Of a stretch of DNA of 64,000 nucleotides, positions 1 through 64,000 are shown in pieces; the stretch's first letter is position 1; each line of letters opens with the position of its first letter. The notes under the pieces were generated by a model. That model saw nothing but the letters and a program-made list of their open reading frames with translations. It did not search any database and was not told the DNA's origin. The stretch is from Deltaproteobacteria bacterium RIFCSPHIGHO2_02_FULL_44_16 (GTDB lineage Bacteria; UBA10199; 2-02-FULL-44-16): contig MGRM01000028.1 of the NCBI GenBank assembly GCA_001798185.1, positions 1 through 64,000 of the forward strand. The letters are read 5' to 3'. Made by a program: the position numbers and the translations under genes.

Positions 1-95
1 CGCAGAGGACCATGCCCTTGGGCATGGGTGAATGCGGCTGTTGCGCGCGAAGCGCGTGATGTTCAAGTGCCACGCGCTTGCGCGTGGGTATCTAC
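1..95. repeat. 95-bp repeat with three small palindromes, copy 1 (cut by window edge)
   Basis: Bases 1-95 are an exact reverse complement of 6353-6447 by direct reading. Each copy holds three short stem-loops: CATGCCC/GGGCATG, CGCGC/GCGCG and CCACGCGC/GCGCGTGG. The repeat may continue to the left of the window, because the partner continues into a GC-rich hairpin. No protein is supported here. Confidence 0.9.
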
Positions 96-228
96 TTGCA
101 AAGTCTTATTATGTCATTGCGAGGAGTCCCCCACGAATCTTGGGGGACGACGAAGCAATCTCCTGCAGATAGTGTTTTCAGGAGATCGCCACGCTCTTCG
201 AGCTCGCGATGACAACTTTATGAGTAGA
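91..228. repeat. Dispersed palindromic repeat (TGTCATTGCGAG family), copy B1, with inverted outer arms
   Basis: The core at 112-214 begins TGTCATTGCGAGGAG and ends CTCGCGATGACA, so its ends are inverted repeats. Inside are GAAGCAATCTCCTG and CAGGAGATCGCCACG. Related copies lie at 34756-34858, 44270-44357 and 54996-55098. Outside the core, 91-104 (TCTACTTGCAAAGT) and 215-228 (ACTTTATGAGTAGA) are inverted with 11 of 14 matches. Similar repeats are, from memory, common in genomes of uncultivated bacteria. No transposase is linked. Confidence 0.85.
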
Positions 229-230
229 CC

Positions 231-899
231 TTAAAGAGTTTTCAGAATTTTTTCAAAGGAAAGAGGCAACGCACTGGTAAACTCACATGTTTCACCTGAC
301 TCTGGATGTTTGAAAACGAGTCGAGAGGCATGCAAGAGATGATGATCAAGCTTCAACGTCTCTTCAGCTCTCCTTTTCGGATTTTGATAGAGTCGGTCTC
401 CTGCAAGTGGATAGCCATCAGAGGCAAGATGAACGCGAATTTGGTGTCGAACTCCAGTTGAGATGTTTATTTCCAACAACGTATGATCACCATAACGTTT
501 GAGAGTTCGATATTCCGTATGTGCAGGGCGTCCCTTGTGAGAAAGGATCATCTTTTTCTTTTTTCGAGGGTGATGCACAATCGGACGCTCTATCTCACCT
601 TGCTTGGGAGGATTTCCAACAACAAGCGCCAGATATTCTTTATGGATTTTCCCTTTTGAAAATTGTTCACGCAAATTTTCATAAGCATCTTTTGTTTTTG
701 CAATGATGAGAAGACCAGAAGTGTCATTATCAAGTCGATGAACGAGACCGAAATCGGGCAATGGAGAATTCGTAAGCTTCAGAAGATCAACAAGCGTTGG
801 CGAAACGCCATCTTTTTCCGGAAGACAAGGAACGCCAGCAGGCTTTTCAATCACCATCAGTGAGGCATCTTCGAAAATTATGTTTGGTTTTGCCGGCAT
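231..899 (-). CDS. RluA-family pseudouridine synthase
   Basis: The 222-residue protein isomerises uridine to pseudouridine in rRNA or tRNA in the cytoplasm. The family signature HRLDNDTSG sits at about residues 54-62, with the catalytic aspartate in it, and the later conserved stretch VRHQIRVHLA is present. There is no N-terminal S4 domain, so this is the short RluA/RluC-like form; the exact target uridine cannot be told. The gene starts 22 bases inside the end of the upstream metal-exporter gene on the same strand, which suggests translational coupling, although the two functions are unrelated. Its stop lies just beyond the arm of the repeat at 215-228. The function class is secure; specificity is not. 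Confidence 0.9.
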   Translation of the reverse strand: MPAKPNIIFEDASLMVIEKPAGVPCLPEKDGVSPTLVDLLKLTNSPLPDFGLVHRLDNDTSGLLIIAKTKDAYENLREQFSKGKIHKEYLALVVGNPPKQGEIERPIVHHPRKKKKMILSHKGRPAHTEYRTLKRYGDHTLLEINISTGVRHQIRVHLASDGYPLAGDRLYQNPKRRAEETLKLDHHLLHASRLVFKHPESGETCEFTSALPLSFEKILKTL

Positions 900-1819
900 T
901 GGAGCTGCAGATCTGCATGCGTAATATGGAAACGATCGTGAAGAATATCTTGTGCACGGTGACGAAGAGAATCTGCAACCGAGAGAGGCATGTCAGCTAA
1001 ATCAAGATGAGCGGTCATGACATACATATTTTTTGTCAGTTCCCAGATATGTATATGATGAACGTTCTGAATTTCAGGAATTTTCTGTATGAGCGTTTTT
1101 CTGATGGTTTCGGGCGAAAGATTTTTGGGCGTTGATTGCAAGAGGACATGCACAGCATCGCGAATGAGTCCAAACGACCAATAGGCAATGACAAGTGCGA
1201 TAAGAACAGAAGCAATGGGATCAGCTGCGGTCCATCCAGTGAAATGAATGATCAGAGCGGCAATCACCACACCCACTGATGAACCAAGATCAGAAAGGAC
1301 ATGCAGAAATGCTCCTTTGGCATTGATGTCATCTTCCACGATACGATGGAGGATCAGCGCCGTTACTCCATTGACCACAAGCCCGATGACCGCGATCACA
1401 AACATGGGTGTCGATTGTATAGCTTCTGGAGTGATGAAACGTTTGTAGGCTTCGTAGATGATCCAAAAGACAATGAGAAGAATGGTCATGCCATTGACAA
1501 GTGCTGCGAGAATTTCAGCGCGATAGAGTCCAAAACTTCTCTCTTCCGTTGCCGGTTTCATGGAGAGGATGACCGCTGTATAGCTGATGGTGAGCGCAAA
1601 GAGATGGGTGAACATGTGTCCTGCATCGGAAATGAGAGCCAAGGACCCCGTCCACCATCCGCCGAGAGCTTCGAGAATCATGGTCATTGCGGTAATGGCA
1701 ATGGAAATCAGAAAACGCTGTTTTTTCATGTGAGCGACTGGATCGTCCGTGCGTTCGCCGACGGCGATACATTCAACATGGCGTTTCCCATCTTCAGTGT
1801 GGTGGTGAAAATCGTGCAT
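878..1819 (-). CDS. Cation diffusion facilitator (CzcD-like metal/H+ antiporter)
   Basis: This 313-residue inner-membrane protein is a CDF exporter, probably for Zn2+, Co2+ or Cd2+. It has six predicted membrane spans. The metal-site pattern SLALISDAGHMFTH in the second span and HVLSDLGSSVGV in the fifth give the HxxxD/DxxxD-type ligands, and a C-terminal cytoplasmic domain follows. A His-rich N-terminus (MHDFHHHTEDGKRH) is typical of zinc-handling members. The ATG at 1819 was chosen; a GTG one codon upstream is also possible. GAGGG lies about 12 bases upstream. The rluA-like gene overlaps its 3' end. The exact metal is inferred only from the family. Confidence 0.9.
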   Translation of the reverse strand: MHDFHHHTEDGKRHVECIAVGERTDDPVAHMKKQRFLISIAITAMTMILEALGGWWTGSLALISDAGHMFTHLFALTISYTAVILSMKPATEERSFGLYRAEILAALVNGMTILLIVFWIIYEAYKRFITPEAIQSTPMFVIAVIGLVVNGVTALILHRIVEDDINAKGAFLHVLSDLGSSVGVVIAALIIHFTGWTAADPIASVLIALVIAYWSFGLIRDAVHVLLQSTPKNLSPETIRKTLIQKIPEIQNVHHIHIWELTKNMYVMTAHLDLADMPLSVADSLRHRAQDILHDRFHITHADLQLQCRQNQT

Positions 1820-1915
1820 CACGCTATCATGCCCTCAAGAGGGTCAACGAATCAAGATGAAGTTCATAAAGATTTTTCGTTGCTTCCTTTTCTTAAATCA
1901 TTCACATGTGAGGGT

Positions 1916-3139
1916 ATGAGTCAAAAACGTCTTGCAATTGTGCTTTCTGGTGGGGGCGCGCGTGGCGCCTATGAAGCAGGGGTCATTCATTATATTCGAA
2001 CCATGCTTCCAGCTCATGTCAGGGAGCGGCATTTTGATATTCAATGCGGCTCTTCTATCGGCGCGATCAATAGTTGTTTTATGACCGCCATGGCGCACGA
2101 TCCTGAAGCCCAAGGAAAAGAGATTCGACATTTATGGGAACGCGTACGCGAAGAAGATGTGTATCGTCGCGATCCTCAGGCGTTACTCGGCTTTCTCTCC
2201 AAAACAGGTCGTGGTGTCGTGACGAATCTTTTTATGGGCGCGCGACGATCCAATCATTTTCACGGATTTTTAGATACCTCTCCACTCCTTCCTTTTTTGG
2301 AGAGAATTATTCCATGGCAAATGATTTCAAAAAATATTGCCAACGGTCTAGTGAAAGCTCTTTCGATTGTGGCGACCAATGTTTTTACCGGAAAAATGGA
2401 ACTCTTCATCGAGAAACAACCACAGATCGAATACACCGGCGAATATCTCACGCACATGACACAGGTCACAGCTCTTCATGTGATGGCATCTTGTGCTATC
2501 CCCGTTGTTTTTCCCTCCGTGCTTGTCGATGGCGTGGCGTATATTGATGGCGGTTTACGTCTGAATACCCCGATGTCTCCGGCCATTCAACTCGGAGCTG
2601 ATTCGATTCTCATTATTGGTCTTCACCACAAACTTGCTCGGGGTGAGCATTTGCCAGAGCATGGAGAAAAAGGGGTGCAACCTCCGCTGGGACAAATTGT
2701 GGGTCGTGTCATGAACTCTATTTTTCTGGATCGTACGCAATATGACATCGAACAATTGGAACGCATCAACCGCATTGTCGATTGGTCGATAAAACTTTAT
2801 GGTGACCGTTATCTTGAAGATTTGAATCACATGCTTCAGCGAGAAAATATTCGAGGAGATATTGCCGATCGTGGACTCAAGCGCATTACTGCGCTTCGCA
2901 TGCTTCCCTCAGAAGATATTGCCGAACTTTTTAATCGTTACTATCAGATGCGTCGGCGCACACGGCTCACCACGTTTGAGCGCGTGATGATGCGCATTCT
3001 CGATATCGATCCTGCGGGGAGCACCGATTTTCTTTCCTATATTAGTTTCCGCCCAGATTATCTCAAAGCGCTCCTCGATCTCGGTTTTGAAGACGCTCGC
3101 ACACATCACGACAAACTCGTCAGTTTCTTGGAGCAGTGA
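1916..3139 (+). CDS. Patatin-like phospholipase (RssA/NTE family)
   Basis: This 407-residue protein is a predicted serine lipid acylhydrolase. The N-terminus carries the oxyanion-hole loop GGGARGAYEAG at about residues 12-22. The nucleophile elbow is GSSIGA, about 30 residues on, and the catalytic Asp is in DGGLRLNTP. This completes the Ser-Asp dyad of patatins. The C-terminal third has no recognised domain. The reading frame stays open for about 600 bases upstream, but that part is antisense to the metal exporter, so the start is placed at the ATG giving MSQKRLAIV. The Shine-Dalgarno GAGGG lies very close to it, so an upstream start near 1826 cannot be excluded. No signal peptide is visible. 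Confidence 0.88.
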   Translation: MSQKRLAIVLSGGGARGAYEAGVIHYIRTMLPAHVRERHFDIQCGSSIGAINSCFMTAMAHDPEAQGKEIRHLWERVREEDVYRRDPQALLGFLSKTGRGVVTNLFMGARRSNHFHGFLDTSPLLPFLERIIPWQMISKNIANGLVKALSIVATNVFTGKMELFIEKQPQIEYTGEYLTHMTQVTALHVMASCAIPVVFPSVLVDGVAYIDGGLRLNTPMSPAIQLGADSILIIGLHHKLARGEHLPEHGEKGVQPPLGQIVGRVMNSIFLDRTQYDIEQLERINRIVDWSIKLYGDRYLEDLNHMLQRENIRGDIADRGLKRITALRMLPSEDIAELFNRYYQMRRRTRLTTFERVMMRILDIDPAGSTDFLSYISFRPDYLKALLDLGFEDARTHHDKLVSFLEQ

Positions 3140-3163
3140 TTTTACAACTCGTCGTATCAGAAT

Positions 3164-4198
3164 TTAACGTGGTAAGTATTTTAAAATTTCTTGATCGAGA
3201 TGAACTGCTGAAGATCGAAGAGCTTGTTTCCATTTTTTCCCTCGCCTCTCAGCTTCTTTCCAAGCTCTTTTTAAAGATGTGCTATCTTCTTCTCCAAGCA
3301 GGGCAATAAGTTGAGATGCTTGATGAAGATCTTTGGTGCGTTTTGCTTGGTCCGTGATCGATCTTCTGGTGGCTACAATCAACTTATGAATGGCAAATCG
3401 TGCCGGATGAGGAACAGTCACCGGAATTCCGCCACGAGGTCCCATCAGAAGAGCCCGGACAATATCTTCGATTAAAAAATCGAGAAAAGAGAGAGCGAGA
3501 ACTTCGCTGTCGATAAGTTTTGGTATGGTGATAATTCCTTTTGGACGACCACGCTGAGGAGTGAGGAGATCGATGCGAATGCCGTGCGGATCAATATAAG
3601 AACTTGCAGGGTCAGAGTGGATCAGTTGCGGAATTTCTCGAAAAGGAAATCCATATTTGGTGAGATAGTGACGAAGATTGAACGGTTCTTGTGGAAGAAT
3701 CTCGATTGTTGGATCAAAGACAATATCAACATCGTTTGTCTTGAGGGTGGCATTATCAAAGATGGCTCCAAGCATTCCCGTATATGTTTGAAATGCAAGA
3801 GATCCAACAAGAACACCGCTTCCATCAATGATATTTGCTTCTGAAAGACACTGAACAACATTGGCCATTCTTGCATCAAGTTTTGGGATTCCGCCCCTTA
3901 CGAGCATCGAAGCCTGACGGTCCTCACGTTCACGGTGCACTTTAAGAAGTTTTGTTATTTCACGTCGCTCTTGTCGCGATTGTTCGATCAAAGAGTTTTT
4001 TTTGGGATCAGCTGGTCCAACGTAGATTTGTTTTGTCTGACCATCTTCGTAAGACTGGGTGTACCAGTATATTTTTCCTTTAATGGTTTTTTTGACATAG
4101 CGAGGAATGGCATTTAGTTTTGGTTCTAATGATGCACGGGCAAAACAGGTCTCTTGGAATTCAGAAAAAAGGGTCCTGGTAGCAAGATCGAGTCGCAT
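3164..4198 (-). CDS. GSU2403-type nucleotidyltransferase-fold protein
   Basis: The 344-residue protein resembles the GSU2403 family of polymerase-beta-fold nucleotidyltransferases. Residues 1-100 are basic and helical. The core follows, with a GSLAFQTY stretch and the acidic pair TNDVDIVFD that would bind metal. A helical C-terminus ends the protein. The family is often grouped with AbiEii-like toxins, but no antitoxin gene is adjacent: neighbours are the convergent patatin gene and asnS upstream on the same strand. Either it acts alone, or its N-terminal part takes the partner role. Its reaction is unknown. It is one of five separate nucleotidyltransferase modules in the window. Confidence 0.72.
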   Translation of the reverse strand: MRLDLATRTLFSEFQETCFARASLEPKLNAIPRYVKKTIKGKIYWYTQSYEDGQTKQIYVGPADPKKNSLIEQSRQERREITKLLKVHREREDRQASMLVRGGIPKLDARMANVVQCLSEANIIDGSGVLVGSLAFQTYTGMLGAIFDNATLKTNDVDIVFDPTIEILPQEPFNLRHYLTKYGFPFREIPQLIHSDPASSYIDPHGIRIDLLTPQRGRPKGIITIPKLIDSEVLALSFLDFLIEDIVRALLMGPRGGIPVTVPHPARFAIHKLIVATRRSITDQAKRTKDLHQASQLIALLGEEDSTSLKRAWKEAERRGKKWKQALRSSAVHLDQEILKYLPR

Positions 4199-4279
4199 GG
4201 TTAGTTATACGTTAACATAGGGTATTTTCAAAAATCAACGTATAACTCATATTCAAGAGAATATTTATATTTCAATGGG

Positions 4280-5569
4280 TTATGGAGTCAAACGCATAAT
4301 CATTCTCGGAAACGGAATGGTTTCACGAATGTGATGTGTTCCGCAGATCCAGCCGGTGAGACGTTCAAGACCATAGCCAAAACCAGAGTGGGGAACAGAG
4401 CCATATTTGCGCAGATCAAGATACCATTCAAACGCTTCGCGTGGAAGACCGTGTTCTTTGATGCGCGCTGCAAGCATTTCATAATCATCTTCACGCTGAC
4501 TGCCGCCAATAATTTCACCAAATCCTTCAGGAGCTAACATGTCAGCACAAAGCACATAGTTCGAATCTTTTGGATCACGCTTCATGTAAAACGCTTTCAC
4601 GTTTGCAGGATATTTTTCGACAAAAAGAGGTTTGGTCATTTTCTCGGTGAGCATCGTTTCATCAGCTGCACCAAGATCGCTTTCGTGCGAAATTTCACTC
4701 CCCTGTGCGCGTAATTTTTTGACAACATCCGTATGTGTCATGCGTGGGAAAGGAGGAGTGACATCTTCAAGCGGCTGAGTGTTGCGTTCGAGCATTTCAA
4801 ACTCTGATTTGTTTTTTTCAAGACATCGTTTGACGATATGTGAAATGAGTTGCTCTTGAATCTCCATGTTTCCCTGATGTTCTACAAATGCCATTTCCGC
4901 ATCCATCATCCAGAACTCAGTCAAATGTCGTCGAGTCTTCGACTTCTCAGCTCGAAACGTCGGACCAAAATCAAACACGCGCCCGTGCGCTGCTATTGCA
5001 GCTTCGATATAGAGCTGCCCTGATTGGGAGAGATAGGCTTTGCCCAAGTCAAAATAGGGAACTTCAAAGAGAGTGGTCGTTCCTTCGCATGCAGCTGGGG
5101 TTAAAATCGGAGCGTCGATTTTAATAAAATGATTTTTTTCAAACCATTCGTACGTTGCATAGATAATGGTATTGCGCACACGCTGGATTGCCCATTGCTT
5201 TGGTGAGCGAAGCCAAAGGTGACGTTGATCGAGCAGAAAATCAGGTCCATGTTCTTTTTTTCCAATCGGATATTCTTCTGCGATGTGGACAATTTTCAGA
5301 TCACGCACTTGTACTTCGTATTCTTCTTTTTTGGGATGTTTTGTGACTTCACCACTGACAATGACAGACGACTCAAGTGTCAGACGGTTGGCATCAGTCC
5401 AGATTTTTTCAGGAACCTCTTTTTGTACGACAATGCCTTGCGTGAAGCCACTTCCATCGCGAAGCTGAAGAAAGGTAATTTTTCCAGAAGAGCGAAAATT
5501 ATAGACCCATCCCTTGATCGTGACTGTTTTGCCAACATGTTGTGAAAGATGGGTGATCAAAACATCCAT
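4280..5569 (-). CDS. asnS: Asparaginyl-tRNA synthetase
   Basis: Class IIb aminoacyl-tRNA synthetase charging tRNA-Asn in the cytoplasm. The 429-residue protein has an N-terminal OB-fold anticodon domain ([26 protein letters not shown]). Class II motif 2 is [19 protein letters not shown] and motif 3 is [15 protein letters not shown] near the C-terminus. The length is normal for bacterial AsnRS. The start is at 5569 (MDVLITHL), preceded by GGAG with a 5-base gap. A longer in-frame reading to 5635 would add 22 hydrophobic residues and is rejected. The gene is transcribed away from the DUF6580 gene, with the palindromic element 5677-5775 in the shared upstream region. Confidence 0.96.
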
Positions 5570-5676
5570 AGTAGCTCCGAAAGAAAGCGCTATTGCTAGC
5601 AGGCTTATAAAAGAGTGTAAAGATGAAGCACTCAATTTTCCCCTTGAGCTTTCAGCATAAATCAGGTTTTCAGAAA

Positions 5677-5775
5677 TGAGAGGTTATTTCAAAATATTTA
5701 TTGTTTGCGGGTCCTGCCGCCTGCGGCATTCCGGCGTCACCCCCAATTAATTATCTCTTTTGAAATAACCTCTTA
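5677..5775. repeat. GC-rich palindromic element (GGGTCCTGCC family), copy 1, with inverted host arms
   Basis: The core at 5709-5743 reads GGGTCCTGCCGCC to GGCGTCACCC. It is a shortened version of copies at 30107-30180 and 62656-62729. It is bracketed by arms at 5677-5694 and 5758-5775 that are reverse complements with 17 of 18 matches (AGAGGTTATTTCAAAA / TTTTGAAATAACCTCT). These arm sequences are unique to this locus. It occupies the divergent space between asnS and the DUF6580 gene, so any promoters there must lie in or beside it. Confidence 0.85.
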
Positions 5776-5793
5776 TTCTCAAGGAGAAAAATT

Positions 5794-6327
5794 ATGTTCA
5801 CATTACGATTTCGAGTTCTGGCGACAATGATTCTGCTGGCTGCGGCAACGCGATTACTTCCACATCCTCCGAATTTTGCACCGATTACGGCGATGGCCCT
5901 TTTTGGCGGCGTCTATTTTGAAAAACGTTGGCACGCTTTTCTGGTTCCTTTTGTGGTGATGATCTTCAGTGATCTCATTATCGGATTTCATCCGACGATT
6001 TTATTTGTCTACGCTTCTTTTGCTTTGATCATTTTGATTGGACTTTCACTCCGTAAACAAATGACGCTCATTCGCACCGCGAGTGCGATGCTCGGTTCTT
6101 CCATTCTTTTCTTTTTGATCACCAATTTCAGTGTTTGGCTCATGTATGAAACCTATCCGAAAACACTCGCAGGACTTATCACTTGCTATGTCGCGGCCAT
6201 CCCCTTTTTCCACAACTCCCTTGTCGGAGATCTCTTTTATAGTACCGTTCTCTTCGGCGGATTTGCGCTGGCACAGCGATTCAAACCGAGTCTTTCAGTT
6301 GAGAGATCAATCGAAACAATCCACTAA
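5794..6327 (+). CDS. DUF6580 family integral membrane protein
   Basis: The 177-residue protein has about five to six hydrophobic segments and the family-typical opening RLLPHPPNFAPITAMALFGG. From memory, DUF6580 proteins resemble substrate-binding (S) subunits of ECF-type vitamin transporters, but no ECF ATPase or T component is nearby. The substrate is unknown. AAGGAG lies 9 bases before the ATG. The gene follows the palindromic element 5677-5775, whose right arm ends 18 bases upstream of the start, and is followed by the composite repeat at 6331. Confidence 0.75.
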   Translation: MFTLRFRVLATMILLAAATRLLPHPPNFAPITAMALFGGVYFEKRWHAFLVPFVVMIFSDLIIGFHPTILFVYASFALIILIGLSLRKQMTLIRTASAMLGSSILFFLITNFSVWLMYETYPKTLAGLITCYVAAIPFFHNSLVGDLFYSTVLFGGFALAQRFKPSLSVERSIETIH

Positions 6328-6330
6328 ATT

Positions 6331-6605
6331 GATTTTTTTGCGGTCATCCTGAGTAGATACCCACGCGCAAGCGCGTGGCACTTGAACATCACGCGCTTCG
6401 CGCGCAACAGCCGCATTCACCCATGCCCAAGGGCATGGTCCTCTGCGCGCGGGGTGGAGTTCAGATGGGGGTTGTCAGGGGGAGAGCAGGATCCCCCCCC
6501 TGACGTTAGCGAGCGTCGGGTTCACCCCGCGCGGGCGAATAGAGTGAAGGATCCCGTGTCATTCTCGGGATTCTTCACTACCCTCAGAATGACAAATTCA
6601 AAATC
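6331..6605. repeat. Composite nested repeat region
   Basis: This intergenic stretch is almost entirely repeat. Outer ends GCGGTCATCCTGAG and CTCAGAATGACAAA are inverted, and the match spreads outward to GATTTT/AAAATC. Inside are the exact inverted copy of window bases 1-95 (at 6353-6447), a GC-rich hairpin with arms GCGCGGGGTG and CACCCCGCGC (about 6447-6532), and an inner TCAGGGGG/CCCCCCCTGA pair. It looks like elements inserted into one another. No gene is seen; the stretch 6606-6684 holds only the leader of the next gene. Confidence 0.85.
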
Positions 6606-6684
6606 AAGAGCAAAATATAAATCGCAACATTCCTTGTTTTTAGTCGATAAAGAAAAGGAGAGGGGGCTTTGATAAGGTTTTTTG

Positions 6685-8979
6685 ATGACAACTTTACTCT
6701 CAAAGAATGCGAACCATTTGATTTTTCGATTGAATGTTGACGGAGATCGTCAACTCTCTTCGGAAGAAATCGACATGCTCGCGACAACTGCGATGGCTCT
6801 TTCAGAAGAGCTTGATCTGCCACCGCTTGAATCGCTTCAACTTTTTCTCGCTTCCCATGCGCTTATCGATAAGGTCAGAATACGACTGGGATTGTCACGT
6901 TTTCAACCGCTTCCTCTTGAGGAACTTCAGCGCGATGTGGAAAATATTGATACTCTACCAATGTTTTCTCAACTCTTTCCAGGAGGAGAGACAATTGCCG
7001 TGGCAAGCATGATAAGTGGCGCAGCCATCAGTTTCCCGGAATTGTTGGATCTCTCTTTGGAAAACATGCCTGAAGAAGAAATTTTTTCTGTATGGGGTAT
7101 TGATGTCGGGGCTTTTTTCGCTGGCATTGTTATCGATGTTCCGCGCGAACTTTTTCTTCTTCCGGGAAGGGTGATCTATCGCTCACTTGGATGCACCAAT
7201 TCCTTTCATGATCTCGATCCTTCTCTGAGCAAATGTTATACGAATAATTGGAAGCGAACAGAAGTTTTTGAAAGTCACTTTGCTCGTGTTCCATTTGCCC
7301 TTGTCGATTCTATATCGCAAACCGTTGTTCGTCTTTTAGAAGTAACGGAAGAACTCGCGTCAGGACTTGCCTATCAATTTGGTCTTTCATCTCTGGTTTA
7401 TGGAATGACACAAGGATGGATTGGAAAGCCGGCGCCACAGACAGAACGTGAATGGGGAACATTTACCGGTGGATTAGGACTCGCGACCGCAGGCTTACGT
7501 GCAAGTGTACTCAAAGGAAATAAAATCAATGGAGAATCGACTTTAAAAAAGACGAATATTGGTCATGAAGATTTATTTCCTTTTACAAGAGAGTTATTAG
7601 AAGCATTTAAAGATCACCTTGCACATGGTCGTCTCGATGAAGCAAAAGCGATGCTTGCTGAACTTGAATCAAATTCGAAAACTCCATCTGAAATATTTAC
7701 TGTATATACTTTAAGAGGAGAAATTTTTTTTCGAGAAGGGAAAGTTGCGGAAGCGATTGTTCTTCTTGAAGAAGCGGAACGAGTTGGTGCAGAAGGTGGA
7801 CAACATTTTTTTGCCTGTCAAACGGCGAAAGTTCTCGCAGAGCGCTATGCTCTTGAAGGCAATGGCGAAGCCGCTTTCGCTGCTTGGAAACGAGCCTATG
7901 AACATGCGGTCAAATCAGAACAGACGAATGTGATTGCGAATAACGGTATTCTTTATGCGCACGAACTTCTTGACCGAGGGTTGGCTGATATTGCTGTGGA
8001 AATCCTCGATCATATTGCTCCGGCTGCTAAAGAGACAGGAGGAGGAATTTTTGCTCAATATTTACTGACGCGCGCAGAACTTCTTTTCCTTCAGGGTCAA
8101 ATACGTGAAGCTGTTGTCGTCTTGCGGGACGGTCTCAACGCCATTGAACGAGCATCACATCAGGTCAAAGGGAATTATTTTCTTCAATATGCGAAGGCAC
8201 TCTATTTGGCAGGAGATCTTGAAGGAGCATTAAGATATGGAAGAATAGCTGAAGAGTTCCTTGAAGCAAACGGTGAAGCTGTGAGCTTGGCCGCACGACA
8301 AGCACAAATACAAGCCCTTTGTGATCTTCGTCGGCCACAAGAGGCCAGGAGAGCTTGGGAAGCAACTCAAGCAGCAATTGTACGTTTCTATAAAGGTCGT
8401 GAAATACCAGAAGCATTGAGACAACCAATTGTTCAAACCGAGGCAATGATCAATGAAATTGTTGGATATGCAACGGGAGATGTTATGATGTTGCGACGCG
8501 CACGGAATGCTTATGCAGCTTTAGGAGATCAAATTGGAGTGGCAAAAACACTTTGTTTCGAAGGAAAAGCTTTATTTAACCAAGGAATACCACTCGCTTC
8601 CATTGAGCCTCTTTTTGAAGCGATGCATATTGCTTTTCTCGAAACGACGAACCTTGAACTTGCTTCCTCTATCGCGAGGACATTTAACGAAGCATTGATT
8701 CAATTGGGATATGAACGTAGGATGCTGGATCCAGCGCTTGTTGCGAGAATGCTTGACACTCCTGAAATCTGGGAGAAGTTAATCGAACACGCTCAACCCG
8801 GAACTGTACAGATGTTAAGGGCAGAGCTTGCGATTGACGTGAAAAGATATGGGCTCGCATTACGGAACATAGAGGAAGTTCTAAGATTAGCAGAACAAGG
8901 AAATGTTTCTACGGAGATGTTTGTTATTGCAACCGGAGTTGGCATTTGGTTGCGAAGAGTTATTGGGGAAGCGCAATAA
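6685..8979 (+). CDS. Large TPR-repeat protein of unknown function
   Basis: The 764-residue protein is not recognised as a named family. Residues 1 to about 300 are a unique region with a few mildly hydrophobic stretches (for example WGIDVGAFFAGIVIDV) but no signal peptide. From about 300 to the end there are helical repeats of the tetratricopeptide type, with recurring A-x-x-L-x-E-A-E patterns such as KVAEAIVLLEEAERVG and GDLEGALRYGRIAEEFLE. TPRs usually hold protein partners, so a scaffold role is possible. The ATG at 6685 has AAGG 8 bases upstream; a TTG one codon earlier is also in frame. It faces the aldehyde dehydrogenase gene convergently with a 9-base gap. Confidence 0.7.
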   Translation: MTTLLSKNANHLIFRLNVDGDRQLSSEEIDMLATTAMALSEELDLPPLESLQLFLASHALIDKVRIRLGLSRFQPLPLEELQRDVENIDTLPMFSQLFPGGETIAVASMISGAAISFPELLDLSLENMPEEEIFSVWGIDVGAFFAGIVIDVPRELFLLPGRVIYRSLGCTNSFHDLDPSLSKCYTNNWKRTEVFESHFARVPFALVDSISQTVVRLLEVTEELASGLAYQFGLSSLVYGMTQGWIGKPAPQTEREWGTFTGGLGLATAGLRASVLKGNKINGESTLKKTNIGHEDLFPFTRELLEAFKDHLAHGRLDEAKAMLAELESNSKTPSEIFTVYTLRGEIFFREGKVAEAIVLLEEAERVGAEGGQHFFACQTAKVLAERYALEGNGEAAFAAWKRAYEHAVKSEQTNVIANNGILYAHELLDRGLADIAVEILDHIAPAAKETGGGIFAQYLLTRAELLFLQGQIREAVVVLRDGLNAIERASHQVKGNYFLQYAKALYLAGDLEGALRYGRIAEEFLEANGEAVSLAARQAQIQALCDLRRPQEARRAWEATQAAIVRFYKGREIPEALRQPIVQTEAMINEIVGYATGDVMMLRRARNAYAALGDQIGVAKTLCFEGKALFNQGIPLASIEPLFEAMHIAFLETTNLELASSIARTFNEALIQLGYERRMLDPALVARMLDTPEIWEKLIEHAQPGTVQMLRAELAIDVKRYGLALRNIEEVLRLAEQGNVSTEMFVIATGVGIWLRRVIGEAQ

Positions 8980-8988
8980 AACTCCACG

Positions 8989-10512
8989 CTAAACGTCGAA
9001 CGTTATCCCCTGCGCCAGCGGTAAGTCCGTAGACCAGTTGATCGTATTGGTCTGACGGCGCATGTAGGCTTTCCAACTGTCAGAGCCGGATTCGCGGCCT
9101 CCGCCAGTCTCTTTCTCGCCGCCAAAGGCTCCCCCAATTTCAGCGCCACTTGTTCCGATATTAATATTGGCAATGCCGCAATCTGATCCCGCATGACTTA
9201 AAAATGTTTCGCTATTGATCACATTGGTGGTGAACATCGCGGAAGAGAGTCCTTGTGGAACATCATTGTGGATCTCAATGGCCTCTTCAAGTTTGTCGAA
9301 TTCCAAAAGATAGAGAATCGGAGCAAAGGTTTCTTCTTTGATGATCTCCATTGTGTGATGTGCTTTCACGAGCGTTGGTTCGACATAACCTCCGCCAGGA
9401 TAATTTTTTCCTTCAAGTTTTTTTCCGCCAAAAAGAATTTCTCCACCTTGAGTTCGAATGATTTCAAGCGCTTTTGTATATTGTCCCACAGCATCGAGAT
9501 CGATTAACGGTCCCATGAGCGTATTTTTCTCAAGAGGATTTCCAATACGAACTTGTTGGTAAGCTTTTTGAAGTCGTGATGTGAGATATTTTGCGATTTT
9601 TTTCTGCATCAAAAGTCGTCGTGTGGAAGTACAGCGTTGTCCTGCGGTTCCAACGGCACCAAAGGTAATCGCGCGAGTGGCAAGATCGAGGTTCGCGTCA
9701 TTCATGACGATGATAGCGTTATTTCCTCCGAGTTCTAAAAGAGAACGACCAAGTCGTCGTGCAACGACTTCGCCGACATAACGTCCCATACGACAAGAAC
9801 CAGTTGCAGAGATCAATGGGACTCTACGGTCAGCAATAAGTGTTTCCCCGATTTCTTCATTCGTTCCGATCACGAGATTGAAAACGCCGGGGTAACCGGA
9901 ATCCATCATGACTTCATTGATAATGTGTTGCACGGCGATCGCGCAAAGAGGAGTTTTGTGCGAAGGTTTCCAAATGACAGTGTCGCCGCAAATTGCCGCG
10001 ATGAAAGCATTCCATGCCCACACAGCAACCGGAAAGTTAAATGCAGAGATGACTCCAACTGGTCCCAGGGGATGCCACTGTTCATACATGCGATGCAGTG
10101 GACGCTCACTGTGCATCGTGAAACCGTAAAGTTGACGTGAAAGACCGACCGCAAAATCAGCGATGTCGATCATCTCCTGAACTTCACCCTCACCTTCAGA
10201 AAGAATTTTCCCCATTTCTACGCTGACCAATTTCCCCAGAAGAGCTTTTTTCTCTCGAAGTTTATTTCCGATTTGGCGAATGAGTTCACCGCGCTGTGGC
10301 GCTGGTACCATCCGCCACCGTTTGAACTCGGCTTGCGCCGTTTCTATAATTTTTTTGTAATCTTTTTTTGTGGCCTGAGTTATAGAAGCAAGTGGAGAGC
10401 CATCAATAGGAGTTTTCGAGAGAAGCTCTGCCCCTGAGGTTTTAACCCAACTTCCTGCAAACGCTCCATGGTTTTTTTGATTGATTCCAAGTTCTTTGAG
10501 AAGAGTATTCAT
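8989..10512 (-). CDS. Aldehyde dehydrogenase of the ALDH7 type (alpha-aminoadipic semialdehyde dehydrogenase)
   Basis: The 507-residue cytoplasmic NAD(P)-dependent enzyme probably oxidises 2-aminoadipate 6-semialdehyde to 2-aminoadipate in lysine breakdown. ALDH hallmarks are LELGGNNA (general-base Glu), GTAGQRCTSTRR (catalytic Cys) and AFNFPVAVWAWN. The C-terminal stretch GGAFGGEKETGGGRESGSD is characteristic of ALDH7/antiquitin. Lysine 6-aminotransferase, which makes its substrate, lies about 6 kb away on the same strand, and glutaryl-CoA dehydrogenase follows. The start codon overlaps the stop of the upstream DUF4143 ATPase gene (ATGA), so translation of a metabolic enzyme appears coupled to an unrelated ATPase. 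Confidence 0.88.
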   Translation of the reverse strand: MNTLLKELGINQKNHGAFAGSWVKTSGAELLSKTPIDGSPLASITQATKKDYKKIIETAQAEFKRWRMVPAPQRGELIRQIGNKLREKKALLGKLVSVEMGKILSEGEGEVQEMIDIADFAVGLSRQLYGFTMHSERPLHRMYEQWHPLGPVGVISAFNFPVAVWAWNAFIAAICGDTVIWKPSHKTPLCAIAVQHIINEVMMDSGYPGVFNLVIGTNEEIGETLIADRRVPLISATGSCRMGRYVGEVVARRLGRSLLELGGNNAIIVMNDANLDLATRAITFGAVGTAGQRCTSTRRLLMQKKIAKYLTSRLQKAYQQVRIGNPLEKNTLMGPLIDLDAVGQYTKALEIIRTQGGEILFGGKKLEGKNYPGGGYVEPTLVKAHHTMEIIKEETFAPILYLLEFDKLEEAIEIHNDVPQGLSSAMFTTNVINSETFLSHAGSDCGIANINIGTSGAEIGGAFGGEKETGGGRESGSDSWKAYMRRQTNTINWSTDLPLAQGITFDV

Positions 10513-11840
10513 AGATCCCTCCTATCAGACTCCCATCTCTTTTCTGCAACCAGATACGCCGTAAGCGGCAGCTTGTCTTTTTGGACAATAAAATATTGTG
10601 GACATGCTTTTAACAGTTCCATCTGCTTTTGCGATGGTCGACCATGGGATTTTAATTCAAATGCGCATTCGTCAACGTAAACATCAATCTCGGCTTTAGA
10701 CGTTTGACTGTAGAGATAGCTCGTTTCCATATCGTCAGCATATCGAAGGGTTTGAGCTACAAAGGCACATTCATCCAGATTGAACGAAGGCAAACTCTCT
10801 TCAAAGGTTCGACGGATCTGAAATCCAAGCGAGGAAAAGACGCGCGCAACAAAGGGATCGAGAGGATACATCTTCTTTTGTTTTGACGGGACAAATGTTT
10901 TTCGATGAATATCCATTTTTGGTAAAACTCGTAGAGAAAAATGATCTTCTTGCATATCCATAAGTGTTTTCACGGTATTGGCACTTTGAATATCCGTTCC
11001 TTTCCTTAAGACTTCATAATCAACACGGCTGTTCATGGTTTCCATGATGCGCCGACACAAGGCGGACAGAGATCGTTCCGGAGTGCGCACTTTGGACCAT
11101 GTTCCCAGAAGCCAGTCGCGGTAAACGTTCCACACATAATCCGGGATGTTCTGTCGCTGTTTATAAAAACCGACAACCTGTGGAATACCTCCTGTTGTCA
11201 AATATTCATTCCAGGCTTTTTCCCAAGAGATGTTTTGTTCCTGCAACCAGCTTTGATTAAAATGATGATAATTGACATCGCGATATGGCAGCGCGAGATC
11301 GGGATAGAAGAAATCCATAAATTCCCGGAAATTCCAGGGTCGTAAAAAAATATTTTTTCCTTCTCCTTTTCGTCCGGGAAGTCTCTCGCCACTTTCCAAT
11401 AAATATCTTGCTTCGCTTCCTGTACACCAGACGCGAACGGTTTGAAGTTTCCCTTCAGAATAGAGGGTACGAAGCGCAAGGTGCCAATCTGTTATCGATT
11501 GTACCTCATCCAGAACGAGCGTTGTCTTTCCCTGAAGAGAGGAAGAGAGATGCTGATAGAGATCTTTTTTATCGAGGATCACCGAACAATCAGTATAAAT
11601 AAGAGTCTCTGAATCTTTCATCTGACTTAAAAAGAGCTTTAAACTCGATGTTTTTCCAACCTGCCTTGGACCGTAAAGAAGTGAAATGGTTCCAAAAGAA
11701 GTTTCAAAAATACTTATTGGTATTGAGGAATATTTCAATAAACCTTCTTTTCCCCATAAATCAAGCTCATTTTTGATGGCCGGATCATCAAATAATATAT
11801 TGATATTATTATATGTTTTTAGATTATAATAAATCCTCAT
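10509..11840 (-). CDS. AAA ATPase with DUF4143 domain
   Basis: The 443-residue protein has an N-terminal AAA_14-type ATPase: Walker A GPRQVGKTS at about residue 58 and Walker B LVLDEVQ. A C-terminal DUF4143-like region ends with EIDVYVDECAFELKSHG, which fits the D...ExK pattern of restriction-nuclease folds. Such proteins are widespread in accessory DNA; their biological role is not settled. A second, diverged member is at 60723-61865. The frame begins in AT-rich sequence at 11840, and the gene overlaps the downstream dehydrogenase by four bases. The palindrome ladder at 11900-11935 lies just upstream and may control it. Confidence 0.82.
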   Translation of the reverse strand: MRIYYNLKTYNNINILFDDPAIKNELDLWGKEGLLKYSSIPISIFETSFGTISLLYGPRQVGKTSSLKLFLSQMKDSETLIYTDCSVILDKKDLYQHLSSSLQGKTTLVLDEVQSITDWHLALRTLYSEGKLQTVRVWCTGSEARYLLESGERLPGRKGEGKNIFLRPWNFREFMDFFYPDLALPYRDVNYHHFNQSWLQEQNISWEKAWNEYLTTGGIPQVVGFYKQRQNIPDYVWNVYRDWLLGTWSKVRTPERSLSALCRRIMETMNSRVDYEVLRKGTDIQSANTVKTLMDMQEDHFSLRVLPKMDIHRKTFVPSKQKKMYPLDPFVARVFSSLGFQIRRTFEESLPSFNLDECAFVAQTLRYADDMETSYLYSQTSKAEIDVYVDECAFELKSHGRPSQKQMELLKACPQYFIVQKDKLPLTAYLVAEKRWESDRRDL

Positions 11841-11899
11841 TTGTAATGAGGATTATCGAAATATTAGAAATTTGCAAGAAAAAAATGGGATTATTTTTG

Positions 11900-11935
11900 G
11901 GAGATATATCTCCTAAATTTAGGAGCTTCATCTCC
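11900..11935. promoter_or_regulatory. Interlocked GGAG/CTCC palindromes, candidate operator
   Basis: Two perfect palindromes share their CTCC: GGAGATATATCTCC at 11900-11913 and CTCCTAAATTTAGGAG at 11910-11925. The second GGAG then pairs with CTCC at 11932-11935. The region lies in the divergent spacer between the ATPase gene (start 11840) and the small gene at 12040. It could be a repressor site, or it could mask Shine-Dalgarno-like GGAG in RNA. No regulator is identified. Confidence 0.5.
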
Positions 11936-12039
11936 TATTTCTAGTGCACATCCATTCAAGTTTTTTAGCAAGCAACATTTCTTGATTTCAACGGATAACC
12001 CTATTACGCATTTCAAAGTATCATCAAAAGGAGGCCATT

Positions 12040-12345
12040 ATGTTTTCAGGAGGTAACGACCAGTGCAAATCATGCCATCGACCAGATCATGTATTTCTCT
12101 TTCGCGAAATAGACGAAAAGATTATTTTAGCTAATGAGGATGCCAAAAACCTAACATCCATTCAAACACAAGATGATATTTTAACGCAAGTGACTCAAAT
12201 ACAGCAGAGGCTTCTGACCAGCAATATTTCCTTTGAACCTCTTCCGGACGAAGTTTTGAGAAGAGTTGTACAGGCTCAAATAGGTATATTCAATTCATCA
12301 GGTCGCACAGCAACTACGCCCTGGGGAGAATTAATTCCAGATTGA
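12040..12345 (+). CDS. Small hypothetical protein with CxxC motif
   Basis: The 101-residue protein is not recognised. It starts MFSGGNDQCKSCHRPDH, so a single CKSCH sits near the N-terminus. With no signal peptide, zinc or thiol chemistry is likelier than heme attachment. The rest is hydrophilic and helical. A very strong Shine-Dalgarno (AAAGGAGG, 5 bases before ATG) supports it as a real gene. It stands between the ATPase and aldo/keto reductase genes and is divergent from the ATPase. Its style (short, strong ribosome site, no homologue recalled) matches the hypothetical genes at 37195 and 51903. Confidence 0.6.
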   Translation: MFSGGNDQCKSCHRPDHVFLFREIDEKIILANEDAKNLTSIQTQDDILTQVTQIQQRLLTSNISFEPLPDEVLRRVVQAQIGIFNSSGRTATTPWGELIPD

Positions 12346-12428
12346 AGATCTACCACTGCTTCCCCCACCAAGTAAAAAATAAATGAAGCGCCGTGCACTT
12401 ATTTGGGAAAATTCCTGGTTTTATTGCC

Positions 12429-13301
12429 TTATCCCGGGAAATCTTTTTCGATCGCGGAAATTTCTGATGCACTGAGATTTATTTTTTCCGCGGCGAGTGA
12501 ATCCTCAAGACTTTGAATGCGTGTGGCTCCTGGGATCGGAACAATACAGGGAGATTTGGCCATCAGCCATGCAAGCACTAAACAATGGGGGCTTGCGTCT
12601 CTTTCCCTAGCGACTTTTGCAAGTTCTTTAAAATTACCAATGAGTTTCACGCGACGACTTCCTCCAAGTGGACTCCAAGGAAGGAAGGTGAGCTTCTGAT
12701 CTTCGCAGTATTGCAAAACACCATCGCGTTCTGGATTTCGACACCACGGATTATACTGATTTTGAATCGAAACGATGGGGAACATTGTTTGTGCTTGTTT
12801 GATTTCGTCGACAGAAACATTTGAGAGTCCTACAAAGCGAATGAGTTTTTGATCAACTGCTTCTTTCACCGGTTTTAAACTTTGACGAATGGGATAACGA
12901 TCATCAGGTGCGTGCCATTGCCAGAGTGGAATGGGATGTGTTCCACCGAGCGCTTCATAACTTTCGTTGATAGTTTTTCGAAGATGATCGGGATTTCCAT
13001 TGACCGTCCAATCACCGCTTGGCCGCATGAGACCACCTTTGGTCGCGACGATAATGTCATCTGTATTTCCTCGATATGTTGAAAGTGCTTTGGCGATGAG
13101 TATTTCGTTATGATGTTTATCATTTTCATCTTTGCAATAGGAATCTGCAGTATCGATCAGTGTTACACCTAATTGCAACGCCCGATGAATCACGCTGATC
13201 GCTTGTTCTTCAGAAGGTCGATTTGCAAGCGAGAGCGGCATGGCGCCAAGGCCAATGCGACTGATAGCAATTTCGGTATTTCCAAGTTTTGTGGTTTGCA
13301 T
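12429..13301 (-). CDS. Aldo/keto reductase
   Basis: This 290-residue NADPH-dependent TIM-barrel oxidoreductase reduces aldehydes or ketones to alcohols in the cytoplasm. The catalytic tetrad is visible: Asp and Tyr in LIDTADSY, Lys in IVATKGG and His in LWQWHAPDD. The C-terminal cofactor region PIPGATRIQSLEDSL is also present. The substrate is unknown. It lies 10 bases downstream of the HepT/MntA pair on the same strand and could be read through from it. A link to the scattered lysine genes is possible but not shown. Confidence 0.9.
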   Translation of the reverse strand: MQTTKLGNTEIAISRIGLGAMPLSLANRPSEEQAISVIHRALQLGVTLIDTADSYCKDENDKHHNEILIAKALSTYRGNTDDIIVATKGGLMRPSGDWTVNGNPDHLRKTINESYEALGGTHPIPLWQWHAPDDRYPIRQSLKPVKEAVDQKLIRFVGLSNVSVDEIKQAQTMFPIVSIQNQYNPWCRNPERDGVLQYCEDQKLTFLPWSPLGGSRRVKLIGNFKELAKVARERDASPHCLVLAWLMAKSPCIVPIPGATRIQSLEDSLAAEKINLSASEISAIEKDFPG

Positions 13302-13310
13302 GCTATCTCC

Positions 13311-13655
13311 TTATGAAATTTTTTTGAGAATACTTTTGAGTTGTCCAATCAAAATTGGAAGCTGATCCTGAATCGTATTCCACACAATCTCAACATCAAT
13401 ATCAAAGTATCCATGAATCAAACGATTGCGCGTGGCAATGATAATATTCCATGGAACAGAAGCATATTTTTTGCGGAATACAAGCGTGAGCTTGTTTGCA
13501 GCCTCTCCGATCATTTCAATTTCTTTGATCAGTGAAAGAAGGAGCTGACGATTCTCTTTAAGATCTTGTTGAGTTTTGTTTCTGATAAAAGAGCAAGCTT
13601 CCAGTGCTGCGTCGAGCATATGCTGAATGCGAATCATGTCAGGATTACGCGGCAT
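13311..13655 (-). CDS. hepT: HepT-type HEPN ribonuclease toxin
   Basis: The 114-residue helical HEPN protein carries the RX4HXY active-site motif as RNRLIHGY at about residues 76-83. In characterised HepT/MntA modules HepT is a ribonuclease and MntA inactivates it by AMPylating the Tyr of this motif. Length and helical pattern fit the family. Its start lies 11 bases inside the upstream antitoxin gene, so the two are co-translated. A second, diverged pair is at 40419-41317. Confidence 0.9.
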   Translation of the reverse strand: MPRNPDMIRIQHMLDAALEACSFIRNKTQQDLKENRQLLLSLIKEIEMIGEAANKLTLVFRKKYASVPWNIIIATRNRLIHGYFDIDVEIVWNTIQDQLPILIGQLKSILKKIS

Positions 13656-14145
13656 AAAGAGTGTGCGCTTCTTTCAAGACTTCATCGCGAAAATAGTGAC
13701 TGATTTCATTTTTTGTTTTGAGATCGATTTTTTTCCCATTGAGAAGTGTGGAAAGCTCTTGTTCGAGAACGACCATTTCAAAAAGATTTGGTTTTCTCTC
13801 TTTTTCGAATTCAATGAGAATATCAATATCACTTTGATCGTTAAAATCTTTTCCTAAGATTGAACCAAAAAGCATCAGCTTTTCAATGCCATGTTTTCTG
13901 CAAAAATGAACGAGAGCTTCTTGGGAAAGGGGAAAGCGAAAACGTGAAATCGTATCGGAGGCGGATTCATGTTGTATCGCTTCATGAATGAGTTGATCTA
14001 AAAGTTCACTTTGACTCTTGTGCAGTTGCTCCGCCTTTTGCTGAAGCCATGCAATATGTTGCGGAGGAAGCGTAAACGATGTGCGAACTCGTTTCTTTTC
14101 TCCTCGAAGGGGCCTTCCAGCCCTTTTTTTGCTTTTTTCAGACAT
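13645..14145 (-). CDS. mntA: MntA nucleotidyltransferase antitoxin with added N-terminal ribbon-helix-helix-like domain
   Basis: The 166-residue protein joins two parts. Residues 1-60 are basic (SKKRAGRPLRGEKKRVRTSF) followed by a helical TLPPQHIAWLQQKAEQ stretch resembling a ribbon-helix-helix DNA-binding domain. Residues about 75-166 form a minimal nucleotidyltransferase with the GSX10DXD motif (GSILGKDFNDQSDIDIL). The second part should AMPylate and silence the HepT encoded downstream. The first part could let the antitoxin repress its own promoter, where a CTTAATTAAG palindrome lies. Ordinary MntA proteins lack this extension. Confidence 0.85.
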   Translation of the reverse strand: MSEKSKKRAGRPLRGEKKRVRTSFTLPPQHIAWLQQKAEQLHKSQSELLDQLIHEAIQHESASDTISRFRFPLSQEALVHFCRKHGIEKLMLFGSILGKDFNDQSDIDILIEFEKERKPNLFEMVVLEQELSTLLNGKKIDLKTKNEISHYFRDEVLKEAHTLYAA

Positions 14146-14149
14146 GCCT

Positions 14150-14180
14150 ATTATATATTACTTAATTAAGAATTAAGCAA
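14150..14180 (-). promoter_or_regulatory. Candidate promoter/operator of the mntA-hepT operon
   Basis: Read on the minus strand, TTGCTT is followed 19 bases later by a perfect TATAAT (14150-14155), only 4 bases before the mntA ATG. Transcripts would be leaderless or nearly so. The palindrome CTTAATTAAG (14161-14170) sits between the two hexamers, where a bound ribbon-helix-helix protein would block polymerase. Confidence 0.5.
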
Positions 14181-14259
14181 TACTTATTTAGAGATGCTTT
14201 TCAAGCTCTTGAGCAACTAGTTTCTTTTTTGACCGATAATATTCAGGAAAGAGGTTTTT

Positions 14260-16470
14260 ATGGGCGACGGTATTGTCAAAAAAATAGCGGTTGTCATCAA
14301 TAATGGTGATGAAGAGTGGCATCTTGAAAATGTCGACGCATCGCTTAACGTCCTCGAGTCACCGGAAACAGAAACCTTTGTCGTTTCAGTCCAGCCTCCG
14401 AAAAAACCACATGACCACTATATTTCAACGGCAAAAAAAGATGTAGAAGCGCTTCTCACCGATCTTCGTCAGAAAATTGATGATGACGATGAGGTTGTTT
14501 TCTATATTACTGGTCATGGAGCGAAGTTCGAAAAACAATCGACGATTTGTTTGAACGACGACTGCGATACTTTCCATTTACTTCAACAACTCGATCAGCT
14601 CTCTTTTGGAAATCGAACCGTTATTATGGATCAGTGTTTAAGCGGCGATCTCACTGCTCTTTTTGCTGACGATCAACGATCGCTTATTCTTTCGTTAAGT
14701 CATAATAATGAAACAGATATCTGTCCTGAGTTTGCACCATACTTTTGGTCGTCTGAGCCTGGTTCGTGGCTTGCGCGCTATCAACGTGCTTATCCTCATG
14801 TGCATAGTTCAACGCCAAAGATGGTGATGACAGCTGGTTACAAACTTAATGGAACATCGAGCTTTTCTTCAACGGTTGAACATTTTGAGACGGGAGAAGA
14901 GTTGGATTCATATTCGAAGCTAAAACCGGGAGAGCTTCGAATTGTTTATTTTTCTCTGAAAGATTGTAAACCTTGTATTGAATATGATCCGCTTTATACA
15001 AAATTTGCGCAGGATGGTGGTGGGATTTATCATTTTGTGAAAACAGAGAATACGGAACTTTCGGAAAAATACGGTTTTAAGAGTTGGCCTTCAGTGATGG
15101 TCATTGATGCGCAGGGAAGACAATTTACGATTCATGATAAAAAACATCTCTTCGAAGAAATAGCTGCGCTTTACCTTACTCCAGCACAGCGTCTCGAGCA
15201 GATTCGAAAGTCTCTCCTTCAGAAAGATGAGATAGGACTTCTTTTTGCCTCTTTTTATGCTCGTAAACTTGCGACTGAATTAACACCTGCAGAAGCAGCA
15301 CGTGAAGCTCAGGCGCTTCGAGAATTGATAGTGGAATACGGACAGAAAATTGGGACAGGAGAAATCGATATTGATCCTGAGCGAGCGGGCTACATGAGTT
15401 ATCATCTTCAACGTTCTTATGTCGCAATGACCTTACAGATGGAGCCCGAAGAATTGATAAAGGAGGTTCAAGCATTGAGCAAGCTTCTGAAGAATCTCCA
15501 GCAAGACTCTCCTCTTATGGGAACGTTCGACGATTTAGCAAGAGCGACCCTGCTTCATGCAGTACATGAAAAAGTTATCTTAGATAAAAAAGTTCCCTCG
15601 GAAAATTTTATCCCTCAGACTCGAGAGCACTTTGCAGCTTCTGAAAAAAGTGAACTCTACCGTCGTAACGCTATGATTGGATATGCACGCATGATTGCTA
15701 CCTTTGATGTTTCACCAGAAGAAGTTCATCAGGGAATTCATGCACTGTCTGAGGTGGTAACGAAAACAGATAATATATTGCTCCTCGAAGGAGCGGTTCT
15801 TGCGGCGGCAACACTTCTTCCAAAGGTTCCACAACATGATTATAATGATCTTTTGAGCCTGGCTTTGAATATCTATAACAAAACAGCATCTGAAAATTCT
15901 TTTGATCCTCTGACGCACGATCGTGCTTATGAATTGATTAAACAGCTTGTGAAGCTTATGGAACAGATGCCATCAGAAGAGAAAAGTGCAGAAGTTCAGC
16001 TAACTCTTCCAAAACCACCGACTCCTTTTTTTACTTATGGAATTTCGTTAAATGTAAGAACCAAACCGATATCGTTAACCAGTTTTACGGTCCAGGATAT
16101 TGGTGTCAGACAGTCTGTCTCTGGGCGTTTGTCATCTCTTCTCCCTCTTCACGATCTGGTAGACTTGGGAGTGAAACTTGAGGCGGGAATGGCCCAGGAT
16201 GGTACTGGTAAAAATGTTGGAGAACCGACGTTTGATTTTTCACTAAGTGCTCTTTTCGGTCATTATGGAAAAGGAGGATTTATCACCGCTGATGTCGGAG
16301 TGGGGTATTATTTCGGCTTTCAAAATGAACCATTTGTGACCGGAAGCGCAGAGATGGGACTTCATCTCATTCCCCATTTTGCCGCAAGTTTTTATGGCCA
16401 GGTTGGAGTTACCTTTGATCGTCAGGAAGCCAATGGACAATTTGGTTTACGTTTCTGCATTACGAAATAA
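14260..16470 (+). CDS. Caspase-like / thioredoxin-like / C-terminal beta-barrel fusion protein
   Basis: The 736-residue protein is a three-part fusion not recognised as a named family. Residues about 1-200 look like a clan CD (caspase-like) peptidase: His86 in YITGHG and Cys126 in MDQCLSG form the expected dyad. Residues about 220-310 look like a thioredoxin fold with CKPC at 236-239 and WPSVMVID carrying the cis-Pro. Residues about 310-590 are helical. From about 595 to the end there are alternating beta strands (ITADVGVGYYFGF, ASFYGQVGVTF), like an outer-membrane barrel. No signal peptide is visible, which is odd for a thioredoxin or barrel. The 3' end overlaps the convergent lysine aminotransferase gene by 11 bases. 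Confidence 0.7.
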   Translation: MGDGIVKKIAVVINNGDEEWHLENVDASLNVLESPETETFVVSVQPPKKPHDHYISTAKKDVEALLTDLRQKIDDDDEVVFYITGHGAKFEKQSTICLNDDCDTFHLLQQLDQLSFGNRTVIMDQCLSGDLTALFADDQRSLILSLSHNNETDICPEFAPYFWSSEPGSWLARYQRAYPHVHSSTPKMVMTAGYKLNGTSSFSSTVEHFETGEELDSYSKLKPGELRIVYFSLKDCKPCIEYDPLYTKFAQDGGGIYHFVKTENTELSEKYGFKSWPSVMVIDAQGRQFTIHDKKHLFEEIAALYLTPAQRLEQIRKSLLQKDEIGLLFASFYARKLATELTPAEAAREAQALRELIVEYGQKIGTGEIDIDPERAGYMSYHLQRSYVAMTLQMEPEELIKEVQALSKLLKNLQQDSPLMGTFDDLARATLLHAVHEKVILDKKVPSENFIPQTREHFAASEKSELYRRNAMIGYARMIATFDVSPEEVHQGIHALSEVVTKTDNILLLEGAVLAAATLLPKVPQHDYNDLLSLALNIYNKTASENSFDPLTHDRAYELIKQLVKLMEQMPSEEKSAEVQLTLPKPPTPFFTYGISLNVRTKPISLTSFTVQDIGVRQSVSGRLSSLLPLHDLVDLGVKLEAGMAQDGTGKNVGEPTFDFSLSALFGHYGKGGFITADVGVGYYFGFQNEPFVTGSAEMGLHLIPHFAASFYGQVGVTFDRQEANGQFGLRFCITK

Positions 16471-17788
16471 ATAAATTCTCTGTCTTTAATGTCTCACGAA
16501 GAATGTCGATGGCTTTATCGATTTCTTTGGTCGTTACTGTCAGCGTTGGACGGAAGCGAAGAGAACGAGTACCACACGCAAGAATAATCATTCCTTTTTC
16601 ATAACATTTCTTTCGAACTTGGTCGCGAGTTTCTGGAGATGGGAAGTCGATCGCACACATTAAACCTAAGCCACGTGCATTGGTAATATCAGATTCGCGT
16701 TCAAGTTCCACAAGTCGAGAAAGCAGATGTTTTCCAACTGTCGCAGCATGTTGAATCAATTTTTCTGTATGAATGATTTCCAAAATTTTGGCGACACGCA
16801 CCATATCGACGAGGTTACCACCAAACGTTGAATTGATACGGCTTTGCTCAACGAAGACATTTTTTTCTATTTCATCAACGCGTCTTCCAACTAAAATACC
16901 ACACACCTGCGATTTTTTTCCAAAGGCAAGAGCATCTGGGACAACATGAAAGTGTTCATAAGCCCAAAACTTTCCGGTCAAACCAAAACCGGTTTGGACT
17001 TCATCAAAAATCAGCATGATCTCATGTTGATCGCAAAGTGTTCGCAGTTCTTTGAGAAATTCAGCACGAAAATGATTGTCGCCTCCTTCGGCTTGAATCG
17101 GTTCGATGAGAAGAGCAGCAATATCATCTGGATTTTTTTTGATCGCGCTGTGAATTTGCTCAAGAGCTCTCTCTTCTAATGAAGCAGCCGCAGCCGTATT
17201 TGGTTTTCCACCTTCAAACGTGAGTGAAGGAGGATCAATACGTGGCCAATCAAAACGCGGGAAATACTGATATTTTCTCGGATCAGCGGTGTTGGTCAGA
17301 GAAAGAGTGTAACCGCTGCGTCCATGAAATGCATTTTTGAAATGTATGACTTGTCTTCCTTTTTCATCTTTCGATCCACGAGCAAAATTCTTTTTGACCT
17401 TCCAGTCAAAAGCAACTTTCAGTGCATTTTCGATTGCGAGTGTTCCGCTATCGATCAAAAAAAGATGAGGAAGTTCTTTTGGAATGGCATAGCGGCCAAA
17501 GGCATCGACGGTTTCGGCAAATTCGACCGTGTAGACATCGGGATTGGAGACTTTATTGATCGCTGTTTTTCCGAGCTTCGTTATAAATGTGGGATTTGAA
17601 ATTTTGGGATGATTAAAGCCGACCGGAAGCGAAGCGAAAAAACTAAACATGTCGAGAAATTCGCGTTTGCCTTTAGAATCGTACAAATAACAACCGTGCG
17701 ATTTTTCCAGATCGCAGACAAAATCATATCCTTCAGCGAGAATATGTTTTTTCAGTGTTGCGTGAACGTCATTTGATGTCATGGTCAT
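16460..17788 (-). CDS. lat: L-lysine 6-aminotransferase
   Basis: This 442-residue PLP-dependent class III aminotransferase transfers the epsilon-amino group of lysine to 2-oxoglutarate, giving 2-aminoadipate 6-semialdehyde. Visible hallmarks are LIFDEVQTGFGLTG, ALLIEPIQAEGGDNHF and the PLP lysine in ALAFGKKSQVCG. The wording HLFLIDSGTLAIENALK resembles known Lat enzymes. The start at 17788 has AGGAGA upstream; a second ATG is two codons in. It lies downstream of glutaryl-CoA dehydrogenase on the same strand with a repeat in the 190-base gap. Together with the ALDH7 enzyme it implies lysine catabolism via aminoadipate. Confidence 0.9.
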   Translation of the reverse strand: MTMTSNDVHATLKKHILAEGYDFVCDLEKSHGCYLYDSKGKREFLDMFSFFASLPVGFNHPKISNPTFITKLGKTAINKVSNPDVYTVEFAETVDAFGRYAIPKELPHLFLIDSGTLAIENALKVAFDWKVKKNFARGSKDEKGRQVIHFKNAFHGRSGYTLSLTNTADPRKYQYFPRFDWPRIDPPSLTFEGGKPNTAAAASLEERALEQIHSAIKKNPDDIAALLIEPIQAEGGDNHFRAEFLKELRTLCDQHEIMLIFDEVQTGFGLTGKFWAYEHFHVVPDALAFGKKSQVCGILVGRRVDEIEKNVFVEQSRINSTFGGNLVDMVRVAKILEIIHTEKLIQHAATVGKHLLSRLVELERESDITNARGLGLMCAIDFPSPETRDQVRKKCYEKGMIILACGTRSLRFRPTLTVTTKEIDKAIDILRETLKTENLFIS

Positions 17789-17839
17789 GGTATCTCCTAA
17801 GTTTTAATAAACGCCACGCGAGTGGTGAACTTTCTCGCC

Positions 17840-17960
17840 CCTCCGGTTCTCTCTCCGGGGAACGCCGCTGCGGTTACGCTCCTCGCGGTCTCTGTTTCGG
17901 TCAGCGTTTGTAATAAGCATTGACACGCTGACCTCAAAGGTCCCCTTCGAGAAAACCGCT
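17840..17960. repeat. GC-rich palindromic element (GGGGAACG...GGTCCCC family), copy 1
   Basis: The element runs from CTCTCTCCGGGGAACGCCGC to AAAGGTCCCCTTCGAGAAAA. The internal wording TGCGGTTACGCTCCTC and CTCTGTTTC.GTC.GCG recurs in the copy inside ctaA at about 42588-42708. The ends are inverted (GGGGAAC / GGTCCCC). It fills most of the gcdH-lat gap. Convincing inverted host arms were not found around this copy. Confidence 0.75.
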
Positions 17961-17978
17961 CGGGGCTTTCGAAAATTT

Positions 17979-19151
17979 TTATCGATACGCTTCAATTCCT
18001 GTGATGTCAGCCCCAATAATTAAGGTATGCATCTCATGCGTTCCTTCGTAGGTATAGACACTTTCCATATTCAGCATGTGGCGGATCACAGGGTATTCGT
18101 CGAGAATTCCATTTGCGCCTAAAATTTCGCGAGCGGTACGAGCAATGTTACGTGCGATGTTGACATTGTTCATTTTCCCCATCGAAATATGGGTGTGGCG
18201 AATTTTTCGACTGTCTTTCAAACGACCAAGTTGAAGTGCGAGCAATTGACCTTTGGTAATTTCGGTTAGCATCTCGACAAGTTTTTTCTGCGTCAGTTGA
18301 AATCCTGCAATAGGTCGATCGAATTGAATGCGCGACTTCGAATAGTTGAGCGCTGCTTCATAGCAGGCGATTGCGGTTCCAAGGGCTCCCCAAGCAATAC
18401 CGTAACGCGCTTGATTGAGACATTTGAGTGGGGCTTTCAGCCCTTTTGCTTTTGGTAACCGATTTTCTTCGGGAATGAGCACATCTTCGAGCACGAGTTC
18501 CGAGGTCATCGATGCGCGCAGCGAAAACTTTCCTTTCATCTCTGGTGCGCTAAATCCCTTCATCCCTTTTTCCACAAGAAATCCTAAAATTTCACCTTGA
18601 TCATCCTTTGCCCAAACTATCGCGACATCAGCAATGGTACCGTTGGTGATCCACATTTTTGCCCCAGAAAGGACCCAGTCCTTTCCTTTTTGGCGTGCGC
18701 GCGTGATCATGCCGCCGGGATTAGAACCAAAATCTGGTTCCGTAAGTCCAAAACAACCAATCTTCTTTCCACTGGCAAGTTCAGGAAGCCATTTTTTTTT
18801 CTGTGCATCTGAACCAAATTCATAAATCGGGAACATGACAAGCGACCCCTGCACAGAACAGAAACTGCGGAGTCCCGAATCACCTCGTTCAAGTTCCTGC
18901 ATGAGAAGACCATAGGCAACATTATTTAATCCAGCACATCCATATTCTGTGGGAAGATTGGAACCGAAAAACCCAAGAGAAGCCATCTTGGAAATGAGTT
19001 CTGTTGGAGACGTTGCATTTCGATGATGCTTTTCAATGATCGGCAACACTTCGCTGTCGACAAATGCACGTGCAGCATTTTGAATCATGATCTCATCTTC
19101 AGAGAGGAGATCGCTGATATTGAAATAATCGAGACAAGAAAGTTGAGCCAT
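17979..19151 (-). CDS. gcdH: Glutaryl-CoA dehydrogenase
   Basis: This 390-residue FAD flavoenzyme of the acyl-CoA dehydrogenase family converts glutaryl-CoA to crotonyl-CoA with CO2 release. FAD/substrate motifs are CFGLTEPDFGSNPGG and WITNG. The stretches FSLRASMTSELVLEDVLIP and, near the C-terminus, YEGTHEMHTLIIGADITGI, which carries the catalytic Glu, point to the glutaryl-CoA subgroup rather than short-chain enzymes. It would act late in lysine breakdown. It is divergent from the aminomutase-like gene at 19295 and upstream of lat. Genes for 2-oxoadipate to glutaryl-CoA are not in the window. Confidence 0.92.
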   Translation of the reverse strand: MAQLSCLDYFNISDLLSEDEIMIQNAARAFVDSEVLPIIEKHHRNATSPTELISKMASLGFFGSNLPTEYGCAGLNNVAYGLLMQELERGDSGLRSFCSVQGSLVMFPIYEFGSDAQKKKWLPELASGKKIGCFGLTEPDFGSNPGGMITRARQKGKDWVLSGAKMWITNGTIADVAIVWAKDDQGEILGFLVEKGMKGFSAPEMKGKFSLRASMTSELVLEDVLIPEENRLPKAKGLKAPLKCLNQARYGIAWGALGTAIACYEAALNYSKSRIQFDRPIAGFQLTQKKLVEMLTEITKGQLLALQLGRLKDSRKIRHTHISMGKMNNVNIARNIARTAREILGANGILDEYPVIRHMLNMESVYTYEGTHEMHTLIIGADITGIEAYR

Positions 19152-19176
19152 AAGTGCCCCTTTATGAATTATTCAA

Positions 19177-19214
19177 AACCGCGCGAGGGTTTACTCATTT
19201 ACCCTTGCGCGGTT
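19177..19214. promoter_or_regulatory. Strong hairpin in the gcdH / aminomutase-like divergent spacer
   Basis: Arms AACCGCGCGAGGGT (19177-19190) and ACCCTTGCGCGGTT (19201-19214) pair at 13 of 14 positions around a 10-base loop. The hairpin sits between divergent starts at 19151 and 19295. It could be a DNA operator shared by both genes or an RNA structure in the plus-strand leader. No T-run follows it, so it is not a typical terminator. Confidence 0.55.
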
Positions 19215-19294
19215 GTGAAACATATTGGGAAGCAATTCAAGCGAAATTCCCAAACTTGCCTTCTTCGCAAGCTTTCGATAATGGGAGCAAACTC

Positions 19295-20836
19295 ATGTAT
19301 CGGAAACTCAATCTTGATCGAGATAAAGTCGATCAATGTCGCAATTTAGCACAGAGCATTATGGCTCCTGTTCTCCGTTATGTGAGTCACCACTCTTCTA
19401 CTTCCATAGAAGCAGCCTGTTTATCTCTCATCGGCATTTCAGGAGAGAAGAAAAAGCGAAGCTTCGCTTTTTCTTTTGTGGAAATCCTTGGCCGCGATCG
19501 TCTTCGATCAGGGGCGTGCCTTTGGCTTGGGCGCGTGATGGTGCATGCAAATCTCTCTCCTCAGTCAGCTTGTGAACAGGTGGTCGCGAAAAAAATCAAA
19601 TTTGATGCCGTTGCTGGGATCTCAGTTGAGCAGGCACGCAGTGTTCTTCGAGAGCATGTACTTCAGGCTCTGCGTTCGCTTGATGATCTGAAGCGTCAGA
19701 GAGATGAGCGTGGGAACACGTTTCCTCTTGGACAACCTCTTACGCAGCTTATCATTCCCGTTGAACGAATAGAAAAAGTTCACAGTGCAGTGAACGATGC
19801 TTTTAAATTGCGCATTCCTTTGGTGACATTGATTGCTCAGGGAAAGAAAAAACCTTTTGAAGAACCGACAGAAAAATTAGCGCAAGAGCTGACGCGTTTG
19901 GGAACAAAAAAAGAAAAAGGAAAACTTGGTGTCGAAAGTTCTCATCTTTTCTCTCCTGAGTTTGCGGTCATGGCAGTGAAAAGTGGAGTTGATATGGTCG
20001 TTGCTGATCCCCTGACCGATATTTTGATGTTTGAGATCAATATGAAGCGAGCTTTGATTGATCATCATTTTCAACGTCGTCTTCTCGCGCGTGCAGGAGT
20101 GTTGCTCATGACGCGAGATGATCGGTTTCTCTCTGCAGTTGATATCGCGCGATCAGGCTATCAACAGATCGTGCTTTCATTTTTACATGAAGCCTTCAAT
20201 GAAGAGGCACAGATTTCTCCAGAACTCTTTTCTCTGACACATGCTTTTTCGCTCAACCCTTCGGTCAAAGAAGGGATGCTTCATGAGTTTGCACATGCTC
20301 AAGTGATGCGAGAACTCTATCTTCGTCATCCCCTTCATTATCTTTCGCTCTCCTCCTACACTTCTCTCTCTCCTTCTCTTCGTGCAAGTACGCTTGCGGT
20401 GTATCATCTGATAGCTTTATTGACCGAGCAAAATATCGTGACGCTTCCAACGAATGGTGATCATCCTCGAGATCGATCGGAGATGCTCTCCTGTGCAGGT
20501 TCTCTTCTGGAAGGAATGTCCGGAGGAGGCGATGAAATCACGATGAGTCCCAATGGAAAGATTGCGCGACGTGCTCATACCCTTTTAGAGAATAGCTGGA
20601 AGCTGCTTCGAAAAATTCAGCAAGTGGGGCTCATGAAATCATTTTCAGAAGGAATATTTGGGGGCATGATATGCAATGAAGAAAAAGGGGAAGGACTTGA
20701 AGGTGTTTTTCAAAAAGAGCGAGGATATTTCAATCCGCTCTTTGAAGAGTTTCAACTAACGACAAAAAAAGAAGAAAAAGAAGGAGAGAAACATGGCCGG
20801 CATCGGCGTCATTCTCAACCCGCACTCACGCAGTAA
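19295..20836 (+). CDS. Lysine 5,6-aminomutase alpha-subunit-like protein, catalytic segment apparently lost
   Basis: The 513-residue protein aligns end to end, from memory, with KamD. Shared landmarks are the start (MYRKLNLDRDKV), FEINMKRALIDHHFQ near residue 246, HAFSLNPSVKEGMLHE, HTLLENSWKLLRKIQQVGL and the closing EGIFGGMI...YFNPLFEEF. The middle differs: the KamD segment that lines the PLP site (RTTGQS through GATTEGFGG and a Cys-rich NYCSGLC) is replaced by about 20 fewer residues of charged sequence. No KamE, the cobalamin- and PLP-carrying beta subunit, is adjacent. The start at 19295 has GGGAG 7 bases upstream. It overlaps the next gene by 44 bases. It may be decaying, or it may have taken a new role near lysine catabolism. 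Confidence 0.75.
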   Translation: MYRKLNLDRDKVDQCRNLAQSIMAPVLRYVSHHSSTSIEAACLSLIGISGEKKKRSFAFSFVEILGRDRLRSGACLWLGRVMVHANLSPQSACEQVVAKKIKFDAVAGISVEQARSVLREHVLQALRSLDDLKRQRDERGNTFPLGQPLTQLIIPVERIEKVHSAVNDAFKLRIPLVTLIAQGKKKPFEEPTEKLAQELTRLGTKKEKGKLGVESSHLFSPEFAVMAVKSGVDMVVADPLTDILMFEINMKRALIDHHFQRRLLARAGVLLMTRDDRFLSAVDIARSGYQQIVLSFLHEAFNEEAQISPELFSLTHAFSLNPSVKEGMLHEFAHAQVMRELYLRHPLHYLSLSSYTSLSPSLRASTLAVYHLIALLTEQNIVTLPTNGDHPRDRSEMLSCAGSLLEGMSGGGDEITMSPNGKIARRAHTLLENSWKLLRKIQQVGLMKSFSEGIFGGMICNEEKGEGLEGVFQKERGYFNPLFEEFQLTTKKEEKEGEKHGRHRRHSQPALTQ

Positions 20837-21728
20837 TCGCAATAATCCCGATCGCGTAAAACGTTTTGGTTTTATTGTTGGAGACAAAGGATCATGTCAT
20901 GAAACAAAAACGCTCGATGATGTGAAGAAGCTTGCCCATGAGTTTCGTGATCGGGAGATTGAGATTTTAGGCATTTCTGGTGGAGATGGAACACTTCACA
21001 AAACATTGAGTGTATTTGTTGATGTTTATGGAAAAGCGAAGCTTCCGAAGATTGCGTTTTTGCGCGGTGGAACGATGAACAATGTTGCCAATACGATCGG
21101 GATTCGTGGTACACCTGAAAAAATTCTTTCGAATATGATTGTGAAATATCATCGCAGTGAACCTTTCACCGAAACGAAATTGAATTTGGTGAAAGTGAAT
21201 CACTCGTATGGTTTTCTTTTTGGCATGGTAGCAGTCACAAACTTTATTAAACATTACGAGAGTATCCCTGGGGAACCGACGCCATTTCGTGCGGCGTATT
21301 TACTTCTTTATTATCTCTGGCTCGCTGTTATTAAAGGAAATGCTGTTGAAGAAATTTTCGAACCCATTGAAGGAAAAATTTTTGCGGATGGAAAAGAGCT
21401 TTCGTTTTCTGAATATACGATGATTTTTGGAGGAACAGTTGAGAATCTCTGTTTTCAATGTCGTCCGCTGCATCAGGCACGTCGGCTTGAAGATGCCTTT
21501 CAAATGGTTGCTGCTTCGTGTACGCCGCGAGAACTTCTTCGTCTTGTGCCTCGCACATTTTTTATGAAACCGATGCAATCAGAGAAAGTCGAAAACGTGA
21601 TTGCAAAGGAAGTGATTTTCCAATTTTCAGAACCAATTTCGTATATGGTCGACGGCGATTTTCCTGAGCCACCCACAAAAACGATCACCATATCGATGGG
21701 TCCGCGACTCACGTGTATCGTTTCCTAA
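20793..21728 (+). CDS. Diacylglycerol/lipid kinase family protein
   Basis: This 311-residue protein has the DAGK/YegS/sphingosine-kinase catalytic fold, which phosphorylates lipid alcohols using ATP at the inner membrane surface. Visible motifs are the N-terminal ILNPHS, the nucleotide loop GISGGDGTLHKTL at about residue 60, and FLRGGTMNNVANT. YMVDGDFPEP matches the conserved C-terminal DG(E/D) loop. GAAGGAGAG precedes the ATG. The gene begins 44 bases inside the aminomutase-like frame and ends flush against the brnA stop on the other strand. The lipid substrate is unknown. Confidence 0.88.
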   Translation: MAGIGVILNPHSRSNRNNPDRVKRFGFIVGDKGSCHETKTLDDVKKLAHEFRDREIEILGISGGDGTLHKTLSVFVDVYGKAKLPKIAFLRGGTMNNVANTIGIRGTPEKILSNMIVKYHRSEPFTETKLNLVKVNHSYGFLFGMVAVTNFIKHYESIPGEPTPFRAAYLLLYYLWLAVIKGNAVEEIFEPIEGKIFADGKELSFSEYTMIFGGTVENLCFQCRPLHQARRLEDAFQMVAASCTPRELLRLVPRTFFMKPMQSEKVENVIAKEVIFQFSEPISYMVDGDFPEPPTKTITISMGPRLTCIVS

Positions 21729-21935
21729 CTACGGTTTCAGAACAAGCTCACCTTTTTCCGCAAGGAATTTTCGAAGCGTCAGATTAATGAGCGATTGATA
21801 AGGAATTCCATTTGCTGCAGCCATGCGTTGATAGAATTGCAGAACATCTTGATCTAGACGAATTGTTTTTTGGATTTTACGAGGACGATAAAATTTCCCA
21901 CGTATTCCTTTCGAAAAATTATATTCCTTCTTCAT
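21729..21935 (-). CDS. brnA: BrnA-like antitoxin
   Basis: The 68-residue basic protein has the pattern QKTIRLDQDVLQFYQRMAAANG followed by YQSLINLTLRKFL, a ribbon-helix-helix DNA-binding antitoxin of the BrnA type. It should bind and neutralise BrnT and repress the operon. It starts 17 bases inside brnT, so toxin precedes antitoxin, the usual order for this family. Its stop abuts the lipid kinase stop with no gap. Confidence 0.82.
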   Translation of the reverse strand: MKKEYNFSKGIRGKFYRPRKIQKTIRLDQDVLQFYQRMAAANGIPYQSLINLTLRKFLAEKGELVLKP

Positions 21936-22206
21936 ATTGTTTTTGCTCCTTTCTTGTTGCCCTGCGAGCCGAAATAATACGTATCATTTCGATCCCCGCC
22001 TCTATGATCTTATATGTATGGATTACAACTAACATATCACAATGAATGGATTTCCCAATTGTTACCCATCGCTCCTCCTCTTTGCTCTTTTGATCGAGCA
22101 TTGAAAGATGAAGGGGATCATCAAAAATAGATTGAGCAATCTCAAAGGAAACACCATGTTTCTTAAGATTGTATTCAGCTTTTTTCGGATCCCATGAAAA
22201 CAACAT
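21919..22206 (-). CDS. brnT: BrnT-like ribonuclease toxin
   Basis: The 95-residue protein starts FSWDPKKAEYNLKKHGVSFEIA and contains RIISARRATRKEQKQYEE, both hallmark stretches of BrnT, a RelE-fold ribonuclease that cuts RNA unless bound by BrnA. The conserved Arg-rich RIISARRA, His and Lys/Glu residues are kept, so activity is likely. The full-length toxin overlaps its antitoxin. Confidence 0.9.
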   Translation of the reverse strand: MLFSWDPKKAEYNLKKHGVSFEIAQSIFDDPLHLSMLDQKSKEEERWVTIGKSIHCDMLVVIHTYKIIEAGIEMIRIISARRATRKEQKQYEEGI

Positions 22207-22263
22207 TGTAGCTACAAAGTAACAAACTCTTAAAGTTGTTTCAAGAATTATTTCCGCGACGTT

Positions 22264-22980
22264 TTACGGTCCTTGAAACGTAATCGTGAATGTGGTGCCG
22301 AGATGGGGACCATCTTTTGAAAATGCTTCGTTTTGTGGCGGAAGAAATGAAACTTTTTGAGTGCCGATGAATCCTTCAATGCCGAGTATCAAACGAAGAT
22401 AAACTGCATCAAAAACAACAGAAAATCGTCCTATGAAATCATGAGAGATATATTCTTTGGGAGGGAGAAAGGAAGAAGGGTAGTTTCCGCTTGAAACGTT
22501 GGTTCCAACACTGAAGGCATATCCGAGATCCAGACTGATGCCGAGATAATCAAAAAACATAATGGTGGAACCAACGAAAAGGGGAACATGAAGTCCTTCT
22601 TTTTTTGTTTCCGGCTGTCCTACGAGAAGGTGAGAGAGCGATGCATCTGCTGCGCGGAGTGCAAAATCTCCAAATCGAAATGAAAATCGATATTGTGCAT
22701 ATTCATATCCAGGTTCTATTAGGAGGTGAGGGCGAAACGTTTCATTTCCATATTCCACACCAAACTGAATTCCAAGCTTGTAACGTTCAGCGTTGTTAAT
22801 GATACCAAAACCGTAATCAAGTTTCACATTCTCAAGCCCTACGCCAGCTTGAAGACCATATAAAAAGTGCCATGGATTTTTTGGTTCTTCAGGAATCTCT
22901 GTTTTTTTTGGTTCGACAGAAGGCGTTACTTCGCGGCAGATACGAACCCCTTTGACAATGCGACAATAGTAATCAGTCAT
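22264..22980 (-). CDS. Beta-barrel-like protein without a visible signal peptide
   Basis: The 238-residue protein is not recognised. After a short N-terminus with two Cys (YYCRIVKGVRICRE) and a Pro/Glu linker, the rest alternates polar and aromatic residues in strands (LYGLQAGVGLENV, YKLGIQFGVEYGN, IGRFSVVFDAVYLRLILGIEGF), like an eight- or ten-strand outer-membrane barrel ending FTITFQGP. No Sec signal is seen at this start, yet it resembles the C-terminal domains of the proteins at 14260 and 27822. It is followed on the same strand by the brnTA genes and preceded 6 bases upstream by the TauE-like permease. Confidence 0.6.
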   Translation of the reverse strand: MTDYYCRIVKGVRICREVTPSVEPKKTEIPEEPKNPWHFLYGLQAGVGLENVKLDYGFGIINNAERYKLGIQFGVEYGNETFRPHLLIEPGYEYAQYRFSFRFGDFALRAADASLSHLLVGQPETKKEGLHVPLFVGSTIMFFDYLGISLDLGYAFSVGTNVSSGNYPSSFLPPKEYISHDFIGRFSVVFDAVYLRLILGIEGFIGTQKVSFLPPQNEAFSKDGPHLGTTFTITFQGP

Positions 22981-22986
22981 AATGAT

Positions 22987-23700
22987 TTACGTTATAAAAA
23001 TAAGTTGCAACGCGGTTAAGGTGAGAAGAGTTTTGAATGCGATCACAAAATGCCGCTCCGAGATTCGTTGCAAAAGATGTTGTCCGACATAGCTTCCCAC
23101 AATGACGAGGAGTCCCAAGAAAGTGATCATCCCAACATGTTCTTGAAATGTAAAACCGAGGGTTCCAAAGCCAATAATTTTCATGAAATGGATAATCGCC
23201 TGACAACATGCTTTGGTTGCAATAAGTTCTTCCTTTCGCAAGCGCGAATGAAGGAAAAAGGGAGCGATAATCGGATCAATAGCGCCGATGAGCATCGTGA
23301 TGGTGCCACCGATACCACCTGCAATTGCAAATGACCATCGTGGCCACGTTTCTCGATTTTTCGATGTGGGGAAATAGACTGAGAAAAGAATGAAGAGAGC
23401 TAACATGATGCGTATGACGTTAGGGTTCAGCGCGGTGACGAATTGACGACCGATCACAATGCCCACCACTGCAGGGATGCAAAGGATGAGACATGTTTTC
23501 CAGCAGATGCTTCGCCAAAAAAGGGAAATACGCGACCCATTACTGATGATTTGAACGGCTGCATGAAGGGGGATCGCAATGTGCGGGGGAAGGAGGACAA
23601 GCATAATGGCGAGAAAAATAATGCTTCCTCCCATGCCGGTTATGGTTGAAATACCGGAGGTGATAAATGCAGAAATGCCAAGGACCGCTGCTGTAAGCAT
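22987..23700 (-). CDS. TauE/SafE-family membrane transporter
   Basis: The 237-residue protein has about seven to eight membrane spans. The family pattern of two half-repeats shows as GISTITGMGGSIIFLAIML near the N-terminus and AIAGGIGGTITMLIGAIDPII in the second half. TauE/SafE proteins export small organic or sulfur anions such as sulfite or sulfoacetate. The substrate here is unknown. Its stop is 6 bases from the start of the barrel-like gene downstream, so they probably share a transcript. Confidence 0.85.
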   Translation of the reverse strand: MLTAAVLGISAFITSGISTITGMGGSIIFLAIMLVLLPPHIAIPLHAAVQIISNGSRISLFWRSICWKTCLILCIPAVVGIVIGRQFVTALNPNVIRIMLALFILFSVYFPTSKNRETWPRWSFAIAGGIGGTITMLIGAIDPIIAPFFLHSRLRKEELIATKACCQAIIHFMKIIGFGTLGFTFQEHVGMITFLGLLVIVGSYVGQHLLQRISERHFVIAFKTLLTLTALQLIFIT

Positions 23701-23749
23701 AAAGAACGCCTCGTAGCAGTATTATCGGGCGAAATAAGGAAAAGTTGCG

Positions 23750-24139
23750 GTGACCTTGAAGAACTCAAAAGGAGTTGATATCGACTATATTTTAGTCTAT
23801 TCTTTTGGCATGCTTGAGAAAATTTTTGGAAATAAGAGTGCCGAATATATTCTTCTTTTTCTCTATCATTATGGAGAACTGCATGCTTCTGCGATTGCTG
23901 AAAGTTTGCAAACAGCGATTACCCCCATCAAAAACCAACTTGAACGTTTTGAAGAAGCAGGAGTGCTCATTTCTAAAACTTTGGGACGTTCTCGTGTCTA
24001 TGCTTTTAATCCCAAGTCTCCCTTTGTCAAACCGGTTCGCGAACTTTTGCGCATTGCCTATGAAAGTATTCCATTTCATGAGCGAGAAAAAATATTTTCG
24101 ATTCGTCGACGTCCTCGCAGAAAAGGAAAACCGTTATGA
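23750..24139 (+). CDS. Winged-helix DNA-binding protein paired with a nucleotidyltransferase
   Basis: The 129-residue protein has a winged-helix core resembling ArsR or MarR types (KSAEYILLFLYHYGELHASAIAESL, then NQLERFEEAGVLISKTLGRSRVYAFNP) and a very basic tail (RRRPRRKGK). The start is a GTG with AAGGA 9 bases upstream; an ATG at 23810 is a shorter alternative. Its stop overlaps the nucleotidyltransferase start (ATGA). The pair looks like a toxin-antitoxin or defence module in which this protein represses the operon and may restrain its partner. Confidence 0.75.
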   Translation: MTLKNSKGVDIDYILVYSFGMLEKIFGNKSAEYILLFLYHYGELHASAIAESLQTAITPIKNQLERFEEAGVLISKTLGRSRVYAFNPKSPFVKPVRELLRIAYESIPFHEREKIFSIRRRPRRKGKPL

Positions 24140-24675
24140 AAAAACCGCGATGGAAGACATGCACAGCCGAAGAGCTTTGGAAGTATGTTGCATGGCATTT
24201 TGCAAAGCATGGTGTTGATACAGTTCTTGTAGGTGGTTCGGTTGTTTCTGTTTATACAGAAGGAGCGTACCAGTCGGGTGATCTCGATTTTGTGGTGACG
24301 ACTTATACAGTTCCAAACTTTATTGAAATCTTAAAAAAAATTGGTTTCCATCAACAAGCGAGTCATTTTGTGCATTCGCAGTGTAAACATTTTTTTCTAG
24401 AATTTGTTTCTCCACCTCTTGGGATTGGTAATGATATCAACATTAAACCCGACGAACATCTGGTTGATGGTCAAAAAATAAAGATTCTGTCACCGACTGA
24501 TTGTATTCGTGATCGACTTGCTTCTTTTATTCATTTTAAAGCACGGGAATGTCTCGATCAGGCCGTACTTGTTGCCAAACGTCATCCTCACGATCTCAAG
24601 AAAATTAAAAAATGGTGCAATACTGAAGGCGGAGAGGAACAGTTCAAGGAATTTGAGCGGCTGTTAAAAACTTAA
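24136..24675 (+). CDS. Polymerase-beta-fold nucleotidyltransferase, partner of winged-helix protein
   Basis: The 179-residue protein has the minimal nucleotidyltransferase pattern: VLVGGSVVSVY followed by SGDLDFVV, giving a GGS turn and an acidic pair for metal. The family resembles DUF6036-like or AbiEii-related enzymes, which transfer nucleotides to RNA or protein. It overlaps the winged-helix gene by four bases. It is a second type of nucleotidyltransferase module, different from the MntA/HepT pairs. The target is unknown. Confidence 0.75.
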   Translation: MKKPRWKTCTAEELWKYVAWHFAKHGVDTVLVGGSVVSVYTEGAYQSGDLDFVVTTYTVPNFIEILKKIGFHQQASHFVHSQCKHFFLEFVSPPLGIGNDINIKPDEHLVDGQKIKILSPTDCIRDRLASFIHFKARECLDQAVLVAKRHPHDLKKIKKWCNTEGGEEQFKEFERLLKT

Positions 24676-24679
24676 AAAA

Positions 24680-24931
24680 TTATTGACTCTCAAACGAAAA
24701 AGATTTTTTTCCAAAAAACTCTTCGTAGCGCTGTTCAAGTCCAGGAAAGAGGGGAAGATTTGCTTGAAAACGAGTCGTCGCATGCTGAGCGACAATGCGA
24801 ATCTTTTTTTCAAGTGAGACATCATCTGCAGAGGTTTTATCGTACGCTCTTCCTTGAAGGTGGAAGTAAAGAATATCAAGTGCCAGTCGACACTCTTCAC
24901 CATAAGCGGAAAAGGGGTCAAGTCTTGACTT
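24680..24931 (-). pseudogene. 3' remnant of a protein-coding gene
   Basis: On the minus strand an open frame of 83 codons runs from an in-frame TAA to a stop at 24680. It has protein-like composition (YGEECRLALDILYFHLQGRA, then KKIRIVAQHATTRFQANLP, ending KKSFSFESQ) but no ATG, GTG or TTG start. The gene appears truncated at its 5' side, next to the motif AAAGTCAAGACTTGACCCC, which is a junction motif I recall from mobile repeats. The family is not recognised. Confidence 0.45.
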
Positions 24932-24988
24932 TTAACGTTTTGAGTAAAATTTCGATGAACGATGAGAATGAAGGAAAATTTCTCTCTT

Positions 24989-25060
24989 GTCATCCTCGCG
25001 AAAGCGGGGATCCAGAAAAATTGATAAACACCTGGATTCCTGCTTTCGCAGGAATGACAC
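24989..25060. repeat. Dispersed inverted repeat (GTCATCC...GGAATGAC family), copy 1
   Basis: The element starts GTCATCCTCGCGAAAGCGGGG and ends CTTTCGCAGGAATGAC, an imperfect palindrome with GGATCCAG/CTGGATTCC inside. It translates in one frame to peptide ends like PRESGDP and WIPAFAGMT, familiar as spurious database ORFs. A related, longer copy is at 54319-54402. The rest of 24932-25203 holds nothing else recognised. Confidence 0.85.
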
Positions 25061-25139
25061 CGTATTCATGAAAAGTGAATTCACTCTATTGTCGACACTC
25101 CCAGGAGAAGTTGCTCAAGGTTAAACTCTCATTATTCTG

Positions 25140-25157
25140 GCACGAATCGTGCTTTTT
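25140..25157 (+). terminator. Weak terminator-like hairpin
   Basis: GCACG/CGTGC pairs around a 3-base loop and is followed by TTTTTCTTCTT. The stem is only five pairs, so termination is uncertain. It lies 47 bases upstream of the lipoprotein gene. Confidence 0.3.
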
Positions 25158-25203
25158 CTTCTTCTGACAGGGCTCAACGATGAGCTCTCACAAATGAGGA
25201 AGA

Positions 25204-27789
25204 ATGTTTCATCTCATTGAAATTATTGAATTATTTAGATTTCTGCGACAGAGTCAAGTTCTCTGCTTTCTGGGAACTTGTCTCCTCAGTTTTTCTCTTC
25301 TTGCCTGTGGCGACAGTGGGAGTGGAACTGAAACTGCGCAGCTCTCAGGAGTTGTGCAGCCAGGGGTTTTTGGCAAAGCCTGTGTCACTTCTGACATCGA
25401 ATATACAATCACTGACGGTGCCACGAATGAAACGCGCACAAAAAAGCTCGAGGTTTCACCTCTTTCTGGGAATTTTCGCGGAAGCATGGGAGGACAGATA
25501 CGAGCCGTTGCGCAAGGAGACGATCTCCTGATCTGGGGTGGCGGCGCTTCGCTTCGCTATGGAGATGAAAACGGTCTTCAAGGTGCGCTCCCTTTTGAAC
25601 GATCCGGAAGCGTGACCGATTTGCTTGCGCTTCGCTCTGAGCCCGATCGACTTTTGGTGAGCACTGAAAATGCAGTCGGTTTCGTACGCATAAAAGAAAA
25701 CGGACTTGGAAAACTTCAACCTGAAGAGCTGCGCTCCTTTCCTTTAGGGGCACTTGCTCTGGCGACGAAACAACAAGAGAAAAATGAATCGCTTTATATC
25801 GTCACCCGCGATGGTTATGTCGTGACAACAACTTCAGAAAATATCGGCAAAAACGAAAACTGTTACGACATCCTCTCTTCTTCTGCCGCGATGGTGCACG
25901 ACAGCACAAACTATCGTCCCCTTGATGTTGCGATTGCAGGCGATTTTGCGGTCGTGCTCTCGCTTCGCAAAACAGCGCCGAAAAAACTTTCACCAACGTT
26001 TGCTGAAGTTTTTGCTCCTCTTTTTCAGAGTATGATTGATGGCAAAGAGGGTGGCATTGTTCGCGCGGTCGATATGAAATCACACGGTCTCTTGACTGTT
26101 GGCTTTGAAACACTGGATAAAAGTGACATTGGATATGATCGATTTATGCCGACCGGTATCGTGGCGACCAATGAAGAATTGTATGTGGTTGGAATTGCCT
26201 ACGATAAAAAAACAATTGACGAGTTCGTTGTGGAAAAATGTAATCAAGGTGAGCTTGCGGAAAAAATTCTTTGTCTTGCGGATGCCGCCAATAAAGGAGA
26301 GCTCACCACACTCAAAACCACAGCAGGGGTGAATGCCATTGTCGGTGGCCTCTATTTTTATCGAAACTTTCAAGACCTCACACGCCCTGCACATTTTGAA
26401 TGGATCCCGCTTTCCACAGCGTATCATGAAGAAGAAGCGGCGCCGCTGACATTTCAAGTAACGGCACTCGGTTCGCAAGTGGTCCTTCGTGCTCCGAATT
26501 TTCTTTCGACCCTGACAAAGGGAATAGATCCCATCACCGACAAAGAGCGATGGAGTGTCAGTAATCAGCTCGACGCAGCGCAAGGTCTTGCCGCGGGAAT
26601 TCCAACCAACGTGATTGCTTATCAGAACTCTCGCGGAACTTTTATCGCTGCAGCGTTGACGTCCGCAGAGCGAGAGGATGGTACCGGAATGAGTTCGCTC
26701 ATGATCTCAGGCTCTGATGATTTCGTTAAAAAACTTGATACCGGATCTCTACGGACAAAAATTGAAGGGGCTGCGCCCTCTTCTATGCTCGCGATTGATC
26801 TCATGAATAAACAGGGTGGCATGCTTTACTTGCAGACTCCGTATGAACGTCATCGTTTTGATATACCGAATAAACCGGACGCATTGATTTCGCATGCTGC
26901 TCTCAAAGGTGATCGTGTTGCCTATGTCTGGTCAGATCGTGCGAGTGGTGAGCAACCAAAACCATCTTTTCATCTGGTCGTTACGAATCAAGAGCATGAA
27001 GCGCGTGGAGAACTCGTCGTGACGCGCGAAGGAGGGAATGGCCATTTCGATGGCTTTCCTTCGATTACCGGAAAATCTTCGGAAGATGTTTTACGGATCA
27101 GAAATATAGCCGATATAGAATTAATCTCTTCGCATCTTTTTGTGCTTTTTGAAGGTTATGAAGATGGACGTTGGTATCATCAAGTCGGCATGTATGAAAT
27201 AGCAACAGGAAGGCCTTCGCTTGTCTCGGTTTCAGACACAGTTTCGTCACCTGGGTCCATTGATTTTGAAAATGGAAAATTTGTTCGCGTGATCCCAACA
27301 GGTGCAAAATATACGATCACCTTTATGGCTGCAGATGGATTTTATCGAGCTGATATGGAAGCCAATGTCGCTGCTCGTCCGATTTTCCAACGTCGATACG
27401 AAGCAACGACATTTGTGAGTGCTTCATGCGATGTGGTGGAAGGTCGTCGTTGTGTCTCTCTTGAAGGATCTGATGTTCATCTTGTTGATGCTGAAAATCT
27501 TTCGCGCGTGAGTCAGAGTGTCTCTATTTCTCGATCAGAAAATTCTACGCTTGATCGACTTTATTATGCGCGCACAAGTTTTGTGGGAACAAAACTTTTT
27601 GTGACGACTCCATACGGTGCTTCTTCTCGTTTTTCAATGTATGAGGTGAATACAAATGGAAGTACTTCTCTCGCCAGCACATGCTCTCAATGTGGATTTA
27701 ATGATGTTGCTTCTTTTTCTGATGTTCCTTCCATGCTCTTTCTCAGTTCCCCAGCCGGCGGAATCGAGATGTACGACATTTCCCGTTAG
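25204..27789 (+). CDS. Large secreted lipoprotein, probably beta-propeller-like
   Basis: This 861-residue protein has an N-terminal Sec/lipoprotein signal: a hydrophobic run ending in LLACGDSGSG, with the lipobox Cys at about residue 35. The mature part is beta-rich with recurring units (LLVSTENAVGFVRI, SLYIVTRDGYVVTT, HLFVLFEGYEDGRW), suggesting repeated blades as in propellers, but no family is named with confidence. The n-region of the signal is rather long. GAGG precedes the ATG. The stop codon is the first part of a 35-base palindrome. It is likely anchored in the outer or inner membrane facing the periplasm or cell surface. Confidence 0.7.
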   Translation: MFHLIEIIELFRFLRQSQVLCFLGTCLLSFSLLACGDSGSGTETAQLSGVVQPGVFGKACVTSDIEYTITDGATNETRTKKLEVSPLSGNFRGSMGGQIRAVAQGDDLLIWGGGASLRYGDENGLQGALPFERSGSVTDLLALRSEPDRLLVSTENAVGFVRIKENGLGKLQPEELRSFPLGALALATKQQEKNESLYIVTRDGYVVTTTSENIGKNENCYDILSSSAAMVHDSTNYRPLDVAIAGDFAVVLSLRKTAPKKLSPTFAEVFAPLFQSMIDGKEGGIVRAVDMKSHGLLTVGFETLDKSDIGYDRFMPTGIVATNEELYVVGIAYDKKTIDEFVVEKCNQGELAEKILCLADAANKGELTTLKTTAGVNAIVGGLYFYRNFQDLTRPAHFEWIPLSTAYHEEEAAPLTFQVTALGSQVVLRAPNFLSTLTKGIDPITDKERWSVSNQLDAAQGLAAGIPTNVIAYQNSRGTFIAAALTSAEREDGTGMSSLMISGSDDFVKKLDTGSLRTKIEGAAPSSMLAIDLMNKQGGMLYLQTPYERHRFDIPNKPDALISHAALKGDRVAYVWSDRASGEQPKPSFHLVVTNQEHEARGELVVTREGGNGHFDGFPSITGKSSEDVLRIRNIADIELISSHLFVLFEGYEDGRWYHQVGMYEIATGRPSLVSVSDTVSSPGSIDFENGKFVRVIPTGAKYTITFMAADGFYRADMEANVAARPIFQRRYEATTFVSASCDVVEGRRCVSLEGSDVHLVDAENLSRVSQSVSISRSENSTLDRLYYARTSFVGTKLFVTTPYGASSRFSMYEVNTNGSTSLASTCSQCGFNDVASFSDVPSMLFLSSPAGGIEMYDISR

Positions 27790-27823
27790 ATTACCAATAA
27801 CTGACAGTCAGTTATTGGTAATC
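27789..27823. repeat. Perfect palindrome TTACCAATAACTGAC(A/T)GTCAGTTATTGGTAA, copy 1
   Basis: GATTACCAATAACTGAC, one A, then its exact reverse complement: 35 bases. It overlaps the stop codons of both convergent genes (lipoprotein ending 27789, barrel protein ending 27822). Other copies are at 28800, 43146, 47559 and 63261. It may end transcription in both directions, but no T-run follows. Confidence 0.9.
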
Positions 27824-28718
27824 ACAAACTGTAACTTGTACTGATGGTAATTGACATTGCGCGAAGATTACCGAAGCTGGTTGGATATGGAAAAAGATTG
27901 AAACCATCGCCACGATACAGGTATTGAACATCCATGGGGTGATAAAGATAGATTCCTCCCCCAAGAGAAAAACCGTCTTGCAATTTCTGCTCAGCGCTCA
28001 AGCCGTAACGAAGAAAAGAGCCTGTTCGCATGGTTGTTTGGCTTTCAGGATCCCAAAAGGTTCGACTTACATAAACAAATTCTCCATGTGCTGAAATCGT
28101 AAGTGTCTTGGCGATCGTATAAGAAGCTGCTACGCCAGCCCCAGCTTCCCACAAACTTGCGGTTCCCTGGCCAAGTCCCGTATAAAGTTTTGGGCCCAAG
28201 CTCAATGCATCCACTTCAAGAAGATGCCAAGTGAGATCAAGACCAGCGTAAATATCTGGAGATTGTTTTTGTTCTGTTTCAGTTGTTCTGCTCGAGATGC
28301 GAGGACCAAACTGCACCGTAAACAAGGAGGGGAGTAAAAAAGAGAAATCTTGTTCTGCCAACCACCAAAGTATGTTGTCGAGCGCTGAAGATTCATACAC
28401 CGTCGTCTGCTCTTCTTTTTTCACTTCAACCTCATCCTGTGAAGATAGATTGCTCTGTCGAACAGATTGTTGTGGTATATCATTTTTTGGTTTTATATTT
28501 TGAATGCACCCTTGTTGGATGAGCGTCAATGCACGCTGAATGACTGCATCATCAAATCGGTGTTCAGCGATATCAAATAATGCTTCAGCTCTTTTGCGAT
28601 TCTTCTCATCTGGTAATTGCGTCAATTCTGCACTGAGAGTAAGGAGATACACTAAGTCTTGAAATGCGGGATCTTGAGGAAAATCAGTCAACTGACATCG
28701 GGAGGTCAATTTAGTCAT
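27822..28718 (-). CDS. Helical-plus-beta-barrel-like protein, unknown function
   Basis: The 298-residue protein is not recognised. Residues 1-85 are helical and Cys-containing (QRALTLIQQGCIQ), residues 85-125 are a charged linker, and the rest alternates in strands (YAGLDLTWHLLEVDALSLGP, ISAHGEFVYVSRTFW, FSLGGGIYLYHP), like an outer-membrane barrel ending STSYSL. No signal peptide is present. The frame extends upstream to 28808, but that part would be read through a repeat. ATG 28718 has AGAGGTAGG in place and is preferred. The gene lies between two copies of the 27-35 base palindrome. Confidence 0.6.
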   Translation of the reverse strand: MTKLTSRCQLTDFPQDPAFQDLVYLLTLSAELTQLPDEKNRKRAEALFDIAEHRFDDAVIQRALTLIQQGCIQNIKPKNDIPQQSVRQSNLSSQDEVEVKKEEQTTVYESSALDNILWWLAEQDFSFLLPSLFTVQFGPRISSRTTETEQKQSPDIYAGLDLTWHLLEVDALSLGPKLYTGLGQGTASLWEAGAGVAASYTIAKTLTISAHGEFVYVSRTFWDPESQTTMRTGSFLRYGLSAEQKLQDGFSLGGGIYLYHPMDVQYLYRGDGFNLFPYPTSFGNLRAMSITISTSYSL

Positions 28719-28799
28719 AATCCTACCTCTTTTCTCATTTCTATTATCGGTGATACTAAAAAGTTGTTGCTTCTTTTTTACAGACCCTTTTGGAAAAGA

Positions 28800-28834
28800 G
28801 ATTACCAATAACTGACAGTTAGTTATTGGTCATC
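28800..28834. repeat. Palindrome GATTACCAATAACTGAC family, copy 2 (two mismatches)
   Basis: The left arm is identical to copy 1; the right arm differs at two positions (GTTAGTTATTGGTCATC). It lies upstream of the barrel-like gene, so together with copy 1 it brackets that gene. Confidence 0.88.
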
Positions 28835-28880
28835 AGCAATATTTTTCTTTATTTTTCATGAAAAAAAGTATTGTTCAGCT

Positions 28881-29033
28881 ATGTTCAAAACAACTTCATC
28901 TCTCGAACAAGCCCTCGAAAATCTTGAAGATACTCTTGATCTTGAAGCCTATCACGAACGTCGCCATGAAGAGACTATTGCCTTGGAAGATATTTTAGCT
29001 TTGCAGAAAAAGAAGAAAATACGAGAAATTTAA
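28881..29033 (+). pseudogene. Orphan antitoxin-like C-terminal fragment (50 residues)
   Basis: A 50-codon frame reads SSLEQALENLEDTLDLEAYH then HEETIALEDILALQKKK. This resembles the C-terminal half of prevent-host-death/RelB-type antitoxins, which wrap the toxin (pattern LED..DL...E....ETI.LED.L). The DNA-binding N-terminal half is missing, no clear ribosome site is present, and no toxin follows. It is probably a remnant, though a short antitoxin that scavenges a toxin elsewhere is possible. Bases 29034-29110 hold no clear gene. Confidence 0.4.
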
Positions 29034-29110
29034 TTATCGAGAATGAGCAGTTTTTAATATCTTGATGTCTTGATCGTGAAGGTCAACTTTTTCTTCATGA
29101 CAGTATTCCT

Positions 29111-29983
29111 TTAAAACGGACTGGGTCGAAAACCTTCGCCCATAACTTCAATGACATTTTCAATGGTCATAAACGCTGCAGGATCGATTTGTTTTACAAA
29201 AAGTTTGACGCGCGCTACTTGCCGAAGTGAAACAACACAATAAAGAACTTTGACGTGCCGACCTTGATAAGCCCCTTCGCCCTGCAAAAAAGTGACGCCT
29301 CGGTTGATATGCTTCATAATATAATCCGCAATTTCCTCAGGCTTTGAAGAAATGATCATGAGCGCTTGACTCGTATCAAAACCTTTCATGGTTTTATCGA
29401 TCAAAAGAGCTTCGACAAAAATATTAATGAGAGCAAACGCAGCGACTTCAGTGCCGAAAATAAAACCGGCAGCGATAATGATAAGAGCATTAGAGGTAAA
29501 AATTGTGGTTCCCACATTGATGGACCAAAGTTTTTTGACAATGGCGCCGATAATGTCCGTGCCGCCGAGAGATCCATTTAAGCGAAGCGTTATTCCGATC
29601 CCAACTCCGCTCACGACTCCACCAAAAATTGCCGCGAGCATCGGATCCGCCATGATTTTAAGCTGTGCCAACGGTTCCGTCAGATAGACAAAGAGCGTGA
29701 GTGCGAGCGTTCCGTAAAAACTTGCTACGAGAAAACCGCGCCCGAGGATGAGAAAACCGGCAACAAAGACCGGAGCATTGAAGAGAAGGATCCATGCCCA
29801 GATAGGAATAGGAGCCACATAATGAATAAGCAGCGCTAAACCACTAATGCCGCCGGTGACAAACTGAAGTGGAACGAGAAAGAGATTGATCGAGATTGCC
29901 GTGAGGAGTGCGCCGAAGGTGATAGCGCATGTTTGTCGAAGAAAAAAACCGAACGTCAGGCGAAAGGAAATAGGCGACGACAT
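29111..29983 (-). CDS. YitT family membrane protein with DUF2179 domain
   Basis: The 290-residue protein has six predicted membrane spans with the family pattern FLVPLQFVTGGISGLALLIHY and GVGIGITLRLNGSLGGTDIIGA. A soluble C-terminal DUF2179 domain follows, ending ENVIEVMGEGFRPSPF. YitT proteins are widespread and of unknown transport role. The start at 29983 (MSSPISF) has GGAAGAA upstream; an in-frame start 14 codons earlier is less likely. The gene is divergent from hrcA, with the palindromic element 30074-30209 between them. Confidence 0.87.
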   Translation of the reverse strand: MSSPISFRLTFGFFLRQTCAITFGALLTAISINLFLVPLQFVTGGISGLALLIHYVAPIPIWAWILLFNAPVFVAGFLILGRGFLVASFYGTLALTLFVYLTEPLAQLKIMADPMLAAIFGGVVSGVGIGITLRLNGSLGGTDIIGAIVKKLWSINVGTTIFTSNALIIIAAGFIFGTEVAAFALINIFVEALLIDKTMKGFDTSQALMIISSKPEEIADYIMKHINRGVTFLQGEGAYQGRHVKVLYCVVSLRQVARVKLFVKQIDPAAFMTIENVIEVMGEGFRPSPF

Positions 29984-30073
29984 AATTTTTCTTCCATGTA
30001 TGAACAAAATCGGGAAGTAAATCAAAAAGTTTGGTTATTTCAAGACGTTGACAATGCTTGTGTCGAATTGTTA

Positions 30074-30209
30074 GTAATCCAATTCTAAACGTTTCTTATT
30101 TGATACGGGTCCTGCCGCCTGCGGTGTTCCGGCCCTCCGCTAAAGACGGAGACCTCCCGGAACACGCTCCGGCGTCACCCGGATCTTGATCTGTTTGGAA
30201 TTGGATTAC
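30074..30209. repeat. GC-rich palindromic element (GGGTCCTGCC family), copy 2, with inverted host arms
   Basis: The core at 30107-30180 reads GGGTCCTGCCGCCTGCGGTG to GGCGTCACCC, with an inner hairpin (CGGCCCTCCG / CGGAGACCTCCCGG). It is bracketed by 30074-30090 (GTAATCCAATTCTAAAC) and 30193-30209 (GTTTGGAATTGGATTAC), inverted with 16 of 17 matches. The right arm ends 4 bases before the hrcA ATG, so hrcA has no normal ribosome site outside the element. Confidence 0.87.
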
Positions 30210-30213
30210 GACT

Positions 30214-31248
30214 ATGAATTCACTACCAGAAAGATATCGCGAGATTTTGCAGCTCCTCATCTCCGACTATATAACCAGCGCGGAACCTGTCGGTTCACGT
30301 TCGCTTGCCAAACGCCATTCAGGAAATCTTTCGCCCGCAACGATTCGCAATGTGATGGCTGATTTGACGGAAATGGGGCTGCTGGAGCAGCCGCATACGT
30401 CAGCGGGTCGTATTCCCACGGAAGCTGCTTTTCAGTATTATGTGGAGAGCCTTCTCCATATCCACGATCTCTCTGATGTCGAAAAAGAATCTATTCGACA
30501 GCAATGTTTTCAAAAAGGGGGGATTGAACAATTTCTCCATCGTACTTCAGGCGCGTTGTCGTCGATGTCGCGCTATATCGGACTGGTCGTGATGCCGGGT
30601 TGGCAAGAGATTGAACTAAAGCAGGTTGAGTTTTTGCGACTCTCGCGCGGAAGACTTCTCGGTATTTTTGTGGCGCAAAATGGACTGGTTCAAAATCAGC
30701 TCATTGAAGTGGATGAAGATTTTACATTTTTAGATCTCGAAAAAATAAATAATTTTTGTAATCGAACTTTTTCTGGTCTCAATCTCTCAGAAGCGCGCCA
30801 AAAAATTTCTCAAGAACTCGAAAGTGAGCGAGCCGACTACGATCATCTTCTTCGTCAAGCTTTTCTCTTTTCAGAAAAACTTTTTGCCTCTGTTCCTGCA
30901 AAAGAAGTAGTGATCGAAGGGGAAGAGCATTTGGTGGAGCATCCTGAGTTTTCAGAACTCGAAGAACTCAAAAAGTTAATGGCGAAGCTTGAGGAGAAAC
31001 AGAGGATTTTAAAACTTCTCGATCGTTGTCATGAAGGCGAAGGAGTGAAGATTTTTGTCGGCTCGCGCGCCCAAGAAGAGGGCGTGCCGCTCAGCGTTAT
31101 CTCTGCCTCTTATCGCAAAGGGGGTCACGTGGTCGGAACCTTGGGAGTTATTGGGCCCACGCGCATGGATTATTCTCGTATTGTTTCTGTTGTCGATTTT
31201 ACCTCAAAACTTGTAAGTGATTACTTGAATGGAGATGTTCGTTCATGA
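30214..31248 (+). CDS. hrcA: Heat-inducible transcription repressor HrcA
   Basis: This 344-residue repressor of heat-shock operons has an N-terminal winged helix (SLAKRHSGNLSPATIRNVMADLTEMGLLEQPHTSAGRIPT, cited as pattern NLSPATIRNVMADL) and a C-terminal HrcA domain ending VGVIGPTRMDYSRIVSVVDF-like sequence. HrcA normally binds the CIRCE palindrome, but no CIRCE is seen upstream here. The stop overlaps grpE by four bases. dnaK and dnaJ are not in the window; instead grpE is followed by an LpoA-like lipoprotein. Confidence 0.95.
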   Translation: MNSLPERYREILQLLISDYITSAEPVGSRSLAKRHSGNLSPATIRNVMADLTEMGLLEQPHTSAGRIPTEAAFQYYVESLLHIHDLSDVEKESIRQQCFQKGGIEQFLHRTSGALSSMSRYIGLVVMPGWQEIELKQVEFLRLSRGRLLGIFVAQNGLVQNQLIEVDEDFTFLDLEKINNFCNRTFSGLNLSEARQKISQELESERADYDHLLRQAFLFSEKLFASVPAKEVVIEGEEHLVEHPEFSELEELKKLMAKLEEKQRILKLLDRCHEGEGVKIFVGSRAQEEGVPLSVISASYRKGGHVVGTLGVIGPTRMDYSRIVSVVDFTSKLVSDYLNGDVRS

Positions 31249-31763
31249 AAGAGACGAAAGAAAAAGAAATTGAAAAAGATGGTGCTGAAGAAGAACAATT
31301 CACTGCTGATCTGCATGCTGCAGAACAAGAAGCGAAGAAGCACTATGAAAAATTGCTTCGGGTCATGGCAGATTTTGAAAATTATAAAAAAAGAACTTCA
31401 AAAGAAATTGCAGAGCGAACAAAGTATGCAAATGAAGATCTTCTCAAAGTACTCTTGCCAGCGCTTGATGGTCTCGGTCGTGTGCTCGACCATGTGACTC
31501 CGGAGTCGAGTGACGAAGCAAAAAATATTGGTGAAGGAGTAAATCTTGTCATGAAAGACCTTTTCGCAGCTCTTTCAAAATTTGATCTGCGTGAAGTGGA
31601 AGCGTTGCATCAACCTTTTAATCCTGAAGAACATGAAGCCGTCTCTACCGTGATGAGTGATGAGGTTGATCCTGACACCGTGATTTCTGTTCATCGTAAA
31701 GGCTATCGCTTAGGTGATCGTTTGCTTCGGCCCGCGATGGTCACTGTTTCTAAAAAAGAATGA
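31245..31763 (+). CDS. grpE: Nucleotide exchange factor GrpE
   Basis: The 172-residue cochaperone releases ADP from DnaK. It has the long N-terminal coiled coil (residues about 10-75, with EKLLRVMADFENYKKRTSKE) and the C-terminal beta domain with HEAVSTVMSDEVDPDTV and the conserved GYRLGDRLLRPAMVTVSK. It overlaps hrcA (ATGA) and the following lipoprotein gene (ATGA), so all three should be co-translated. Confidence 0.96.
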   Translation: MKETKEKEIEKDGAEEEQFTADLHAAEQEAKKHYEKLLRVMADFENYKKRTSKEIAERTKYANEDLLKVLLPALDGLGRVLDHVTPESSDEAKNIGEGVNLVMKDLFAALSKFDLREVEALHQPFNPEEHEAVSTVMSDEVDPDTVISVHRKGYRLGDRLLRPAMVTVSKKE

Positions 31764-33787
31764 ATAAAAATGCCAAAGCCAACGCTATCTCGCAAAAGCT
31801 CTCGAGGGCCGCGTCCCGCTGCGGGTCAGCCCGCATCGGTCGCTTACGCTCAGCGATTTTGTTGATCTTATCCCGTTTGAGAAAATCGCTTCCGCGATAC
31901 CCTCTACGAGCTTTTCCTCACGCGTTGGCTATAGTGTTATTTTTTTCTTTTATAAACGGTTGCGCCAAGACAACGACAGCAGGCTATCCTCATCGTGTCA
32001 CGCCTGAGATCCAGCGCGCTTTTAATCTCGCTGAAGAACAGTTCATGCGCCGTGCCTTCGCAGAAGCGGATGAGCAGTATGCGCAGCTTATCGAACAATT
32101 TCCTTACACGGAATTAACTGATCGTGCCCACTTTCAACGGGCTGAAATCCGATTTACTCAAGGCAACTATGAAGAAGCGCTTCCGTTTTATCGTTTGGCA
32201 ACTGCTCACATTCAACAACCAGATCTTGCACCGAAAGCTCATTTCAAAGCAGCCACTTCGCTTTATCATGTGCGACGCGATCAGGAAACAATTGCAGAAC
32301 TTGAAAAAATAAATCGAGCACATGCAAATATTCTTCTTCGTTTACAAAGTGATTCGTTAGCGTTGATGGCATTCGATCGCATGGAGGGAGTTCAACCAAA
32401 CGCTGTTCGCTTTGCTCTTTTTTTACTCGATGATTACGCAGAGGTCTCTTCTCAAGAAGACCTCTCTCGTTTGACGCTGGTCACACACGAAGAAGCAAAA
32501 CAGCGAGTTTTCAGTTGGATGGATGACGGAGCTGTCACTGCAGCAGAGGTGAGTGCACTGCCGCTCGATACGTATAAAGGAAAAAAATCGGGAGGCTATG
32601 TTTTTTATAAATTCGCAAAAGTTCTCTCTTTCGAAGGGGATCAAAAAAAAGCTCATGAAATTCTTTCCGCGTATCTGCAAACATATCCGCAACATGAAAT
32701 GTATCCATCAGCGAAACTTTTTTTTGCTGAAGTGGGAGGACGTATTGGCGATCGACCTATTAAGATTGGCGTGATCGTTCCTCTTTCCGGAAAATATCGC
32801 GTGTACGGAGAATCGGTGCTTCATGGAATTGAGTGTGCTGCCGGAATTTTTGAGCCTTGTGTTGGACCAGGAGGAGTCGAGTTGATCGTGCGCGATTCCA
32901 AAGGCGAGGCTGAAGTAGCTGTTCGTGCAGTCGAAGAACTGGCATCGCTTGATGTTCAGGCTATTATCGGTCCTCTCACTTCTCAGGAGGTCGAAGAAGC
33001 GGCAAAAAAAAGCGAAACGCTGGGCGTGCCGATGATTGCGCTTTCGCAAAAAGAAGGAATTCCCCAAATTGGAAAATATATTTTTCGAAATTCGATTACG
33101 CCGATGTCACAAGTCAAAACGCTTCTCGATTATGTTATCGGAAAAAAACAGATGACTCGATTTTTTGTGCTTTATCCTGAAAATCCTTTGGGAAAAGAAT
33201 TTGATCTCCTTTTTCGAACAGAAGTAGAGCGTCAAGGAGCAAGCATTGTGGGAAGTCGTTCGTATCTTCCTCATCGTATGGATTTTGCTGAACAGCTTCG
33301 TGGGATCGATGCGACGTACGATGCTCTTTTTATTCCTGATGCTCCGCATGTGGTCGGATTTTTAGCGCCAACTCTTTCGATGCTCGGTATGGAGCGCGTG
33401 ACCTACTTGGGAACCGCTCGTTGGGATAATCCGGATCTGGTTGAGCGGGGAGGAACGTATATTCATGGAGCTATTTTTGTCGGAGGTTTTGTCAAAAAAT
33501 CTACCGAATATGAATCACAAAATTTTACGAAACGTTTTTATGAAGGATACGCAACGGAACCGACGCTTCTCGAAGCGCTCGGATACGATTCCATGCGTAT
33601 GCTTTTTGTCAGCATTCAAGAAGGAGCAGCGCTTGAGCGAGCCTCTCTTCAAGAACGACTTGCGCGACTCACCGATTTTCAAGGAGCCACAGGACGTATG
33701 TATGTGGATCAAGATGGAGATATCCATCGCCGTCTGACGTTATTAACGGTGACGGAAGGAGAGATTTCTCCCATTGTTTATGAATGA
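31760..33787 (+). CDS. LpoA-like lipoprotein: TPR domain plus periplasmic-binding-fold domain
   Basis: The 675-residue lipoprotein has a lipobox INGC with the Cys at about residue 68. TPR repeats follow (FAEADEQYAQLIEQFPYTE, NYEEALPFYRLA). From about residue 335 there is a type I periplasmic-binding fold (IKIGVIVPLSGKYRVYGESV, IIGPLTSQEVEEAA). The architecture resembles LpoA, the outer-membrane activator of penicillin-binding protein 1A, or branched-chain amino-acid binding proteins. The signal peptide is odd: about 50 residues precede its hydrophobic core, encoded largely by the palindromic element 31777-31930 inserted in frame. The gene overlaps grpE upstream and thiL downstream. Confidence 0.8.
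   Translation: MNKNAKANAISQKLSRAASRCGSARIGRLRSAILLILSRLRKSLPRYPLRAFPHALAIVLFFSFINGCAKTTTAGYPHRVTPEIQRAFNLAEEQFMRRAFAEADEQYAQLIEQFPYTELTDRAHFQRAEIRFTQGNYEEALPFYRLATAHIQQPDLAPKAHFKAATSLYHVRRDQETIAELEKINRAHANILLRLQSDSLALMAFDRMEGVQPNAVRFALFLLDDYAEVSSQEDLSRLTLVTHEEAKQRVFSWMDDGAVTAAEVSALPLDTYKGKKSGGYVFYKFAKVLSFEGDQKKAHEILSAYLQTYPQHEMYPSAKLFFAEVGGRIGDRPIKIGVIVPLSGKYRVYGESVLHGIECAAGIFEPCVGPGGVELIVRDSKGEAEVAVRAVEELASLDVQAIIGPLTSQEVEEAAKKSETLGVPMIALSQKEGIPQIGKYIFRNSITPMSQVKTLLDYVIGKKQMTRFFVLYPENPLGKEFDLLFRTEVERQGASIVGSRSYLPHRMDFAEQLRGIDATYDALFIPDAPHVVGFLAPTLSMLGMERVTYLGTARWDNPDLVERGGTYIHGAIFVGGFVKKSTEYESQNFTKRFYEGYATEPTLLEALGYDSMRMLFVSIQEGAALERASLQERLARLTDFQGATGRMYVDQDGDIHRRLTLLTVTEGEISPIVYE
31777..31930. 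repeat. In-frame palindromic element inside the lipoprotein signal region, with inverted host arms
   Basis: Outer arms AGCCAACGC (31777-31785) and GCGTTGGCT (31922-31930) match exactly. Inner arms AAAAGCTC (31794-31801) and GAGCTTTT (31908-31915) also match exactly. The GC-rich centre contains CCGCGTCCCGCTGCGGG and TCGCTTACGCTCAGCGA hairpins. The whole length is read in frame as part of the lipoprotein N-terminus. Confidence 0.82.
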
Positions 33788-34739
33788 AGAACACGTGATT
33801 GGTCTGATTGCAAAGGGGGCCACGCAACCTGCTTCTCTTGCTGTTGGCATTGGCGATGATTGCGCGGTGATAAAGAGAAGCGGTGAAGACTTATTAGTCA
33901 GCAGTGATATCCTTCTTGAGGAGGTTCATTTTCGTTGTCACACCACAGATTTTACATCCCTTGCCGCAAAAGCACTCGCCGTCAATCTCAGCGATATCGC
34001 TGCCATGGGAGGCGAGGCACGTTTTTATACCCTTTCTCTTGGAATTCCCAAAAATATAAGCATCGATGCGATCACGTCCATGGCAGAGGGTTTTCGAAAG
34101 ACGGAAAAAATGTATCAGGTGAGTCTTATGGGAGGAGATACTTGTAAAAGTTTGTCTCATCTTGTTATTTCCATCACCGTTTTAGGAACGGTTCCGTCTG
34201 GAGAAGCTCTCCTGCGCAGTGGCGCTTCTTGCGGAGATGGCATCTATGTGACAGGACCCCTCGGAAGTTCTGCTCTTGGGCTTCGATGTCTTGAAAAGAA
34301 GGTTGATCATCCGAAAGCTCATCCATTTCTTCGCGCTCATCAACTCCCTTCAGCTCAACTTCAGGCAGGAATTCAGCTACGAAAAAGCGGAATGGTGACA
34401 AGTATGATTGATGTGAGCGACGGTCTTTTTCTCGATCTGGAACGAATTGCAAAAGCAAGTGGAGTTGGCTTTGAAATTGAAGTGAAAAATATTCCTCGTG
34501 CCCACAACTTTGAAGCAGTGTGTCGCCTTTGTGATCTCGATCCCATCGAAACGATACTTACTGGCGGTGAAGATTATCAGCTCTGTTTTACGGTGGATGT
34601 AAAAAAAAGCGCGGAGTTTGAAAAAAAATACTCCTATGCCCGCATTGGCACTATTTGTGAACAGGGGCGCGTTGTTGCATTCGATGAAAAGGGAGCTATG
34701 ATCTCTCTTTCTCACAAAGGTTATGACCACTTTGATTAG
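33780..34739 (+). CDS. thiL: Thiamine-monophosphate kinase
   Basis: This 319-residue enzyme phosphorylates thiamine phosphate to thiamine diphosphate, the last step of the cofactor pathway. ThiL/PurM-like motifs are VGIGDDCAVIKRSGEDLLVS with the metal-binding Asp pair, KALAVNLSDIAAMGGEAR, LMGGDTCKS, MIDVSDGLFLDL and GGEDYQLCF. The ATG at 33780 overlaps the end of the upstream gene by 8 bases; a TTG two codons earlier is less likely. It is the last gene of the hrcA-grpE-lipoprotein-thiL run. Confidence 0.94.
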   Translation: MNEEHVIGLIAKGATQPASLAVGIGDDCAVIKRSGEDLLVSSDILLEEVHFRCHTTDFTSLAAKALAVNLSDIAAMGGEARFYTLSLGIPKNISIDAITSMAEGFRKTEKMYQVSLMGGDTCKSLSHLVISITVLGTVPSGEALLRSGASCGDGIYVTGPLGSSALGLRCLEKKVDHPKAHPFLRAHQLPSAQLQAGIQLRKSGMVTSMIDVSDGLFLDLERIAKASGVGFEIEVKNIPRAHNFEAVCRLCDLDPIETILTGGEDYQLCFTVDVKKSAEFEKKYSYARIGTICEQGRVVAFDEKGAMISLSHKGYDHFD

Positions 34740-34755
34740 AATTTGCTTTCAAAGA

Positions 34756-34858
34756 TGTCATCGCGAGCCCGGAGGGCGTGGCGATCTCCTGAAAACATTG
34801 TCTACAGGAGATTGCTTCGTCGTCCCCCAAGATTCGTGGGGGACTTCTCGCAATGACA
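34756..34858. repeat. Dispersed palindromic repeat (TGTCATTGCGAG family), copy B2
   Basis: The repeat begins TGTCATCGCGAGCCCGGAGG and ends CTTCTCGCAATGACA. It is in reverse orientation to copy B1 and shares CAGGAGATTGCTTCGTCG and CCCCCAAGATTCGTGGGGG. It fills the thiL-CNNM gap. No convincing inverted host arms were found around it. Confidence 0.85.
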
Positions 34859-34889
34859 TAATTATTCTTTACAGACTTTAGGAGGCAGT

Positions 34890-35873
34890 TTGGAATTTTA
34901 TTTTCTTCTTTTGCTTTTTCTCTCCGCATTTTTTTCAGGCGCCGAAACAGCGCTTTTTTCACTCTCTGCTCTTGAACGACATCAATTTGAACAATCCAAG
35001 TCCTCAGCAAAAAGAGAAGTGGTGAAATATCTCCGAAAACCGCGCGAAATTTTAGGAACTATTTTATTGGGAAATGAACTGAGCAATGTGTGGCTTTCGA
35101 TTATTGGCGCGGCGCTTGTCAGAGAACTCTATCCAGGGAACATTAAAATACAAACACTCTTGGCCGTTATGATTATCACGCCGATTATTTTGACATTAGG
35201 AGAAATTATTCCGAAAACCATTGCGCAGCAATTGGCGCGCCAACTTGCACCCCTCGTGATTATCCCTTTAAAACTTTTCCATCGTCTGGTCTCTCCCTTT
35301 CGTTTGATTTTGAGCTCCTGTGCAGATGCAGGCATTCGTTTGTTTGGCGGGAAACCTGAAGCAACTGAGCCCATGATTATGGAACAAGAATTTCGTCGGC
35401 TTGTCGATATTGGAAAAGCAGAAGGAGAACTCGTCGAAGAAGAGCGACAACTCATTCATCAGGTTTTTGAATTCACCGAAAAAGTGGTACGCGACATCAT
35501 GACCTCGCAAGAACATCTTTTCATGCTTCCCGTCGATATTTCGTATGAACGGATGCTCGAAGAAATTCGCGCGACCAATTTCAGTCGTATTCCGATTTAC
35601 GAAAAAGATCGGAATCACGTGATCGGTATTTTGCATGTGCGTGATCTCTTTGGATTTCATCAAAAACAACAGCAATCTAAAACAGAGGATATTCGTTCTC
35701 TTCTTCATACTCCTATTTTTGTCAAAGGAGATGAAGCCCTTGAGCCGTTACTTCGTAAATTTCAGGAATACCGTGTGCATATGGCAATTGTGGTAAATGA
35801 AAAACACCGACTTATTGGTATTGTGACGATGCATGATGTGCTCGTGGAGCTTTTTGGGGAGATGAAAGAATGA
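34890..35873 (+). CDS. CNNM/CorC-type membrane protein with CBS pair (first of two)
   Basis: The 327-residue protein has an N-terminal DUF21/CNNM membrane domain (FSGAETALFSLSALERHQFE, LLGNELSNVW, LGEIIPKTIAQQ) and a cytosolic CBS pair (VRDIMTSQEHLFMLP, HMAIVVNEKHRLIGIVTMHD). The family handles Mg2+ or other divalent cations. It lacks the C-terminal CorC/HlyC domain found in the next gene. The start is a TTG at 34890 with a perfect AGGAGG 5 bases upstream. It overlaps the second gene by four bases; the two may form a heteromer. Confidence 0.85.
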   Translation: MEFYFLLLLFLSAFFSGAETALFSLSALERHQFEQSKSSAKREVVKYLRKPREILGTILLGNELSNVWLSIIGAALVRELYPGNIKIQTLLAVMIITPIILTLGEIIPKTIAQQLARQLAPLVIIPLKLFHRLVSPFRLILSSCADAGIRLFGGKPEATEPMIMEQEFRRLVDIGKAEGELVEEERQLIHQVFEFTEKVVRDIMTSQEHLFMLPVDISYERMLEEIRATNFSRIPIYEKDRNHVIGILHVRDLFGFHQKQQQSKTEDIRSLLHTPIFVKGDEALEPLLRKFQEYRVHMAIVVNEKHRLIGIVTMHDVLVELFGEMKE

Positions 35874-37108
35874 GTTTCTTGTTTCTTATTATTGTTCTTG
35901 TCATTTGTATTCTTGGTGAGGGTTTTTTTTCCGGAAGCGAAATGGCGGTCGTCAATGCTGATCGTTTAAAGATTAGGACGGCGTCGAAGAAAGGTTCGCG
36001 ATTTGCAAAAGCAGTTGAAAGTTTAACGGCCAATCCTGCAAAATTCTTTTCAATCACACTTCTCGGAACCAATATTTGTACGGTCACTGCTTCTGTCGTT
36101 ACCACACTTTATATTATTGATCATTATGGTCCTGATTATACAGGATTTGCTCTTCTCATTTTTCCATTCACTCTTATTGTCGGTGAGCTCATTCCAAAAA
36201 GTCTTTATCAATACTATGCGAATCAACTTGTGTTCGTGGTCAGTCCAATTCTTTTGACGATTTCAACGATTTTCAGTCCTGTTGTTTGGGTTTTAGCAAA
36301 ATTCACGGATGCACTTTTGTCACGGGTCAAACGAGAAGAGAGTGAAGTGAGTGTTTCCCGAGAAGCGTTAGAAGCCATGCTCGAAGCAAGTGAGAAAGAG
36401 ACCACAGATGTAAAAGAGGTCGAACGAACGCTTATCTCACGCATTTTTGATCTGGCTGAAACCAGAGTTGGCAACATTAAAACACCCCTTGTCGATGTGG
36501 CGGCTCTTCCTGCTTCAGCCACGCGCGAGGAAGCAATAGCTTTTATCGAAGAGAAGGGATTCACTAAGGTTCCGGTGTATTCTGGAAAATTTTTTAATAT
36601 TCTCGGTGTGCTGCATAACACAGATTTTTTATTTGAAGATGCGAGCAAATCTGTCCGTGAACTGATGCATCCTCCCTATTATGTGCCTGAAGAGATGTCG
36701 TTAGACGAACTTTTTATTTCCATGAAAAAAAAGGGAGAGTTGATTGCGATTGTGGTGGATGAGTATGGAGCGGCAACGGGCATTGTGACCATTGAAGATG
36801 TCATGGAAGAGGTGGTGGGGGAAATTCGCGATGAACACGATGTGGTGCCAACTCATTATCGACGTCTTGGGCACCGGAATTTTCTTGTGAACGGTCGCAT
36901 GGAATTAAAAGAAGCCAATGAACGATTGAAACTCGGTATTGTCGAAGGGGAATATGAAACGATTGCGGGTTACGTGGTGTATCTCGCTAAAAAAATTCCT
37001 GCTCTAGGAGACATCATTGAATCGGACACGTTACGATTTATTGTGCGCAAAGCGACCGATCGGGCGGTTTTAGAGGTGGAGATTCTGGGGAAAGAACCCT
37101 CAAAATGA
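35870..37108 (+). CDS. CNNM/CorC-type membrane protein with CBS pair and CorC domain (second of two)
   Basis: The 412-residue protein has the full order: DUF21 membrane domain (GEGFFSGSEMAVVNADRLKI, LLGTNICTVTASVV, GELIPKSLYQYYAN), CBS pair (RVGNIKTPLVDV, IAIVVDEYGAATGIVTIED) and a C-terminal CorC_HlyC domain (NFLVNGRMELKEANERLKLG, YETIAGYVVYLAKKIPALGD). Members export or sense Mg2+/Co2+. It arose as a paralogue of the upstream gene and is translationally coupled to it. Confidence 0.88.
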   Translation: MSFLFLIIVLVICILGEGFFSGSEMAVVNADRLKIRTASKKGSRFAKAVESLTANPAKFFSITLLGTNICTVTASVVTTLYIIDHYGPDYTGFALLIFPFTLIVGELIPKSLYQYYANQLVFVVSPILLTISTIFSPVVWVLAKFTDALLSRVKREESEVSVSREALEAMLEASEKETTDVKEVERTLISRIFDLAETRVGNIKTPLVDVAALPASATREEAIAFIEEKGFTKVPVYSGKFFNILGVLHNTDFLFEDASKSVRELMHPPYYVPEEMSLDELFISMKKKGELIAIVVDEYGAATGIVTIEDVMEEVVGEIRDEHDVVPTHYRRLGHRNFLVNGRMELKEANERLKLGIVEGEYETIAGYVVYLAKKIPALGDIIESDTLRFIVRKATDRAVLEVEILGKEPSK

Positions 37109-37194
37109 GCTGAAAAATAAGGAATTTTTTTATCACAACTTTTTGCTCGGTTCTACGATAATGAAGAGGTAATAACAATGTACGAGGAGGTTTT

Positions 37195-37899
37195 ATGACA
37201 TTACAAAAGAGCGGCATTATTCGAATCGTAGATCCAATGAAGATCGGAGAGGTTGTAGAACGTCCTTTTACACACGATTGTCGCCCCACTCCTGAGGGAG
37301 AGGTTGATGATCAGTGTCTTATCAGCAGTATTTCTCCCGTTTTGACTCCAAGAGAATTTGCACATCCTGAGTTCGTCAAAGTTCCACTGGTAGATCCTAA
37401 AAAGAGGAGTCCTTCAGATGCAACAGGAAGTTCTGGGAGATATGAGCGTAGCCTTGCCGAGATGAAATATGCTCTTTGGCAGCGAGGTCATTCGCACGCT
37501 TCTTCTATGTCTGCTCTTCGGCGTCGGCTTTTTTCTTCCAAACCTGTTGCAGTAGTAGCTGAACAAACAGTGAAACCAAAAGTTATTCGTCGCACAATGA
37601 ACGGAAAGGCATCTCTTCGTACATACGCAATTAAAGTCCCTGCAAACAATCAACCGACAGAACTTAAAGTGCAGCTGACGCAAAGATTAAAAAATGATGT
37701 GGTTGTGCTCGAAGTGATCGGAACTGATTCTACACGTGTAACCATTACTCAAAAGAATGGATCGACAATCATTCGTGATTCAAATGGGAAACGATTAGAG
37801 CGTTTCTTCATGCAACCTGATAAACGATATGCACTTCAACTTCTTTCAAAGAAGCACACTGCAATAGCCGAGATTTCATTTGATTCGGTACCTGCATAA
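37195..37899 (+). CDS. Hypothetical protein, lineage-specific
   Basis: The 234-residue protein is not recognised. Residues 1-110 are charged with no regular pattern; the C-terminal 90 residues look like small beta strands (ELKVQLTQRLKNDVVVLEVI, TRVTITQKNGSTIIRD). There is no signal peptide or membrane span. A strong ribosome site (GAGGAGG) precedes the ATG, and length and codon pattern support a real gene. It stands alone between the CNNM genes and the convergent alkaline phosphatase gene (5-base gap). Confidence 0.55.
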   Translation: MTLQKSGIIRIVDPMKIGEVVERPFTHDCRPTPEGEVDDQCLISSISPVLTPREFAHPEFVKVPLVDPKKRSPSDATGSSGRYERSLAEMKYALWQRGHSHASSMSALRRRLFSSKPVAVVAEQTVKPKVIRRTMNGKASLRTYAIKVPANNQPTELKVQLTQRLKNDVVVLEVIGTDSTRVTITQKNGSTIIRDSNGKRLERFFMQPDKRYALQLLSKKHTAIAEISFDSVPA

Positions 37900-37904
37900 T
37901 TATC

Positions 37905-39452
37905 TTAACGCGATCTCTCCAACGTCCCTTTCATAAACTGTCCAAGCTCCGCATTATCGATAAATCCGCGAAGATTTTTTGTCACCCTCTCAGGTCCTTT
38001 CATAAAAAGATAAACTGGATCTGAGGTGTGTGTCCCTACTGAAAAGACGTTGAGGGTTTGTAAAGACAAGATGTGATTAAGGCGCGCGCCGTAGTTGTGG
38101 TAGCTTCCAGATTGAAATCGTGGTGAATCTCCAAAAGGTTTTTGAGGATTTTGATCTTGCGGAGCAGTCACCACATAGAGCGCCTGTTCGGGTGTTAACG
38201 TATACGCCGTATGTTCAGAGATTGCTCTCATCAAATCTTTGCTTGCGTTTTGTTCTGTATATCCATTTTTTTCTTTGAGTCGATTGACCATCGGCAAGAG
38301 CATTTCCTTAAATGATTTTTTTTGTTTCAAGAGAAGACCAAATGCTTCATTGTAGGAAGGGAGTTTGTAATCGGTTTCATACGTTGCTCCATTGGGAAAC
38401 GTGACAACGTGAGTTTTTGGGTCTTTCATATAGACAATGCCAAACCCTCCTGTTTCATGATCAGCGGTGACAAGGACCAAGGTATCACGATGTTTTTCAG
38501 CATAGGCAAGCACAACCCCAAGCGCTTTATCAAATGCAAGTGTTTCAGCCAGCTGTGAAGCAGCATCATTGGTATGCGCTGCAACATCAATGAGCCCTCC
38601 TTCCACAAGAAGAAAGAACCCGTCTTTATCTCGCGAAAGAATGTCGAGCGCTTTTTGCGTCATGAGCGACAGAGAAGGAATGGTTGGTGCTTCATCGACA
38701 TCGAGACGATAGGGAAAATAAGTATCACTAAAAATACCCAGAAGTTTTTCTGTTTTTTGAGAATCGATTTTTTCAAGCTGATCTGAAGTACAGACAAAGC
38801 TGTAATTTTTCTTTTTTGCTTCTTCAATGAGATCCATATCGTCACTGCGGTGGCTTTTGTGGTTAATGATCGGAGCAATTCCTTGGCACTCAGGAATATC
38901 TCCAAAAGAGGTATTTTGAGGAATCAGCTCAGCACCACCACCATTGAGCAAGACTTCGATGTTGCTCTCTCGAAGAATATATTCTGCCATTTTTGTTTCT
39001 TGTTTTCGACTTACCGCTGATGCGGAAAAACCAGCAGGGGTTGCATCGGTGAGTCTTGTATCAGAGACAATGCCGATCGCCTTTCCTTTTTTTTGTGCGA
39101 CATCAACCACCGATTCACACTCTTTTCCATCGGGACCGATGCCAACCACATTCACCAGTGTTTTGACACCGCAGGCAAGAGTCGTTGCAGCAGAAGCGGA
39201 ATCGGTCACAGGGCTGTCATAGCTTGAAGTTGTCATGATACTGTAGGCGCCTGTTTTGAGAAACTCTTCCATGTGAAGTGGTGGACTGTGTGGCAGAAGA
39301 GATTGTCGATAGGTGATGGCCTGAGCAACTTGTTGCATCCCCATGCCATCACCAACCACAAAAATAATATTTTTAACCTTCGGTTCTTTTTGAGAGTGAC
39401 ATGCTCCGAGAAAGAGAAGTACGAGCCAGAAAATAAATTTCTTCATCATCAC
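37905..39452 (-). CDS. phoA: Alkaline phosphatase lipoprotein (PhoA family)
   Basis: The 515-residue phosphomonoesterase has a lipoprotein signal (FWLVLLFLGAC, lipobox Cys at about residue 18) that anchors it in the periplasm or outer membrane. Family motifs are VGDGMGMQQV (first metal), DSPVTDSASAATTLACG with the nucleophile Ser, VEGGLIDVAAHTND and TADHETGGFG for the zinc sites. It would release phosphate from organic esters. A PhoB box was not identified. It is divergent from the LarC-like gene with a 62-base spacer. Confidence 0.92.
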   Translation of the reverse strand: MMMKKFIFWLVLLFLGACHSQKEPKVKNIIFVVGDGMGMQQVAQAITYRQSLLPHSPPLHMEEFLKTGAYSIMTTSSYDSPVTDSASAATTLACGVKTLVNVVGIGPDGKECESVVDVAQKKGKAIGIVSDTRLTDATPAGFSASAVSRKQETKMAEYILRESNIEVLLNGGGAELIPQNTSFGDIPECQGIAPIINHKSHRSDDMDLIEEAKKKNYSFVCTSDQLEKIDSQKTEKLLGIFSDTYFPYRLDVDEAPTIPSLSLMTQKALDILSRDKDGFFLLVEGGLIDVAAHTNDAASQLAETLAFDKALGVVLAYAEKHRDTLVLVTADHETGGFGIVYMKDPKTHVVTFPNGATYETDYKLPSYNEAFGLLLKQKKSFKEMLLPMVNRLKEKNGYTEQNASKDLMRAISEHTAYTLTPEQALYVVTAPQDQNPQKPFGDSPRFQSGSYHNYGARLNHILSLQTLNVFSVGTHTSDPVYLFMKGPERVTKNLRGFIDNAELGQFMKGTLERSR

Positions 39453-39514
39453 CTCTGGCGAGAACTGTGTGGCACATCTTGTGGTTTACCTGCGGATAGA
39501 TTAGACAGCCCCCT

Positions 39515-40387
39515 ATGCTGATTGCATATATCGACTGTCTCTCAAAAGTGTCAATTGAAACCTTGCATCAAGCATTGATCAATGCCCCTTTTTCTTTCCC
39601 TCGAGTGGCGCATCAAAAAGCAAATGTTTTGATGACTGATCTTACAAACTTACTTCGGAAACAGAAACTCGTCGTCACTCCAAAAGAAAAACATCTTTTG
39701 GAACAGTTATTTGAACGTATCAGTGGCCTTGACCAGGTGATGGCCTCACCGATTCCCTGCAATCAGCGAACACTCTCCACAAAAACCATCTCTCTCTTGA
39801 AAAATATTCCTCTCAAAAAAGTAAAGACAAAAAAAGAAACCATATCGCCATTGGGAGCTGCGTTGATGGCAAGTATGGTCGATCATTTTGGAGAATCGCC
39901 ACTTCAAAAAATTGAAGCGGTGGGAGAAGCCGATGGTCTGCGTGTCCTTATCGGTGAAGGTTTTCCTGTTCTTATGGTTGAAGCAACCATTGATGACATG
40001 AATCCGCAACTCTATGACTATATAATAGAGCGGCTTTTTGAAGCGGGTGCTGTGGATGTGACATTGCAACCCATCCAAATGAAAAAGAATCGTCCCGCGA
40101 TTCTTCTCTCTTGTCAGTCTCCCTGGGAGAAGAAGGATAAAATTTGTGATCTTATCCTCAAAGAGACGACAACGTTTGGGGTGCGCTATTATCCGGTCGA
40201 GCGAAAAGTACTGACGCGAGAGCTGAAAACAATCGCCACGAAGGTTGGAAAAATTCGTTTTAAAATCGGAAAAGATGAGAAGGGAAATATCATCAAACAA
40301 ATTCCAGAATATGAGGATGTGAAAAGAATTGCTTCCTCCGAAGGAGTGTCTTGCCTTAAGCTCTATCAGAGCCTCTTTCAGAAGTAA
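39515..40387 (+). CDS. Shortened LarC-like (DUF111) nickel-insertion protein
   Basis: LarC inserts nickel into the pincer cofactor of lactate racemase. This 290-residue protein keeps the C-terminal LarC core (VLMVEATIDDMNPQLYDYII, GAVDVTLQPIQMKKNRPAI, FGVRYYPVERKVL). The N-terminal part is short and altered: MLIAYIDCLSKVSIETLHQA recalls the LarC opening YFDCFSGISGDM but lacks the GDM, and the usual His-rich loop is absent. Family members are typically about 390-420 residues. No larB, larE or lactate racemase gene is near. It may be a decayed or specialised form. No clear ribosome site precedes the ATG. Confidence 0.72.
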   Translation: MLIAYIDCLSKVSIETLHQALINAPFSFPRVAHQKANVLMTDLTNLLRKQKLVVTPKEKHLLEQLFERISGLDQVMASPIPCNQRTLSTKTISLLKNIPLKKVKTKKETISPLGAALMASMVDHFGESPLQKIEAVGEADGLRVLIGEGFPVLMVEATIDDMNPQLYDYIIERLFEAGAVDVTLQPIQMKKNRPAILLSCQSPWEKKDKICDLILKETTTFGVRYYPVERKVLTRELKTIATKVGKIRFKIGKDEKGNIIKQIPEYEDVKRIASSEGVSCLKLYQSLFQK

Positions 40388-40418
40388 GGATCTCTTCCTT
40401 GCAATTTAGCGAGGTCTT

Positions 40419-40889
40419 TTGCACACTATCGTCATGCGATTTCATGCTGATGTTGAAAAAATCAAAGATGTAAGTCTTTGTGAGGTTATGAAACAAGAAA
40501 AGGAACTTCGTTCTTTTTTTCGAAAACTTCCGGTTGACCTTGTGTTTCTTCACGGTTCTTTTTCCATGCAGAACATGAAACCACTCAGCGATATTGATAT
40601 CGCCTTACTTTTTCAAAATGACAAAGGAACATTTTCACTGATTGGGAAAATACGCGAGAAAATGGAGGAAGTCTTTGGGCGAACTGATATTGACATTGCC
40701 ATCTTAAATCGTGCTTCACCACTTTTATGGATGAATGTTCTGCAAACCGGAAAACTTCTCTATTGTCGAAATGAAAAGAGCTTCAAACAATTTCGTTTGA
40801 AGACGATCCAACGTTACTTGAATACGAAACATTTGCGTCGTCAGCTTCACCTCTCTCTCCAAGAAGCTGTTTTAAGGAAAGCATCATGA
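40419..40889 (+). CDS. mntA: MntA-type nucleotidyltransferase antitoxin (second module)
   Basis: The 156-residue protein carries the GSX10DXD motif as HGSFSMQNMKPLSDIDIALL at about residues 46-65. It should AMPylate the HepT encoded next. The TTG at 40419 has GAGG 4 bases upstream; the ATG at 40434 is an alternative five codons later with poorer ribosome spacing. It overlaps hepT by four bases. Unlike the module at 13645 it has no ribbon-helix-helix extension, and it is too diverged to be a recent duplicate. Confidence 0.85.
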   Translation: MHTIVMRFHADVEKIKDVSLCEVMKQEKELRSFFRKLPVDLVFLHGSFSMQNMKPLSDIDIALLFQNDKGTFSLIGKIREKMEEVFGRTDIDIAILNRASPLLWMNVLQTGKLLYCRNEKSFKQFRLKTIQRYLNTKHLRRQLHLSLQEAVLRKAS

Positions 40890-41317
40890 CACCTCTGAAA
40901 CAAGAATCGATCTCATCAAAACTTCTTCGAATTCGTCGGAATGTAAAGGAACTGGAGCAGTTGGGAAAACTTCCTTATAAAGCGTATGTGCAAAATATTT
41001 TGCATACATCGACAGCAGAGCGTTTACTGCAAGTGTCGATTGAAGCGATGCTTGATATTGGATCGCATATTGTTGCTGAGGAGAGCTTAGGGGAACCGCT
41101 TGAATATCGCGATGTGTTTCTTCTTTTGATCAAAGGAAAAATTCTTTCAAAAGAAAAAGAGACAGCATTTATCAATCTTGCAGGTCTTCGTAATCGCATT
41201 GTGCATGTCTATGAAGATATCGATCACAAACAAATCTATCGTTTTCTGAAGCATGAATTGGGAGATATCGAATATTTTGTCACTGCGGTGATGCGGTATT
41301 TAAAAAAGCAGAAATGA
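40886..41317 (+). CDS. hepT: HepT-type HEPN ribonuclease toxin (second module)
   Basis: The 143-residue helical HEPN protein has the RX4HXY motif RNRIVHVY at about residues 106-113. It pairs with the MntA gene immediately upstream (ATGA overlap). It ends 8 bases from the convergent ctaB stop. Confidence 0.9.
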   Translation: MTPLKQESISSKLLRIRRNVKELEQLGKLPYKAYVQNILHTSTAERLLQVSIEAMLDIGSHIVAEESLGEPLEYRDVFLLLIKGKILSKEKETAFINLAGLRNRIVHVYEDIDHKQIYRFLKHELGDIEYFVTAVMRYLKKQK

Positions 41318-41325
41318 AATAAATT

Positions 41326-42192
41326 CTATGTTAAAAAATGGTCCAGAATAAGGGCGAGTAACAGCAGGAGCAGATAGACAATCGAATATCCAAAAAGTTT
41401 CCAGGCAACAGGAGTTGTTTTGGTCACAAAAAGATTGATGGTCATGCCGATAAAAATCGCTCCCAGAATGATCGACGTAATTCCATAAAACCGCCCGATG
41501 CTTTCAAAAAGCATAAGTGAAACAGCTACTGGGACGAGAACGAGCGAATAGAGCAAAATCTGTTTGCGTGTCGCTTCATCACCCGCTACAAGTGGCAACA
41601 TAGGAAGTCCCACTTTTGCATAATCTTCTTTGCAGCAAAGAGCGAGTGCCCAGAAGTGGGGCGGCGTCCACAGAAAGATAATCAAAAAGATAAGAAACGG
41701 GATCCAATGCAAGGTTCCCGTTGCTGCAGCCCAACCGATCAGAGGTCCTGTTGCTCCGGCAATGCCGCCGATCACGATGTTGTAGGGCGTCCGTGGTTTG
41801 AGCCACAGTGTGTAATAGAAACTGTAAAAGAGAATGGTGCCAAGCCCTAGAAAAGCCGCAAGCCATCCACCAAATTTCCAAAGTAAAAAGGAACCGAGAA
41901 CACCGGAGAGAATGCTGAAGAGAAGAGCATTTCTCGGTCTTATCTGAGCCAGAGGAAGAGGGCGCTTGCGGGCTGTGCGTGCCATCAGTTTATCGATGTC
42001 ACGTTCAAAGTATTGATTAAAACTATTTGCAGATCCACCAATAATAAAGATCGCAAGGACAAGAATCCAAAGTCGTGACTGCTCTGTGAGAAGACTCCCT
42101 TCAATGACGAGAGCGGTTAAACCACTGAGCGCAAAGAGAAGACTAATGCGCGGTTTAGTGAGATTCAAATAAGCGAACACGTTGTGCCTCAT
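41326..42192 (-). CDS. ctaB: Protoheme IX farnesyltransferase (heme O synthase)
   Basis: This 288-residue membrane prenyltransferase of the UbiA type adds a farnesyl group to heme B, giving heme O. Motifs are NSFNQYFERDIDKLMARTARK (pattern NxxxDxxxD) with KRPLP, and the second site EDYAKVGLPMLP. There are about nine membrane spans. The start at 42192 (MRHNVFAYLNLTKPR) overlaps the end of ctaA by 38 bases; a longer frame would overlap more. It is the last gene of the sco-ctaM-ctaA-ctaB assembly operon. Confidence 0.95.
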   Translation of the reverse strand: MRHNVFAYLNLTKPRISLLFALSGLTALVIEGSLLTEQSRLWILVLAIFIIGGSANSFNQYFERDIDKLMARTARKRPLPLAQIRPRNALLFSILSGVLGSFLLWKFGGWLAAFLGLGTILFYSFYYTLWLKPRTPYNIVIGGIAGATGPLIGWAAATGTLHWIPFLIFLIIFLWTPPHFWALALCCKEDYAKVGLPMLPLVAGDEATRKQILLYSLVLVPVAVSLMLFESIGRFYGITSIILGAIFIGMTINLFVTKTTPVAWKLFGYSIVYLLLLLLALILDHFLT

Positions 42193-43138
42193 AAGCAGTG
42201 ATAAAAAGAAGTGCGTAGAGTATCGTTCCCATTCCGAGATGCGACACTCGAACACTCATCGGCAGAGCAAAAAGAACATTGATGATGCCAAGCAACACTT
42301 GAAGCATCATACTGCCAAAAATAAGAAAAAGGAGAATCCTTCCTTTTTTGGTCGGTTTTTTTTGTAACGTGAGAATCACCGTAAGAGTTACCATGATGAA
42401 AATTACGTAAGCCATGATGCGGTGCCAGAAGTGCAGAGCGACAGCTCCTTCAAGCGGTGGAATCCACTCTCCAAAACATTTTGGAAAATCTGGACATGCG
42501 AGACCGGCATGTGACGAAGCGACAAAGCCGCCGAGAATGAGTTGGAGGTAGACGAGAAGAGTGGCACCAATGAACCAAACTGTTTTCGCATTTTCTCTCG
42601 GGGAACGGCTGCTTGCGGTTACGCTCCTCACAGCCTCTGTTTCAGTCGGCGCTTTTATTTCATATGGCATCGACGCGCCTCCCTCAGAGGTCCCCTGCGA
42701 GAAAATCCTCAACAGTTTGGGAACGCCATTACCAACAAGACGCAGTCGCATCCACAAAAGTGTCGTCAAAAAAAGTGTCCCAACGCCGAGATGAATACTG
42801 ACGACATAGGGCGCAAGTGCGGTGAAAATAGCAGCTCCACCGAGACCGGCTTGAATGAGAAGTAAGACAAACGAAAGAATAGCAATTGCCCCAAGTTCTT
42901 TACGATATCGTTTTCGAAAAGCGACAAGAAGAATAGAAAGGGCGCCAGCCCCCACAATGGTCGCAATTATTCGATGTCCCCACTCAAGAAAAATCGGCAA
43001 CTCCATCGGCGGAATAAATTGTCCATGACAGAGTGGCCAATCGGGACAAGCAAGTCCAGAACCCGTGCTCCTTACAAGCGCTCCCCACAGAAAAAGGACA
43101 AAGGTGAGAAGAATGGTTCCTGAAAGAAGTTTTTTCAT
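42155..43138 (-). CDS. ctaA: Heme A synthase (COX15/CtaA), interrupted in frame by a palindromic element
   Basis: This 327-residue enzyme oxidises heme O to heme A for the aa3 oxidase. The two symmetrical halves each keep the paired motif: GSGLACPDWPLCHGQFIP near the N-terminus and HAGLACPDFPKCFGEWIP in the second half. The conserved His residues are also kept (EWGHRII, SIHLGVG, FWHRIMAY, SHLGMG). Residues about 142-186, between the halves, are encoded by a repeat element and have no counterpart in ordinary CtaA. The frame also runs upstream through a 27-base palindrome to 43225, but ATG 43138 (MKKLLSG) is taken as the start. Confidence 0.92.
   Translation of the reverse strand: MKKLLSGTILLTFVLFLWGALVRSTGSGLACPDWPLCHGQFIPPMELPIFLEWGHRIIATIVGAGALSILLVAFRKRYRKELGAIAILSFVLLLIQAGLGGAAIFTALAPYVVSIHLGVGTLFLTTLLWMRLRLVGNGVPKLLRIFSQGTSEGGASMPYEIKAPTETEAVRSVTASSRSPRENAKTVWFIGATLLVYLQLILGGFVASSHAGLACPDFPKCFGEWIPPLEGAVALHFWHRIMAYVIFIMVTLTVILTLQKKPTKKGRILLFLIFGSMMLQVLLGIINVLFALPMSVRVSHLGMGTILYALLFITAYEAQRVRLFESH
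42575..42720. repeat. In-frame GC-rich palindromic element inside ctaA, with inverted host arms
   Basis: The outer arms CCAAACTGTT (42575-42584) and AACAGTTTGG (42711-42720) match exactly; inner arms ATTTTCTC.CGGGGAAC and GTCCCCTGCGAGAAAAT also pair. The centre shares TGCGGTTACGCTCCTC and CTCTGTTTCAGTC with the element at 17840. The insertion keeps the ctaA frame and falls in the linker between its two four-helix halves. Confidence 0.88.
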
Positions 43139-43145
43139 TGAGGCG

Positions 43146-43172
43146 ACCAATAACTGACTGTCAGTTATTGGT
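43146..43172. repeat. Palindrome ACCAATAACTGAC family, copy 3
   Basis: ACCAATAACTGAC, one T, GTCAGTTATTGGT: 27 bases, perfect. It lies between ctaM and ctaA, 8 bases upstream of the ctaA start, where an RNA hairpin would sit over the ribosome-binding region. Confidence 0.92.
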
Positions 43173-43184
43173 AAAGTCTGTTGT

Positions 43185-43610
43185 TCAACCTGAAAGGAGA
43201 TACAACATAATATAAATGATGACACCCGTCACGGACACGTACATCCAGACAGGCCAGAGAATGCGCGTGATGCGAGCGTGTCGATCGAAGTGTCCCTTGA
43301 GAGCGTAAAAAAGTGCAAGTCCAATAAAGGGAATGATAAGGACCGCAAGCGGGATGTGTGTAAAAAGAATGAAATAGTAAATGCTGCGGAGAACACCGGT
43401 GTCAGTATATCGCGTGATCAATTGAACATTGAAATGATAATAAAGATAAAACGTGAGAAAGAGAGAAGAGACAAGAAGTGCAAGAAGCATGAGTTTTCGA
43501 TGAAGTGCGATATTTCCACGTTTGATCGCTATTCTTCCGAAAAAAAGGAGCGTCGCTGCAACGGCATTTAAGCTTGCGTTAAGTGTCGGAATATTTTCAA
43601 GCGAGATCAT
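43185..43610 (-). CDS. ctaM: CtaM-like (DUF420) cytochrome oxidase assembly protein
   Basis: The 141-residue protein has four membrane spans with the DUF420 pattern LNASLNAVAATLLFFGRIAIKR (first half), RKLMLLALLVSSLFLTFYLYYH and a C-terminal RITRILWPVWMYVSVTG. In Bacillus the homologue CtaM is needed for a functional heme-A oxidase. Conserved His residues in the spans are kept. It overlaps sco by four bases and precedes ctaA. Confidence 0.87.
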   Translation of the reverse strand: MISLENIPTLNASLNAVAATLLFFGRIAIKRGNIALHRKLMLLALLVSSLFLTFYLYYHFNVQLITRYTDTGVLRSIYYFILFTHIPLAVLIIPFIGLALFYALKGHFDRHARITRILWPVWMYVSVTGVIIYIMLYLLSG

Positions 43611-44203
43611 TTTTTTGCTGTCACGCGAGAGAGAGCGTGGAAAATATCATTCGGAAGTCTGTCCATCTGAGCAGCATCACTAAAGGAATAGTAATTGAGA
43701 ATATTCAACTGATCGTCAACTAAGACAAAGCGATCGCTATGCGCAAGGGGATCAGCGGGACTTCCAATTTTAAATCCTTCGATCAGAAGTTTTTTGATGT
43801 CATCGCTTTCGCCGGTGAGAAAATGCCAACGGTTGATATCCGCATGAAAGCGCTGTGCGTACTCCGAGAGTATTTGCGGAGTGTCGGTGTGAGGATCAAC
43901 GGTAATAGAGATGAACTGAACTTCTTTCTCTTTAAATTGTTTTTCAAGTTGGCTCATTGCAGTTGAAAGTCGCGGACAAAAATCGGGACAACTCGTGAAA
44001 ATAAAATTGACGACCGAAACTTTTCCTTCGAGTTGCTGAAATGAAAAAGGCTTTGCCGCTGTATCAATGAGAGTAAACGAGGTCAGAGGTGTCGCTTGTT
44101 GTAAGGGAAGGGGCGAAGTTTGAGGAGCATTCCCCCAAAACGCAATGACAGCGACAGTGACGAAAACGCCGAGCAAAAGGAGCGAAAAATTGATTTTAGT
44201 CAT
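43607..44203 (-). CDS. sco: SCO1/SenC copper chaperone
   Basis: This 198-residue membrane-anchored thioredoxin-fold protein delivers copper to the CuA site of oxidase subunit II. An N-terminal membrane anchor (FSLLLLGVFVTVAVIAFW) is followed by the copper ligands CPDFC at about residues 72-76 and the third ligand His in PLAHSDRFVLVD. Length is normal. It is the first gene of the assembly operon, divergent from the oxidase operon. Confidence 0.94.
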   Translation of the reverse strand: MTKINFSLLLLGVFVTVAVIAFWGNAPQTSPLPLQQATPLTSFTLIDTAAKPFSFQQLEGKVSVVNFIFTSCPDFCPRLSTAMSQLEKQFKEKEVQFISITVDPHTDTPQILSEYAQRFHADINRWHFLTGESDDIKKLLIEGFKIGSPADPLAHSDRFVLVDDQLNILNYYSFSDAAQMDRLPNDIFHALSRVTAKK

Positions 44204-44269
44204 AAGTGGTCGCTACCAAAGAGAGGTTTCAGCGTCAATCGGATGTTCTGGAATTTATTTTTAAAATGA

Positions 44270-44357
44270 TGTCATCGCGAGCCCGAAGGGCGTGGCGATC
44301 TCTCGAAAACACTGTCCGTAGGAGATTGCTTCGTCGCTAACGCTTCTCGCAATGACA
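44270..44357. repeat. Dispersed palindromic repeat (TGTCATTGCGAG family), copy B3
   Basis: It starts TGTCATCGCGAGCCCGAAGG and ends CTTCTCGCAATGACA, and is shorter in the middle than the other copies. It sits in the divergent spacer between the sco operon and the oxidase operon, so it neighbours both promoters. No inverted host arms were evident. Confidence 0.85.
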
Positions 44358-44406
44358 TAAGAAGACTCTAGTTGATTTTTTTGGAGGATTGTTTAGGGTC
44401 CGCTCC

Positions 44407-45030
44407 ATGAAAAAATGGTTTCTTCTCACGACCAGTTTCTTTCTCTTAAGTGCCGCCACGGTCCAAGCTGCTGACCTCAAACGCGGCGAATATCTTTTTC
44501 AAGCCTGTACAGCGTGCCATGGCTCAAAGGCTCAGGGGAATAAAGTTTATGGCGCTCCACAACTTGCTGGACAGAAAGCATGGTATCTCTCCCTGCAACT
44601 CAAAAAATTTCAGCAAGGCATACGTGGCGCCCACCACGAAGATGTCTCTGGTTTAAAGATGCGGCCGATGTCGCGATATTTGCGCTCTGACGAAGATATC
44701 GAAAATGTTTCGGAATATATGGCAACGCTTTCTCCGCGTTTACCAGCTCAAACGCTTCAAGGTGGGAATGCTGTCAATGGCAAGGTGGCGTATGGGACGT
44801 GCGCTGCATGTCATGGCATGGATGCAAAAGGGACGGATACCCTGAAAGCCCCGGACCTGACACATTTGAATGACTGGTACATCTTGACGCAAATTCAGAA
44901 TTACAAAACAAAAATTCGTGGCGCTCATCCCCGGGATGCTGAAGGTGCGCAAATGGCGCCCATGGCAATGAGTTTGGCAAATGAACAGATGATCAAGGAT
45001 GTCATTGCGTATATTGAATCACTTCGTTAA
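44407..45030 (+). CDS. Di-heme c-type cytochrome (cytochrome c4/c553-like)
   Basis: The 207-residue periplasmic cytochrome has a Sec signal peptide (FLLTTSFFLLSAATVQA) and two similar domains, each with CxxCH: CTACHGSKAQG and CAACHGMDAKG. Distal Met candidates are in KMRPMSRYL and QMAPMAMSL. It is the first gene of the oxidase operon and probably feeds electrons from alternative complex III to CuA. The ATG at 44407 is chosen; a TTG at 44389 is too near GGAGG. Confidence 0.92.
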   Translation: MKKWFLLTTSFFLLSAATVQAADLKRGEYLFQACTACHGSKAQGNKVYGAPQLAGQKAWYLSLQLKKFQQGIRGAHHEDVSGLKMRPMSRYLRSDEDIENVSEYMATLSPRLPAQTLQGGNAVNGKVAYGTCAACHGMDAKGTDTLKAPDLTHLNDWYILTQIQNYKTKIRGAHPRDAEGAQMAPMAMSLANEQMIKDVIAYIESLR

Positions 45031-45045
45031 CAAGAGGAGTTTTTT

Positions 45046-45156
45046 ATGAGTGAACATGAACACATGGACCCACACGGAGTTGCAAAGATAAGCTTTATTG
45101 CAACAACCATATCGGTTTTTGTTTGTATCGGGATTGTTATCGTTTTTATTTTTTAA
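45046..45156 (+). CDS. Small single-span membrane protein of the oxidase operon
   Basis: This 36-residue protein is MSEHEHMDPHGVAKISFIAT followed by one hydrophobic helix ending IVFIF. AAGAGGAG lies 6 bases before the ATG. It sits between the cytochrome c gene and coxB. Size and topology resemble the small subunit IIa of ba3 oxidases or CcoQ-like helpers, so it may be a minor oxidase subunit. Its sequence is too short to assign firmly. Confidence 0.7.
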   Translation: MSEHEHMDPHGVAKISFIATTISVFVCIGIVIVFIF

Positions 45157-45175
45157 GAAATGAGTGAGCCTTTTC

Positions 45176-45868
45176 ATGATTGAACATTTTCTGCCACAAG
45201 CTTCTTCATTTGCGCATGACGTCGATTCTCTTTTTTCGCTCATTACGTATGTTGCTGGTTTTTGGTTTATCGCAGCCGAGCTTGTTATTTTTTACATGCT
45301 TTTCCGATTTCGTCGCCGGGATGGAGTAAAAGCTCACTATATTGCCGGGACAAAAAAATCAGAGAAGAAATGGCTCAGTCGTCCTCATTATCTCTTTTTA
45401 CTCTGCGATATTGTCCTCATTGTTGGAGCTGTTACGGTATGGGGAAAAATTAAACAGAATACGCTACCACCCGCTGATCTCCAAATTCGCGTTATCGGAC
45501 AGCAGTGGGCATGGACCTTTGTGCACCCTGGAGTTGATGGAAAGCTTGATACTGAAGACGATATCATCACGATTGATGATCTTCATGTGGTGAAAGATAA
45601 AACCTATCATTTTCTTCTGGAATCGAAAGATGTGGTCCACAGTTTTTCAGTTCCGGTTTTTCGTTTAAAACAGGATGCGGTTCCAGGTCGTGTGATTACA
45701 GGATGGTTTCAGCCCATCCTTACAGGAACGTTTGATATTCAGTGCGCTGAAATGTGTGGTATCGGTCATGGACTTATGGGTGCAAGAATCACGATTGAGA
45801 CGGAAGCCGATTACATGGCGTGGATGAAGCAACAACCAAAGACAGGGGCGATCGTCGCTGCAAAATAA
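45176..45868 (+). CDS. coxB: Cytochrome c oxidase subunit II
   Basis: The 230-residue subunit accepts electrons from cytochrome c through the binuclear CuA centre. It has two N-terminal membrane spans, then the cupredoxin domain with VHSFSVPVFRLKQDAVPGR and the CuA ligands in CAEMCGIGHGLM. QQWAWTF is the conserved aromatic electron-entry patch. There is no fused cytochrome c domain, so it is not caa3. The ATG at 45176 was chosen; a GTG four codons upstream is possible. Confidence 0.95.
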   Translation: MIEHFLPQASSFAHDVDSLFSLITYVAGFWFIAAELVIFYMLFRFRRRDGVKAHYIAGTKKSEKKWLSRPHYLFLLCDIVLIVGAVTVWGKIKQNTLPPADLQIRVIGQQWAWTFVHPGVDGKLDTEDDIITIDDLHVVKDKTYHFLLESKDVVHSFSVPVFRLKQDAVPGRVITGWFQPILTGTFDIQCAEMCGIGHGLMGARITIETEADYMAWMKQQPKTGAIVAAK

Positions 45869-45880
45869 AAGGATTTTTCT

Positions 45881-47545
45881 ATGAGTCACACGCATCAAAG
45901 TTTTTGGAGTAAGTATATTTTCTCGACGGATCATAAAGTGATCGGGATGCAATATTTCTTCACCGGTCTTTTTATGGCAATGATTGGAGTTTTCTTTGTT
46001 TATGTCTTTCGCATGCAGCTTGCGTTTCCTGGCCTCTCTATTCCTGGTTGGGGACTTGTCACACCTCATGCCTATAACTCGCTGATTACAAATCACGGAA
46101 CCATCATGATTTTTTGGGTCGCGATGCCTGTGCTGATCGCTGCTTTTGGAAATTATCTCATTCCGCTCATGATCGGGTGTGATGATATGGTATTCCCGAA
46201 AATCAATCGTCTCTCCTATCAGATTTTTTTATTGAGTGCTCTTGTGCTCATCAGTTCCTTTTTCGTTCCAGGTGGTGGTTTTGGTGGCGCATGGACTGCT
46301 TACCCTCCGCTTTCTGCGCATGCGAATTACAACATGACTCCTTTTGGTGCCCCGCTGTGGCTGATTGCAGTCGCGCTTGAGTTTGTCGCTTTTCTCCTTG
46401 GCGGAATTAATTTTGTCACAACGACGATGAATGCACGCGCCAAGGGAATGAAGATGTATGATATCCCTCTCGTTATCTGGATGATTGTGATCGCAAGTCT
46501 TCTCTTTATGGCATCGGTTGGTCCACTGATTGCTGGCGCCATCATGCTTCTCTTTGATCAGCTTCTTGGAACCTCGTTTTATAATGTTCCCGGTGGCGGG
46601 GATCCACTTCTCTGGCAACATCTTTTCTGGTTCTTTGGTCATCCTGAAGTTTATGTTGTGCTGCTTCCAGCGATGGGGATTGTTGCAGAAGTCATCACGA
46701 CGTTTTCGCGCAAAAAACTTTTTGGATATAAAACGATTCTCTATTCCACATTTGTCGTTGGAATCTTAAGTTTCTTTGTCTGGGCGCATCATCAATTTAT
46801 TGCAGGCATTGATCCTCGCATGGCAAATATTTTTGTGGTAACGACCCTCATCATTTCTGTCCCCATTGCGGAAATGATTTTTTGCTATATGGCGACACTT
46901 TGGGGTGGTTCCATTCATTTTACAACGCCTATGCTTTTTGGAATCGCGTTTGTGATGGAGTTTATTATCGGAGGCATCACGGGTCTCTATCTCGGCTCAA
47001 GCGGAACTGATATTTATTTTCACGACACCTATTTTGTATTAGCACATTTTCATTATACCTTTGTTCCGATAGCCGTCATTGCGGTATTTGCGGGGATTTA
47101 CTACTGGTTTCCAAAAATATTTGGCCGCATGATGAATGAAACACTTGGCCACGTTCATTTTTGGGGAACCGTGATTCCGTTTAACTGTATTTTTATTCCC
47201 CTCTTTTTACTTGGAATGGCAGGAGATCATCGTCGTATTTATGACTACACCAACTTTCCAGAACTGAATACTGCGGTGCTTCAACATTGGAGAATTTTTG
47301 CGACCTATTCTCTCTTGATCATGATTCTTTTTCAGATTCCGTTTATTTATAATTTTGTGACAAGTCTTCGTCGTGGAAAAAAGGCAGGGGCTAATCCCTG
47401 GAAGGCAAATACACTTGAATGGGTTGCTCCCTCACCTCCTCCGCATGGAAATTTTGCAACACTCCCTGAAGTGTATCGGGGACCGTATGAATATAGTGTC
47501 GAAGGACGAAAAGAAGATTATTGGCCGCAGAATATTCCGGGATAA
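45881..47545 (+). CDS. coxA: Cytochrome c oxidase subunit I
   Basis: The 554-residue catalytic subunit binds heme a and the heme a3-CuB centre and has about twelve spans. Ligands seen are the His of TNHGTIM, HPEVY (CuB His and cross-linked Tyr, with the D-pathway Glu), WAHHQF and AHFHYTF. The D-pathway entrance DDMVFP is present. The K-pathway position is unusual: where A-family oxidases have VPTGIKIF this one has VPIAEMIF, so both the Thr and Lys are missing. It is preceded by coxB (12-base gap) and followed by a palindrome and coxC. Confidence 0.97.
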   Translation: MSHTHQSFWSKYIFSTDHKVIGMQYFFTGLFMAMIGVFFVYVFRMQLAFPGLSIPGWGLVTPHAYNSLITNHGTIMIFWVAMPVLIAAFGNYLIPLMIGCDDMVFPKINRLSYQIFLLSALVLISSFFVPGGGFGGAWTAYPPLSAHANYNMTPFGAPLWLIAVALEFVAFLLGGINFVTTTMNARAKGMKMYDIPLVIWMIVIASLLFMASVGPLIAGAIMLLFDQLLGTSFYNVPGGGDPLLWQHLFWFFGHPEVYVVLLPAMGIVAEVITTFSRKKLFGYKTILYSTFVVGILSFFVWAHHQFIAGIDPRMANIFVVTTLIISVPIAEMIFCYMATLWGGSIHFTTPMLFGIAFVMEFIIGGITGLYLGSSGTDIYFHDTYFVLAHFHYTFVPIAVIAVFAGIYYWFPKIFGRMMNETLGHVHFWGTVIPFNCIFIPLFLLGMAGDHRRIYDYTNFPELNTAVLQHWRIFATYSLLIMILFQIPFIYNFVTSLRRGKKAGANPWKANTLEWVAPSPPPHGNFATLPEVYRGPYEYSVEGRKEDYWPQNIPG

Positions 47546-47558
47546 TGACCAGGGAGAA

Positions 47559-47589
47559 TTACCAATAACTGACAGTCAGTTATTGGTAA
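47559..47589. repeat. Palindrome TTACCAATAACTGAC family, copy 4
   Basis: This is a 31-base perfect palindrome with central A, between coxA and coxC within the operon. In mRNA it would form a 15-pair hairpin 17 bases before the coxC start, and could affect message stability or subunit ratio. Confidence 0.93.
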
Positions 47590-47606
47590 AGCGAGAGGAG
47601 TCAGCA

Positions 47607-48185
47607 ATGAGTTCGCATGTACCTATAGCAACGACGAGATCAGCGAGTGGCATCCCAACAGCGAGACTTGCTGTTTGGTGGGTGATTGCTTCTGAAATTG
47701 TAATTTTTGGTGGACTCCTTGCCTGCTATCTTCTTTTTCGTTTGCGTCATGAAAGCTGGATGTATGAAGCTGCTCACACCAATACGGTTGCTGGAGCCTT
47801 TAACACTTTTATCCTTTTAACCTCGAGCCTCTTTGTGGTGCTTGCCCATAAAGCCGCTGAAGCGCGCGATACGGTGAGCGCCTATAAATATCTCTGGTAT
47901 ACGATTGGTGGCGGTGGAATTTTTATGATGGTCAAAGCCTATGAATACACGACCGAGATTACGCACGGCTTCACCATGTTCAAGAGTGTTTTTTGGTCTT
48001 TTTATTATACGGCGACCGGACTTCACGGTCTTCACGTTCTTGCAGGCATGCTCATTATGGCAATTATTTCTCGCGATGTGAAAAAAGGGGAGAACCTTCA
48101 CCGCGTTGAAGCGATTGGAATCTATTGGCACTTTGTCGATATCGTCTGGATCTTTCTTTTCCCGTTGCTCTATATCGCGAAGTGA
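47607..48185 (+). CDS. coxC: Cytochrome c oxidase subunit III
   Basis: This 192-residue membrane subunit has five spans. Typical stretches are WWVIASEIVIFGGLLACY, FKSVFWSFYYTATGLHGLHV and YWHFVDIVWIFLFPLLYI. It stabilises subunit I and its proton uptake. The ATG at 47607 (MSSHVPI) has GAGAGGAG upstream. A longer frame read through the palindrome is rejected. A second, diverged subunit III gene follows coxD. Confidence 0.93.
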   Translation: MSSHVPIATTRSASGIPTARLAVWWVIASEIVIFGGLLACYLLFRLRHESWMYEAAHTNTVAGAFNTFILLTSSLFVVLAHKAAEARDTVSAYKYLWYTIGGGGIFMMVKAYEYTTEITHGFTMFKSVFWSFYYTATGLHGLHVLAGMLIMAIISRDVKKGENLHRVEAIGIYWHFVDIVWIFLFPLLYIAK

Positions 48186-48238
48186 ACCAGGGATGAAGGA
48201 TACATCCCTGGTTCATCCTGAGCTTGTCGAAGGATGAA
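48184..48238. repeat. Hairpin plus TCATCCTGAGCTTGTCGAAGGATGA repeat
   Basis: GAACCAGGGATG / CATCCCTGGTTC forms a perfect 12-pair stem with a 7-base loop right at the coxC stop. It overlaps a second inverted repeat, TTCATCCTGAGC to GTCGAAGGATGAA (48212-48238). The latter is a repeat I recall from many environmental bacterial genomes. It occupies the coxC-coxD gap. Confidence 0.8.
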
Positions 48239-48258
48239 TATTTGGGAATGGAGGTTTT

Positions 48259-48564
48259 GTGGCAGCAGGTCATACACATGTAAGTTACACGAAAATTTGG
48301 ATCATCTTGATGGTGCTTTTGTGCGTCAGCATGCTGGGCCCTCTTGTTGGTCTTCCGTGGCTTACGCTTATGACAGCATTTGGGATTGCAGTTGTGAAAG
48401 CTCTTTTTGTCGCAGCTCATTTTATGCATCTCAACATTGAAAAGAAATTTGTTTGGTACATTCTTCTTGTGTGTCTCTCTTTTCTTCTCCTTCTCTTTTT
48501 CTTCGTTGCTCCAGATGTGATGATGGAACAAGGTCGACATTGGCAGATGTTGAAACATGATTAA
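48259..48564 (+). CDS. coxD: Cytochrome c oxidase subunit IV (prokaryotic type)
   Basis: The 101-residue protein has three membrane spans with the bacterial subunit IV pattern TKIWIILMVLLCVSMLGP and KALFVAAHFMHLNIEKKF. It supports assembly of the CuB site. The start is a GTG with GGAGG 6 bases upstream. It overlaps the following subunit III-like gene by 8 bases. Confidence 0.88.
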   Translation: MAAGHTHVSYTKIWIILMVLLCVSMLGPLVGLPWLTLMTAFGIAVVKALFVAAHFMHLNIEKKFVWYILLVCLSFLLLLFFFVAPDVMMEQGRHWQMLKHD

Positions 48565-49114
48565 GCAACAAACCACCATTCTTCCAAGCGCTGCTCTCGG
48601 AATGATCATTTTTATTTTTACGGAAGTGATGCTTTTTGCAGCTTTTATCAGCGCCTATCTTATTGTGAGTGCTGGAGCTCTTGATTGGCCGCCGATCAAT
48701 CAACCTCGCTTGCCTGCGATGGCGACGGGATTTAACACGGTAGTTCTTTTCTTCAGTGGCATCTTTCTTTTTCTTGCATCGCGTTCATTTTCGCGAGGAG
48801 TCGCAGATGAAACGAAAAAGTTTCTCTTTCTGTCGCTCACCGCCGGTCTCTTTTTTGTGCTCTTTCAGGGGGCTGAGTGGGTGAGGCTTATTGGGTATGG
48901 ACTGACGATGACCTCAAGCGTTTATGGAAGTTTCTTTTATCTTCTTATTGGAGCGCATGGCCTTCATGCGGTTGCCGCAATTCTTCTTTTGTGGGTGATG
49001 TATTTCCGTTTTCGAAAAGATCGTTTAACGAGAGAGAGTTTTCTTGCTGCTCAATTTTTTTGGTATTTTGTCGTTGGCGTGTGGCCAATACTCTATGGAC
49101 TCGTTTACTTTTAA
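48557..49114 (+). CDS. Second subunit III-like heme-copper oxidase protein
   Basis: The 185-residue protein has five spans. Family features are FTEVMLFAAFISAYLI, YGSFFYLLIGAHGLHAVAA and AQFFWYFVVGVWPILYGLVYF. It is clearly diverged from the coxC at 47607, so the operon holds two subunit III types. Either both join one enzyme, as seen in some proteobacterial oxidase operons, or one serves another oxidase. It overlaps the small gene that follows by 20 bases. Confidence 0.85.
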   Translation: MIKQQTTILPSAALGMIIFIFTEVMLFAAFISAYLIVSAGALDWPPINQPRLPAMATGFNTVVLFFSGIFLFLASRSFSRGVADETKKFLFLSLTAGLFFVLFQGAEWVRLIGYGLTMTSSVYGSFFYLLIGAHGLHAVAAILLLWVMYFRFRKDRLTRESFLAAQFFWYFVVGVWPILYGLVYF

Positions 49115-49307
49115 AATTTTCTTTATCTTCTTTTTTCTTTTTACATCAGACGCCTTCGCTTGTCCCGTCTGCTTTTCTGCGAAAGGTGACTCGCTTCATG
49201 CTTTTTATCTCAGCACCGTACTCCTCAGTTTTCTTCCCTTAGGAATGATCGGCGGTTTCTTCCTCTGGTATCGTCGACAGATGAAGGAAAATAAAATTTC
49301 AAGTTGA
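49095..49307 (+). CDS. Small membrane protein with CPVC motif, end of oxidase operon
   Basis: The 70-residue protein has an N-terminal hydrophobic segment (signal-like, FFIFFFLFTSDAFA), then CPVCFSAKG, then a second span (TVLLSFLPLGMIGGFFLWY) and a basic tail. Small proteins of this plan occur at the end of oxidase operons; the CxxC on the outer face could carry copper or redox cargo. The start at 49095 overlaps the upstream gene. It is not formally characterised. Confidence 0.68.
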   Translation: MDSFTFKIFFIFFFLFTSDAFACPVCFSAKGDSLHAFYLSTVLLSFLPLGMIGGFFLWYRRQMKENKISS

Positions 49308-49332
49308 CAGTTATTATTAAAATATAATAATA
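49304..49332 (+). promoter_or_regulatory. Promoter with embedded inverted repeat for the AbiE-type module
   Basis: A perfect TTGACA (49304-49309) is followed after 16 bases by AATAAT (49326-49331), 10 bases before the ATG at 49342. Between and over the -10 lie inverted arms TATTATT (49312-49318) and AATAATA (49326-49332). AbiEi proteins repress their own promoters by binding inverted repeats, which fits this arrangement. Confidence 0.6.
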
Positions 49333-49341
49333 TCTGTCTAC

Positions 49342-49965
49342 ATGAATATTGATGCCAAAATATTATTCGCCTTACAATCCCTTATTCCCCAACATCGGGG
49401 AGTTTTTGCCATCAGCGACCTGAACAATCTCTTTTTGACTCGAACAGCTGTTGAGCTTCAACAAAAACTCACCCCATTTTTAAAAGAAAAAATCTTATAT
49501 CGCATCTGTCGGGGAATTTATGTCACCCAAAATTTTGATCTCGAGTGGCTCTCTCAGAAAATTTGTCCACACTCAGCCATCAGTTTTGGGTCGGTTCTCG
49601 CAAAAGAACTCGTGATCGGCTCCATTCCGCAAAAAACAGTTTATGCAGCGAAAAAAGGAAAAACACGCGTTTACAAAACATCCTTGGGACAAGTCGTGCA
49701 TCTTGGTTTTGCAACTGCGGGTAACAGACTCTGGTTTGGTTATGAAATGACAAAGAATGGCATTCAGTATGCCGATGCGGAAAAAGCTTTTTTAGATACG
49801 CTCTATTTTTATCAAAAGGGACATAAATTTGCGTTCAATATCTACTCGGATATTCAGGCGCATCGTCTCGATCAAAAAAAGTTACAACACTATCTTCGAC
49901 AATATAAAAATCCAAAATTCAAAACATTTGTTCAAGGAGTTTTACATGGATACGATTCAATCTGA
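49342..49965 (+). CDS. AbiEi-type antitoxin / transcriptional regulator
   Basis: The 207-residue protein has an N-terminal winged-helix region (VFAISDLNNLFLTRTAVELQ, ILYRICRGIYV) and a C-terminal AbiEi-like domain (KTVYAAKKGKTRVYK, YADAEKAFLDTLYFY). In type IV AbiE systems this protein represses the operon and counteracts the nucleotidyltransferase toxin without direct binding. It overlaps the toxin gene by 20 bases and has its own promoter/operator at 49304. Confidence 0.85.
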   Translation: MNIDAKILFALQSLIPQHRGVFAISDLNNLFLTRTAVELQQKLTPFLKEKILYRICRGIYVTQNFDLEWLSQKICPHSAISFGSVLAKELVIGSIPQKTVYAAKKGKTRVYKTSLGQVVHLGFATAGNRLWFGYEMTKNGIQYADAEKAFLDTLYFYQKGHKFAFNIYSDIQAHRLDQKKLQHYLRQYKNPKFKTFVQGVLHGYDSI

Positions 49966-50692
49966 TGAGGCTCTCCGTATTTTTATCATCAATCATTTAG
50001 GGAAAAGCTTGGGAGAACATGCCATTCTCAAAGGTGGGATGGTTTTAAGACTCCTCGATTGCCCGCGTTACACGAATGATCTCGATTATGTTTTCATCCC
50101 TTTTAAATCCAAAAGAGAGATACAGCCGCTCATCATGAAGACGCTTGGTGAACTCGAGGGAGTCGAAGTGAAACATCGTTTTCATTCGACGAATGTTCAG
50201 TTTGATGTGATGTTAAAAAACAGGTTTGGCACATTCAAAACACAGATTGAAGCTAATGTTGCCGATACATGTGCTGCGCAAGCAATGACGACGGGTGATG
50301 TTGCCTTACAATTTCAGCAAGCCCCTCAAATCATTCGTGTGATGCGATTTGACGTGATGTTAGCGCATAAGCTTGCAGCGTGGAACGAGCGCCGACTCAT
50401 GCGCGATTTGTACGATGCCTATTTTATTTTTAAACATTTGAATGTATCGCCTCATTTGGATGTGCTGCGTCTTCGTCTTGAAGATATCCATTATGCGAAA
50501 TCGATCTCTGGAAAATCGCTTCCCAAAAAAATGAGTCTTGAGAAATTCTGGAAGCTCCTCGCTTCTGAGTTGAAAACACTTACCGATGCAGATCTCGAAC
50601 ATGAACTGAGAGATTCTTTGGAGGAGCATCAACTGTTAGGTCTTGATCATAAAATAAGAATTGTGCTGACGCAGATGATGGAACAAATATAA
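49946..50692 (+). CDS. AbiEii-type nucleotidyltransferase toxin
   Basis: This 248-residue polymerase-beta-fold protein has the pattern HAILKGGMVLRLLDCPRYTN followed by DLDYVF, the GG and DxD elements of AbiEii, and MLAHKLAAWNERRLMRDLYD further on. AbiEii/MenT toxins add nucleotides to tRNA or other RNA and halt translation, giving phage defence. The start at 49946 (MDTIQSD) has AAGGAG 6 bases upstream; the frame extends further upstream inside the antitoxin gene but without a ribosome site. Confidence 0.87.
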   Translation: MDTIQSDEALRIFIINHLGKSLGEHAILKGGMVLRLLDCPRYTNDLDYVFIPFKSKREIQPLIMKTLGELEGVEVKHRFHSTNVQFDVMLKNRFGTFKTQIEANVADTCAAQAMTTGDVALQFQQAPQIIRVMRFDVMLAHKLAAWNERRLMRDLYDAYFIFKHLNVSPHLDVLRLRLEDIHYAKSISGKSLPKKMSLEKFWKLLASELKTLTDADLEHELRDSLEEHQLLGLDHKIRIVLTQMMEQI

Positions 50693-50718
50693 AGAAGTGG
50701 CATCTTTCTGGAGCAGAT

Positions 50719-51807
50719 TTAGAGATTTATTTCGTAACGTGTACTTCGGCCGCTTCCCGTGGCAAGAAGTGCTCCGATTTTTTCTAAGTGTTGAAGATCG
50801 CGTGTCGCGGTTGCTTTTGAGATTTTGGTAAGGCTCGCATATTTTCGCGCTGTCATTCCTCCTTCAAATCCAGAAGGACCTTCTTTCAACATACGGCGAA
50901 TGACTTTGAGTTGGCGTTCACTTAGCTGATCTTTGTAACGATCGAAATATTCTGCTTTGTGAAAAACAAATTCGATTGTTTTTTCAGCATCTTCCTGCGC
51001 TAAGATAATGGTGTTTACAAAATAAAAAATCCATTCCGTAATTTCATTAGATCGCTGCGCTTTTTCGAGAGCTGCATAGTAATCCTTTTTATGAGCTTCA
51101 ATTGTCTTCGAGAAACTTAAAAGTATGGGTCGTCCCAACCCCTGTGAAAGAGCTTTCTCAGCAAGAGCGCGTCCGATTCTCCCATTTCCATCATCAAAAG
51201 GATGAATGCTTTCAAAATAGAGATGTGTGATGGCTGCACGAACTGGACCGACTTGATCTGCTTCATTGAACCAGTGGATGAAACGTTCCATTTCGTGAGG
51301 AACGTTTTTTGCTGGTGGCGCTTCAAAATGAACTTTCCACTTTCCCACAGAACCGGAAACGACTTGCATAGGCTCCGGATCTTTTCGCCATCCTCCAATG
51401 ATCAGTTTTTCGTGGCGGTGACCTTGCATCAACATACGGTGCCAATGAAAAAGGGTGGCTTGAGTGAGAGGCTTTGAGAAAGACTGACGAACCGCAATAA
51501 GAAGTTCAGCAATCCCTTCTGCTCGTTTATCGCTCACTTTTTCTGGAGATGGATTCAAACCCAATTGATTGCGCAGCGAAGAGACGACATCTGCCCGACG
51601 TAAATATTCCCCTTCAATCTCTGAGGTTTTGATCGCTTCATCGAGCATGAAATCGATGAGAGTCTCTTGTTGCATGTTTTCGGGTAAGCCCCGCAGAAGG
51701 CCGCTGACAGTTCCAGTCTTTTCAGCAAAAGTGAATAAAAGCTCTTGAATATCAGGAAGTTGATAGCGAAGATGGGGCCAATCCGGAAGTTGCCAATTGT
51801 ATTTCAT
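50719..51807 (-). CDS. Fic-domain AMP-transferase with N-terminal inhibitory helix and winged helix
   Basis: The 362-residue protein transfers AMP (or another nucleotide part) to Ser, Thr or Tyr of target proteins. The Fic active site HPFDDGNGRIGR is at about residues 200-211. An N-terminal inhibitory motif TSEIEGE (pattern S/TxxxEG) at about residue 62 makes it a self-inhibited class II Fic. The C-terminus has a winged helix (MTARKYASLTKISKATATRD), so it may bind its own promoter, where a 31-base palindrome covers the start codon. Confidence 0.92.
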   Translation of the reverse strand: MKYNWQLPDWPHLRYQLPDIQELLFTFAEKTGTVSGLLRGLPENMQQETLIDFMLDEAIKTSEIEGEYLRRADVVSSLRNQLGLNPSPEKVSDKRAEGIAELLIAVRQSFSKPLTQATLFHWHRMLMQGHRHEKLIIGGWRKDPEPMQVVSGSVGKWKVHFEAPPAKNVPHEMERFIHWFNEADQVGPVRAAITHLYFESIHPFDDGNGRIGRALAEKALSQGLGRPILLSFSKTIEAHKKDYYAALEKAQRSNEITEWIFYFVNTIILAQEDAEKTIEFVFHKAEYFDRYKDQLSERQLKVIRRMLKEGPSGFEGGMTARKYASLTKISKATATRDLQHLEKIGALLATGSGRSTRYEINL

Positions 51808-51869
51808 GAGCCGATTATGAACATTAATCGGCTCATAATCAAGAAAAATTTGAGCCGATTAAATCGGCT
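51806..51869 (-). promoter_or_regulatory. Operator array of the fic gene
   Basis: ATGAGCCGATTA (51806-51817) and TAATCGGCTCAT (51825-51836) form a perfect 12-base inverted repeat overlapping the fic start codon. A second site, AGCCGATT-A-AATCGGCT, lies at 51853-51869. Four AGCCGATT half-sites in 64 bases suggest cooperative binding by a dimeric repressor, perhaps the Fic protein itself. Confidence 0.7.
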
Positions 51870-51902
51870 TATTGGCTCCTTGGTTTTCTTTCAACCATAC
51901 TT

Positions 51903-52424
51903 TTACAAGAGATCGAGTGCGGCGACAGCGCGGGCAATGGGATCTTTGATGGCTTTCAAATAACTGGGATCACTAAGAGTTAATTCGGGTAAACCTTGAG
52001 AAGAGATCGTAATGCTTGTCAGATTTTTCTTCTCGGTTTGAATGACAAGTGTATAAAAACGATTATTCACTGCATGGAGAGAAAGCGTCGCTCTCTTGTT
52101 TGGAAGGTCTGAGGTTGGTGACAAAAGTTGTGGTATTTCTCTTTGCAGAGCACTTCGAACCTGTACCTTTATTGCTGACGCAATATTTTTTCCTTCTTGA
52201 AGCGTTTCAAGAGCGATCCGGAAAAGTGGATTCCCGCGCTCGAGAACTACGGGTTCATACAAAGATGCAGAACATGCTTGATAGACTTCAGGCATGTCAT
52301 TCGTTCCATGACGTACAATACAACTCTCGCCTCTATGGATTGAAATTTCGCGGTCATTTCCAGTGCTATAGATACGGCTGATTGAATCTAATGTTCCATC
52401 AACGGAGTTTGAACAGACAGTCAT
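51903..52424 (-). CDS. Hypothetical protein, lineage-specific
   Basis: The 173-residue protein is not recognised. It starts MTVCSNSVDGTLDSISRIYS and has no signal peptide or membrane span. The middle contains a helix (LETLQEGKNIASAIKVQVRS) and a beta segment near RFYTLVIQTEKKNLTSITIS. AAAGGAGGAG precedes the ATG, which supports a real gene. It lies between the fic operator and the act operon on the minus strand. Confidence 0.55.
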   Translation of the reverse strand: MTVCSNSVDGTLDSISRIYSTGNDREISIHRGESCIVRHGTNDMPEVYQACSASLYEPVVLERGNPLFRIALETLQEGKNIASAIKVQVRSALQREIPQLLSPTSDLPNKRATLSLHAVNNRFYTLVIQTEKKNLTSITISSQGLPELTLSDPSYLKAIKDPIARAVAALDLL

Positions 52425-52494
52425 AGCTCCTCCTTTGATCAGGTGTTTCGTTCAATTCAATATCGGCGAGGCGAAGAACAAGTTGCTTTCTCTT

Positions 52495-53094
52495 TTAACT
52501 CCCCTTTTCAACGAGAAGTTCAAGAGCGAATTCAATGGGAAGCATTTCCTTTGGTCCTTTGGGGAGCTTATCAAGACCGCTGGCTGCAAGGGTTTGAGGT
52601 GTCTCTTTGGGAGCCTTAGAGTCAAATGTGCGGACGAAATGCGCAAGCGCCCAACGATCTTTTATCGGAAGCGTTACGAAAGAGGCCATCCCAGTTCCAG
52701 GGCTTCCTTCGGTAATCGTCATAAAAATCTGAGAGGGGGCGCCACCTTTTGTCCATTCACCTGAGGTAAAGTTGCGAGGAGGAGGACTCAACATTTTTCC
52801 TGCAATACCATCTCCTCTCCCACTTGTGCCATGACAAGAGGCGCAGTTTTGCACAAAGAGTTCCTGGCCGTGAGCAATGAGTTCGGGTGTTGATTGTCGA
52901 AAGGGAGTATCATCTACAATCATTTCCTGCGCAGCAGTTTTTGTAGCGGCTTCTGCTGCTTCTTTGGCCTCGAGTTCAGCATGCAATTTTTCTGCATCGT
53001 GTTTCGATTTTGAATAAGTGAACGAGAGCGAGACCACAAAAAAAAGAAGCGTTGCAATAATGACTTTTGTTGAAGGTTCTTTTGATAAATTCAT
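52495..53094 (-). CDS. Mono-heme c-type cytochrome downstream of actF
   Basis: The 199-residue protein has an N-terminal membrane anchor (VIIATLLFFVVSLSFTYS), an Ala/Glu-rich coiled linker and one cytochrome c domain with CASCHGTSGRGDG and a distal Met candidate in GTGMASF. It is the last gene of the alternative complex III operon. It may be an extra electron-transfer subunit carrying electrons to the oxidase. It resembles ActE but is a separate gene from the actE at 54409. Confidence 0.87.
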   Translation of the reverse strand: MNLSKEPSTKVIIATLLFFVVSLSFTYSKSKHDAEKLHAELEAKEAAEAATKTAAQEMIVDDTPFRQSTPELIAHGQELFVQNCASCHGTSGRGDGIAGKMLSPPPRNFTSGEWTKGGAPSQIFMTITEGSPGTGMASFVTLPIKDRWALAHFVRTFDSKAPKETPQTLAASGLDKLPKGPKEMLPIEFALELLVEKGS

Positions 53095-53106
53095 AACCCT
53101 ACCATC

Positions 53107-54282
53107 CTATTGATGAAGATGAAGTCCTTCTGCAAGATAAGGATCTTTTACAGCAACCGGAGAAACTCGAGTAAAGAAACTTCCAACACTCAAGAAAAAG
53201 AGCCCCGCAAATCCGATAAAGAGACCAATCTCAATCCATCCGAAAACAGGTGCATCAAAGAAGGTCGGAAACACAAGCCAGTAGATATCAATCCACTGCG
53301 CACAGAAAATCCAGATCGCTGCAGCAAGTAAAATATTTTGGTTTCGTTTTGCTTTGCGCGAAATGAGCGTAAAGAAAGGAACGACAAATTTTATGGCAAT
53401 GAAGCAGAACGAAAAGATTTTCCAGGAACCGGTCACGCGGGGAATCATATACATAGTTTCTTCCGGGAGATTTGCGTACCAGATGAGCATAAATTGTGAA
53501 AAGGCGATGTAGGCCCAAAAAACCAGAAATGCAAAAAGGAGTTTTCCTAAATCGTGGTAGTGATTTTCATTGATGACCTCTCGTAAATATCCGGCTTTAT
53601 GGAGGAGGATGACGATGATGGTCATCATGGAAAGACCGCTCAGAAAAAGAATCGCCCAACAGTAGATTCCAAAAATCGTACTAAACCAATGTGGAGAGAG
53701 GGACATCATCAGATCAAAACTGATGAAGGAAAATCCCCACGCAAAGACGAGCAAAAAGGGAGCCGCAATTTTGGTGTTGAGTTTCGTAAGATGCGGATCG
53801 CCCGTGATATCTTGGCGAAGCGAATTTTTGGTCATCCAATATCCAGTTCCAAAAGCGAAAAGATAAAAGAGAATCTGACGAAGCGCAAAAAAGGTTTCAT
53901 TGAGATAAGGTTTTTTCAGAGTTAACAGGTGATCCGTGGCAACGACATCGTGATGGGTCCATTCGTAGAGATGATGCAATCCTCCAAATGCCAAAACCAA
54001 GAAAAGAAGAAAAGAAACCGGGAGATAGGCAAGAAAAGTTTCCGGAATACGGCGAATGGAAGCAGACCAGCTCGAAGCGGTAATATGCTGGAGTGCCACA
54101 AAGAAGACTCCCGCCACGCTCACACAAAGCCAGAAATAATACTCAAGGAGAAAGTTTGCCCATGCACGCTGTGCGTCGACACTCAGCCCAATGGCGAATG
54201 TAATGATGCCGATGGCGATAGCAATCATCAAGACGATACGGCTCTTTTTGGGCCACATGATTTTTTGTAATTCAATATTCAT
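53107..54282 (-). CDS. actF: Alternative complex III subunit ActF
   Basis: This 391-residue membrane subunit is NrfD-like and related to ActC, with about ten spans. Typical stretches are WANFLLEYYFWLCVSVAGVF, IFGIYCWAILFLSGLSMM and YIAFSQFMLIWYANLPEET. It forms part of the membrane quinol/proton unit of the complex. GAAGGA lies 11 bases before the ATG. A dispersed repeat (54319-54402) separates it from actE. Confidence 0.9.
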   Translation of the reverse strand: MNIELQKIMWPKKSRIVLMIAIAIGIITFAIGLSVDAQRAWANFLLEYYFWLCVSVAGVFFVALQHITASSWSASIRRIPETFLAYLPVSFLLFLVLAFGGLHHLYEWTHHDVVATDHLLTLKKPYLNETFFALRQILFYLFAFGTGYWMTKNSLRQDITGDPHLTKLNTKIAAPFLLVFAWGFSFISFDLMMSLSPHWFSTIFGIYCWAILFLSGLSMMTIIVILLHKAGYLREVINENHYHDLGKLLFAFLVFWAYIAFSQFMLIWYANLPEETMYMIPRVTGSWKIFSFCFIAIKFVVPFFTLISRKAKRNQNILLAAAIWIFCAQWIDIYWLVFPTFFDAPVFGWIEIGLFIGFAGLFFLSVGSFFTRVSPVAVKDPYLAEGLHLHQ

Positions 54283-54318
54283 TATATTTATATCCTTCTT
54301 GAATCTTTATGTATGATG

Positions 54319-54402
54319 GTCATCCCTGCGAAGGCAGGGATCCAGAAGCTTGTCCCCACGAAGGTGGGGATCTGGCTGGATTCCCGCCTACGCGGGAATG
54401 AC
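54319..54402. repeat. Dispersed inverted repeat (GTCATCC...GGAATGAC family), copy 2
   Basis: It starts GTCATCCCTGCGAAGGCAGG and ends CCTACGCGGGAATGAC. It contains GGATCCAG, a middle CCCCACGAAGGTGGGG hairpin and GGATTCCCGCC. It is related to the copy at 24989. It lies between actE and actF in the operon. Confidence 0.88.
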
Positions 54403-54408
54403 AGACTA

Positions 54409-54996
54409 CTATTTCGGTCCCTCAAGTTCTTCATTCAACTTTTTCAAATCTTCTTCACGAGGATTATTTGCTCGCTGAAGAACGCGAATATAATTTACAA
54501 TTGCCCATCGATCCTGCGGACTCATCTGGGTTGCATACGAAGGCATCAAGTTTTGTCCGACCATCATGGTGTGGAAAATTTCTCCATCGGCCCACTGCAT
54601 GATTTTTTCAGAGGTGAGAGAGGGAGGTCGTGGAAATTTCGGAACAATGGTGCCATCTCCGAGTCCCCGCTCACCGTGGCAGACAATGCAATAGGTGCTA
54701 AAGGCTTTTTGGCCTTTGAGTAAATTTTCTTTTGTTTTCGGAAACGGATTTTTTAAGTTCACAGCAGCAATGGATCCCTCGCCAAGTTTATAGGGATAAG
54801 GCGCAAATCCTTGTGGAATCGTCCCTGCCACAGGTGTGCGCATCGGTGCTTCTTGCGCTTTGACTGAACGCGAGTCCATCATGTTCGGCATGTATTCATA
54901 GGTCGGTTTGTTATGCCCGTCACAGGCAATACAAAAAAAGAAAAAGCTCAAAATACAAAATCGTGCTGCAGACCAAAAGGTGCCTGACATCTTCAT
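54409..54996 (-). CDS. actE: Alternative complex III cytochrome c subunit ActE (lipoprotein)
   Basis: The 195-residue mono-heme cytochrome has a lipoprotein signal (FCILSFFFFCIACDG, lipobox Cys at about residue 27). The heme motif is CIVCHGERGLGDG, with a distal Met candidate in LMPSYATQMSPQDRW. Start choice is unclear. ATG 54996 and 54990 both lie right at the edge of the repeat inserted upstream and lack a normal ribosome site. The frame also stays open through the repeat to 55161. The sequence encoding its first residues is duplicated in inverted orientation on the far side of the repeat. Confidence 0.88.
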   Translation of the reverse strand: MKMSGTFWSAARFCILSFFFFCIACDGHNKPTYEYMPNMMDSRSVKAQEAPMRTPVAGTIPQGFAPYPYKLGEGSIAAVNLKNPFPKTKENLLKGQKAFSTYCIVCHGERGLGDGTIVPKFPRPPSLTSEKIMQWADGEIFHTMMVGQNLMPSYATQMSPQDRWAIVNYIRVLQRANNPREEDLKKLNEELEGPK

Positions 54997-55144
54997 GTCA
55001 TCGCAAGCCCGAAGGGCGTGGCGCTCTCCCGGAAAGACTGTTTGCAGGAGATTGCTTCGTCGCCCCCAAAGATATGTGAGGGGCTCCTCGCAATGACATA
55101 CGAGAGCTTTGAAAACACGCTCAAAGATGCCAGACACCTTTTGG
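54973..55144. repeat. Dispersed palindromic repeat, copy B4, with inverted copy of the actE 5' end
   Basis: The core at 54996-55098 is a TGTCATTGCGAG-family repeat. The arm at 54973-54993 (CCAAAAGGTGCCTGACATCT T) lies in actE coding sequence, and its inverted copy is at 55124-55144, with 19 of 21 matches. The copy sits between the repeat and actD, so the actE start region is present twice, head to head. Confidence 0.87.
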
Positions 55145-55153
55145 CTCTCGACG

Positions 55154-55663
55154 CTAAACAATTGTCCTCATTTCTTCAGCATTCGAATCTTTCAATACAT
55201 CGTGAATGGCCGCTGCATCAAAGCGAATGTCACGTTCATCAATAAAAAGTCCAAAGCGATCGTTGCTAAATCTCAGATCAAGTACTGGCTGACGAAAATC
55301 TTTGAGAAGCGTCATGACAATCATCATCAAAGCGGTGGTGACACCACTTGTCAGCACCATGAACTCAAAGGTGATCGGAATAAATGCAGGCCATGAGAGA
55401 GGCGGTTTTCCGCCGACATTAACAGGCCATGAAATCGTCAGTGCCCACAGTTGAAACGAGAAAGCGAGAGCTGTTCCGGTGAGCGCGACAACAAAGGTAA
55501 TGTAGGGAATCCAGGAACGTGAAAGGCCCATGACCTCTTCAAGCCCATGTACGGGAAAGGGCGAATAGACGTCGATTTTTTTGATGCGAAGACTGCGAAT
55601 CTTCTTCACGGCAGAGAGAAGATCTTCAGGATGTGTAAAAATGGCGAGGATTCCTTTTTTCAT
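55154..55663 (-). CDS. actD: Alternative complex III subunit ActD (DUF3341)
   Basis: The 169-residue membrane protein has two spans between soluble ends: [34 protein letters not shown], and [19 protein letters not shown]. The DUF3341 pattern is complete. It overlaps actC by four bases and ends just before the repeat that separates it from actE. Confidence 0.92.
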
Positions 55664-57018
55664 TTCTTCTTCACCTTCAACACTGCTTTGACTTCAAACA
55701 TACAAATCATCGGAAGGACTCGGCAGAAGATGAGAAAGAGAGAGAAGAAGAGTCCAAAACTTCCGATGAGAAATCCGATTTCATAAATCGTGGGTTTATA
55801 ATAATCCCAACTCGACGGGAGAAAATCGCGATGCAGTCCCGTGACAATAATCACAAAGCGCTCAAACCACATGCCGATGTTGATAAAAATAGAAGCGACA
55901 AACATTACCGCAATATTGCGACGTATCTTTTTAAACCAGAAAATTTGAGGGACAAGAACGTTGCAGGTCATCATGGTCCAATACGCCCACGCAAAAGGAC
56001 CGGAAACGCGATTGAGAAAAACAAATCGTTCATAGAGATTGCCGCTGTACCACGCGATGAAAAGTTCGGTGATATACGCATAGCCAACCATCATTCCCGT
56101 CAGCAACATAATCTTGTTCATCTTTTCCAGATGATCAACAGTGATGTAATTTTTAAAATTGAGCACTTCGCGTGCAATGATGAGAAGGGTCATGACCATG
56201 GCAAAACCAGAGAAAATCGCACCCGCAACAAAGTACGGAGGAAAAATGGTGGTGTGCCAACCAGGAAGAATAGAAACGGCAAAATCGAAACTGACAACCG
56301 AGTGGACGGAGAGAACGAGCGGGGTTGAGAGTCCTGCGAGAAGCATATAGACCATTTCGTAGTGAACCCATCGACGCGCAGAGCCTCTCCAACCGAGAGA
56401 GAGAACACCGTAAACGAGTTTTCGTATTTTATGTTTCGCGCGATCTCGTGCGGTGGCGAGATCCGGAACAAGACCCAAATACCAGAAGAGAAGTGAAATC
56501 GTAAAATAGGTCGAGAAGGCAAAGACATCCCACAGCAGTGGCGAATTAAAATTGACCCAAAGCTGACGCTGATTCGGATAGGGAAGGAGCCAAAACATCG
56601 CATACCAAGGACGCCCCGTGTGCAGAAATGGAAAGAGAAGAGCGGTCATGACGGCGAAAATCGTCATAGCTTCCGCAGAACGATTGATCGCGGTTCGCCA
56701 TTTTTGACGAAAGAGAAAAAGGATTGCGGAGATTAACGTTCCTGCATGTCCGATGCCGATCCAGAAAACCATGTTCGTGATATCCCATGCCCAACCGACC
56801 GGTTGTTTCAGTCCCCAAACGCCGATGCCGCGACGCACGAGTTCCACAACGACGACCACTCCGAAAAGGAGCATGCTCATCGTGATGCTAAAAAGGATCC
56901 ACCATCGTTTGGTCGGAAAACTTTCGAATGGTGTGCAGACATCTTCCGTAACGTCTGCATACGTTTTATTTCCGGTGACGAGTTCAGGTCGTACGATTTT
57001 GTTTCCCACAATATCCAT
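55660..57018 (-). CDS. actC: Alternative complex III subunit ActC (NrfD/PsrC type)
   Basis: The 452-residue integral membrane subunit has about ten spans and is thought to bind quinol and take part in proton movement. Typical sequences are [40 protein letters not shown] and [20 protein letters not shown]-like (here [20 protein letters not shown]). The start codon overlaps the actB stop (one base shared). Confidence 0.93.
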
Positions 57019-60000
57019 TACGCTTTATTCCTTATCTTCGATAAATACGTCACCGATGGACGCGTATTGAGATCTGCAAGCACATGATATCCCCGTTTCG
57101 ATGCCGCTCGTTTTGAAACTTCGCTCTTTGGATCATTTAAATTTCCAAAGACAATCGCTTGCGCCGGACAGCTTTGCTGACACGCGGTCTGAATTTCACC
57201 GTCTTTAAGCTCTCGGCCTTCAAGCTTTGCCTCGTGACGCTTTTCCTGAACGCGCTGAATACAAAACGTACATTTTTCCATGACTCCGCGCGTACGAACT
57301 GTCACATCGGGATTGAGCGCAAGCTGTTGCGGTTCTTCAAAATTTTCACTGTACTCAAAGAAATTAAATCGACGGACTTTGTAAGGACAATTATTGGAAC
57401 AATATCTCGTTCCCACGCAACGATTATAGGTCATCATATTCAGACCATCATCGCTGTGGAATGTTGCAAGGACCGGGCAAACTGTTTCACACGGAGCATT
57501 TTCACACTGCTGACAGAGCATCGGTTGATGGACTACTTCTGGGTTGTGTGCATCGCCACTATAATAACGGTCGATGCGTAACCAGTGCATTTCACGCCCT
57601 CGTAGTACTTGATCTTTGCCGACGACCGGCACATTGTTTTCCGCCTGACATGCAACGACACAGGCATTGCATCCGGTACACGCAGTCATGTCGATCGCCA
57701 TCCCCCAACGCTCTTTCGGATATTCGCGCTCTTTCCACATGGTGAGCAGATGCGGGTGTTCGATCCCAGAAGAGGGATCTTTTTGAAATTCTTCCCATGT
57801 TGCTTCAAAGACAATCGGACGATTTTCAATGTTGTGATGTCCTTGTGTGACCGCAAGATCGACTTTTTTTCCGGTGGTTGTAATATTGACATCGATTCCA
57901 TTCCACTGAAGAGCGGAGCTCTCTCCTTTTTGAAAGGGATAGACATTCACGCCTGTTCCACCACCAATACTTCCGCCAAATGATTGTCCATAACCAACGG
58001 AAACCATCATCGTTGATGGAGAGAGTTTAGGTTGAATGTGGACAGGAAGTTTCGCTTTCATTTCTCCTGCTTCAATTTCAATCACTTCACCTTGAGAGAT
58101 CCCCATTCTCTCTGCTGTTGCGGGTGAAAGAGAGAGATAGTTCTCCCACGTGATTTTTGAAAGGGGATCAGGAAGTTCTTGGAGCCAGCTGTTATTGACA
58201 TAACGACCATCAAAGATGGCGAGCGAAGGAACAAGTGCCAGTGTCAGTGTTGCTCCAGGCTTTGGCATTTCTGGAAATCCACTGAGCGCAGACGACGAAA
58301 AATTTCGCGAAGATGAACGTACGTCATGACGATTGCTAACATGATCGACAAATCCTTCATGTAACGCCTTCTCCCAGAAACGAGCAAAACTCTCGGAGCT
58401 GCGATGGACATTTTTTTGCCACCACGTTTGAAGATAACTGTACCAATTTTTCGCATTCATCGCGCCCCATCTGATCAGCGAATCCTGAAAAGAGCGATTC
58501 TGATACAGAGGTGAAATCACCGGCTGAGCAATGCTGTAGAGCCCTTTTGCCGGCTCTGCATCGTTCCACATTTCAAGCGCATGCGTCATCGGAGCGCTCT
58601 GCGTCGTGGCCGCTTGCGTGGTTTCTGTTTTCTTGTCTGAGCAGTCAATCACAAGAGGAACTTGTTTGAGGGCGTCTGCAAATCCTAGTGTTTGAGGTAA
58701 AACAAATGCCGGATTAAAACTCGCCAGAATCACGGCGCCAACTTTTTCTTGTTTCATTTCTTCGACAAGTTTTACGATGTCACGATACGAACTCGACGTT
58801 GTTGCTGTTGCTGTGTCCCAATCAATCGTCGCGCCGTCATTCATGAGCGCGCTGTTGAGAAGATTGAGGACAATCTGAAGTTCTCTTCCATATTTTCCAT
58901 GCACAGGGCCGCCGAGCAGGAGCGACTTGCCGCGCGATTTCCACAGTTGCGTTGCCAGATGTTGCAGCTGCGCTGTTTCAAGTTTCAATGTTTTTGCAAC
59001 GCGTTCGATGCTGTAGTTGCGTAAAACTTCAGTAATGATCGGATTTCCAGCATAAGCAGATTTTCCACCACGTACGATCAGTTCGTGTGCCAGTGCCAGC
59101 GCCACAAAAAGTTCATCGCCAGCAGCAACAGGGATATATTCATCAGCATTCGTCCCTGAAAGAGAAAGCGCTGCTTCAATTGCGACAAATCGGAGCATCT
59201 TGCCTTCATCAACTCGACGAGCTTTGGAAAACTGACGCGCAAACTCAACAGGTGAAATCCACGTTCCCAGAAAATCGGCGCCAAAAGAGACGAGTAGCTC
59301 CGCTCGATCGAGTCGATACTGCGGGAGTTTGCGCTCTCCAAAACTGACGCTATTTGCTTCCAGAAGCTCTTCAGGAAAAAGAGGACTATACGCTATATGC
59401 AATCCGCGATAAGGAATTAAAAACTCGTCGATCAACGCTTTCGTGCTCGGGCTCACGATGGGATCAGTGAAGATCACCACTTTTTTACTGCTCTCTTTCA
59501 GTTTTTGAAGTTCTCCCTGAATGCTGCGATCGAGCAGCTCCCATGTGGTCGCGGTATATTCGCCAGATCGTCGATCAACCGCTGCCGGTTCGCGAAGTCG
59601 ATCGGGATCGTACAGATTTAAGAGGGAGGCTTGTCCGCGAGCACAGAGTCCACCCCCACTTAAAGGATGTTTTTTATTTCCTTCGATTTTGATTGGTCGA
59701 CCTTCACGCGTTTTAATGAGCGTTCCACACGCTGCGCTGCATTCGCCACATGTGGACGCATACCAATTCGCAATGCCGGGGGTGATCTCTTCGGGCTTAT
59801 GAACATACGGAATAATTTTTTCGACCGGACGACGCGAACAGCTGATCGATGCAGCAAGAGCACTTGCGCCCATGAGTTTGAGAAACGTGCGTCGTTCCAT
59901 GGAGGTCGCTTCTTGTTTCATCGGAGGAGCGACAAATTCTTTTCCAGGGGTTGTCTGAAAATCAGCAATCTGTTGTAACTCTTCGATGCTGCCCCAGTAT

Positions 60001-60023
60001 GCTTTGGTGTTCATCTGTTCCAT
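57018..60023 (-). CDS. actB: Alternative complex III iron-sulfur subunit ActB (molybdopterin-like plus ferredoxin domains)
   Basis: The 1001-residue subunit combines a molybdopterin-oxidoreductase-like N-terminal part with a C-terminal ferredoxin domain. A twin-arginine motif ([14 protein letters not shown]) near residue 45 indicates Tat export. The C-terminal third has four Cys clusters: [38 protein letters not shown] and CTFCIQR...CQQSCP. These would bind three [4Fe-4S] and one [3Fe-4S] clusters. The start at 60023 lies 5 bases after actA; a TTG at 60050 is an alternative. Tat genes lie 2-3 kb away. Confidence 0.95.
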
Positions 60024-60028
60024 AGTCG

Positions 60029-60562
60029 TTAGTAGTGGCACGTCTGACAATTAATCGATGCATTGATTTCAGGTTTTCGATGACAGTCGAGACAAAATCC
60101 CATTTGCAGTGTTGTCACTTGCTTGATTTTTTCCATTTTTTCAACTTCGCCGTGGCACGATGCACATGCAATGCCTTTGGCAATATGCCTGGCATGATGA
60201 AAACGAACATGATCTGGTAAATCATGCACACGAATCCATTCAATCGGAATTTTCTTGTTATACAGTTCTGTCAGTTTTTGAATGTGTGGACTTTCGGTTT
60301 TGACGACCTGGTGACAGTTCATGCAGATATTTTGGCTCGGGACAACAGCATGCGGCGATTCTTCAACGCCAATATGACAGTAGGCGCAGGGAATCTGCAT
60401 GTCACCAGCATGTAATTTATGGCTAAAGGGAATGGGCTGCTCGGGGGCATAGCCAATATTATTGCCAACATACCACCACGAATGAAGCGCGTATCCGATT
60501 CCGCTGAGAAGGAGCAGAAGGAGAATGAACCCTACAGCTTTGATAACGATATGGTTCTTCAT
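60029..60562 (-). CDS. actA: Alternative complex III pentaheme cytochrome ActA
   Basis: The 177-residue periplasmic subunit is anchored by one N-terminal span (AVGFILLLLLLSGIGYAL). Five CxxCH motifs are visible: CAYCH, CMNCH, CASCH, CLDCH and CQTCH. It carries electrons from quinol oxidation to the mono-heme cytochromes. It is the first gene of the act operon; the leader upstream is short because the DUF4143 module begins nearby. Confidence 0.95.
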   Translation of the reverse strand: MKNHIVIKAVGFILLLLLLSGIGYALHSWWYVGNNIGYAPEQPIPFSHKLHAGDMQIPCAYCHIGVEESPHAVVPSQNICMNCHQVVKTESPHIQKLTELYNKKIPIEWIRVHDLPDHVRFHHARHIAKGIACASCHGEVEKMEKIKQVTTLQMGFCLDCHRKPEINASINCQTCHY

Positions 60563-60581
60563 GAAAAGTTAGGTCGCTCCT

Positions 60582-60620
60582 TTAACGTTTGGAGCAAATT
60601 CTGTCGAGGGAAAATTGAAG
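60582..60620. repeat. Direct repeat left of the DUF4143 module
   Basis: AAATTCTGTCGAGGGAAAATTGAAG at 60596-60620 recurs at 61874-61898 with one change in 25. Weaker similarity extends leftward to TTTAAC (about 60581 and 61861). The two copies bracket the ATPase gene at 60723-61865. Confidence 0.8.
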
Positions 60621-60722
60621 CGCGCAAAAAGATGTAAATACAAATCGGCATTTTATATGCTGTTTATCATGATAATCAGCAATCATGTTGCCATTTTATT
60701 CATCTTCGGGCAAGCTCTGATC

Positions 60723-61865
60723 ATGCATTATAAGCGTTTGCTCAATTTGAAACAGGACATTCACAAAAAGAGCCTTTTCCTCTTTGGACCGAGGCAGACC
60801 GGAAAAACTTCGTTGTTGAAGGAACAATTTCCCGGCGCCCCTTTTTATAACCTGCTTCTTGCTGATGTTTTTCTGAAGGTGAGTCAACGTCCGCACGTGA
60901 TTCGGGAAGAGCTGCAGACGCGACGAGGAAATGTATCTCCCGTTATTATCGATGAAATTCAAAAACTTCCTCTTTTACTTGATGAAGTGCAGGCAATGAT
61001 TGAAGAGAAAAAATACCGTTTTATTGTGACAGGAAGTAGCGCTCGTAAACTCAAGCACGGGGGTGGAAATTTGCTTGCGGGTAGAGCGTGGACGCATCAT
61101 CTGTTTCCACTGACGACATCTGAGATAAAAGAATACGATTTTCTTCGAATCCTCAATTATGGATCTCTTCCATTCATTTATACCTCGTCCGATCCCGAGC
61201 GTGAACTTGCAGCGTATGTGGGAACGTATCTTCAGGAAGAGATTCAGGCTGAAGGTTTGACACGAAAAATTGAAAATTTTTCCCGATTTTTACAAGTTGC
61301 TTCACTTGCCAATGGTGAACTGATTAATTTTTCCAATATTGCAAGTGATGCGCAAGTCCCACCACGGACTGTTTCGGGATATTTTGCGATCCTTCAAGAT
61401 ACGCTCATTGGGAATTTGTTGGAACCATTTACAGCAACCAAAAAACGGAAAGCAATTTTAACATCGAAATTTTATTTTTTTGATGTCGGTGTCTCCAATT
61501 ATCTTGCAGGAAGAAAAAATATTCGTCCACAAACAGATCTCTTTGGAAAAGTTTTTGAGCATTTTCTGTTTACAGAACTCAAGGCTTTTCTTTCGTATAC
61601 ACAAGATTCGAGAAAATTCTCCTTCTGGAGATCTGCATCTGGTTATGAAGTCGATTTTCTTATCGGAGATGAAGTGGCGATCGAAGTGAAAGGGACAACA
61701 ATGGTTTCAGAAAAACATTTAACAGGATTAAAGGCACTTTCTGAAGAGAAAAAATTGAAGAGAAAAATTGTCATATCGCTTGATAGCGTTCCACGTCGCA
61801 TTGGAGATATCGATGTTCTTCCTTTTCGCGACTTCCTCGCCCAACTCTGGAGTGGAGATATTTAA
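60723..61865 (+). CDS. AAA ATPase with DUF4143 domain (second copy type)
   Basis: The 380-residue protein has Walker A GPRQTGKTS at about residue 20, Walker B VIIDEIQ, and the sensor stretch RFIVTGSSARKLK. The C-terminal DUF4143 region ends EVDFLIGDEVAIEVKG, a D...ExK nuclease-like pattern. It belongs to the same broad family as the protein at 10509 but to a different subfamily. It is on the opposite strand to the act and tat operons and is bracketed by about 25-40 base direct repeats, so it looks like an inserted module. Start choice is uncertain (ATG 60657 is also in frame). Confidence 0.83.
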   Translation: MHYKRLLNLKQDIHKKSLFLFGPRQTGKTSLLKEQFPGAPFYNLLLADVFLKVSQRPHVIREELQTRRGNVSPVIIDEIQKLPLLLDEVQAMIEEKKYRFIVTGSSARKLKHGGGNLLAGRAWTHHLFPLTTSEIKEYDFLRILNYGSLPFIYTSSDPERELAAYVGTYLQEEIQAEGLTRKIENFSRFLQVASLANGELINFSNIASDAQVPPRTVSGYFAILQDTLIGNLLEPFTATKKRKAILTSKFYFFDVGVSNYLAGRKNIRPQTDLFGKVFEHFLFTELKAFLSYTQDSRKFSFWRSASGYEVDFLIGDEVAIEVKGTTMVSEKHLTGLKALSEEKKLKRKIVISLDSVPRRIGDIDVLPFRDFLAQLWSGDI

Positions 61866-61898
61866 CCTTGAATAAATTCTGTCGAAGGAAAATTGAAG
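61860..61898. repeat. Direct repeat right of the DUF4143 module
   Basis: AAATTCTGTCGAAGGAAAATTGAAG at 61874-61898 is the partner of 60596-60620 (24 of 25 identical). It begins just after the ATPase stop codon. Upstream TTTAACCTTGAAT resembles TTTAACGTTTGGAG at the left copy. Confidence 0.8.
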
Positions 61899-61908
61899 GA
61901 AATAATTC

Positions 61909-62637
61909 TTAGGAGTGGGAAGTTTTTTTCGTCAACGCAATTACGATCAGTCCAGCTTCATAAAGAACAATAAAAGGGACTGCCATGCAGATTTGGCTGA
62001 TGACATCAGGGGGAGTCAAAAGAGCACCAAAGACAAAGGCGCCAGCGATCATAAAACGACGATTTTTTTTGAGGGTTTCGAGACTGACGATGTCAAAGTG
62101 CACGAGAAAAAAGAGCCCAATGGGGAGTTCAAAGACAATTCCAAAGGCGAGGATGAAGCAGAGAACAAACGAGAGATAGAGCTTCATCTGAAGCATCAAA
62201 AGGATATCGGTCTCTTGAAGAACGTCGATGAAATAACGAAATCCGTAGGGCATGACGACGTAATAACAGAACGCTCCGCCTAAAATGAAACAGAGCGCTG
62301 AAGCAAGGGCCGTGAAAGTTAAAAATTTCTTTTCACGTTTGATGAGCCCTGGAGCAAGAAAAACCCACATTTGATAGAGCCAGAGAGGAGAGGTCAAAAA
62401 AGCTCCGGCAATCAGCGCGACTTGAAAATAGACGATCCATCCTTCCATTAAACTGAGTGTCACAAATTCTGCATGATCAGGAAGGAGCCTCAGAAGTGGT
62501 TGTTGCAGCCAATGGAAAATCGGTTTCGTAAAAAAACAGACGACACCCGTTCCAGAAATGAGAATGAGAATGATTCTTAAAATACGTTTTCGTAATTCCC
62601 GAAGATGACCGAGGAGAGGTATTGGTTGAGTACTCAT
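61909..62637 (-). CDS. tatC: Sec-independent translocase protein TatC
   Basis: This 242-residue membrane receptor for twin-arginine signal peptides has six spans. Family marks are LLGHLRELRKRILR at the N-terminus, FLTSPLWLYQMWVFLAPGL and GIVFELPIGLFF in the fourth-fifth span region. The start codon lies inside the left inverted arm of the palindromic element 62628-62759, which separates tatC from tatB and leaves it without a standard ribosome site. Confidence 0.95.
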   Translation of the reverse strand: MSTQPIPLLGHLRELRKRILRIILILISGTGVVCFFTKPIFHWLQQPLLRLLPDHAEFVTLSLMEGWIVYFQVALIAGAFLTSPLWLYQMWVFLAPGLIKREKKFLTFTALASALCFILGGAFCYYVVMPYGFRYFIDVLQETDILLMLQMKLYLSFVLCFILAFGIVFELPIGLFFLVHFDIVSLETLKKNRRFMIAGAFVFGALLTPPDVISQICMAVPFIVLYEAGLIVIALTKKTSHS

Positions 62638-62759
62638 TTCAAAACTCCATTATTCGGGTGACATCGGAGGTGTTTCCGGGAGGTCTCCGCGCCAAGCGGA
62701 GGGCCGGAACACCGCAGGTGGCAGGACCCGTAACAAAAAATGTTTTGAAATGAGTGCTC
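62628..62759. repeat. GC-rich palindromic element (GGGTCCTGCC family), copy 3, with inverted copy of the tatC 5' end
   Basis: The core at 62656-62729 is in reverse orientation to the copies at 5709 and 30107. Arms 62628-62645 (GAGTACTCATTTCAAAAC) and 62742-62759 (GTTTTGAAATGAGTGCTC) are inverted with 17 of 18 matches. The left arm contains the tatC start codon and first codons; the right arm ends 1 base from the tatB stop. Confidence 0.88.
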
Positions 62760-62760
62760 A

Positions 62761-62934
62761 TCAAGAAGGTTTATCAATATCATCAAACGCATCTTTGGCA
62801 GATGCCATCTCGGCGCGCAGTGTGCGCCAGAGCTTTCCGGCTTTACGAAAGAGATCAATGCACCGTTCTGGTCCAAGGACCAAAACGCCAATAGCTGCAA
62901 TAATCACCATTTCGCCGAAACTGATACCGAACAT
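62761..62934 (-). CDS. tatB: TatB-like translocase protein, short form
   Basis: The 57-residue protein reads MFGISFGEMVIIAAIGVLVL then GPERCIDLFRKAGKLWRTLR and ends DIDKPS. The membrane helix, the GPER hinge and the amphipathic helix RKAGKLWRTLRAE are those of TatB. It is much shorter than typical TatB proteins, lacking the long C-terminal tail. The start lies 2 bases after the tatA stop. It is too short for usual ORF cut-offs and is easily missed. Confidence 0.85.
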   Translation of the reverse strand: MFGISFGEMVIIAAIGVLVLGPERCIDLFRKAGKLWRTLRAEMASAKDAFDDIDKPS

Positions 62935-62936
62935 GT

Positions 62937-63119
62937 TTATTGATGATCGCTTTCGTCTTTATCTTTATCCTGCAACGATTTTCGAAATCCTTTGATCGCT
63001 TGCCCAATCGAAGCCCCAATTTGCGGAAGACGTTTTGCTCCAAAAAGAAGAAGCACAATGAGAAAAATAATGAGTAACTCTCCAATGCCTGGTTTGATAA
63101 ATCCGATAATGGCATTCAT
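62937..63119 (-). CDS. tatA: TatA translocase pore protein
   Basis: The 60-residue protein has one membrane helix (GIGELLIIFLIVLLLF), the hinge FGAKRLPQIG and the amphipathic helix ASIGQAIKGFRKSLQD, all typical of TatA. Start 63119 has AGGAGG 4 bases upstream; the frame runs further but without support. It is the first gene of tatABC. ActB in the neighbouring operon is a clear Tat substrate. Confidence 0.93.
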   Translation of the reverse strand: MNAIIGFIKPGIGELLIIFLIVLLLFGAKRLPQIGASIGQAIKGFRKSLQDKDKDESDHQ

Positions 63120-63260
63120 AAAGCCTCCTGTAGTAAGCAGACACGCCATAACGTTAGCGGATTGCTTCAGCGTGATATCTAGGGCGTGCGTAGCACCACA
63201 GGAAAGCGATTGCAACTGCAACAATCCCAGCTTTGAAAAACACAGCTTTGAAAAAGACAT

Positions 63261-63291
63261 TTACCAATAACTGACTGTCAGTTATTGGTAA
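63261..63291. repeat. Palindrome TTACCAATAACTGAC family, copy 5
   Basis: This is a 31-base perfect palindrome with central T in the divergent spacer between tatA and the small gene at 63315. Just to the left, 63229-63256 holds a short tandem repeat (CAGCTTTGAAAAA twice). Nothing else is seen in 63120-63260. Confidence 0.92.
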
Positions 63292-63314
63292 GAGCGAAGA
63301 AAGAAGAAGACGAT

Positions 63315-63503
63315 ATGCCAAAAAAAAGAACTCACAAAACAGAAGGATTTGCGCATAAACGAGGTGTCGACAGTCACGATGAAGCGGTCAAAGATAAACG
63401 TCATCGTCGTCGCAAACATCATGTTTCGAAAGACATTCATGAAGATCGCGGCACCGTTCAAACACGACTTGGGAGAAAGCATCATCCGGTACGACCAAAA
63501 TAA
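63315..63503 (+). CDS. Small, very basic His-rich protein
   Basis: The 62-residue protein begins MPKKRTHKTEGFAHKRG and is dominated by Lys, Arg and His (KDKRHRRRKHHVSKD). It has no hydrophobic core. Such composition suggests nucleic-acid binding, perhaps to ribosome or RNA. It is followed after 3 bases by the metallo-beta-lactamase-fold gene, a family that includes RNA nucleases. GAAGAAAGAAG lies upstream as a loose ribosome site. No family recognised. Confidence 0.5.
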   Translation: MPKKRTHKTEGFAHKRGVDSHDEAVKDKRHRRRKHHVSKDIHEDRGTVQTRLGRKHHPVRPK

Positions 63504-63506
63504 TCT

Positions 63507-64000
63507 ATGCGACTTACTTTTTTAGGTGCAACGGAGACGGTGACTGGTTCGAAATTTCTGCTTGAAACAGAAAAATCGAAGGTGTTGATCGACTGCGGTT
63601 TGTTTCAGGGACTGAAAGAGCTGCGTCTCAAAAATTGGACCGCGCTTCCTTTTGATCCTGCTTCTCTTGACGCTGTGGTTTTGACGCACGCTCATATTGA
63701 TCATACCGGTTATCTTCCCGTTCTTTTTAAACAGGGATTTCGAGGACCGGTCTATGCAACAAGAGCCACACATGATCTGTGTACGATCCTTCTTCCGGAT
63801 GCTGGATATTTGCAAGAAGAGGATGCTCGCTTTGCGAATCAAAAAGGATACAGCAAACATAAGCCCGCCGAACCTCTGTTTACAGAAGCGCTTGCGCATC
63901 GCTCTCTTTCTCTTTTCCGCAATGTTGAAATTGAAAAATCATTTCGAATCAGTGATGATGTAGAAGTTTTCATGACGCCTGCGGGTCATATTTTGGGAGC
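63507..64000 (+). CDS. Metallo-beta-lactamase-fold protein, probable RNA-processing nuclease (beta-CASP/CPSF type), partial
   Basis: The first 164 residues are in the window. They begin MRLTFLGATETVTGSKFLLE, a start typical of CPSF-like exonucleases, and contain the metal-binding motif THAHIDHTG. IDCGLFQG precedes it and PAGHILG comes near the window edge. The family cleaves or trims RNA using zinc. The C-terminal beta-CASP part lies beyond the edge. Confidence 0.85.
   Translation, partial: MRLTFLGATETVTGSKFLLETEKSKVLIDCGLFQGLKELRLKNWTALPFDPASLDAVVLTHAHIDHTGYLPVLFKQGFRGPVYATRATHDLCTILLPDAGYLQEEDARFANQKGYSKHKPAEPLFTEALAHRSLSLFRNVEIEKSFRISDDVEVFMTPAGHILG

Follow-up and report, generated by a model that had tools for sequence, protein, structure and literature searches.

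The open reading frame at positions 19295-20836 of the 64,000-nucleotide window (the whole stretch of DNA that was analysed) encodes a homologue of KamD, the alpha subunit of D-lysine 5,6-aminomutase, that is predicted to be unable to catalyse the mutase reaction because neither its PLP site nor its substrate site survives and the genome (97.5% complete) lacks a KamE to bring the cobalamin and the PLP lysine. The best explanation of the gene is that it represents a kamD orthologue left in place after the loss of the B12/PLP lysine 5,6-aminomutase pathway, which is now adjoined by genes for an L-lysine 6-transaminase (LAT) and an acyl-CoA dehydrogenase. The scrambled PLP and substrate residues, the absence of KamE and clear purifying selection support, at the level of sequence, the reading of the original prediction that the product (pseudo-KamD) is a pseudoenzyme and not that of a decaying gene. 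The features of the locus are as follows.

16460-17788, minus strand: L-lysine 6-transaminase, LAT (TIGR03251, 645.2 bits, cutoff 520.8)
17979-19151, minus strand: acyl-CoA dehydrogenase (glutaryl-CoA dehydrogenase-like), divergent from the pseudo-KamD gene (Pfam, NCBIfam)
19152-19294, no strand: intergenic region between the two divergent genes (sequence read)
19295-20836, plus strand: pseudo-KamD, putative KamD-derived pseudoenzyme, 513 amino acids, whole ORF
19295-19708, plus strand: N-terminal helical domain, residues 1-138, retained, with the class-specific LDRDxxxxCR and W77
19709-20521, plus strand: TIM-barrel region, residues 139-409, active site lost
20522-20749, plus strand: C-terminal segment, residues 410-485, retained, GDE...NGKIARRAHTLLEN...GLEGVFQK...YFNP
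20750-20833, plus strand: basic C-terminal tail, residues 486-513, ...KHGRHRRHSQPALTQ
20793-21728, plus strand: DAGK-type lipid kinase (gene 1), 311 amino acids, overlapping the end of the pseudo-KamD ORF by 44 bases (PF00781, 50.3 bits; GGDGT intact)

The homology to KamD covers the full length of the protein, as had been proposed (PF09043, E = 6e-71, 239.8 bits), and the score against the KamD equivalog model NF052384 (235.2 bits) lies far below its cutoff of 600. The ORF begins with the ATG at 19295, which aligns with the N-terminus of 1xrs_A; an alternative upstream GTG start at 19154 is possible. A sequence search of the PDB matched 8t0v, 9q1a and 1xrs (E = 1e-46 to 1e-52). The match to KamD consists of two stretches that leave residues 144-214 unaligned between them, and the phosphate-binding loop of 1xrs_A (R184/G187/Q188/S189) falls within this unaligned part. 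An AF2 model was built from 25 orthologues (mean pLDDT 87.7, pTM 0.89) and its best Foldseek matches were 9q1a, 8t0v and 1xrs with TM scores of 0.87-0.88, so that the protein is modelled with a KamD fold across its entire length. The INMKR and EGIFGG...YFNP motifs named in the original prediction are both present. The YFNP motif is found at residues 478-481 compared with 505-508 in 1xrs, and approximately 27 residues have therefore been lost; the loss had been recognised correctly and its size, given as about 20, underestimated. The C-terminal segment is 61% identical to that of the catalytic protein of genome G006 and the barrel 26%. The OAM_alpha profile matches residues 15-55 weakly (E = 0.11).

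In lysine 5,6-aminomutase, PLP is contacted by Ser238, Tyr263, Asn299, Arg184, Arg268, Ser189, the amides of Gly187-Gln188-Ser189 and Tyr236, and the PLP lysine is Lys144 in the Rossmann domain (PMC3958899). Ten of the 12 mapped PLP and substrate positions are substituted in pseudo-KamD and only S238 and D298 are kept, in line with the earlier observation that the PLP-site segment has been replaced. The alignment gives A, K, K, K, E, T, F, R, S and H at positions 184, 187, 188, 189, 236, 263, 268, 299, 341 and 370, with the restriction that it is uncertain in the stretch 139-215 and, because the region is rearranged, so loose around 184-189 that single letters there are unreliable. Among the residues listed in PMC3958899 (R184, G187-Q188-S189, S238, Y263, R268, N299), S238 alone survives. 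The comparison was extended to 46 genomes of the class (numbered from G000, the genome that carries the window, and assigned to families with numbers such as f1). All 12 positions are invariant in the alignment of 19 intact class members and scrambled among 14 degenerate KamD proteins, with no position at which these share a common residue.

The gene that follows pseudo-KamD encodes the lipid kinase and not KamE, as originally noted, and no KamE was found elsewhere in G000 with PF02310 and a class-specific KamE profile, which were used instead of PF16554 since the latter gave no match even in the controls. Only two B12-binding domains are encoded in G000, within proteins of 149 and 1220 amino acids which, from their sizes, we take to be MCM-like and MetH-like, respectively. 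Kdd (NF052381), which takes the following step of the radical lysine pathway, was likewise not found in G000. The KamE profile gave no match in G000 and 13 other genomes with a degenerate KamD; of the remaining three, G003 has a remnant, and G009 and G041 have degenerate copies. KamE of G041 and G009 lacks the DAHTVG cobalamin motif, and that of G041 also lacks the NMKG lysine region; in G041, KamD and KamE have degenerated jointly and the two adjacent genes are still open (locus L059, 69-2893). In G003, a KamE remnant of 156 amino acids between the degenerate KamD and the kinase (L063, 6143-6613) consists only of the dimerisation part and the lysine/arginine-rich tail KKKYRRRKKRAPRK. In G033, KamD is lost from an otherwise intact locus that still has its neighbours, the transaminase, the P6C dehydrogenase and the kinase (L254, 1216-8540), and a gene for a putative lipoprotein of 517 amino acids occupies the place of KamD before the kinase.

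The position of the gene next to lysine-catabolism genes has a counterpart in other genomes of the class. Kdd is present in 24 of the 46 genomes, every one with a high-scoring intact-type KamD, and a LAT-grade transaminase is present in 11 genomes, every one with a degenerate KamD, with zero overlap between the two sets. Degenerate KamD genes are adjoined by genes for a P6C dehydrogenase (787 bits, cutoff 730), an acyl-CoA dehydrogenase or a transaminase in f1, f2, f8 and f17. The positional link to lysine catabolism is real and probably inherited from the ancestral kam locus, and one route of lysine degradation has been exchanged for another at this one site, with genes for a transaminase, a P6C dehydrogenase and an acyl-CoA dehydrogenase in place of the radical fermentation genes. 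In the window, the nearby lysine 6-aminotransferase was identified as predicted and the divergent neighbour is an acyl-CoA dehydrogenase; its assignment to glutaryl-CoA did not hold at the curated equivalog cutoff (228.7 against 470), for which reason glutaryl-CoA is only a putative substrate. A promoter scan of the intergenic region 19152-19294 found no promoter-like excess, a terminator scan gave no informative signal either, and Rfam gave no match in the 64-kb window. Three further ORF observations were made in the window: a 736 amino acid ORF adjoining the LAT gene (14260-16470) with weak Peptidase_C13 and thioredoxin-like matches, two overlapping minus-strand ORFs that by eye resemble a HEPN/MNT toxin-antitoxin pair (13311-14145), and an ORF (24990-25071) with the peptide CHPRESGDP...WIPAFAGMT, which is characteristic of a translated repeat element of wide occurrence.

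KamD was found in 44 of the 46 class genomes, and the usual intact operon, present in most genomes, is Kdd-KamA-KamD-KamE-(Kal-Kce)-DAGK kinase. Degenerate KamD proteins are encoded in 17 genomes (G000-G004, G009, G010, G013, G017, G021, G024, G026, G028, G031, G036, G038 and G041), all 17 in open frames without frameshifts or internal stops, and KamD of G016 and G045 seems partly degenerate. Of the two outcomes that the original prediction had named as refuting it, a kamE partner elsewhere and frameshifts in relatives, neither was observed. In an rpoB tree, the genomes with a degenerate KamD are G041, which lies inside f12 (100/89), G009, which is sister to G016 (98), G024, which is sister to the intact G019 (100), and a clade of f1, f2, f5, f8 and f17 that has the intact f3 nested inside it (100/92). 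The KamD tree gives the same placements for G041 in f12 (95), G024 with G019 (100) and G009 with G016 (92), and it separates the 14 degenerate proteins of the f1/f2/f5/f8/f17 clade from f3 (95), which may reflect long-branch attraction or one loss and a regain. From these placements and the ambiguous position of f3, catalysis appears to have been lost independently at least four times, and up to seven times, if the intact operon is ancestral. Horizontal replacement of the intact KamD was considered and rejected: the KamD and rpoB trees agree on G041/f12, G024/G019 and G009/G016, and loss in place is therefore favoured. The only foreign-looking intact copy was found in G042 (f15); it is 60% identical to 1xrs and groups outside the class.

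The degenerate proteins differ strongly from intact class members in where they are conserved. Mean column conservation (degenerate versus intact) is 0.51 versus 0.56 for residues 1-138, 0.25 versus 0.73 for residues 139-215, 0.42 versus 0.82 for residues 216-345, 0.25 versus 0.76 for residues 346-409 and 0.50 versus 0.68 for residues 410-485. Pairwise identity within families shows that the N-domain is unaffected by the loss of catalysis (55-63% in degenerate pairs, 60-63% within f5, versus 53-63% in catalytic pairs), whereas identity of the barrel is 27-39% in degenerate pairs (38-39% within f5) and 81-84% in catalytic pairs. These values suggest that the N-domain evolves at an equal pace with or without catalysis, and that the constraint on degenerate KamD sits in the N-terminal helical domain and the C-terminal segment, with the barrel evolving fastest. 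Within families, the N-domain of degenerate KamD has a pN of 0.22-0.30 and a pS of 0.67-0.75; overall, pN (0.22-0.52) is far below pS (mostly 0.67-0.88), and exact omega values are unreliable because dS is saturated. The G022/G027 pair, which had been sliced out of frame, is excluded from these comparisons. A decaying pseudogene was rejected on the basis of the open frames and a pN well below pS, and relaxed decay was rejected from dN/dS together with the region-wise identities. Fourteen residues are 100% conserved among the 14 degenerate proteins compared (L5, R9, H33, E39, L43, G73, W77, R339, E340, G421, R425, L438, Y478 and P481). The residues R9, D10, C15, W77 and R425 are at least 95% conserved in intact class forms, conserved in the dead forms too, and not conserved outside the class; the N-terminal motif LDRDxxxxCR with W77 is thus common to catalytic and dead class KamD and absent outside the class.

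The DAGK-type kinase is a single-copy gene in 44 of the 46 class genomes. In each of the 15 checkable loci it follows the degenerate KamD downstream in the same orientation (by coordinates in G028), usually overlapping or within 50 bases, compared with none of 69 loci outside the class, which were gathered by a scan with intact class relatives. The kinase adjacency may be a matter of inheritance, since the kamDE operons of intact class genomes also contain the kinase, and the kinase does not depend on KamD everywhere, since it is kept in G033 after the loss of KamD.

Long basic KamD tails occur in several lineages of the class. RG-rich tails are found in G014, G019, G029, G034, f12 and G001/G002/G024. 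The tail is carried by KamD where KamE is gone (G000, G001, G002, G004 and G024), and in f3 it is KamE that ends in a K/R-rich tail. The degenerate forms of f5, f8 and f17 and the catalytic forms of f10/f14/f16/f19 lack basic tails. Outside the class, KamD tails are 13-24 amino acids long in readable loci, with the exception of one A/G-rich extension. In Desulfotomaculum copahuensis (L207), the KamD frame runs 366 amino acids past YFNP as an Ala/Gly-rich sequence, apparently into KamE, a possible KamD-KamE fusion. Several KamE proteins of the class (L084, L085, L086, L093, L094 and L096) carry amphipathic ends that differ between lineages, METLKRWFQKK at the N-terminus or RSLFGWLGG at the C-terminus, and resemble signals for membrane targeting; no such ends were seen in KamE outside the class.

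The retention of dead KamD in at least four lineages suggests a second, non-catalytic job that was present all along. We put the chances at about even that KamD of the class is retained for a non-catalytic structural role, which would be the reason that pseudo-KamD is kept. The loss of the active site and of KamE would leave pseudo-KamD without mutase chemistry, and the second role would be seated in the N-terminal helical domain and the C-terminal segment, often with the help of a tail, basic or amphipathic, carried by KamD or KamE. Its likeliest form, we infer, would be that of a scaffold or regulatory partner recruiting co-encoded proteins; a guess at the recruited protein is the lipid kinase translated directly after pseudo-KamD, and a guess at the target is a negatively charged surface, either membrane or RNA. 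Stated for the class, KamD(E) would be bifunctional, a B12 mutase with a class-specific structural role that persisted after the enzyme was lost, independently in four lineages or more, a proposal that we would neither favour nor doubt on balance.

Among the alternatives, the barrel might be re-used as a sensor of a small molecule, such as lysine, PLP or a CoA ester, with a regulatory function in lysine catabolism. The model shows a folded barrel (TM 0.88), some lineages adjoin LAT, P6C dehydrogenase and acyl-CoA dehydrogenase genes, and in f1 the gene is divergent from its lysine-catabolism neighbours, a frequent arrangement of regulators. However, the degenerate forms share no residue at the former pocket positions, conservation is lowest in the barrel, inside families too, the gene is located away from LAT in f5 and G024, and a profile search found no DNA-binding domain in pseudo-KamD. 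The original suggestion that lysine, a cofactor or a CoA intermediate is sensed in the old pocket is not supported, given the unconserved pocket and the fast evolution of the barrel, and a sensor in general is unlikely. A role in nucleic acid binding, in which arginine/RG-rich tails make class KamD(E) a moonlighting RNA- or DNA-binding protein kept for operon regulation, agrees with the distribution of the RG-rich tails and with the tail retained by the G003 remnant; several lineages are tail-less, however, and the amphipathic KamE ends resemble membrane targeting more closely, so that we regard this role as improbable. A new enzyme, with an altered, lineage-specific active site in the barrel and a different, KamE-independent reaction, is very improbable: TIM barrels support many kinds of catalysis and D238, R252, D256, E299, R339 and E340 are still conserved, but most of these are invariant in intact KamD too and look structural, and the degenerate families have no pocket signature in common. 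Slow decay of a useless kam-operon leftover, kept open perhaps by translational coupling to the overlapping kinase gene, would fit the lost pathway, the fast-evolving barrel (38% identity within a family), the overlap of the pseudo-KamD stop with the kinase start and the complete loss of the gene in G033, but it is strongly disfavoured and hardly credible in view of 17 open frames across separate lineages, a pN far under the saturated pS, an N-domain that evolves no faster than in catalytic enzymes and the 100% conservation of R9, H33, E39, G73, W77, R425, Y478 and P481 (n = 14), given that coupling requires an open frame and not particular residues.

Pseudo-KamD shares its fold, its N- and C-terminal segments and the ancestral locus with KamD (1xrs_A, 8t0v, 9q1a; PF09043; NF052384), and differs in the substitution of the PLP loop R184-S189 and of Y236, Y263, R268, N299, E341 and K370, in the missing KamE and in being shorter up to YFNP. 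The barrel is also homologous to that of D-ornithine 4,5-aminomutase (OraS/OraE; 3kow, E = 0.0097), of which the OraS profile is the OAM_alpha model that weakly matches the N-domain; pseudo-KamD has neither a PLP lysine nor a mutase B12 domain, of its own or from a partner. Like pseudoenzymes in general, it has kept the fold under purifying selection after loss of the active site, but here it was an orthologue and not a paralogue that lost activity, repeatedly within one class. We know of no non-catalytic role for any subunit of an AdoCbl/PLP radical mutase. No earlier description of such a case was found in the titles and abstracts of papers on aminomutase pseudoenzymes, on kamD/kamE or on UBA10199 and lysine, a source in which few subscription journals are covered.

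The repeated loss of catalysis with unchanged constraint on a single domain provides unusually clean evidence of a hidden second job, and it directs attention to one domain and one candidate partner. If the bifunctional reading is true, the class offers a natural series from intact KamD and KamE to degenerate KamD and KamE (G041, G009), KamD with a KamE dimerisation remnant (G003), KamD alone (G000) and no KamD (G033). Beyond an orphan KamD, the gene is one case of repeated pseudoenzyme formation in a class in which a second role of KamD seems to have predated the loss of catalysis.
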